From Streptomycetaceae bacterium MP113-05 (GTDB lineage Bacteria; Actinomycetota; Actinomycetes; Streptomycetales; Streptomycetaceae): a DNA stretch of 32,513 nt. Positions 1 through 32,513 of this stretch are shown here, one piece after another; position 1 is the first letter of the stretch, and each line of letters begins with the position of its first letter. The position numbers and the translations under genes were made by a program. A model generated the notes under the pieces. The model was not told the DNA's origin. It made no database searches and was given only the letters and a program-made list of their open reading frames with translations. Where the stretch lies: the NCBI GenBank assembly GCA_000497405.1, contig KI547046.1, forward strand, positions 262,933 to 295,445, read 5' to 3'.

Positions 1-362
1 GGCAGTCCGCGTCCCGGCCGATCTCTGCCTGCCAGCGCGTCCTGCCACGGTTGTCCTGCCGCACTCGGGGGCCCGGGGACGTCGGAGCCGGCAGTCCTCG
101 AGCCGGCGGCCGGGGGACACAGCGCCTGCCGTGCTCCGCGCCCCGTCGTGTCGGGACGCCGACGCGGCAGGCTCCGCAGCATCGTGGTGACCGGCGGCAC
201 CGGGCCGCGTCCGCACGCACCCCCACAGGTGGGCCCGCACGGCCGGGAGCGCAGGGAGCAGAGCCCAACCCACAGGGCCGGCGGCCCTGCGATGAGCCGC
301 CGTCCCAGCAGTCCTCAGAGCGAACAGAGCGAACAGAGCGAACCGCGAGGAGCACCACGCAC
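1..362 (+). other. Leader region upstream of trpB
   Basis: No gene can be assigned with confidence to these 362 bases. In Streptomyces a small Arg-rich peptide gene (trpX/trpM) commonly lies between trpC and trpB. One frame is open from the window edge to a TGA at 187-189, and two others run open into trpB, but very GC-rich DNA is often open and I recognise no conserved peptide. A dyad lies at 273-289 (CAGGGCCG, one base, CGGCCCTG), and a triple 9-mer repeat sits next to the trpB ribosome-binding site. The region could carry a leader or attenuator, but I see no run of Trp codons. Confidence 0.4.
316..342 (+). repeat. Three perfect tandem copies of CAGAGCGAA
   Basis: The 9-mer CAGAGCGAA occurs three times in a row at 316-324, 325-333 and 334-342. 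The array ends four bases before the trpB ribosome-binding site (GAGGAG, 347-352). It is a multiple of three in length, so a read-through frame would stay open. Its place in the untranslated leader suggests a copy-number-variable tract or an RNA feature near the translation start. Confidence 0.8.
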
Positions 363-1619
363 ATGTCCCGCTTCTTCATCCCCGACCCGGAGAGCCGGGT
401 CCCCACGCCGGAGGGCTACTTCGGTGCCTTCGGTGGCAAGTTCATCCCGGAGGCGCTCGTAGCCGCCGTCGACGAGGTCGCCGCGGAGTACGACAAGGCG
501 AAGACCGACCCCGCCTTCATCGCCGAGCTCGAAGACCTCATGGCCCACTACACCGGCCGCCCCAGCGCCCTCACCGAGGTGCCGCGCTTCGCGGAGCACG
601 CCGGCGGCGCCCGGGTCTTCCTCAAGCGGGAGGACCTCAACCACACCGGCTCCCACAAGATCAACAACGTGCTCGGTCAGGCGCTGCTCACCCGCCGCAT
701 GGGGAAGACCCGCGTCATCGCCGAGACCGGTGCCGGGCAGCACGGTGTCGCCACAGCGACCGCCTGTGCCCTGTTCGGCCTGGAGTGCACCGTCTACATG
801 GGCGAGGTCGACACGCGGCGCCAGGCGCTGAACGTCGCCCGGATGCGCATGCTGGGAGCCGAGGTCGTGCCCGTCACCAGCGGCAGCCGAACGCTCAAGG
901 ACGCGATCAACGAGGCGTTCCGTGACTGGGTCGCCAACGTCGACCGCACGCACTACCTCTTCGGCACCGCTGCGGGCCCGCACCCGTTCCCCGCGCTGGT
1001 GCGGGACTTCCACCGGGTGATCGGCATCGAGGCGCGCCGCCAGCTCCTGGAGCGCACCGACCGGCTGCCGGACGCCGCCGTGGCCTGTGTGGGTGGCGGC
1101 TCCAACGCCATCGGCCTGTTCCACGCCTTCCTGGACGACGCGACGGTGCGCCTGGTCGGCTGTGAGGCCGCCGGGCACGGCGTCGAGTCCGGCGAACACG
1201 CCGCGACGCTCACCGCGGGTGAGCCCGGTGTTCTGCACGGTTCCCGCAGCTATCTGCTGCAGGACGACGAGGGCCAGATCACCGAGCCGTACTCGATCTC
1301 CGCCGGCCTGGACTACCCCGGCATCGGCCCGGAGCACGCCTACCTCAAGGACAGCGGCCGGGGTGAGTACCGTCCCGTCACCGACGACGAGGCGATGCGG
1401 GCGCTGCGACTGCTCTCCGAGACCGAAGGCATCATCCCGGCCATCGAGAGTGCCCACGCAATCGCCGGAGCCCTGGACCTCGGCCGTGAACTGGGGACGG
1501 ACGGGCTGGTCCTGGTCAACCTCTCCGGGCGCGGTGACAAGGACATGGACACCGCCGCCCGCTACTTCGGGCTCTACGACGACCGGACCGACGACACCAC
1601 CCCGGGGGCGGACCAGTGA
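363..1619 (+). CDS. trpB: Tryptophan synthase beta chain
   Basis: TrpB condenses indole with L-serine to give L-tryptophan using PLP, as the beta subunit of the cytoplasmic alpha2beta2 complex. The 418-residue product fits the family length. The PLP-binding lysine is K99 in HTGSHKINN, preceded by the conserved [12 protein letters not shown] stretch, and the cofactor-phosphate loop GGGSNAIG lies near residue 247. The frame is open far upstream, but ATG 363 is preferred: it follows GAGGAG (347-352) with a 10-base spacer, and the product then begins with the conserved [12 protein letters not shown] region. The stop overlaps the trpA start (GTGA), so the subunits are translationally coupled. Identification is very secure. 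Confidence 0.97.
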
Positions 1620-2440
1620 GCGGGAACATCGAACTGCTGAACACCACGCTGGCCCGGATCCGCAGCGAGGACCGGGCCGCCCTGGTCGGGTATCTGCCGG
1701 CCGGCTTCCCCACGGTGGACGGCGGCATCCGCGCCTGCACCGCACTGCTGGAGAGCGGCTGCGACATCGTCGAGGTCGGGCTGCCGCACAGCGACCCGGT
1801 GCTGGACGGCCCGGTCATCCAGACCGCCGACGACATCGCGCTGCGCGGAGGCGTCCGCATCGCCGACGTGCTCCGCACGGTCCGGGAGACGCACGCCGCG
1901 ACCGGTGCCCCGGTGCTCGTCATGACCTACTGGAATCCGGTCGACCGCTACGGCGTCGAACGGTTCGCCGCCGCACTCGCGGACGCGGGCGGCGCCGGCT
2001 GCATCCTGCCCGACCTCCCGGTGGAGGAGGCCGACGCCTGGACGAAGGCCGCCGAGCAGCACTCCCTGGCCACCGTCTTCGTCGTCGCGCCGTCCAGCAG
2101 GGACGAACGGCTGACAAGGATCACCGCGGCCGGCAGCGGTTTCGTCTACGCGGCGTCGCTGATGGGTGTCACCGGCACCCGCGAGTCCGTCGGGCGGGAG
2201 GCCGAGGACCTGGTCCGGCGCACCCGGGCCACCACCGATCTCCCGGTGTGTGTCGGCCTCGGCGTGTCCAGCGCCGCGCACGCCGCGCAGGTCGCCGACT
2301 TCGCGGACGGAGTGATCGTCGGCTCCGCGTTCGTCAAGCGGCTGCTCGCCGCCGGGGACGACCTGGAGGCGGGGCTCGCGGACGTGCGCACCCTGGCCGG
2401 CGAGTTCGCCTCCGGCGTGCGCCGCAGCGGAACCGGCTGA
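1616..2440 (+). CDS. trpA: Tryptophan synthase alpha chain
   Basis: TrpA cleaves indole-3-glycerol phosphate to indole and glyceraldehyde 3-phosphate and channels indole to TrpB. The product is 274 residues, a normal length for this TIM-barrel family. The signature [19 protein letters not shown] contains the catalytic pair E53 and D64, spaced eleven residues as in Salmonella E49/D60. PHSDP replaces the more usual PFSDP. GVTGTR near residue 183 and GLGVSS near 223 match the phosphate-binding loops. It starts at a GTG overlapping the trpB stop by four bases and is followed by a strong hairpin, so it is probably the last gene of the trp transcript. Confidence 0.97.
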
Positions 2441-2461
2441 CGACGGGGCCGCCAGCGCCGT

Positions 2462-2511
2462 GTTCCCCGGGGGTCTCCGCAGCGGCGTGCGGGGACCCCG
2501 TTCGGGGGAAC
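2462..2511 (+). terminator. Two-tier hairpin after trpA
   Basis: The inner stem is 12 bp (2470-2481 with 2488-2499, one G:T pair) around the loop GCGGCG. An outer 7-bp stem, GTTCCCC (2462-2468) with GGGGAAC (2505-2511), encloses it. There is no T-run, as is usual for Streptomyces terminators. It starts 22 bases after the trpA stop and 81 bases before the next gene. Confidence 0.75.
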
Positions 2512-2591
2512 TTCCTCCCGGCGGCGCATGCCGGAGCTCTCCCGGCTCGTTGGACCAGGGCGTGACGAGTCAGATGGATCGCGACAGTGTG

Positions 2592-3329
2592 ATGACCGAC
2601 GACAAGCGCCCTGGCGAGGGCGGCGCCCGAGAACGCCTGCGCGTGGAGCGCGAACGCGAACGCCGGTCCGCCAAGCGGCTGCGGACGCTGAAGATGGCCG
2701 GGCTGGTCGTCCTCGTGCTCGCCGTCGCCGCGTTGGTGGCCGTGGCAGTGTCGGTGACGGGGAAGGGCGGCAGCGAGTCCACGCAGGCACGTCCGGTCAG
2801 CACCGGCTCGTCCGGCGCCCCCGTCACGATGACCGTGTACGAGGACTTCCGCTGCCCCGGCTGCGAGGCGTTCGAGAGTCAGTACCGGAAGACGGTCAAC
2901 GACCTGCGGGACGCGGGCAGCCTCCGTGTCGAGTACCACCTGGTGACCCTCATCGACGGCAATCTGAGGGGGCACGGCTCCCAGTACGCCGCCGAGGCCG
3001 CGATGTGTGCGGACGACGCCGGGAAGTTCGTGGAGTACCACGACGTCCTGTACCGGAACCAGCCGCCGGAGCAGAAGGACGCCTTCGGCGCCAAGGAGTA
3101 CCTGCTCCGGCTGGCTCGCCGGGTCGAGGGCCTCTCGACCACCGCCTTCGAGCAGTGCGTGCAGGAGGGTCACAAGACCGGACGCGTGAAGCGCACCAAC
3201 GACGCCTTCCTCGACGAGGGCTTCAACCAGACCCCGACCGTGCTCATCGACGGCGAGCCGGCCGGTGCCGACCCCTCGAACCCCATGACACCGCAGAAGC
3301 TGCGGAAGCTGGTCCGGGAGAAGGCCTGA
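2592..3329 (+). CDS. Membrane-anchored DsbA-like thioredoxin-fold protein
   Basis: Probable extracytoplasmic thiol-disulfide oxidoreductase of the DsbA/thioredoxin_4 family. The 245-residue product has a charged Arg/Glu-rich N-terminus (residues 1-33), one hydrophobic segment (about 35-56) acting as signal anchor, a Ser/Thr/Gly linker, and a thioredoxin fold with the active site CPGC (C88-C91) in YEDFRCPGCEAF. QTPTVLIDG near the C-terminus supplies the cis-proline. I chose ATG 2592 because it gives the basic, coiled-coil-like N-terminus usual for Streptomyces homologues; ATG 2574 is an in-frame alternative and neither has a strong Shine-Dalgarno. It lies between trpA and lgt, an arrangement I recall in streptomycetes. 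Whether it acts as oxidase, reductase or isomerase cannot be told from sequence. Confidence 0.85.
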   Translation: MTDDKRPGEGGARERLRVERERERRSAKRLRTLKMAGLVVLVLAVAALVAVAVSVTGKGGSESTQARPVSTGSSGAPVTMTVYEDFRCPGCEAFESQYRKTVNDLRDAGSLRVEYHLVTLIDGNLRGHGSQYAAEAAMCADDAGKFVEYHDVLYRNQPPEQKDAFGAKEYLLRLARRVEGLSTTAFEQCVQEGHKTGRVKRTNDAFLDEGFNQTPTVLIDGEPAGADPSNPMTPQKLRKLVREKA

Positions 3330-3359
3330 CGGCTCGAGACCCAGCGTTATGCAGCCGTT

Positions 3360-3391
3360 GTGCCGGGCGGAGACTTCACGCCGCCCGGCAC
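3360..3391 (+). terminator. Hairpin between the DsbA-like gene and lgt
   Basis: A perfect stem pairs TGCCGGGCGG (3361-3370) with CCGCCCGGCA (3381-3390) around a 10-base loop, extended by a G:C pair at 3360/3391. It begins 30 bases after the DsbA-like stop and ends 18 bases before the lgt ATG. It may terminate the upstream transcript or lie in the lgt 5' leader. Confidence 0.65.
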
Positions 3392-3409
3392 GGTAGCGTC
3401 GGGGACGCC

Positions 3410-4381
3410 ATGAACACCCTTGCCTTCATCCCCAGCCCCTCCGCCGGCGAGATCCATCTCGGCCCGGTCCCCCTGCGCGGCTATGCGTTCTGCATCATCA
3501 TCGGCGTCTTCCTCGCCGTCTGGCTCGGCAACCGGCGGTGGGTCGCCCGCGGTGGCCGGGTCGGAACGATCGCCGACATCGCCGTATGGGCGGTGCCGTT
3601 CGGGCTTGTGGGCGGCCGGCTCTACCACGTGATCACCGACTACCAGCTCTACTTCGGTGAGGGCCGCAACTGGGTCGACGCCTTCCGCATCTGGGACGGA
3701 GGCCTCGGCATCTGGGGCGCCATCGCCCTGGGCGCCGTCGGCGCCTGGATCGGCTGCCGCCGCCGAGGCATCCCGCTGCCCGCCTACGCGGACGCCGTCG
3801 CGCCCGGCCTCGCCCTCGCCCAGGCCGTCGGCCGCTGGGGCAACTGGTTCAACCAGGAGCTCTTCGGTCGCCGTACCGACCTGCCGTGGGCCGTCGAGAT
3901 CGACCGCGCGCACCGCCCCGTCGATTTCCTCGACGTGGGGACGTACCACCCGACGTTCCTCTACGAGTCGCTCTGGTGCATCGGTGTCGCCCTGCTGGTG
4001 ATCTGGGCCGACCGCCGCTTCGCCATGGGTCACGGGCGGGCCTTCGCGCTGTACGTCGCCGCCTACACGGTGGGCCGCTTCTGGATCGAGTACCTGCGCA
4101 TCGACGAGGCACACCACGTGCTGGGGCTGCGGTTGAACAACTGGACGGCTCTCGGGGTGTTCCTGCTGGCCGTGGCGTACATCGTGATCTCGCGCCGGGT
4201 CGCGCCGGGCCGCGAGGAGACCGTCGAACCGGGCGCGGACGAGGACGGGGGCCATCCGTCGGCAGAGGACGACTCCGCCGAGGGTGCCGACTCAGCCGAG
4301 GGCGCCGATGGGGCCGCTGGAGCCGAGGCCGACGAGCCGCACGGCCCGGCCCCCGCCGAGGAGCCGGGCCGCCGGCCCTGA
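3410..4381 (+). CDS. lgt: Prolipoprotein diacylglyceryl transferase
   Basis: Lgt moves diacylglycerol from phosphatidylglycerol to the lipobox cysteine of prolipoproteins in the cytoplasmic membrane, the first lipoprotein maturation step. The 323-residue product has several hydrophobic segments and the signature GRWGNWFNQELFG, with R142, N145, E150 and G153 matching E. coli R143, N146, E151 and G154. The N-terminal LRGYAFCIIIGVF segment and the C-terminal GRFWIEYLRIDE also fit the family. After the last membrane segment (about residue 265) comes a long acidic Ala/Glu/Asp/Gly tail, absent from E. coli Lgt but common in actinomycetes. LivK in this window carries a lipobox and is a predicted substrate. 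ATG 3410 follows a weak GGGGAC. Confidence 0.96.
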   Translation: MNTLAFIPSPSAGEIHLGPVPLRGYAFCIIIGVFLAVWLGNRRWVARGGRVGTIADIAVWAVPFGLVGGRLYHVITDYQLYFGEGRNWVDAFRIWDGGLGIWGAIALGAVGAWIGCRRRGIPLPAYADAVAPGLALAQAVGRWGNWFNQELFGRRTDLPWAVEIDRAHRPVDFLDVGTYHPTFLYESLWCIGVALLVIWADRRFAMGHGRAFALYVAAYTVGRFWIEYLRIDEAHHVLGLRLNNWTALGVFLLAVAYIVISRRVAPGREETVEPGADEDGGHPSAEDDSAEGADSAEGADGAAGAEADEPHGPAPAEEPGRRP

Positions 4382-4393
4382 TGCTGTCCGCGA

Positions 4394-4426
4394 TGTCCGG
4401 GCGGGCTCGACGAACCCGCCCGGACA
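4394..4426 (+). terminator. Terminator after lgt
   Basis: A perfect 12-bp stem, TGTCCGGGCGGG (4394-4405) with CCCGCCCGGACA (4415-4426), has a 9-base loop and begins 13 bases after the lgt stop. There is no T-run, typical of GC-rich actinomycete terminators. Confidence 0.8.
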
Positions 4427-4467
4427 GGTCCGCGCAGCGGCCCCCGTGCGACCGAAATGGCGGGCCA

Positions 4468-4483
4468 GACGGCCGTGGCCGTC
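4468..4483. promoter_or_regulatory. Perfect 16-bp dyad upstream of the VIT gene
   Basis: GACGGCC (4468-4474), two bases GT, then GGCCGTC (4477-4483) form an exact inverted repeat about 125 bases upstream of the VIT-family start. It could be an operator or a small hairpin. No known regulator consensus is recognised. Confidence 0.35.
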
Positions 4484-4607
4484 ACCTCGAACTCCGCATA
4501 AGCGCTGGTCAACAGGGTAAGTTCGGCCTTCCTTGCTGGCGCCGCGCAGCGTTCCGAGCCTACGGTCGGAGCATCATGACCGTCGCAACGGAAGGGCAGC
4601 GAGCGCC

Positions 4608-5357
4608 ATGACCAGTGCCCCGCGCACCACCACCGCGGAGGGGACGCCGGACCCCGCCGCAGCCGTGGAGGCCCATCACGTCCACCGCGACGTCAACGGG
4701 GGCTGGCTGCGGCCGGCGGTCTTCGGCGCGATGGACGGCCTCGTCTCCAACCTCGGTCTGATGACCGGCGTAGCCGGGTCCTCCGCAGCCCCGCAGACCG
4801 TGGTCATCGCCGGCTTGGCCGGCCTCGCCGCCGGCGCCTTCTCGATGGCAGCGGGCGAGTACACCTCCGTCGCGTCGCAGCGCGAGCTGGTGCAGGCCGA
4901 GCTGGAGGTGGAACGGCGCGAACTGCGTCGCCACCCGGAGGACGAGAAGCGCGAGCTGGCCGCCGCCTACGAGGCACGCGGCGTGCAGCCGGAGCTGGCC
5001 GCCCAGGTCGCCGAGCAGATCTCCAGGGACCCTGAGCAGGCGCTGGAGGTCCACGCCCACGAGGAGCTGGGCGTGAACCCCGCCGACCTGCCCTCGCCCA
5101 CGGTCGCCGCGGTGTCCTCCTTCGCCGCCTTCTCCGTCGGCGCGGCCGTACCGGTGCTGCCCTACCTGTCCGGGGCCGGCGTGCTGTGGCCGGCGGTGGT
5201 GGTGGCCCTGCTGGGGCTGTTCCTGTGCGGTGCGGTGGTGGCGAACGTGACAGCCCGGTCCTGGTGGTACAGCGGTCTGCGGCAGATGCTGCTGGGCGGC
5301 GCCGCAGCCGCCGTGACCTACGGACTGGGCACTCTCCTCGGCGTCGCTGTGGCCTGA
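4608..5357 (+). CDS. VIT/CCC1-family metal transporter
   Basis: Integral membrane protein of the VIT1/CCC1/nodulin-21 family, whose members move Fe(II) or Mn(II) out of the cytoplasm; the substrate here is inferred. The 249-residue product starts with a short polar region, then GAMDGLVSNLGLMTGVAGSS, the characteristic first membrane segment with its conserved Asp and Asn. GAFSMAAGEYTSVASQRE follows as the conserved second segment. A charged Glu/Arg-rich region (about residues 100-160) matches the cytoplasmic metal-binding helices of plant VIT1, and three hydrophobic segments finish the protein. ATG 4608 follows GAAGGGCAGCGAGCGCC. It is bracketed by the lgt terminator and its own, so it is probably monocistronic. 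Confidence 0.9.
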   Translation: MTSAPRTTTAEGTPDPAAAVEAHHVHRDVNGGWLRPAVFGAMDGLVSNLGLMTGVAGSSAAPQTVVIAGLAGLAAGAFSMAAGEYTSVASQRELVQAELEVERRELRRHPEDEKRELAAAYEARGVQPELAAQVAEQISRDPEQALEVHAHEELGVNPADLPSPTVAAVSSFAAFSVGAAVPVLPYLSGAGVLWPAVVVALLGLFLCGAVVANVTARSWWYSGLRQMLLGGAAAAVTYGLGTLLGVAVA

Positions 5358-5365
5358 GCCACAGC
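5346..5365 (+). terminator. Compact hairpin spanning the VIT-family stop codon
   Basis: GCTGTGGC (5346-5353) pairs perfectly with GCCACAGC (5358-5365) around the loop CTGA. The TGA stop of the VIT-family gene is in the loop. The stem is 8 bp with no T-run. Confidence 0.6.
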
Positions 5366-5658
5366 ATGGAGTTGCTCCGCCCCGGGGATGATCCACGTGT
5401 TACCAAACGGTTTCAGTACGCGCCTTCCCGGGCACAAGCTGGAAAGCCCGCGAGCAAAGATGCCCGTGTCGGCCTGCATGTTCCTGGTCACAGGGGCCTT
5501 CCCCCGTATGACGGCCACCGAGCGAGCCGTCCATATCCCGGACCGAGACATCCATCTGCTGGGAAAATGCGCAATCCTGTAGCCTGCACGAAAATCTTTT
5601 CAGCCAGGGCCAACGTCGTCCCTCGGCACAAGCACATGCCATGACGACGGGAGAGCCG
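5366..5658 (+). other. gltB leader/promoter region
   Basis: About 290 bases without a supported gene and visibly less GC-rich than the flanks. A 64-codon frame at 5388-5582 lacks GC third-position bias and is not believed. Two signals stand out. GTTAC-n6-GTTTC at 5399-5414 reads GAAAC-n6-GTAAC on the other strand and resembles the middle of a GlnR box (GTnAC-n6-GAAAC repeats), but flanking half-sites are missing. GAAAATCTTTTC at 5590-5601 is an AT-rich near-palindrome about 60 bases before the gltB start. The gltBD promoter is expected here, but no convincing -35/-10 pair can be named. Confidence 0.4.
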
Positions 5659-11695
<6,037 letters not shown>

Positions 11696-11710
11696 CGGCC
11701 CGTCCCCACC

Positions 11711-11742
11711 CGTCCCGCACAGCGTCGTGCGGACGCGGGACG
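11711..11742 (+). terminator. First hairpin after gltD
   Basis: CGTCCCGCAC (11711-11720) pairs with GTGCGG plus ACG (11727-11735) with one bulged C. Alternatively CGTCCCGC pairs with GCGGGACG at 11735-11742. It precedes the stronger terminator and may help stop the gltBD transcript. Confidence 0.45.
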
Positions 11743-11761
11743 AAACAGGTCCCGTGAACAC

Positions 11762-11805
11762 GTCGGCGCCCGCCTCCCACCCCCGACCGGGAGGTGGGCG
11801 CCGAC
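11762..11805. terminator. 17-bp-stem terminator between convergent genes
   Basis: GTCGGCGCCCGCCTCCC (11762-11778) pairs with 11789-11805 over 17 bp with a single G:T pair and a 10-base loop. It lies between the gltD stop and the stop of the convergent permease gene, so it can serve both strands. Confidence 0.85.
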
Positions 11806-11820
11806 CTCTGTTCGCCCGCT

Positions 11821-13008
11821 TCACCGCACGAGCACCAGAGCCGCCGTCGCCGCCGCGGTGCCGGCCACCGACAGCACCAGCCCCGTGGCCACGAACCGGC
11901 CCGCCGCCACCCGGACACCCTGACGCCGGCACCGCTCCAAGCACAGCAACGTCGCCAGCGACGCCCACGGAACCGCCAGCGCCCCCGCGTTCGTGCCGAT
12001 CAGCAGCGCCGCCAGCCGCTGCGGCTGCTCCACCGGCACCGCACCCTCCCCGGCCAGGTACACCGGCAGATTGTTCAGCACGTTCGACAGCCCCGCCCCC
12101 ACGGCCGCGGAACGGAACATGCCCCCCACACCGTCGTCCACGCCCACCGCCGCCTCCAGCCACCCGTGCAGCCCGTGCACCGTGACCGTTTCCACCACCA
12201 GGAACAACCCCGGCACCAGCACCAGCAGCCGCCACGGCACCAGCGACGGCCGCAGCACCTCCCGCCGCCGTACGGCGAACGCCGCCACCACGACCAGCAC
12301 CGCCGCACCCGACGCCGCCCACAAAGGCGCCTCCGCACCCAGGACGGCCGCCAGGAACCCCGCCGTGGCCATCGCGGACACGGTGAACAACACCCGGTCC
12401 GCGGCCCGGAACGGCTCCGGCGCGGCCAGCGCACCCCCCTCCGGACGCGCCGGGCGCCAGTAGAAGAACCACAGGCAGAGCATTGTCACCGCTACCGCTG
12501 CGAGCTGCGGCGCCCACATCAGCGCCGCCATGCCCTGCGGCGACAGCCCCAGCCGGTCGGCGGCGAGGAGGTTCGTCAGATTCGACACCGGCAGCAGCAG
12601 GCTCGCCGTGTTCGCCAGCCACATCGTCGTCATCGCCAACGGCAGCGCCGGCACCCCCACCCGGCCGGCCAGCGCCAGCATCACCGGCGTCAGCAGCACT
12701 GCCGTGGTGTCCAGGTTCAGCACGACCGTTGTCACCGACACGAACACCGCACACCACACGAACAGCGCCGCGTACCGGCCCCGCGCCGCCCGCGCCACCC
12801 GCACGGACACCGCATCGAACACCCCCGCCGCGCCCGTCAGCTCCGCCAGCACGATCACCGACGCCAGGAACGCCAGCAGCGGCGCCAGCCGCACCAGCGC
12901 CGTCTCCGCCTCATCCGCCCCCAGCAGGCCCGTGGCCACGCACAGCACACCGGCCGCCGCGAGGCCCACCGCCAGCCAGTCCTGGCCCTCCAGCCGCTTC
13001 ACCCACAC
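11821..13008 (-). CDS. ArsB/SLC13-like membrane permease
   Basis: Probable ion transporter of the ArsB/NhaD/SLC13 (ion transporter) superfamily; the substrate is unknown. The 395-residue protein is almost entirely hydrophobic with about ten membrane segments. Family-like features are FVSVTTVVLNLDTTAVLLTPVM (residues about 92-113) and the loop LANTASLLLPVSNLTNLLAADRLG, with a related GAGLSNVLNNLPVYLAGE in the second half, matching the two re-entrant hairpin repeats of this fold. The start is GTG 13008 with no evident Shine-Dalgarno. It lies 57 bases downstream of the PPOX gene on the same strand, so co-transcription is likely. It is shorter than typical ArsB (about 430), and no ars genes lie nearby, so arsenite export should not be assumed. 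Confidence 0.75.
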   Translation of the reverse strand: MWVKRLEGQDWLAVGLAAAGVLCVATGLLGADEAETALVRLAPLLAFLASVIVLAELTGAAGVFDAVSVRVARAARGRYAALFVWCAVFVSVTTVVLNLDTTAVLLTPVMLALAGRVGVPALPLAMTTMWLANTASLLLPVSNLTNLLAADRLGLSPQGMAALMWAPQLAAVAVTMLCLWFFYWRPARPEGGALAAPEPFRAADRVLFTVSAMATAGFLAAVLGAEAPLWAASGAAVLVVVAAFAVRRREVLRPSLVPWRLLVLVPGLFLVVETVTVHGLHGWLEAAVGVDDGVGGMFRSAAVGAGLSNVLNNLPVYLAGEGAVPVEQPQRLAALLIGTNAGALAVPWASLATLLCLERCRRQGVRVAAGRFVATGLVLSVAGTAAATAALVLVR

Positions 13009-13065
13009 ACGCGCCAGCGTACGCAGCCGCCCCCGGGGCCGCTCCGGGCCATACCAGAGCCCGGA

Positions 13066-13539
13066 TCAGGCCGGCGCATCCGTCAGATGCGCCGGGAACC
13101 CGCCCGTAGCGACCGGCCCCCAGCGACGCGGCGTCACCCGGACGATCGACTTGCCCTGACGCAGCATCGCTGCCCGATACTCGTCCCAGTCCGGATGCTC
13201 GCCAGAAACACAGCGGAAGTACTCCACCAGCGGCTCCACCGAATCCGGCGCATCGACCACCTCGGCATCACCGTCCACCTGTACCCACGGCCCGGTCCAG
13301 TCGTCCGACAGAACCACCACACTCACCGCCGGCTCCCGGCGGGCGTTGCGCACCTTCGCCCGCTCCGGATACGTCGACACCACGATCCGCCCCGCCCCGT
13401 CGACGCCGCAGTTCACCGGAGACGCCTGCACCGCCCCGTCCACCCGCTGTGTGATCAACAATGCCCGGTGCCGCATCCGAAGGAAATCCAGCAGCTCCGC
13501 CCGGTCCACCATGGTGTTCGTCGCGATCGAAGGGCTCAT
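13066..13539 (-). CDS. PPOX-class F420/FMN-dependent enzyme
   Basis: Small split-barrel flavoprotein of the pyridoxamine-phosphate-oxidase-like family, in actinomycetes often F420-dependent (Rv1155-like); the substrate is unknown. The 157-residue product begins near its N-terminus with LLDFLRMRHRALLITQRVDGAVQASPVN, the usual first strands. IVVSTYPERAKVRNARREPAVSVVVL then gives the cofactor-phosphate contacts, and GPWVQVDGDAEVVDAPD is typical of these oxidoreductases. The C-terminal RVTPRRWGPVATGGFPAHLTDAPA fits TIGR03618-type proteins. ATG 13539 is used; ATG 13512 (MVDRAELL) is an alternative. It lies between the HExxH gene (69 bases upstream) and the permease on the same strand. Confidence 0.8.
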   Translation of the reverse strand: MSPSIATNTMVDRAELLDFLRMRHRALLITQRVDGAVQASPVNCGVDGAGRIVVSTYPERAKVRNARREPAVSVVVLSDDWTGPWVQVDGDAEVVDAPDSVEPLVEYFRCVSGEHPDWDEYRAAMLRQGKSIVRVTPRRWGPVATGGFPAHLTDAPA

Positions 13540-13608
13540 GCCACGGAGCCTACGACCTTCGCCCGCCCCGTGCCCGCCGCCCGAGCCCTCAGCCCGCGCA
13601 CCACACCG

Positions 13609-14538
13609 TCAGGTGTCGCAGTCCACCACCGCACGGCACAACCCGCACCGCACACGCACCGGCCCTTGCACCGGCACCCGGATCCGCTGAAAACACTCCG
13701 GGCACGCGAACGCCACCCGCAAGCCCCCGCCCCTCTCCACGCCGGGCTCGAACACCCACCCCTCACCATCGGCCACCGCACCCCGCCCGGCCCTCCCGCC
13801 CCAGCGCCCCGCCCACCGCCGGTCCCGCACATAAGCCCGCCGCGCCACCCACCCCGACCCCGTCAACGGCGGACGCATACCGTCCCGCCGCGCCCGCGCC
13901 CGCCCCACCACATACGCCTCATACGCCTCCGCACTGGTGAACCACGACGACGGATCCTCCCCGAACACCGCCGCCCGCTTCGCCAGCACGTAACCGAACT
14001 CCTCCGGCGTCAGATAACCCAGCTTCTGCGACGACACCCCGTCCTGCCGGAACGCATCCAGCAGCAACCACCCCGACCCCAGGTACGCCGCCGCCGTGTC
14101 CGTGAGAATCTCGTTCGCCCCCACACCGGGAAACGCCAGGTCCACACGATGCAGATACACATGCATCACCTCATGCGCCAGCGCCGCCCCCACATCCCGC
14201 CGATGCGAACGAAACCGCTCATTCAGCTCCACGAAGTACTCGGGCCCCGCCGCCAGCTCCACACTCGCCGCCTGCTCCATGGCCCGGAACGACACCACGA
14301 TCCGCGCCCGGGGCAACCGAAGGTGCTGCACGAGCGCCCCCGCCACCCGCTGCGCCCCCAGATGCACGTCCTCCCCGTCACCGAGCGCCACCTCCGCCGG
14401 AACCACACTCGCTGCGAACTGACCCACCGTGTCCGCCGACAACCGCCGGTACAGCGCCGTCACGGCCGACCGCACCGTCACCAGATGCGGAAAGCCACGC
14501 TCCACCGGATCCGCCGCCCGTCCCGACACCGCTCCCAT
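13609..14538 (-). CDS. HExxH putative zinc metalloprotein with C-terminal zinc ribbon
   Basis: A 309-residue soluble protein not recognised as a named family. Its centre carries AAL-AHEVMHVYLHR, so H122, E123 and H126 form an HExxH zinc site, and E143 in ANEILTDTAAAYLG is a plausible third ligand, as in gluzincin or SprT-like folds. ARIVVSF and PEYFVELNERFRSHRRD before it look like the strand and helix preceding such a site. The C-terminus has CPEC and CGLC pairs about twenty residues apart, a zinc ribbon. There is no signal peptide or membrane segment, so it is probably cytoplasmic. ATG 14538 follows GAGAGGGG at about ten bases; the open frame extends upstream to 14580. It is the first gene of the minus-strand group and diverges from the chorismate mutase. 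Confidence 0.65.
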   Translation of the reverse strand: MGAVSGRAADPVERGFPHLVTVRSAVTALYRRLSADTVGQFAASVVPAEVALGDGEDVHLGAQRVAGALVQHLRLPRARIVVSFRAMEQAASVELAAGPEYFVELNERFRSHRRDVGAALAHEVMHVYLHRVDLAFPGVGANEILTDTAAAYLGSGWLLLDAFRQDGVSSQKLGYLTPEEFGYVLAKRAAVFGEDPSSWFTSAEAYEAYVVGRARARRDGMRPPLTGSGWVARRAYVRDRRWAGRWGGRAGRGAVADGEGWVFEPGVERGGGLRVAFACPECFQRIRVPVQGPVRVRCGLCRAVVDCDT

Positions 14539-14586
14539 ACGGCACCACCCCTCTCGCCCATGGTCCCACCACCCGCCCACGACGCC

Positions 14587-14611
14587 GGGGTGACCGGCAT
14601 ACGGTCACCCC
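14587..14611. promoter_or_regulatory. Perfect 10-bp dyad in divergent promoter region
   Basis: GGGGTGACCG (14587-14596), spacer GCATA, then CGGTCACCCC (14602-14611). The two arms are exact inverse complements. The dyad lies 49 bases upstream of the HExxH start and 38 bases upstream of the chorismate mutase start. Its operator-like geometry could serve one or both promoters. A TAGGCT at 14635-14640 is a possible -10 for a very short-leader chorismate mutase transcript. Confidence 0.6.
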
Positions 14612-14649
14612 CTGCACCACCACCCCGGCCCCCCTAGGCTGTACGGATC

Positions 14650-14979
14650 ATGAACGACACCGACCGGATCGACGACTCCGCAGCCGATCAGCTGAACGAG
14701 CTGCGCGACAGCATCGACAACATCGACGCGGCCGTGGTGCACATGCTCGCCGAGCGCTTCAAATGCACCCAGCGCGTCGGCCGTCTCAAGGCCGACCACC
14801 ACCTGCCGCCCGCCGACCCCGCCCGCGAGGCCCGCCAGATCACCCGCCTCCGCCAACTCGCGGAAAGCGCGAAACTCGACCCCGCGTTCGCCGAGAAACT
14901 CCTCAACTTCGTCATCGCCGAGGTCATCCGCCACCATGAGACCATCGCCAACGGATCGATGACCGGCGAAAACGACTGA
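14650..14979 (+). CDS. Chorismate mutase, AroQ class
   Basis: A small all-helical chorismate mutase converting chorismate to prephenate for Phe/Tyr synthesis. The 109-residue product has the core LNELRDSIDNIDAAVVHMLAERF, then VGRLKADH, whose K matches the active-site lysine, and DPAREARQITRLRQLAESAKLDPAFAEKLLNFVIAEVIRHHETI, matching the second and third helices. It has no signal peptide and no prephenate dehydratase or DAHP synthase domain, so it is a monofunctional cytoplasmic enzyme. ATG 14650 has no good Shine-Dalgarno and may be translated from a very short leader. It stands alone on the plus strand between the HExxH group and the siderophore pair. Confidence 0.9.
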   Translation: MNDTDRIDDSAADQLNELRDSIDNIDAAVVHMLAERFKCTQRVGRLKADHHLPPADPAREARQITRLRQLAESAKLDPAFAEKLLNFVIAEVIRHHETIANGSMTGEND

Positions 14980-15117
14980 CCGGCGCCCGCCCCTCGACCC
15001 GGAACCGGGACCCCCGGACGCGCGGGTGACACGGGGAACCGCCACCCACACCTCCCGCGGTAGTCACGATGGGTCGCCACATAGGCGCACAACGTCACCG
15101 AAGTCGCTGTCCCGGCC

Positions 15118-16521
15118 TCACCCCCCGGACCACGCCGAACGCCGCCGCAGACCGAACGACGTGAACGCCGCACGCCCCGGCAACGGAAACACCTCCTTCC
15201 CCGACACCCCGTTCAGAATCGCGGCACTCCGGTACGCACCCAACCCCAGATCCGGTGCCCCCACCCCGTGCGAATGCCGCTCACCGTTCTGCACGAACAC
15301 CCCGCCCGACACCGACCGGTCCAGAACCATCCGGAACCCGCCGTCAACCAGCGGACGGCCCGCCGCATCCCGCTCCACCTGCGGCCCCAACGCCGCCAGC
15401 AACCGGTCCGCCGGCCGCTCCCGGTAACCCGTCGCCAGCACCACCGCATCGGTCACCAGCCGCGACCGCTCACCCTGCTCCGCATGCTCCAGGTGCAACT
15501 CCAACCGCGACGACCCCAGCCGCCCCGCCGTACGCACCGCCACCCCCGGCGTCACCACCACATCCGGCCACCCGCAACGCACCGCACGCCCGTACAGCTC
15601 GTCGTGCACCGCGGCCAGCGTCCCGTGATCCACAGCCTTGTGCAGCTGCCACTGCCGCGACAGCAACTCGTCCCGCACCCGCTCCGGCAGACGGCGGAAA
15701 TACTGCATGTAGTCCGGCGTGAAATGCTCCAGCCCCAGCTTGCTGTACTCCATCGGCGCGAACGCCGCACTCCGCGTCAACCAGTGCAGACGCTCCCGCC
15801 CCACCGGGCGCGCCCGCAACAGATCCAGGAACACCTCCGCACCCGACTGCCCCGACCCCACCACCGTCACGTGGCCCGCCGCCAGCAGCCGCTCCCGATG
15901 CGACAGATACTCCGCCGAATGCACCACCGGAAGCGACGGCGCCCCCATCAACGGCCGCAACACCTCCGGCACATGCGGCGCAGTACCGATCCCCAGCACC
16001 ACGTTCCGCGCATACGCCCGGCCCAATGCCAACGCCTCCCCCGACCCGTCCAGGCGCGTGAAGTCCACCTCGAACAGCTCCCGGTCCCCGTTCCACCGCA
16101 CCGCGTCCACCTGATGCCCGAAACGAAGACCACCGCCCACCTCGTCACCTGTCGGCTCGCCCGCCGCCGCCAGGCCCTCGCACACCCACCGGCAGTACGC
16201 GTCGTACTCCACCCGCTCGATGTGGAATCGCTCGGCGAAATAGAACGGGAACAACCGCTCCTTCGCCCGCAGAAAACTCAGAAACGACCAACGGCTCCCC
16301 GGATCCGCCAACGACACCAGATCCGCCAGAAACGGCACCTGCAACGTCGCCCCGTCCACCAGCAGTCCCGGATGCCACGAGAACGACCCCTGCTGCTCGA
16401 ACACCGCCCACCGCAACCCCGGCACACCGTCCGCCAGCGCACCCAAGGACAGATTGAACGGCCCGCAACCCACTGCCGCGACATCCAGTGGCCCCTCCGT
16501 CTCCCGCACGGCCCCCGTCAC
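15118..16521 (-). CDS. L-lysine/diamine N-hydroxylase, siderophore type
   Basis: FAD- and NADPH-dependent N-hydroxylating monooxygenase of the IucD/DesB/SidA family, which makes the hydroxylamine precursor of hydroxamate siderophores. The 467-residue product has the FAD motif GCGPFNLSLGA (from residue 18), the family stretch FSWHPGLLVDGATLQVPFLADLVSL, the NADPH motif VVGSGQSGAEVF near residue 222 and the late ATGY motif (VVLATGYRERP). The GTG start overlaps the decarboxylase stop in a GTGA, so the two are translationally coupled. Given the partner, a diamine such as cadaverine is a likelier substrate than free lysine, but this is inference. No acyltransferase or NIS synthetase gene is adjacent, unlike in desABCD. 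Confidence 0.9.
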   Translation of the reverse strand: MTGAVRETEGPLDVAAVGCGPFNLSLGALADGVPGLRWAVFEQQGSFSWHPGLLVDGATLQVPFLADLVSLADPGSRWSFLSFLRAKERLFPFYFAERFHIERVEYDAYCRWVCEGLAAAGEPTGDEVGGGLRFGHQVDAVRWNGDRELFEVDFTRLDGSGEALALGRAYARNVVLGIGTAPHVPEVLRPLMGAPSLPVVHSAEYLSHRERLLAAGHVTVVGSGQSGAEVFLDLLRARPVGRERLHWLTRSAAFAPMEYSKLGLEHFTPDYMQYFRRLPERVRDELLSRQWQLHKAVDHGTLAAVHDELYGRAVRCGWPDVVVTPGVAVRTAGRLGSSRLELHLEHAEQGERSRLVTDAVVLATGYRERPADRLLAALGPQVERDAAGRPLVDGGFRMVLDRSVSGGVFVQNGERHSHGVGAPDLGLGAYRSAAILNGVSGKEVFPLPGRAAFTSFGLRRRSAWSGG

Positions 16522-17963
16522 ACGCCCACCGTCTCGGACACCACACCGCTCACGGGCACACCCGTCGCCGCGTCCCGCACCAGCTTCACCAGCGAAGCCA
16601 GCTCATCCCGTCCCACATACGGATGCAGCACCGTCACCTTCAGCCACAGTCGCCCGTCCAGCGACGCTCGCCCCAGGACCGCCCGTCCCTCCCCCAACAA
16701 CCGCCGCCGCACCCCGGCCACCACCGCATCCGGCACCCCCACCGGACGGAACAACACCGTCGACAACTCCGGCCACGACCGCAACTCCAGCCCTGCGTCC
16801 TCCGTCACCAACCCGGCCAGCGACCCCGCCGCCGCACACACCCGCTCCACCAGCTCCGCCAACCCCCGGCGACCCAACGCCCGCAACGTCACCGCGATCT
16901 TCAACACATCCGGCCGCCGCGTCGTCCGCAACGACCGCCCCAGCAGATCCGGCAGGCCCGCCTGTGCGTCGTCATCCGCGCTCAGATACTCCGCCCGGTG
17001 ATCCAGCACGCCCAGATCCGCCGCATCCGGCACCACGAACAACCCCGCCGCCACCGGCTGCCAGCCCAGCTTGTGCAGATCCACCGTCACCGAATGGGCC
17101 CGCTCCACACCCGCCAACCGGCCCCGCAACTCCTCACTGAACAACAACGGTCCCCCGTACGCCGCATCCACATGCAACCGCCCACCACACCTCGTCACCA
17201 CATCCGCCAACTCCGGCAGTGGATCCACCACACCCGCGTCCGTCGTCCCCGCCGTCGCCACCACCAACGCCCGGCCCCCCGAACCCGCCAACGCCGCCTC
17301 CACCGCCACCGGATCCAGCACCCCACGAGGCGCCGCCACCACCACCGGCGCCGACATCCCCAGCAACCACGCCGACCGCCGCACACTGTGATGCGCGTTC
17401 TCCCCGCACACCACCCGCACACCGTCCCCCAGCCGTTCGCGCGCCAGCAGCACACCCAGCTGATTCGACTCCGTCCCACCCGTCGTCACCAGCGCATCAG
17501 GCCCAGCACCCGCCCCGCCCCCGCACACCAGCCGCGCCAGCTCCCCGCACACCAGCGACTCCAACTCCGAAGCCGCCGGAGCCTGATCCCACGAGTCCAT
17601 CGACGGATTCAACGCACTCGCCGCCAGATCGGCCGCCGCCGCCACCGCCAACGGCGGGCAGTGCAGATGTGCCGCACACAACGGATCCGCCGGATCCGCC
17701 GCCCCCTCCGCCAACGCCCGCACCAACGCACCCAACGCCGGCTCCGAACCCACCCCCCACTCCGGCAGCACCTCACCCACCGAAGAACGCAACCGCGCCG
17801 CCACCGCCTCCGGCCCTCCCGGAGGCAACGGACCACACCGCGCACCCGCCCCCGCAGCCAACGACTCCAACACCGAAGCCACCAGCGGACGCAACGCGGC
17901 AGACCCCCCGGAACCGCTCGCGAGCACAGCAGAAGCCGCCACAGAAACAGCAGAAACAGACAT
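16518..17963 (-). CDS. PLP-dependent group II decarboxylase, DesA-like
   Basis: Group II amino-acid decarboxylase related to lysine decarboxylase DesA and diaminobutyrate decarboxylase. Paired with the hydroxylase it probably makes cadaverine or a similar diamine for a siderophore. The 481-residue product has LHCPPLAVAAAADLAASALNPSMDSWDQAP, TTGGTESNQLGVLLARE (PLP phosphate region), HVDAAYGGPLL (Asp to the pyridine nitrogen) and the PLP lysine K298 in VDLHKLGWQP. The first 40 residues are Ala/Ser-rich and unlike typical DesA. ATG 17963 follows GGGAG at about eleven bases. An iron box lies 31 bases upstream, so expression should rise when iron is low. Lysine, ornithine and diaminobutyrate cannot be told apart as substrates from sequence alone. 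Confidence 0.88.
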   Translation of the reverse strand: MSVSAVSVAASAVLASGSGGSAALRPLVASVLESLAAGAGARCGPLPPGGPEAVAARLRSSVGEVLPEWGVGSEPALGALVRALAEGAADPADPLCAAHLHCPPLAVAAAADLAASALNPSMDSWDQAPAASELESLVCGELARLVCGGGAGAGPDALVTTGGTESNQLGVLLARERLGDGVRVVCGENAHHSVRRSAWLLGMSAPVVVAAPRGVLDPVAVEAALAGSGGRALVVATAGTTDAGVVDPLPELADVVTRCGGRLHVDAAYGGPLLFSEELRGRLAGVERAHSVTVDLHKLGWQPVAAGLFVVPDAADLGVLDHRAEYLSADDDAQAGLPDLLGRSLRTTRRPDVLKIAVTLRALGRRGLAELVERVCAAAGSLAGLVTEDAGLELRSWPELSTVLFRPVGVPDAVVAGVRRRLLGEGRAVLGRASLDGRLWLKVTVLHPYVGRDELASLVKLVRDAATGVPVSGVVSETVGV

Positions 17964-17993
17964 CGGCAGAGCACTCCCGCATCGACACCACAG

Positions 17994-18012
17994 ACAGGTA
18001 AGGACGACCTAA
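17994..18012 (-). promoter_or_regulatory. DmdR/IdeR-type iron box
   Basis: Read on the minus strand, the 19-mer begins TTAGGT and ends ACCTGT, close to the Streptomyces iron-box consensus (TTAGGTTAGG then CTCACCTAA). I count 11 of 19 matches, including both conserved AGGT/ACCT arms, which form a symmetric dyad (17996-17999 with 18007-18010). It lies 31 bases before the decarboxylase ATG, where an Fe(II)-bound repressor would block the promoter or early elongation. Confidence 0.7.
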
Positions 18013-18078
18013 CCTATTCGCGTCGAAGCACCCCACGGGCCCATATGGTGAACATTCCCCCGAACGTGGTACATACCG

Positions 18079-18099
18079 AAAAGCGGGCGGAGTTCCGCC
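18079..18099 (-). terminator. Terminator after aminopeptidase N
   Basis: On the minus strand GGCGGA, AC, TCCGCC (18099-18086) forms a 6-bp hairpin, followed after three bases by TTTT (18082-18079). A T-run is uncommon in this genome. It lies 35 bases beyond the stop codon and separates the gene from the iron-regulated operon downstream. Confidence 0.65.
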
Positions 18100-18133
18100 A
18101 CACCGAACCCCGCCCCGCCTCCCGGCGCCTCAC

Positions 18134-20644
18134 TCAGCCCGCGTCGCGTACCGCCAGCACCTGCCGCAGATCATCCAGCTGATCCGCCAGCACCCGCGCC
18201 AGTGCCGGAACCCCCACATCCGACCGCAGGCACTCCTCACCCCTCCGCAGCACCCCGTCACCGGCCACCGCGAACGGGAACCCGTCCCGTCCGGTCACCT
18301 GCGCGATCTCCGCTCCGCGCCGCTCGGACACCCCCACCGCAGCATCGAAGTAACGACACGCGTACGGCACCAACAACTCCACCTGCTCCGGCTGCCAGAA
18401 ACCCTGCAGCGTCGCCCGGAACAACCGATTCGACAACGTGTCCGCACCCCCGAACAACGCCTCCCACGCCGCTGCCTTCGCCGCCGCATCCGGCAACGCC
18501 GCACGGCACCACACCGCACCCTGCTCGCCCGAGGCACTCCGGTCCGCCGCCAACGCCGCCGCGATCTCCTCCTCACCCACCGCCCCCAGCACCGACAAGC
18601 GCTGCAACAACAGCCACCCCAACTCCGCATCCAGCACCGGCCCGCCCGGCACCGAACCCGCCGAACGCCACGCCACCAACTCCGCCACATCCGACGAACT
18701 CGCCAACAGGCACCGCACCGCCGTCAACCGCACACCCGGCTCTCCGCCGCCCTCCGTCCGCTCCAGCAGCGCCCGGCACACACCCACCAGCAACTCCAGC
18801 GCACCCGCACGCTCCCGCCCCGACAAGAACCGGTCCGTCACCTGCACCCGAGAGAACCACAGCACCGCCTGCACCACCGACTCGTCCCGCTCCGCCGGCA
18901 GATGCGCCCGCACCGCCTCCAGATACGCCACCGGAGCCAACTGCCCGTCCCGCACCATGTCCCGGGCTGCATTCCACACCACCGCACGCGACAACCCGTC
19001 CGGCAACCCCGACAACGCTCCCCGCACCGTGTCCCACGACCCCTCGTCCAACCGAACCTTCGCGTACGACAGGTCGCCGTCGTTCACCAGTACCAGATCC
19101 GGCCGCGGACCCTCACCCAGGACAGAGAACGCGCCCTCGTCCGCCGCGACATCCCGCTCCACCCGCTCCCTCAGCACCAACCGCGAACGGTCACCCTCCA
19201 CCCGGTCGTACACGCCCACACCCAGCCGATGCGGCCGGCCACCGACATGCTCCACCTCGGCCCGCCACCCACCGGCCGCCGCGTCCCCAGCCACCACCGG
19301 CGTGAACGTGTCCACACCCGTCGTCCGCAACCACGCATCCGCCCAGCCGTGCACATCCCGGTCCGCCGACGCCCGCGCCATCGAATCCACGAAGTCCGCC
19401 AGCGTCGCGTTACCGAACCGGTGCCGACCGAAATGCTCGTTCACCCCTGCCAGGAAGGCCTTCTCACCCAGCCACGCCACCAACTGCCGCAGCGCACTCG
19501 CACCCTTCGCATAACTGATCCCGTCGAAGTTCAACAGGGCCGTCGCCGTGTCCGGCACCGACTCCGTCTCGGGCGCCACCGGGTGCGTCGACCCTCGCTG
19601 GTCCGCGTCATAACCCCAGCCCTTCCGCGCCACACCGAAATCCGTCCACACGTCCCGGTACCGCGTCGCATCCGCCACCACCTGATACCCCATGTAGTCC
19701 GCGAACGACTCGTTCAGCCAGACGTCGTCCCACCAGCGCAACGTCACCAGATCCCCGAACCACATGTGCGCCATCTCGTGCGCCACCGTCACCGCACGAT
19801 CCTGCACCTCGGTCTCCGTGGCCGCCGAACGGAAGATCTTCTCGTCCCGGAGCGTCACCAGACCCGGGTTCTCCATCGCCCCCGCATTGAACTCCGGCAC
19901 GAAGGCCTGGTCGTAGGAGTCGAACGGGTACGGCTCGTCGAAGATCTCGCGATACCGGTCGAAACACTGCCGCGTCACCTCCAGGAGCTCCGCCGCGTCC
20001 CGGTCCAGGAACTCGGCCAGCGACGCCCGCACATGCAGACCGAACGGCAACCCGCCGTGCTCCGCACGCACCGAGTGATACGGACCCGCCACCACCGCCA
20101 CCAGGTACGTCGAGATCCGCGGCGTCACCGCACACACCCAACGACCCTCACCGACCCGCTCCGCCACCCCGTTCCCCAGCACCGTCCACTCCGCCGGCGC
20201 CGACACCGACACCCCGAACGACGCCTTCAGGTCCGGCTGGTCGAAACACGCGTAGACACGCGGTGCGTCGTCCAGGAAGCACTGCGAGTACAGGTACGTC
20301 CGCCCGTCCGCCGGATCCGTGAACCGGTGCATCCCCTCACCAACCCGCGAGTACGGCATCCGAGCCTCCACCCGCAGCTCATGCTGGCCCGCCCCCAACT
20401 CCAGCGGGAACCGGCCGCCCGAGAGCAGCCCGACGTCCAGCTCCACCCCGTCCAGCACCACCCGCCGCAACGCCACCGGCCGCACGTCCAGAAACGTCTC
20501 ACCCGCGGATCTCGCCGTGAATCGCACCATCGACGACGAACCGAAACTCTCCTCCCCACCGGTCACGTCGAGATCGACCGTGTACTCGTGGACATCCAGA
20601 AGCCGGGCTCGCAGCTGCGCCTCGTCGCGCGTCAAAGGGGACAT
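18134..20644 (-). CDS. pepN: Aminopeptidase N, M1 family
   Basis: Zinc metallo-aminopeptidase that removes N-terminal residues from peptides in the cytoplasm. The 836-residue product has the N-terminal beta domain, then the substrate-anchoring GAMEN (255-259) and HEMAHMWFGDL with zinc ligands H289, H293 and E312 (WLNESFADY), E290 being the catalytic base. YAKGASALRQL and the long helical C-terminal half (ERAP1_C-like) complete the actinobacterial PepN form. ATG 20644 gives MSPLTRDEAQLRARLLDV, the usual N-terminus; an upstream GTG at 20680 is possible but the extra twelve residues look spurious. It has no signal peptide. The gene is probably monocistronic, with a T-tailed terminator behind it. 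Confidence 0.95.
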   Translation of the reverse strand: MSPLTRDEAQLRARLLDVHEYTVDLDVTGGEESFGSSSMVRFTARSAGETFLDVRPVALRRVVLDGVELDVGLLSGGRFPLELGAGQHELRVEARMPYSRVGEGMHRFTDPADGRTYLYSQCFLDDAPRVYACFDQPDLKASFGVSVSAPAEWTVLGNGVAERVGEGRWVCAVTPRISTYLVAVVAGPYHSVRAEHGGLPFGLHVRASLAEFLDRDAAELLEVTRQCFDRYREIFDEPYPFDSYDQAFVPEFNAGAMENPGLVTLRDEKIFRSAATETEVQDRAVTVAHEMAHMWFGDLVTLRWWDDVWLNESFADYMGYQVVADATRYRDVWTDFGVARKGWGYDADQRGSTHPVAPETESVPDTATALLNFDGISYAKGASALRQLVAWLGEKAFLAGVNEHFGRHRFGNATLADFVDSMARASADRDVHGWADAWLRTTGVDTFTPVVAGDAAAGGWRAEVEHVGGRPHRLGVGVYDRVEGDRSRLVLRERVERDVAADEGAFSVLGEGPRPDLVLVNDGDLSYAKVRLDEGSWDTVRGALSGLPDGLSRAVVWNAARDMVRDGQLAPVAYLEAVRAHLPAERDESVVQAVLWFSRVQVTDRFLSGRERAGALELLVGVCRALLERTEGGGEPGVRLTAVRCLLASSSDVAELVAWRSAGSVPGGPVLDAELGWLLLQRLSVLGAVGEEEIAAALAADRSASGEQGAVWCRAALPDAAAKAAAWEALFGGADTLSNRLFRATLQGFWQPEQVELLVPYACRYFDAAVGVSERRGAEIAQVTGRDGFPFAVAGDGVLRRGEECLRSDVGVPALARVLADQLDDLRQVLAVRDAG

Positions 20645-20704
20645 GCGCCCATGCTGCCGCAAGCACCGTCCCCACCGCACGCACCTTTCACCGTCGGCCC
20701 GCGG

Positions 20705-21481
20705 TCAGTACTTCGGTCCGACGTGTGCCTCCATCAGTGCGACGGAGGCCTTCCGCGCGATCGACACGTTGAACGGGTCGTGCCCGCGCGCCAGTACCGT
20801 CCACTCCACGCCCACCCTCCGGAGGGTGTCGGTGAAGATGCCCCTGATGTCGTCGGACTTGTTGGTGAAGAAGTACCGGGGGTACTCGAAGCGCTTCTTC
20901 TTCCCGGCCACCATGCGAGTCGTCCAGTTCGTGATCCGGCAGCCGTCCGAGTGGATCAGCCCCCGGATCAGCTCCCACGGATGGGCATCCACGATCTCCT
21001 CCTGCCACGCCTCCAGGGCGATGTGCCGGTCATGCTTCTTCCCGGGGCCGTGCTGCGGAAAGAGGCACGGCCAGTGATTGCTGTAGGCGCCGACCGACAC
21101 GTGACCGGCCAATTGAACTCGCTGTACGCGATTCCCGGGGCGGAGCGTCTTCACCGCCCGGGCGCATTCCTCGATGAGTCCCGGGCAGGCGTCGGCGCAC
21201 GCGATCCGCAGCGAGAAGGTCCGCCCCAGTCGGCTTACGCAGCCGTCGCCGAGGTAAAGGCCGAGGAGATAGGAGTAGGCCGCGCCGGGTGGTTTCGTGC
21301 CACCGCATCGAGGGCATTCCGGCGCTGACCGTTCGGGAAGTTCTCCGCGGCGCGCACGATCACGGTGCAGCCAGACTCCCACTGTCCTGGCCGGGATGCC
21401 GAACGCTCTGGCGGCGTCCACATTGCGAGCACCCCTACGGACCATCGCTATCGCTTTTGTGCGTACCTCAAGGCTGTGCAT
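20705..21481 (-). CDS. Free-standing LAGLIDADG endonuclease-like protein with helix-turn-helix
   Basis: A 258-residue protein resembling a LAGLIDADG homing endonuclease. Residues 7-40 form a resolvase-like helix-turn-helix (IAMVRRGARNVDAARAFGIP, ARTVGVWLHRD). C56 and C59 form a CPRC knuckle. Two LAGLIDADG-type helices follow, YLLGLYLGDG (71-80) and LIRGLIHSDG (171-180), exactly 100 residues apart, each ending in the acidic residue that binds catalytic metal. This is the single-chain, two-motif architecture. Stretches of the gene checked by eye are about 57-68% GC, below the mid-70s of pepN, suggesting transfer. It lies 91 bases downstream of the tRNA on the same strand. Activity is unproven; it could instead be a domesticated DNA-binding protein. 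ATG 21481 has only CAGG as a possible Shine-Dalgarno. Confidence 0.75.
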   Translation of the reverse strand: MHSLEVRTKAIAMVRRGARNVDAARAFGIPARTVGVWLHRDRARRGELPERSAPECPRCGGTKPPGAAYSYLLGLYLGDGCVSRLGRTFSLRIACADACPGLIEECARAVKTLRPGNRVQRVQLAGHVSVGAYSNHWPCLFPQHGPGKKHDRHIALEAWQEEIVDAHPWELIRGLIHSDGCRITNWTTRMVAGKKKRFEYPRYFFTNKSDDIRGIFTDTLRRVGVEWTVLARGHDPFNVSIARKASVALMEAHVGPKY

Positions 21482-21505
21482 GACCTGAGCGTGGCCCGAT
21501 TCGGA

Positions 21506-21526
21506 TGCCCGGAGTGGCGATTCGAA
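21506..21526 (-). repeat. Degenerate copy of the tRNA 3' end
   Basis: The plus-strand 21506-21526 aligns with 21573-21592 (T-arm and 3' acceptor strand of the tRNA) as TGCCC, one mismatch, GAGTGG, one inserted C, GATTCGAA. That is 19 identities over 20 aligned bases. The two copies are in direct orientation with 46 bases between them. Beyond these limits the similarity stops. This is what an att remnant or a partly deleted tandem tRNA copy would look like. Confidence 0.6.
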
Positions 21527-21538
21527 GGTTCGTTCACC

Positions 21539-21559
21539 TCAAAGTGGGCAAACCTTTGA
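21539..21559 (-). terminator. Possible terminator of the tRNA transcript
   Basis: TCAAAG (21539-21544) and CTTTGA (21554-21559) are inverse complements around a 9-base loop, starting 14 bases beyond the tRNA 3' end on the minus strand. The stem is short and AT-containing, so support is moderate. Confidence 0.4.
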
Positions 21560-21572
21560 AGCGAAGGCAGAG

Positions 21573-21646
21573 TGCCCCGAGTGGGATTCGAACCCACACT
21601 GTCGGTGGTTTGAGCACCGCTTCTCTAACCGTTGGAATACCGGGGC
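21573..21646 (-). tRNA. tRNA with CAA anticodon (nominally Leu), short variable loop
   Basis: The 74-base gene folds fully: acceptor GCCCCGG with TCGGGGC (last pair G:T) and discriminator A73; D-arm stem TTC/GAA with an 11-base loop containing GGTT; anticodon stem CGGTG/CACCG with loop CTCAAAC, giving anticodon CAA (codon UUG, Leu); a 5-base variable loop ACAGT; and T-arm GTGGG, TTCGAAT, CCCAC. CCA is not encoded. Bacterial tRNA-Leu is normally class II with a long variable arm, which this gene lacks, although the 3-bp D-stem with 11-base loop and A73 are Leu-like. Charging identity is therefore uncertain. It diverges from the response regulator gene. Confidence 0.88.
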
Positions 21647-21740
21647 CTTAGAAAGCAAGGTTGATGACCACCCGCTGTGTCCCCACCATACAGGACACCG
21701 ATAGGCTCGGAGGTCCCACCGTGCGGAAACGAGGACCCCA

Positions 21741-22403
21741 GTGAGCACCGCGGACGCCCCCGAGCCCACCGAACCCGCCGAAGCCGAAGCGGCGGGCGAC
21801 GCCCACGTGCCGCCGCAGACGACGCGTGTCGTGATCGCGGAGGACGAGGCCCTGATCCGGATGGATCTCAAGGAGATGCTGGAGGAGGAGGGGTACACCG
21901 TCGTCGGGGAGGCCGGGGACGGGCAGACCGCGGTCGACCTGGCGCGGGAGCACCGTCCCGACCTGTGCATCCTCGACGTGAAGATGCCGGTGCTCGACGG
22001 CATCTCCGCCGCGGCGAAGATCGCGGAGGAGTCGATCGCGCCGGTGCTGATGCTGACCGCGTTCTCCCAGCGGGAGCTGGTGGAGCGGGCGCGGGACGCG
22101 GGTGCGATGGCGTATCTGGTGAAGCCCTTCAGCAAGAGCGACATCGTGCCGGCGATCGAGATGGCGGTGTCGCGGTTCACGGAGCTGCGGGTGCTGTCGC
22201 AGGAGGTCGCCGACCTGGAGCAGCGCCTGGAGACGCGGAAGCTCGTGGACCGTGCGAAGAGTGTGCTGCAGACGCAGTACGGGTTGGCGGAGCCGGCGGC
22301 GTTCCGATGGATTCAGAAGACGTCGATGGACCGGCGGTTGTCGATGGGGCAGGTGGCTCAGGCCGTGGTCGAGGATGCTGAGGAGAAGAGGCGGCAGCAG
22401 TAG
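21741..22403 (+). CDS. pdtaR: ANTAR-domain response regulator, PdtaR-like
   Basis: Response regulator acting on RNA: ANTAR domains bind paired hexanucleotide-loop hairpins and prevent transcription termination. The 220-residue product has an acidic, Pro/Glu-rich N-terminus (residues 1-27), a receiver domain with E34/D35, phospho-acceptor D79 in CILDVKMPVLDG, the Thr switch in LMLTAFS and the lysine in YLVKPFS. A coiled-coil linker (VLSQEVADLEQRLETRK) and the C-terminal ANTAR helices (VDRAKSVLQTQYGLAEPAAFRWIQKTSMDRRLSMGQVAQAVVED) follow. GTG 21741 follows GAGGA with a 5-base spacer. No histidine kinase is adjacent; in mycobacteria the partner PdtaS is encoded elsewhere. It converges with the liv operon across a shared terminator. 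Confidence 0.9.
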   Translation: MSTADAPEPTEPAEAEAAGDAHVPPQTTRVVIAEDEALIRMDLKEMLEEEGYTVVGEAGDGQTAVDLAREHRPDLCILDVKMPVLDGISAAAKIAEESIAPVLMLTAFSQRELVERARDAGAMAYLVKPFSKSDIVPAIEMAVSRFTELRVLSQEVADLEQRLETRKLVDRAKSVLQTQYGLAEPAAFRWIQKTSMDRRLSMGQVAQAVVEDAEEKRRQQ

Positions 22404-22423
22404 TCGCGGGTCTCGCGCGCGGT

Positions 22424-22455
22424 GGAGCCCGCCCCCGGTGGAGGGGGCGGGCTCC
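22424..22455. terminator. Bidirectional terminator between pdtaR and livF
   Basis: GGAGCCCGCCCCC (22424-22436) pairs perfectly with GGGGGCGGGCTCC (22443-22455) around a 6-base loop. It lies in the 65-base gap between the two convergent stop codons, so it serves both transcripts. Confidence 0.88.
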
Positions 22456-22468
22456 GGTGTCGTCGGGG

Positions 22469-23181
<713 letters not shown>

Positions 23182-23185
<4 letters not shown>

Positions 23186-24141
23186 TTCTTCTCCCCCTCC
23201 TCTGGTGCGTTCTCGGTGGTGCCGGCGGCGACGGTCGGGGTTTCGGGTTCGGCTGCTGGTGCGGTGTCGGCCGCGTCGTGGTGGGCTTCCGCTGCGGCTA
23301 CCTCCTTGGCCTCGTCCTCGCCGGGTTCGCCTTCGAAGGGGGTGCCGAGGTAGGCGGCGACGACGCGTTCGTCGCTCTGTACCACCGCGGGCGTTCCTTC
23401 GACGAGTTTCTGGCCCTGGACGAGAACGGCGACGCGGTCGCACATGTTGAAGATGAACCGCATGTCGTGCTCGATGACGAGGACGGCGATGCCCTGGTCG
23501 CGGACGGCGAAGACCAGCTCCTGGGTGGCCTGGGTCTCCTGCGGGTTCATGCCGGCGGTGGGCTCGTCGAGGAGCAGCAGGCCGGGGTCGGAGGCCAGCG
23601 CCCGGGCGATCTCCAGTTTGCGTTGTTCGCCGTAGGGGAGGTTGCGTGCGAGGTGGTCGCGTTTGGCGGCGAGGCCGGTGAACTCGAGGAGTTCCATGGC
23701 ACGGGCTTCGGAGGCCTGCTCGGCCTTGCGGAAGCCGGGGCCGCGCAGGAGCGCGGACCATAGGCCTTCTTTGGTGCGGGTGTGGCGGCCGACGAGGACG
23801 TTTTCGAGGACGGTCATGTTGGCGAAGAGCCGGATGTTCTGGAAGGTGCGGGCGACGCCAGCTTTGGTGACCAGATGGGACTTGGGTGGCAGGACCGTGC
23901 CTTTGTAGGACACCTTTCCTTCGGTGGGGATGTAGAGCCCGGTGAGGCAGTTGAAGAAGGTGGTCTTACCGGCTCCGTTGGGGCCGATGAGCCCGACGAT
24001 TTCTCCGCTGTCGACGGTGAGTTCGACGTCGCGGACTGCGGTGAGTCCGCCGAAGCGCATGGTGACGCCGGAGGCGTGGAGGATGTTCTCGCCGGTGCCG
24101 GGTGTGCTGTTCGGGGGCGCGGTCTTGGTGGTGGTCGTCAT
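23182..24141 (-). CDS. livG: Branched-chain amino-acid ABC transporter ATP-binding protein
   Basis: Second ATPase of the LivFGHMK importer. The 319-residue product has Walker A GPNGAGKTT, Q-loop ARTFQNIRLF, signature LPYGEQRKLEIARAL (Tyr-Gly-Glu in place of Ser-Gly-Gly, common in LivG), Walker B LLLLDEP and switch VIEHDMRFIF. A polar, Thr/Pro-rich leader of about 17 residues precedes the domain. After residue 264 comes an unusual acidic Ala/Glu-rich tail of about 55 residues, not needed for the ATPase fold. E. coli LivG is about 255 residues, so the tail accounts for the extra length. ATG 24141 lies seven bases after the livM stop. Confidence 0.95.
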
Positions 24142-24148
24142 GGTGTGA

Positions 24149-25954
24149 TCACGCCTCCGTCTTACTGAGGCCGGGGTGTTCGGGGACGTCGAGCTGTCCG
24201 GTGTCGTGGAATTCGAGTTTCTTGCGGCGGTCGGCGATGAGGCCTTCGGGGCGGAAGCGCATCAGCAGGATGAGCGCGATGCCGAACAGCAGCAGTTGGT
24301 ACTCGGCCATGAACTCGAGTTTCTCCGGGATGAGGTACAGCAGTGCGGCGCCGATGAGGGGGCCGCTGACGGTTCCCATGCCGCCGAGGATGACGGCGGC
24401 GAGGAGGAAGGCCGAGTTCGGTGGGACGGCTTCGACAAATTTGTACTGGGTGGGGGTGACCGTGTAGGTGACGTGGGCCTGGACGGTGCCCGCCATGCCG
24501 GCGAGGGCGGCGCCGAGGGCGAAGGCCATCAGCTTGAGCCGGAACGTGTTGATGCCCATGGCCTGCGCTGCGGTCTCGTCTTCGCGGATGGCTACCCAGG
24601 CGCGTCCGATGCGGGACTCGTCGGAGCGTTTGAACACCAGGACGACGATGGCGGTGAACAGGAGCATCAGCAGGTAGTAGTTGGCGAATCGGCCGATCTC
24701 GAAGCCGAGGAGGGAGTGTTCCTCGCCGAGGTTGTAGCCGAAGACCACCAGTTCGGGGATGTCCGGAATGCCGTTGGGCCCGTTGGTGATGTCCGGGCCC
24801 GAGGTGCCGTCGAGGTTCTGCATGGCGATGCGGAAGATCTCGCCGAAGCCGAGGGTGACGATGGCGAGGTAGTCGCCGCGCAGTCGCAGGGTGGGGGCGC
24901 CTATGAGGACGCCGAAGACCAGGGACGCGGTGATGCCGGTGAGGACGGCGGCCCAGAACGGGAAGTGGACGTCGAAGGGGGAGTAGGGGGAGCCGGACAC
25001 GATGGCGGCGGCGTAGGCGCCGACGCCGAGGAAGGCGACATAGCCGAGGTCGAGGAGTCCGGCGAGGCCGACCACGACGTTGAGGCCGAGGGCGACGGTG
25101 GCGAAGATCAGGATGTAGGTGCCCAGGGCGGCGTTGGCGTCGCTGGCCTGGGTGAAGGGGAACAGGAACGCGGCGATGAAGGCCGAGGACACCGTGATGT
25201 TGCGGTGTTTGGCGGTGATCATGCCCAGACGCTGGTTGAGTCCGGCGCGGGAGATGGAGGCGATGGTGGTGCCGGCGAGGATGAGGAAACCGATGAAGAG
25301 TTCGCCGTACGAGGTGCCGATGCCGTAGGAGAAGACCCAGAGGCCGGTTGCCACGGCGACGCTGATGCACAGCAGTTCCTGCCAGGGGCGGAGTGCCCTG
25401 GTGGGTGCGTGCGGCTCGGGTGCCTTGAAGCTGTGCAGGAAGCGGCTGCCGACGCCGGTGCCGGACGTGCCGCGGCGCGGTGTGTCCGCGGGGAGGCCGA
25501 GTGTGCCCACGACGGTGATGAGGGAGGCGGCGGCAGCGAAGAGACCGCCGGGCTCGAGGTTGACCAGTCCGCCGAGTTGGGCGGTGATGGCGGCGGCGGC
25601 GTACCAGGTGACGCCGAGGGTGCCGAGTGCCGCGAGCAGGGCGGGGCTGTGAGTTCCGCCGGGGGTCAGCCAGCGCAGTCCCTTGATGCCGTATCCGGAG
25701 AGCAGGAAGGCGAGGGTGAGGAGCGAGCCGACGAGGGTGAGGACCTGGAGTCCTCCGGGGTAGCCGTAGACGGTGAGGTCCCCGGGGAAGGCCTGGGTCC
25801 AGGTCCAGGCGAGGAAGGCGCTGGCGGAGGTGGCGGCGGCACCCGCGGTGGCGATGAGCCGTGCGGTGCCCTCCGGCAGCGGGACGGTGCCCGGGGTGGG
25901 GGCGGTGGGTGCGTCCTTCTCGGGCGCCGGGGTCGGTTGTGTGGTGGTGGTCAT
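24149..25954 (-). CDS. livM: Branched-chain amino-acid ABC transporter permease, extended
   Basis: Permease subunit of the LivFGHMK importer. The C-terminal half, from ALGTYILIFATVALGLNVVVGLAGLLDLGYVAFLGVGAYAAAI through RLRGDYLAIVTLGFGEIFRI to ILGGMGTVSGPLIGAALL and LLMRFRPEGL, is a standard LivM permease. The 601-residue product is much longer than E. coli LivM (about 425). The N-terminal 270 residues hold a Pro/Thr-rich cytoplasmic start and about five extra hydrophobic segments, with TPRRGTSGTGVGSRF between two of them. ATG 25954 is used; a GTG at 25963, in frame and overlapping the livH stop as GTGA, may be the true start given the same arrangement elsewhere in the operon. The stop lies seven bases before livG. 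Confidence 0.92.
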   Translation of the reverse strand: MTTTTQPTPAPEKDAPTAPTPGTVPLPEGTARLIATAGAAATSASAFLAWTWTQAFPGDLTVYGYPGGLQVLTLVGSLLTLAFLLSGYGIKGLRWLTPGGTHSPALLAALGTLGVTWYAAAAITAQLGGLVNLEPGGLFAAAASLITVVGTLGLPADTPRRGTSGTGVGSRFLHSFKAPEPHAPTRALRPWQELLCISVAVATGLWVFSYGIGTSYGELFIGFLILAGTTIASISRAGLNQRLGMITAKHRNITVSSAFIAAFLFPFTQASDANAALGTYILIFATVALGLNVVVGLAGLLDLGYVAFLGVGAYAAAIVSGSPYSPFDVHFPFWAAVLTGITASLVFGVLIGAPTLRLRGDYLAIVTLGFGEIFRIAMQNLDGTSGPDITNGPNGIPDIPELVVFGYNLGEEHSLLGFEIGRFANYYLLMLLFTAIVVLVFKRSDESRIGRAWVAIREDETAAQAMGINTFRLKLMAFALGAALAGMAGTVQAHVTYTVTPTQYKFVEAVPPNSAFLLAAVILGGMGTVSGPLIGAALLYLIPEKLEFMAEYQLLLFGIALILLMRFRPEGLIADRRKKLEFHDTGQLDVPEHPGLSKTEA

Positions 25955-25959
25955 CAGTA

Positions 25960-26886
25960 TCACGCTCGATCCGCGACGCGTTCGCCGAGCAGGCCCTGGG
26001 GGCGGAGCAGGAGGACGAGGATGAGCAGGGCGAAGGCCCAGACGTCCTTCCAGCTGCCGCTGCCGAACTGGCTCATGCCGGGTACGTTTTCGATGTAGGC
26101 GGTGGCCATGGCTTCGGCGAGGCCGAGTACGACGCCGCCGATCATCGCTCCGTAGATGTTGCCGATGCCGCCGAGGACGGCGGCGGTGAAGGCCTTCAGG
26201 CCGGCGATGAAGCCCATCTTGAACTGCACCTCGCCGTACTTGAGCCCGTGGGCGATGGCGGCGATGGCGGCGAACGCGGAGCCGATGGCGAAGGCGGTGA
26301 CGATGATGCGGTCGGTGTTGATGCCCATCAGCTTGGCGGTGTCCGGGTCCTGCGAGGTGGCCTGCATGGCGCGGCCGGTGCGGGTCTTGGACACGAAGAG
26401 GCCGAGGGCGATCATGCTGATGGGGGCGGCGAGGAACAAGTAGAGGTCGCCGCGGCCGATGGTGAAGGCGCCGAAGTCGAAGGTTCCCTGGAACTGGGGG
26501 AAGGAGCGTGACTTGGTGCCGTCGGGGTAGAACGCCCATATCGCCTGCTGGAGGGCTATGGAGAGGCCGATGGCGGTGATCAGTGGCGCCAGGCGGGGCC
26601 CGCCGCGGAGCGGCCGGTAGGCGAAGCGTTCCGCTCCGATACCGATGAGCACGGAGCAGACCATGGCGAAGAGGAGCATGAGGGGGAGGGCGAGCAGCAG
26701 ACTGGTCCCCTCGGGGAGGGCGAGCCAGACGGTGAGTGCGCCGAATCCGCCGATCATGAATATCTCGCCGTGGGCGAAGTTGATGAGCTGGACGATGCCG
26801 TAGACCATCGTGTAACCGACTGCGATGAGTCCGTATAGCCCGCCGAGTAGCAGGCCGTTGGCGAGTTGCTGCGGCAGATCGTTCAC
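25960..26886 (-). CDS. livH: Branched-chain amino-acid ABC transporter permease
   Basis: Partner permease to LivM in the branched-chain importer. The 308-residue product starts with LPQQLANGLLLGGLYGLIAVGYTMVYGIVQLINFAHGEIFMIGGF, the very conserved LivH opening. GRAMQATSQDPDTAKLMGINTDRIIVTAFAIGSAFAA is the cytoplasmic coupling region, and VLGGIGNIYGAMIGGVVLGLAEA comes near the end. Length and about eight membrane segments are normal. GTG 26886 follows GGAGG (26898-26894, minus strand) with a 7-base spacer. A perfect 16-bp hairpin separates it from livK upstream, and livM follows with overlap or near-contact. Confidence 0.95.
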   Translation of the reverse strand: MNDLPQQLANGLLLGGLYGLIAVGYTMVYGIVQLINFAHGEIFMIGGFGALTVWLALPEGTSLLLALPLMLLFAMVCSVLIGIGAERFAYRPLRGGPRLAPLITAIGLSIALQQAIWAFYPDGTKSRSFPQFQGTFDFGAFTIGRGDLYLFLAAPISMIALGLFVSKTRTGRAMQATSQDPDTAKLMGINTDRIIVTAFAIGSAFAAIAAIAHGLKYGEVQFKMGFIAGLKAFTAAVLGGIGNIYGAMIGGVVLGLAEAMATAYIENVPGMSQFGSGSWKDVWAFALLILVLLLRPQGLLGERVADRA

Positions 26887-26918
26887 CGCGGGGCCTCCGG
26901 AGGGATGGGTGTCAGAGC

Positions 26919-26954
26919 GGCTCCGCGGGGGCGCTGTGGCGCCCCCGCGGAGCC
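26919..26954 (-). terminator. 16-bp intercistronic hairpin between livK and livH
   Basis: The two 16-base arms (26919-26934 and 26939-26954) are perfect inverse complements around a 4-base loop TGTG. It lies 43 bases after the livK stop and 32 bases before the livH start, all one strand. Such a hairpin would partly stop transcription or stabilise the livK mRNA 3' end, giving more binding protein than permease. Confidence 0.85.
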
Positions 26955-26997
26955 AGTGGGTGGCAGGACGGGCGTGGTCGCCCGGGTGTGGGTCGGG

Positions 26998-28236
26998 TCA
27001 GCCTTCGAAGGTGCCGGTCTTGGCGGGCACGTGCGCGCCGTCCTTCACCTCGTAGATGGTGAGCTGCTTGTTGGTGTTGTCGCCGAACTCGTCGAAGCCG
27101 ACCTGTCCGGTGACGCCCTCGAAGCTGACGTCCTGCATGGCCTCGGTGACCTGCTTGCGGGCCTCTTCCATGTCCTCGGCGAGGCCGTCGTCGCTGTCGG
27201 CGACGGCCTTGACGGCCTCGATGACGGCCCAGGTGCTGTCGTAGGAGTAGCCGCCGTAGGCCTCGTACGCCTGGTCGTAGCCGGCCTCGTCGTAGGCCTT
27301 GATGAAGTCCTGCGCGGAGTCGAGGTCCTCGACGGGTGCGCCGACGGAGCTGGCGAGGTCGCCTTCGGCGTTCTTGCCGGCGATCTTGATGTATTCGGCG
27401 CTGAAGAGGGCGTCGCCGCCGACGACCGGGATGTCTGCGCCCGCGCGCTTGATCTGGTCGGTGAGGGGAGCGCCGGCGGGGTACTCGCCGCCGTAGTAGA
27501 CGAAGTCGGCCTTGGAGCCGGCGACCTTCGTGGCGACCGCGGAGAAGTCCTTGTCCTCCGGGTTGACGTGGTCGGTGCCGACCACCTTGCCGCCGATCTT
27601 CTTGAAGCGGTCCCTGAAGGTGGTGGCGAGGCCGGCGCCGTAGGTCTTCTTGTCGTCGATGACGTAGACCTTCTTCAGATCCTGCTCGTTGAACATGTAG
27701 TCGGCGGCGTAGGGGCCCTGGATGGCGTCGGTGGTGGAGGTGCGGAAGTAGGTGTCGTGGGGGCGCTGCTTGTCGCCCTTCTGCCAGTCGACGCCCTGGG
27801 TGAGGGAGGGGTTGGTGTTGGCAGGGGACACCTGGACCATGCCGGCCTTGGCGTAGACGGGGGCCATGGACTGGCCGACGTCGGAGTTCAGCGGGCCGAC
27901 GGCGCCGATCATCTTCTCGTTGCCGACGAACTCGGCGGCGTTCTGCTGGCCGGTGGAGGCCTGCGCCACGTCGTCCTTGGCGACGAGCTTGAAGGTGACG
28001 CCGTCGACGACGTTGTCCTTGTTGGCGGTCTTGACCGCGAGTTCGGCGGAGTTCTTGATGCCGATGCCGAGCGCGGACAGGTTGCCGGTGAGCGGCGCGT
28101 CGAGACCGATCTCGAAGACGCGGTCGCCGCCGCCCTTGTCGCCTCCGCCCGAGTCGTCGCGGGATCCGCAGGCGGTCAGCACGAGTGCTCCGGTGGTGAC
28201 CGCGGTGGTGAGCATGAGCAAGGATCGCTGGCGCAC
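26998..28236 (-). CDS. livK: Branched-chain amino-acid ABC transporter substrate-binding lipoprotein
   Basis: Extracytoplasmic receptor that delivers branched-chain amino acids to LivHM. The 412-residue product has a lipoprotein signal peptide (MRQRS, hydrophobic core, lipobox LTAC with C23 to be lipidated by Lgt) and a Gly/Asp-rich linker. A type I periplasmic-binding fold (Peripla_BP_6) follows, with IGLDAPLTGNLSALGIGIKNSAELAV, GAVGPLNSDVGQSMAPVY and AADYMFNEQDLKKVYVIDDKKTYGAG. GTG 28236 follows AAGGA with about a 7-base spacer. First gene of the minus-strand liv operon. The true ligand (Leu/Ile/Val or a related amide) cannot be fixed from sequence. Confidence 0.94.
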   Translation of the reverse strand: MRQRSLLMLTTAVTTGALVLTACGSRDDSGGGDKGGGDRVFEIGLDAPLTGNLSALGIGIKNSAELAVKTANKDNVVDGVTFKLVAKDDVAQASTGQQNAAEFVGNEKMIGAVGPLNSDVGQSMAPVYAKAGMVQVSPANTNPSLTQGVDWQKGDKQRPHDTYFRTSTTDAIQGPYAADYMFNEQDLKKVYVIDDKKTYGAGLATTFRDRFKKIGGKVVGTDHVNPEDKDFSAVATKVAGSKADFVYYGGEYPAGAPLTDQIKRAGADIPVVGGDALFSAEYIKIAGKNAEGDLASSVGAPVEDLDSAQDFIKAYDEAGYDQAYEAYGGYSYDSTWAVIEAVKAVADSDDGLAEDMEEARKQVTEAMQDVSFEGVTGQVGFDEFGDNTNKQLTIYEVKDGAHVPAKTGTFEG

Positions 28237-28687
28237 GATCTGTCCTTTCCCCTGGCGCGGCGCACTCAGATGAGTGGCCGTGTAGCGCGCCGGGCCGTAC
28301 TGGGGTGGTACTGGGCCGTGCTTGGCAGTTCGCGCCCGGCGGCGCGGTGACTGGCGGTGACTCTATGGGGAGGGGTGCCGGGCGGGGAGAGGTGTCGAGA
28401 AGGATGTGACTTTCTTGTTATGACCCGAGCCGTGCCGGGGCTCGTCGAAGCGGGGGTCGGCGCGCCCCGCACGGAACGCACGCCTATCGGACAGCGAATG
28501 CGCAGTTCCTCTGCGTGTCGGCCGGTGAAGCGTGGTCGGGGAGTCCGCATTCCGTACGCGTCCGGCGCCGCGGCGGGTGGCTGTGGCGCAGGTCACCTGA
28601 CTCCGGGTTCGCTGCGACCCCGCTTCGGTCACGTGGTGTCACCGTGAGAGGGTATAGCGCGTCGAAGTGGGAGGATTCGCCCGATAG
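28237..28687 (-). promoter_or_regulatory. livK upstream region with paired direct repeats
   Basis: About 450 bases without a supported gene between livK and the terminator of the thioesterase gene. GTACTGGG occurs at 28297-28304 and 28308-28315, one helical turn apart, and GGGCCGT brackets the pair (28292-28298 and 28313-28319); the arrangement looks like a binding site. A short AT-rich stretch at 28408-28423, with GTGAC and TTATGAC, is the likeliest promoter zone for livK. No -35/-10 pair matches a consensus well enough to call, and no paired ANTAR hairpins could be assigned. Confidence 0.4.
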
Positions 28688-28715
28688 GCGGGTCCATCGG
28701 GATTGTTCGACCCGC
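28688..28715 (-). terminator. Hairpin after the thioesterase gene
   Basis: GCGGGTC (28688-28694) and GACCCGC (28709-28715) are perfect inverse complements with a 14-base loop. It begins six bases beyond the thioesterase stop on the minus strand, with no T-run. Confidence 0.5.
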
Positions 28716-28721
28716 GGGGTG

Positions 28722-29195
28722 TCAGTGGTCCGCGGCGGCCGGTTCCGCGTCACGGAGCAGGCAGGTGAGGCGTGCACTGCACACCCGTTTGCCGCTCTCC
28801 TCGGTCATGACGATCTCGTACGTCGCGGTGGAACGGCCACGGTGCACCGGAGTCGCGGTGCCGGTCACCAGGCCGGCCCGGACCCCGCGATGGTGGGTGC
28901 AGTTGAGGTCGACGCCCACGGCGACCTTGGCCGGCCCGCCGTGCAGCATGGCGCCGACGGAGCCGAGGGTCTCGGCGAGGACCGCGGAGGCGCCGCCGTG
29001 CAGCAGGCCGTAAGGCTGGGTGTTGCCCTCCACGGGGAGGGTGCCGACCACCTTGTCGGGCGCGGCCTCGAGGACGGTGACACCCATGCGTTCGCCGAGG
29101 TGCCCGGCGGAGAACAGCGACCGGAGGTCGACGCCGTTCCCGTCCCACTGGTCGATGATCTCCGGCGGGAACTTCGTCGTGCTCTGCTCGCCCAT
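28722..29195 (-). CDS. PaaI-type hotdog-fold thioesterase
   Basis: Acyl-CoA thioesterase of the PaaI/hotdog family; the substrate is unknown (phenylacetyl-CoA derivatives or dihydroxynaphthoyl-CoA in relatives). The 157-residue product contains GNTQPYGLLHGGASAVLAETLGSVGA, where H-G-G precedes the central helix bearing the catalytic Glu, and VGVDLNCTHHRGVRAGLVTGTATPVHRGRSTATYEIVMTEESGKRVCSARLTCLL, the usual strand pattern. ATG 29195 follows GGAG at nine bases; an in-frame TTG six bases earlier is less likely. It begins 15 bases after the molybdopterin oxidoreductase stop, so the two are co-transcribed, although a functional link is not obvious. Confidence 0.88.
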   Translation of the reverse strand: MGEQSTTKFPPEIIDQWDGNGVDLRSLFSAGHLGERMGVTVLEAAPDKVVGTLPVEGNTQPYGLLHGGASAVLAETLGSVGAMLHGGPAKVAVGVDLNCTHHRGVRAGLVTGTATPVHRGRSTATYEIVMTEESGKRVCSARLTCLLRDAEPAAADH

Positions 29196-29210
29196 GCTCA
29201 ACGGCTCCGT

Positions 29211-31553
29211 TCAGCTGTGCCCGCCGGCGCCGGCCGGCCCGTTCACGTCTGCGTCGTTCCTATCACCGGGGGTGTGCCGGCCGTGTGCGGGGGTGGCGGT
29301 GATCACTACGGACTTGCTGGCCGGGGTGTTGCTGACGTCGGCGGTGGCGTCGAGCGGCACCAGCACGTTGGTCTCGGGGTAGTAGGCGGCGGCACAGCCC
29401 CGGGCGGTGGGGTAGTGGACGACGCGGAAGCCCCGTGCGGTGCGGGTGGTGCCGTCCCGCCACTCGCTGGTGAGGTCGGCGTACGAGCCGTCGGGCAGGC
29501 CGCGGTCGGCGGCGTCGCGGGGGTGGATGAGGACGACGCGGCGGCCTCCGGTGATGCCCCGGTAACGGTCGTCGAGGCCGTAGACGGTGGTGTTGTACTG
29601 GTCGTGGGAGCGCATCGTCTGCAGCAGCAGGCGGCCTTCGGGAAGGTGCGGGTATTCCAGGGGGGCGGCGGTGAAGTGTGCGCTGCCGGTGGCGGTGGGG
29701 AAGCGGCGTTCGTCGCGTGGGCCGTGCGGGAGGGTGAAGCCGCCGGGGCGTGCGGCGCGGGTGTCGAAGTCCTCGAAGCCGGGCACGACGCGGGAGATGC
29801 GGTCCCGGATGCTGCGGTAGTCGCGTTCGAACACCTCCCAGGGGGTGGCGGATGCGTGGCCGAGGACGCGGCGGGCGAGTCGGCACACGATGGCCGGTTC
29901 GGAGAGTAGGCCGGGGTCTGCGGGCTCGAGCCGGCCGTGTGAGGCGTGCACCTTGCCCATGGAGTCCTCGACGGTGACGAACTGGTCGACGCCGGCTTGG
30001 GTGTCGCGTTCGGTGCGGCCGAGGGTGGGGAGGATCAGGGCCCGCGCGCCGGTGACGCAGTGGGAACGGTTGAGTTTGGTGGACACGTGCACGGTGAGGC
30101 GCGCGCGGCGCATCGCGTCCTCGGTGACGGTGGTGTCGGGGGAGGCGGCGACGAAGTTGCCGCCCATGGCGAAGAAGACCTTTGCCTCGCCGTCACGGAG
30201 GGCGCGGATGGCGCGTACCACGTCGTAGCCGTGGTGGCGGGGCGGGGCGAAGCCGAACTCCTTCTCCAGCGCGTCGAGGAACGCGGGAGCGGGTCGTTCG
30301 AAGATGCCCATGGTCCGGTCGCCCTGGACGTTGCTGTGGCCGCGGACGGGGCAGACGCCGGATCCGGGGCGGCCGACGTCGCCGCGGAGCAGGAGGAGGT
30401 TGACGACCTCGCGGATGGTGGGCACGGAGTGCTTGTGCTGGGTGAGGCCCATGGCCCAGCACACGATGGTGCGGCGGGAGTCGCGCACCAGGCGGCCGGC
30501 GTGTTCGATCTCCTCGTGGGTGAGACCGGTGGCCCGCAGCGTCTCGGCCGGGTCGGTGGCGCGGGCGGTGGCGGCGTACTCCTCGAAGCCGCGGGTGTGG
30601 GTGGCGATGAAGTCCTCGTCGCAGGCGTCGGCTTCGAGGACGCTGCGTGCCAGGGCGCGGAAGAGTGCCTGGTCGCCGCCGAGGCGGATCTGGAGGAAGA
30701 GGTCGGCCAGGGGCGTGCCTCGGCCGGCGAGGCCGCGGGCGGTCTGCGGGTTCCTGAAGTTGATCAGGCCGGCTTCGGGCAGCGGATTGACGGTGATGAT
30801 CTTCGCGCCGGACTGCTTGGCCTTCTCCAGGGCGGACAGCATCCGGGGATGGTTGGTGCCGGGGTTCTGCCCGGCGACGATGATCAGCTCCGCCTGGTAC
30901 AGGTCCTCCAGATGGACGCTGCCCTTGCCGACGCCGAGTGTCTCGGTGAGGGCCGAGCCGGACGACTCGTGGCACATGTTGGAGCAGTCGGGCAGGTTGT
31001 TGGTGCCGAACTCGCGGGCGAGTAGCTGATAGAGGAACGCGGCCTCGTTGCTGGTGCGGCCGGAGGTGTAGAAGACGGCCTCGTCGGGGGAGTCCAGTGC
31101 CTGCAGCTCCTCGGCGACGATGTCGAAGGCGCGGTCCCAGGTGACCGGCTCGTACCGGTCGGCCCCCTCGGGCAGGTACACGGGGGTGGTGAGCCGGCCC
31201 TGCTGGCCGAGCCAGTACCCGGAGCGGTCCGCGAGGTCGTCGAGTGTGTGGCGGGCGAAGAATCCGGGGGTGACGCGGCGGAGTGTGGCCTCTTCGGCGA
31301 CTGCCTTCGCGCCGTTCTCGCAGAACTCGGCCCGGTGGGGCCGACCCGGCTCGGGCCAGGCGCACCCGGGGCAGTCGAATCCGTCCGGCTGGTTGACGTG
31401 CAGCAGGGTGAGGGCGGTGCGTTTCACTCCCATCTGCGCGGTGGCGTGACGCAGTGAGTGGCCGACGGCGGGCAGTCCGGCGGCGGTCTGCTGAGGTCCG
31501 GTGACCCGCGGGGCGTCCTGGACCGGGTCCTCGGCGGGCGGCTCTCGCGTCAT
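29211..31553 (-). CDS. YdeP/FdhF-like molybdopterin oxidoreductase
   Basis: Bis-MGD molybdenum oxidoreductase of the formate-dehydrogenase-alpha-like YdeP group, a large and poorly characterised family; E. coli YdeP is linked to acid resistance. The 780-residue product has N-terminal cluster cysteines C61, C64 and C78 (FDCPGCAWPE and AEFCENGAKA). DCSNMCHESSG near residue 190 lies where these enzymes carry the Mo-ligand Cys. IIVAGQNPGTNHPRML and GRPGSGVCPVRGHSNVQGDRTMGI are cofactor-binding stretches, and the C-terminal molydopterin-dinucleotide domain includes LLLQTMRSHDQYNTTVYG. ATG 31553 follows AAAGGA with a 6-base spacer. There is no Tat signal, so it is cytoplasmic. No formate-dehydrogenase beta or gamma genes are adjacent, so formate activity should not be assumed. 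Confidence 0.9.
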   Translation of the reverse strand: MTREPPAEDPVQDAPRVTGPQQTAAGLPAVGHSLRHATAQMGVKRTALTLLHVNQPDGFDCPGCAWPEPGRPHRAEFCENGAKAVAEEATLRRVTPGFFARHTLDDLADRSGYWLGQQGRLTTPVYLPEGADRYEPVTWDRAFDIVAEELQALDSPDEAVFYTSGRTSNEAAFLYQLLAREFGTNNLPDCSNMCHESSGSALTETLGVGKGSVHLEDLYQAELIIVAGQNPGTNHPRMLSALEKAKQSGAKIITVNPLPEAGLINFRNPQTARGLAGRGTPLADLFLQIRLGGDQALFRALARSVLEADACDEDFIATHTRGFEEYAATARATDPAETLRATGLTHEEIEHAGRLVRDSRRTIVCWAMGLTQHKHSVPTIREVVNLLLLRGDVGRPGSGVCPVRGHSNVQGDRTMGIFERPAPAFLDALEKEFGFAPPRHHGYDVVRAIRALRDGEAKVFFAMGGNFVAASPDTTVTEDAMRRARLTVHVSTKLNRSHCVTGARALILPTLGRTERDTQAGVDQFVTVEDSMGKVHASHGRLEPADPGLLSEPAIVCRLARRVLGHASATPWEVFERDYRSIRDRISRVVPGFEDFDTRAARPGGFTLPHGPRDERRFPTATGSAHFTAAPLEYPHLPEGRLLLQTMRSHDQYNTTVYGLDDRYRGITGGRRVVLIHPRDAADRGLPDGSYADLTSEWRDGTTRTARGFRVVHYPTARGCAAAYYPETNVLVPLDATADVSNTPASKSVVITATPAHGRHTPGDRNDADVNGPAGAGGHS

Positions 31554-31561
31554 CGGAGTCC

Positions 31562-31644
31562 TTTCGTGGATACCCCCGCCTTCGGGTGGGGGAGGAGACG
31601 AAACGCCTGCGGAGCAGGGGCAAGGGGGCTGGGATTCGCCCCCT
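31562..31644 (-). promoter_or_regulatory. Hairpin-rich leader of the molybdopterin oxidoreductase gene
   Basis: Two hairpins lie just before the ribosome-binding site. CCCCCGCC (31573-31580), loop TTCG, GGTGGGGG (31585-31592), one G:T pair, is enclosed by TTTCGT (31562-31567) and ACGAAA (31598-31603). The outer stem takes up part of the AAAGGA Shine-Dalgarno, so folding could control translation. A second stem pairs AGGGGGC (31623-31629) with GCCCCCT (31638-31644). No known riboswitch class is recognised. Confidence 0.5.
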
Positions 31645-31775
31645 GGGTGGATCGCCGATCGTCCCATGTCAGTGTGACAGCGCGGAGTGACAGGTGGGAG
31701 GGGCACGTGCGGGCGTCACCGGGGGTGCCGCGCGGCCGGACGGTGTTGTCGGCGGGGCGTGGGAGTATCGGGTGC

Positions 31776-32513
31776 GTGGCCAAGACAGCACCTGAAGACA
31801 CCGCCCCCCGCCTGCTCCTCATGGACGGGCACTCGCTCGCCTACCGCGCGTTCTTCGCGCTGCCCGCGGAGAATTTCTCCACCGTCACGGGCCAGCAGAC
31901 GAATGCCATCTACGGCTTCACCTCCATGCTGGCGAACACACTGCGTGACGAGGCGCCGACGCACTTCGCGGTGGCGTTCGACGTGTCGCGGAAGACCTGG
32001 CGTTCGGAGGAGTTCGCGGAGTACAAGGCGAACCGTTCCAAGACGCCCGACGAGTTCCGCGGCCAGGTGGAGCTGATCGGTGAGCTGCTGGACGCGATGC
32101 GGGTCAAGCGGTTCGCGGTCGACGGCTTCGAGGCGGACGACGTGATCGCCACGCTGGCCACACGTGCGGCGGCGGAGGGTTTCCAGGTCTCGATCGTCAC
32201 CGGCGACCGCGACTGCCTGCAGCTGGTGACGGACGACGTGACCGTGCTCTATCCGACGAAGGGCGTCTCCGAGCTCACCCGTTTCACCCCGGCGAAGGTG
32301 CAGGAGAAGTACGGTCTGTCGCCGAGCCAGTATCCGGACTTCGCGGCGCTGCGCGGCGACCCGTCGGACAACCTGCCGGGCATCCCCGGGGTGGGGGAGA
32401 AGACGGCGGCGAAGTGGATCCACCAGTTCGGGTCGTTCGCCGAGCTGATGGAACGGGCCGAGGAGGTCAAGGGCAAGGTCGGGCAGAGCCTGCGGGACCA
32501 CCTGGAGGCGGGG
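31776..32513 (+). CDS. polA: DNA polymerase I, 5' part (cut by window end)
   Basis: The N-terminal 246 residues of DNA polymerase I, which fills gaps and removes Okazaki RNA primers. This part is the 5'-nuclease domain: LLLMDGHSLAYRAFFALP holds metal-binding D17, AVAFDVSRKTWRSEEFAEYKANR the template arch, FEADDVIATLATRA and VTGDRDCLQLV the acidic metal ligands. GDPSDNLPGIPGVGEKTAAKWI is the helix-hairpin-helix that grips DNA. GTG 31776 gives MAKTAPEDTAPRLLL, like the Streptomyces protein. The frame is open to the window end, so any 3'-5' exonuclease-like and polymerase domains lie outside. It diverges from the molybdopterin oxidoreductase gene with 222 bases between. Confidence 0.95.
   Translation, partial: MAKTAPEDTAPRLLLMDGHSLAYRAFFALPAENFSTVTGQQTNAIYGFTSMLANTLRDEAPTHFAVAFDVSRKTWRSEEFAEYKANRSKTPDEFRGQVELIGELLDAMRVKRFAVDGFEADDVIATLATRAAAEGFQVSIVTGDRDCLQLVTDDVTVLYPTKGVSELTRFTPAKVQEKYGLSPSQYPDFAALRGDPSDNLPGIPGVGEKTAAKWIHQFGSFAELMERAEEVKGKVGQSLRDHLEAG

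Follow-up and report, generated by a model that had tools for sequence, protein, structure and literature searches.

A tRNA-Leu(CAA) gene without a long arm and an adjoining predicted LAGLIDADG gene: a probable homing cassette in Streptomycetaceae

How can a gene with a leucine anticodon do without the long variable arm that places bacterial tRNA-Leu in class II, and why does this gene stand beside a predicted homing endonuclease? Both questions are raised by the window analyzed here, a stretch of 32,513 nucleotides from Streptomycetaceae bacterium MP113-05, in which a tRNA-Leu(CAA) gene of class I form is accompanied by an open reading frame, here called LAG (Table 1). We propose that the armless tRNA, which is likely charged with leucine and likely a main reader of UUG, and the predicted LAGLIDADG gene probably constitute a homing cassette that would replace the tRNA gene of relatives.

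The tRNA-Leu(CAA) gene and the meaning of UUG

ARAGORN identified a sole tRNA in the window, a tRNA-Leu(CAA) at 21572-21646 on the minus strand, and a match to RF00005 at 21646-21573 (48.8 bits with a gathering score of 29, E 1.1e-7) was the window's single Rfam match at the gathering score. Read arm by arm, the gene has an acceptor stem of 7 bp, a D-stem of 3 bp with an 11-nt loop, an anticodon stem of 5 bp, a T-stem of 5 bp, the anticodon loop CTCAAAC, and A73. The complete cloverleaf with anticodon CAA, A73, and a 5-base variable loop that an earlier sequence-only reading had described is confirmed by ARAGORN, Rfam, and this arm-by-arm reading. The acceptor and T-stems (7/5) depart from the 8/4 or 9/3 arrangement by which allo-tRNA is defined in the excerpted text of PMC7609411.

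Table 1. Features of the locus, in positions of the window
Feature	Positions	Strand	Basis
Class I tRNA-Leu(CAA), 74 nt, CCA not encoded	21573..21646	-	ARAGORN, Rfam RF00005, orthologues with covarying stems
Anticodon CAA	21610..21612	-	ARAGORN position 35; sequence
Variable loop ACAGT, 5 nt, in place of long arm	21598..21602	-	ARAGORN; sequence
LAG, predicted homing endonuclease of 258 aa with HTH and two LAGLIDADG motifs	20705..21481	-	Pfam, motifs, AlphaFold2, Foldseek
Spacer of 91 nt, tRNA to LAG	21482..21572	-	Sequence; relatives' flanks
tRNA leader with presumed promoter, facing away from the response regulator gene	21647..21740	-	Flank comparison
Upstream motif copy CCTTGCTTTCTAAG	21647..21660	-	Flank comparison of class I loci
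Downstream motif copy CCTTCGCTTCAAAGG, imperfect palindrome	21553..21567	-	Flank comparison of class I loci
Response regulator with ANTAR, conserved flank	21741..22403	+	Pfam Response_reg, ANTAR
Peptidase M1 gene, other flank in this genome	18134..20680	-	Pfam Peptidase_M1

When the window tRNA was folded alone, the minimum-energy structure was not a cloverleaf (z -1.66; 13 of 200 shuffled sequences folded at least as well), and therefore the case for a tRNA fold is carried by comparative evidence. The class I loci, 60 in number, supplied an alignment of 39 distinct sequences, in all of which the pairs of the acceptor stem, anticodon stem, and T-stem are standard, except for pair 31-39, which is standard in 24 and A-C in 15. 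Many compensatory changes occur in the anticodon stem, and the tertiary 15-48 pair covaries, being A-T in 26 sequences, G-C in 12, and G-T in 1. Because the stems and the 15-48 pair covary, a degenerate tRNA is disfavored; judged by this alignment, the class I sequence drifts across relatives yet stays a tRNA.

The residues connected with leucine identity are retained as well. A73, A14, and the D-loop GG are each present in all 39 distinct class I sequences, which also hold the 15-48 Levitt pair, so that the leucylation elements A14, GG, and 15-48 are in place; the window gene itself joins a leucine anticodon to A73, as bacterial tRNA-Leu does, and has a 5-nt loop where the long variable arm of class II would be. 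According to the excerpted text of PMC9976931, A73, A15-U48, G18G19, and A20a contribute to leucylation in E. coli, while the long arm is dispensable. Since E. coli uses A15-U48, the G-C form of the 15-48 pair is a variant. It had been suggested from the sequence that the 3-bp D-stem, the 11-base loop, and A73 are Leu-like, and this is borne out by the D-arm, A14, GG, and 15-48 pair, which are likewise of leucine type. By these features, class I tRNA-Leu(CAA) looks like a working leucine tRNA, likely charged by the ordinary LeuRS.

The host genome (5.96 Mb, 98% complete) contains 58 Rfam tRNA matches over the cut-off, and ARAGORN was run on all 58 loci. Its leucine tRNAs comprise two GAG genes, one each of CAG, TAA, and TAG, all of them long-armed, and the CAA gene of the window; no second CAA gene, and thus no normal class II Leu(CAA), was found among these 58 matches. 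In the 120 kb around the locus (G000:C10:198346-318345), UUG codons aligned with leucine of three relatives, two of which have the class II tRNA, at 93 of 117, 110 of 134, and 102 of 133 positions. Two class II relatives aligned with each other gave 34 of 38 and 35 of 46, and the leucine share at UUG in this genome is about the same as that between class II relatives. The TAA tRNA may also read UUG via wobble, and therefore such alignments tell the meaning of UUG rather than which tRNA reads it. UUG was used at 5.88 per 1000 codons in the same 120-kb region and at 2.02-2.28 in the three relatives, that is, about 2.5-3 times more commonly here.

The sequence-only reading had left open several identities for this gene, and only the first of them, a tRNA-Leu that lacks its long arm, is upheld by the D-arm, A14, A73, the D-loop GG, and the 15-48 pair. 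That the body of another isotype had borrowed a CAA anticodon is disfavored, since the leucine identity positions are kept; mistranslation of UUG is disfavored by the single CAA gene and by the alignment of UUG with leucine against three relatives, and the same two observations speak against a non-translational role or an inactive gene.

Two tRNA classes at one chromosomal address

The gene is not peculiar to one strain. Orthologues were found in relatives, and a query with the window tRNA gave a near-full-length match of 72-93% identity in 10 of 24 genus relatives, among the matches listed. Classes were counted with exact patterns that separate a 4-5-base loop from a long loop, with ARAGORN applied to fetched loci only. 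Across 150 genomes of the genus, which is probably Streptomyces (LAG proteins of two of its genomes are 93% identical to proteins with Streptomyces as source), Leu(CAA) was assigned by pattern to class I in 96, to class II in 52, to both in none, and to neither in 2. The class II pattern matched 56 genomes, of which four also matched class I and were dropped as not tRNA-Leu: G089 and G165, in whose loci no tRNA-Leu(CAA) was found, and G071 and G101, which were judged by eye. The two whole genomes in which neither pattern found a Leu(CAA) are G048 and G095, the latter only 78% complete. The premise of the earlier reading that bacterial tRNA-Leu is class II therefore fails for the CAA isoacceptor in this genus, given the class I pattern in 96 of the 150 genomes. 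The control, tRNA-Leu(CAG), had at least 87% identity in at least 145 of the same 150 genomes, among the matches listed.

In the genus loci fetched, class I and class II copies share one address, and the ANTAR response regulator, which we take to be pdtaR-like, adjoins the tRNA in every one of them. On the other side, most genus relatives have another gene, presumably pyruvate-kinase-like, where this genome has the peptidase M1 gene. Further off in the window, Pfam indicates a siderophore-like pair of lysine/ornithine monooxygenase and PLP decarboxylase at 15118-17963, and branched-chain amino acid ABC transporter genes at 22469-28236.

The leader and 5' flank of the tRNA differ between class I and class II copies. 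A consensus promoter scan of the leader region found none, and a consensus scan of the window's 21482..21572 stretch found no terminator-like site; the spacer of many relatives contains a terminator-like hairpin. A motif like CCTTCGATTC occurs on both sides of most class I copies in the genus, the downstream copy being an imperfect palindrome that ends in AAGG; it was not seen at the class I loci L099 and L190, nor at class II copies.

Class I leucine tRNAs of other kinds were also observed. The loci L054:1499-1575 (G009) and L057:330-404 (G038) hold short-loop tRNA-Leu(TAA) and tRNA-Leu(CAG), and thus arm loss is not confined to CAA. In family f21 (L349, L351, L353) the class I Leu(CAA) is built on another body, with acceptor GGCCCGG, and its variable region looks like that of a class II tRNA from which the arm was removed; these genes may have shed the arm independently.

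LAG and the exchange of the tRNA gene

LAG, which the sequence-only reading had not mentioned and which gives the locus its interest, lies on the same strand as the tRNA, 91 bases downstream, with the helix-turn-helix at its N-terminus. The Pfam matches of the window protein to HTH_23 and LAGLIDADG_3 are weak, at or below the curated cut-offs, and LAGLIDADG_3 was matched at E <= 0.001 by 28 of 48 LAG members. Both motif aspartates, D78 and D178 (counting from the residue after the initial Met), are invariant in all 48 aligned LAG proteins, which gives LAG the two motifs with acidic residues of LAGLIDADG homing endonucleases. The structure predicted by AlphaFold2 (pLDDT 90.7) has the LAGLIDADG fold, and its top Foldseek matches are LAGLIDADG homing endonucleases (best I-Tsp061I, E 2.2e-7). 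Eleven hand-chosen pairs gave dN/dS values of 0.11-0.17, by which measure LAG is under purifying selection. The protein is predicted to cut DNA.

LAG also has the patchy presence and the broken copies of a homing endonuclease. Of 37 same-genus genomes, 17 have a full-length copy, 8 have one that is partial or interrupted, and 12 gave no match; across the bacterial class LAG was detected in 62 of 296 genomes, in nine families. Tandem LAG, two copies at one locus, was noted at L089 (G052), G327:C1, and G345:C7. An origin from phage or plasmid was considered and set aside, as neither the phage collection nor the plasmid collection yielded a relative. LAG-like proteins form a large group: of 7997 candidates that were scored, 7841 reach E <= 1e-5. 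Judged by the best 120 of these, most carry the annotation "helix-turn-helix domain-containing protein" or "hypothetical protein".

The address of LAG is a tRNA-Leu gene. A tRNA-Leu gene lies within 400 nt of LAG in 91 of 92 fetched loci (CAA in 86, TAG in 5), and at the remaining locus the contig ends 98 nt from LAG; a fixed address beside the presumed target is again what characterizes a homing endonuclease. These loci were taken one per genome or record from LAG searches, with 2 contributed by a scan of named genomes, and G035 and the Actinospica durhamensis record are probably one genome, leaving at most 91 distinct. Three LAG-positive genomes (G013, G032, G041) stand outside the 92, and in two of them LAG adjoins the tRNA, at L036 and L051. 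Three arrangements of LAG and tRNA-Leu were seen: on the same strand, on opposite strands (f21), and beside another isoacceptor (f6). In f6 (L174, L346, L347, L350, L355) a LAG relative lies beside tRNA-Leu(TAG), at another locus and in opposite orientation. The opposite orientation in f21 and the other locus in f6 indicate that LAG tracks the tRNA gene and not a chromosomal region.

Seven families gave no LAG match in the wider searches. Of these, f20 received a search of its own, in which none of its 35 genomes had LAG (the search having no positive control inside f20), and one identical class I stretch is common to 19 of the 20 f20 genomes listed; this uniformity fits a tRNA that would be stable where the endonuclease is absent. 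Over all seven families, a hand count found the minority class in 2 of 52 genomes, among the matches listed.

Trees were then compared with tRNA class. An unlinked piece of rpoB from 60 of the 150 genomes, a non-random sample of 47 with intact LAG and 13 others, gave a tree with 21 class changes, where shuffled labels gave a mean of 20.1 and 369 of 500 shuffles were as low; class on the rpoB tree is scattered like shuffled labels. With the 47 intact-LAG genomes alone, 19 changes were counted (shuffled mean 15.9; 496 of 500 as low), and hence close relatives in this non-random sample differ in class more than shuffling gives. On the LAG tree of the same 47 genomes there were 5 changes as opposed to a shuffled mean of 15.9 (0 of 500 as low), and on a LAG tree of 98 rows from many families 17 as opposed to 32.1 (0 of 500). 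A pdtaR tree of the 47 genomes agreed with the rpoB result, with 18 class changes where shuffled labels averaged 16.1 (455 of 500 shuffles as low). A pdtaR tree of 111 loci that took in other families had 29, where shuffling gave about 37 on average (1-5 of 500 shuffles as low), and class is thus weakly clustered once other families are included. Class follows the LAG tree, not the species tree.

Two LAG clades, read off the tree by hand with 4 of the 47 genomes that fell outside both left out, have class I to class II ratios of 19:1 and 2:21 (Fisher 5e-9), the rule being broken in 3 of 43 genomes. Of the independent pairs drawn from the rpoB tree, 10 changed class and clade together, none changed them in opposition, and 2 did not differ (median p 0.002). 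Although the window tRNA is class I, the LAG beside it clusters, weakly, with the clade linked to class II.

Pairwise distances among the 37 genus loci with all three markers point in the same direction. Distances of the flanking genes correlate with each other (r 0.65) rather than with the tRNA (0.00 and -0.02), whereas LAG and tRNA distances correlate at r 0.58, and 5' flank distances correlate better with the tRNA (0.70) and LAG (0.61) than with either flanking gene (0.19 and 0.19). Within each class, LAG and tRNA distances have r of 0.01 and 0.08, and therefore the link is seen at the level of class only. LAG also correlates weakly with one flank (pdtaR, r 0.16, p 0.003).

Close pairs, hand-picked from the rpoB tree, localize the difference. 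In eight pairs that differ in class, flanking proteins are 89-99% identical, LAG 54-77%, and the tRNA 54-66%; in four same-class pairs the tRNA identity is 100, 67 (G153/G080), 80 (G140/G009), and 81%. The flanks would limit the replaced stretch, from promoter to LAG, to about 1.1 kb. Exchange of the tRNA between strains is, on these comparisons, well supported.

Homing, rival explanations, and known systems

The conflict between trees and the replaced stretch fit intronless homing, by which LAG may be copied into cognate alleles, and would fit ordinary recombination too. We infer that this exchange involves cleavage of the rival tRNA-Leu allele by LAG. In this model, a strain without LAG's own type would have its tRNA-Leu allele, or DNA close to it, cleaved by LAG, and repair from the incoming copy would bring in promoter, tRNA, and endonuclease together. 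The recipient would keep a working but different tRNA-Leu(CAA), leaving UUG readable, and the new tRNA would both resist the nuclease and restore UUG reading. More tentatively, and with some doubt, we extend this model to a home-and-rescue drive in which two LAG lineages each destroy the other class of the sole tRNA-Leu(CAA) and repair the locus with their own resistant class, causing repeated flips. If true, this would explain why tRNA-Leu(CAA) is variable and tRNA-Leu(CAG) constant, as well as the class differences between close relatives, and loss of the long arm would be tolerated, perhaps favored, as a resistant state.

The main rival of homing is that ordinary homologous recombination exchanges the tRNA locus, while LAG is a passenger for which the spot behind a tRNA-Leu gene is a safe home. 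Consistent with this are the class changes in families without LAG (the 2 of 52 genomes above), the lack of correlation between LAG and tRNA distances within a class, and the existence of genus genomes of both classes without LAG. However, replacement is limited to the tRNA-LAG stretch between near-identical flanks, tRNA-Leu(CAG) has no such scatter among the matches listed, LAG accompanies tRNA-Leu in each of three arrangements, and f20, whose 35 genomes yielded no LAG, has a uniform class I stretch in 19 of 20 listed genomes. We therefore regard a passenger role as unlikely.

It might also be supposed that LAG is a domesticated regulator of the tRNA gene, comparable to the LAGLIDADG-HTH transcription factor WhiA, each LAG type suiting one promoter type, which would accord with its HTH domain, the purifying selection on it, and the class-specific 5' flanks that follow it (r 0.61). 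A regulator would not be expected to be patchy, with broken and tandem copies, nor to keep both motif aspartates invariant, and many genomes keep the tRNA without LAG; this explanation is very improbable. We give even less credence to the idea that repeated in-place loss of the long arm produced the classes as local versions without exchange. The differing class I body of f21, suggestive of a separate loss, and the class I Leu(TAA) and Leu(CAG) found elsewhere lend it something, but within the genus a change of class is accompanied by changes in acceptor stem, 5' flank, and LAG clade, and close relatives differ across the entire tRNA (54-66% identity), which disfavors in-place loss as the source of the mixed classes there. 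Least credible of all is a tRNA charged with some non-leucine amino acid that would mistranslate UUG codons, for which an unusual body and, in the excerpted sources, the precedent of tRNA-ProX, a family of Streptomyces tRNAs that mistranslate other codons (PMC10365949, PMC11415595), could be cited, since no other CAA tRNA was found among the 58 Rfam matches, UUG aligns with leucine and the leucine positions are kept, UUG is commoner here (5.9 vs. about 2 per 1000 codons in three relatives), and none of the 22 window ORFs scanned with Pfam has a synthetase domain.

Taken together, the homing cassette remains our preferred reading, and the locus suggests that a leucine tRNA can lose the arm that defines its class and yet remain the only CAA isoacceptor across much of a major genus, and so opens leucine identity in the absence of that arm to tests in cells. 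If homing is true, a selfish endonuclease in bacterial chromosomes would have a core tRNA gene as its cargo and at the same time as its rescue, making the cassette a naturally occurring analogue of home-and-rescue drives and a source of fast tRNA evolution independent of codon demand, and a function would be offered for the large group of LAG-like proteins, whose adjacency to tRNA-Leu was examined at 92 loci. Among the papers listed by searches of the open-licence PMC literature, none described a short-arm tRNA-Leu(CAA) next to a LAGLIDADG gene.

Several known systems share single elements with this locus. Human mitochondrial tRNA-Leu(UUR), which in the excerpted text is recognized via A73 and A14 (PMC9976931), is armless like the window tRNA, but it is organellar and is not known to be linked to an endonuclease. 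tRNA-ProX of Streptomyces and Kitasatospora resembles our case in being an odd tRNA within the same bacterial group, yet it is described, in the portions of the reports drawn on here, as a proline body with foreign anticodons and a ProRS gene alongside (PMC10365949, PMC11415595), whereas the window tRNA unites a leucine body with a leucine anticodon and has no synthetase domain in the 22 scanned window ORFs. WhiA, so far as the excerpted material describes it, likewise combines an HTH and a LAGLIDADG-type domain in a single bacterial protein; by contrast, LAG keeps both motif aspartates and is patchy. The order of the domains in WhiA differs from that in LAG.

Phages also carry relatives of the tRNA: 23 records, 22 at 60-80% identity and one at >=99%. 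The 74-nt tRNA-Leu(gag) of Mycobacterium phage Bonray is 77% identical to the window tRNA and, at L363:1501-1649, neighbors an annotated tRNA-Leu(caa) of 75 nt, both being of class I size. The Bonray genes, however, belong to a phage tRNA array, and a search of the phage collection turned up no LAG relative. In Mycobacterium, a horizontally acquired tRNA cluster with an HNH homing gene includes an extra short-variable-loop tRNA-Leu(TAG) (PMC6582537). As far as the excerpted account goes, such clusters are large and contain extra copies with the normal isoacceptor alongside, whereas at the LAG locus one gene is replaced in place.

The nearest known case, by analogy, is SegB, a GIY-YIG endonuclease of phages T4 and T6. 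The excerpted texts state that it sits in a tRNA gene region, cuts within tRNA genes, and favors inheritance of its own tRNA region by intronless homing, SegF being likewise named (PMC2988022, PMC13096335). As in the case of LAG, this is a free-standing endonuclease gene adjoining tRNA genes. The LAG locus differs in that it lies in bacterial chromosomes, encodes a LAGLIDADG fold predicted to cut DNA, and has as its presumed cargo the sole CAA leucine tRNA gene, of which two structural classes are exchanged; relative to SegB, what would be new is this combination of bacterial chromosomal setting, endonuclease fold, sole CAA leucine tRNA as cargo, and exchange of structural class.
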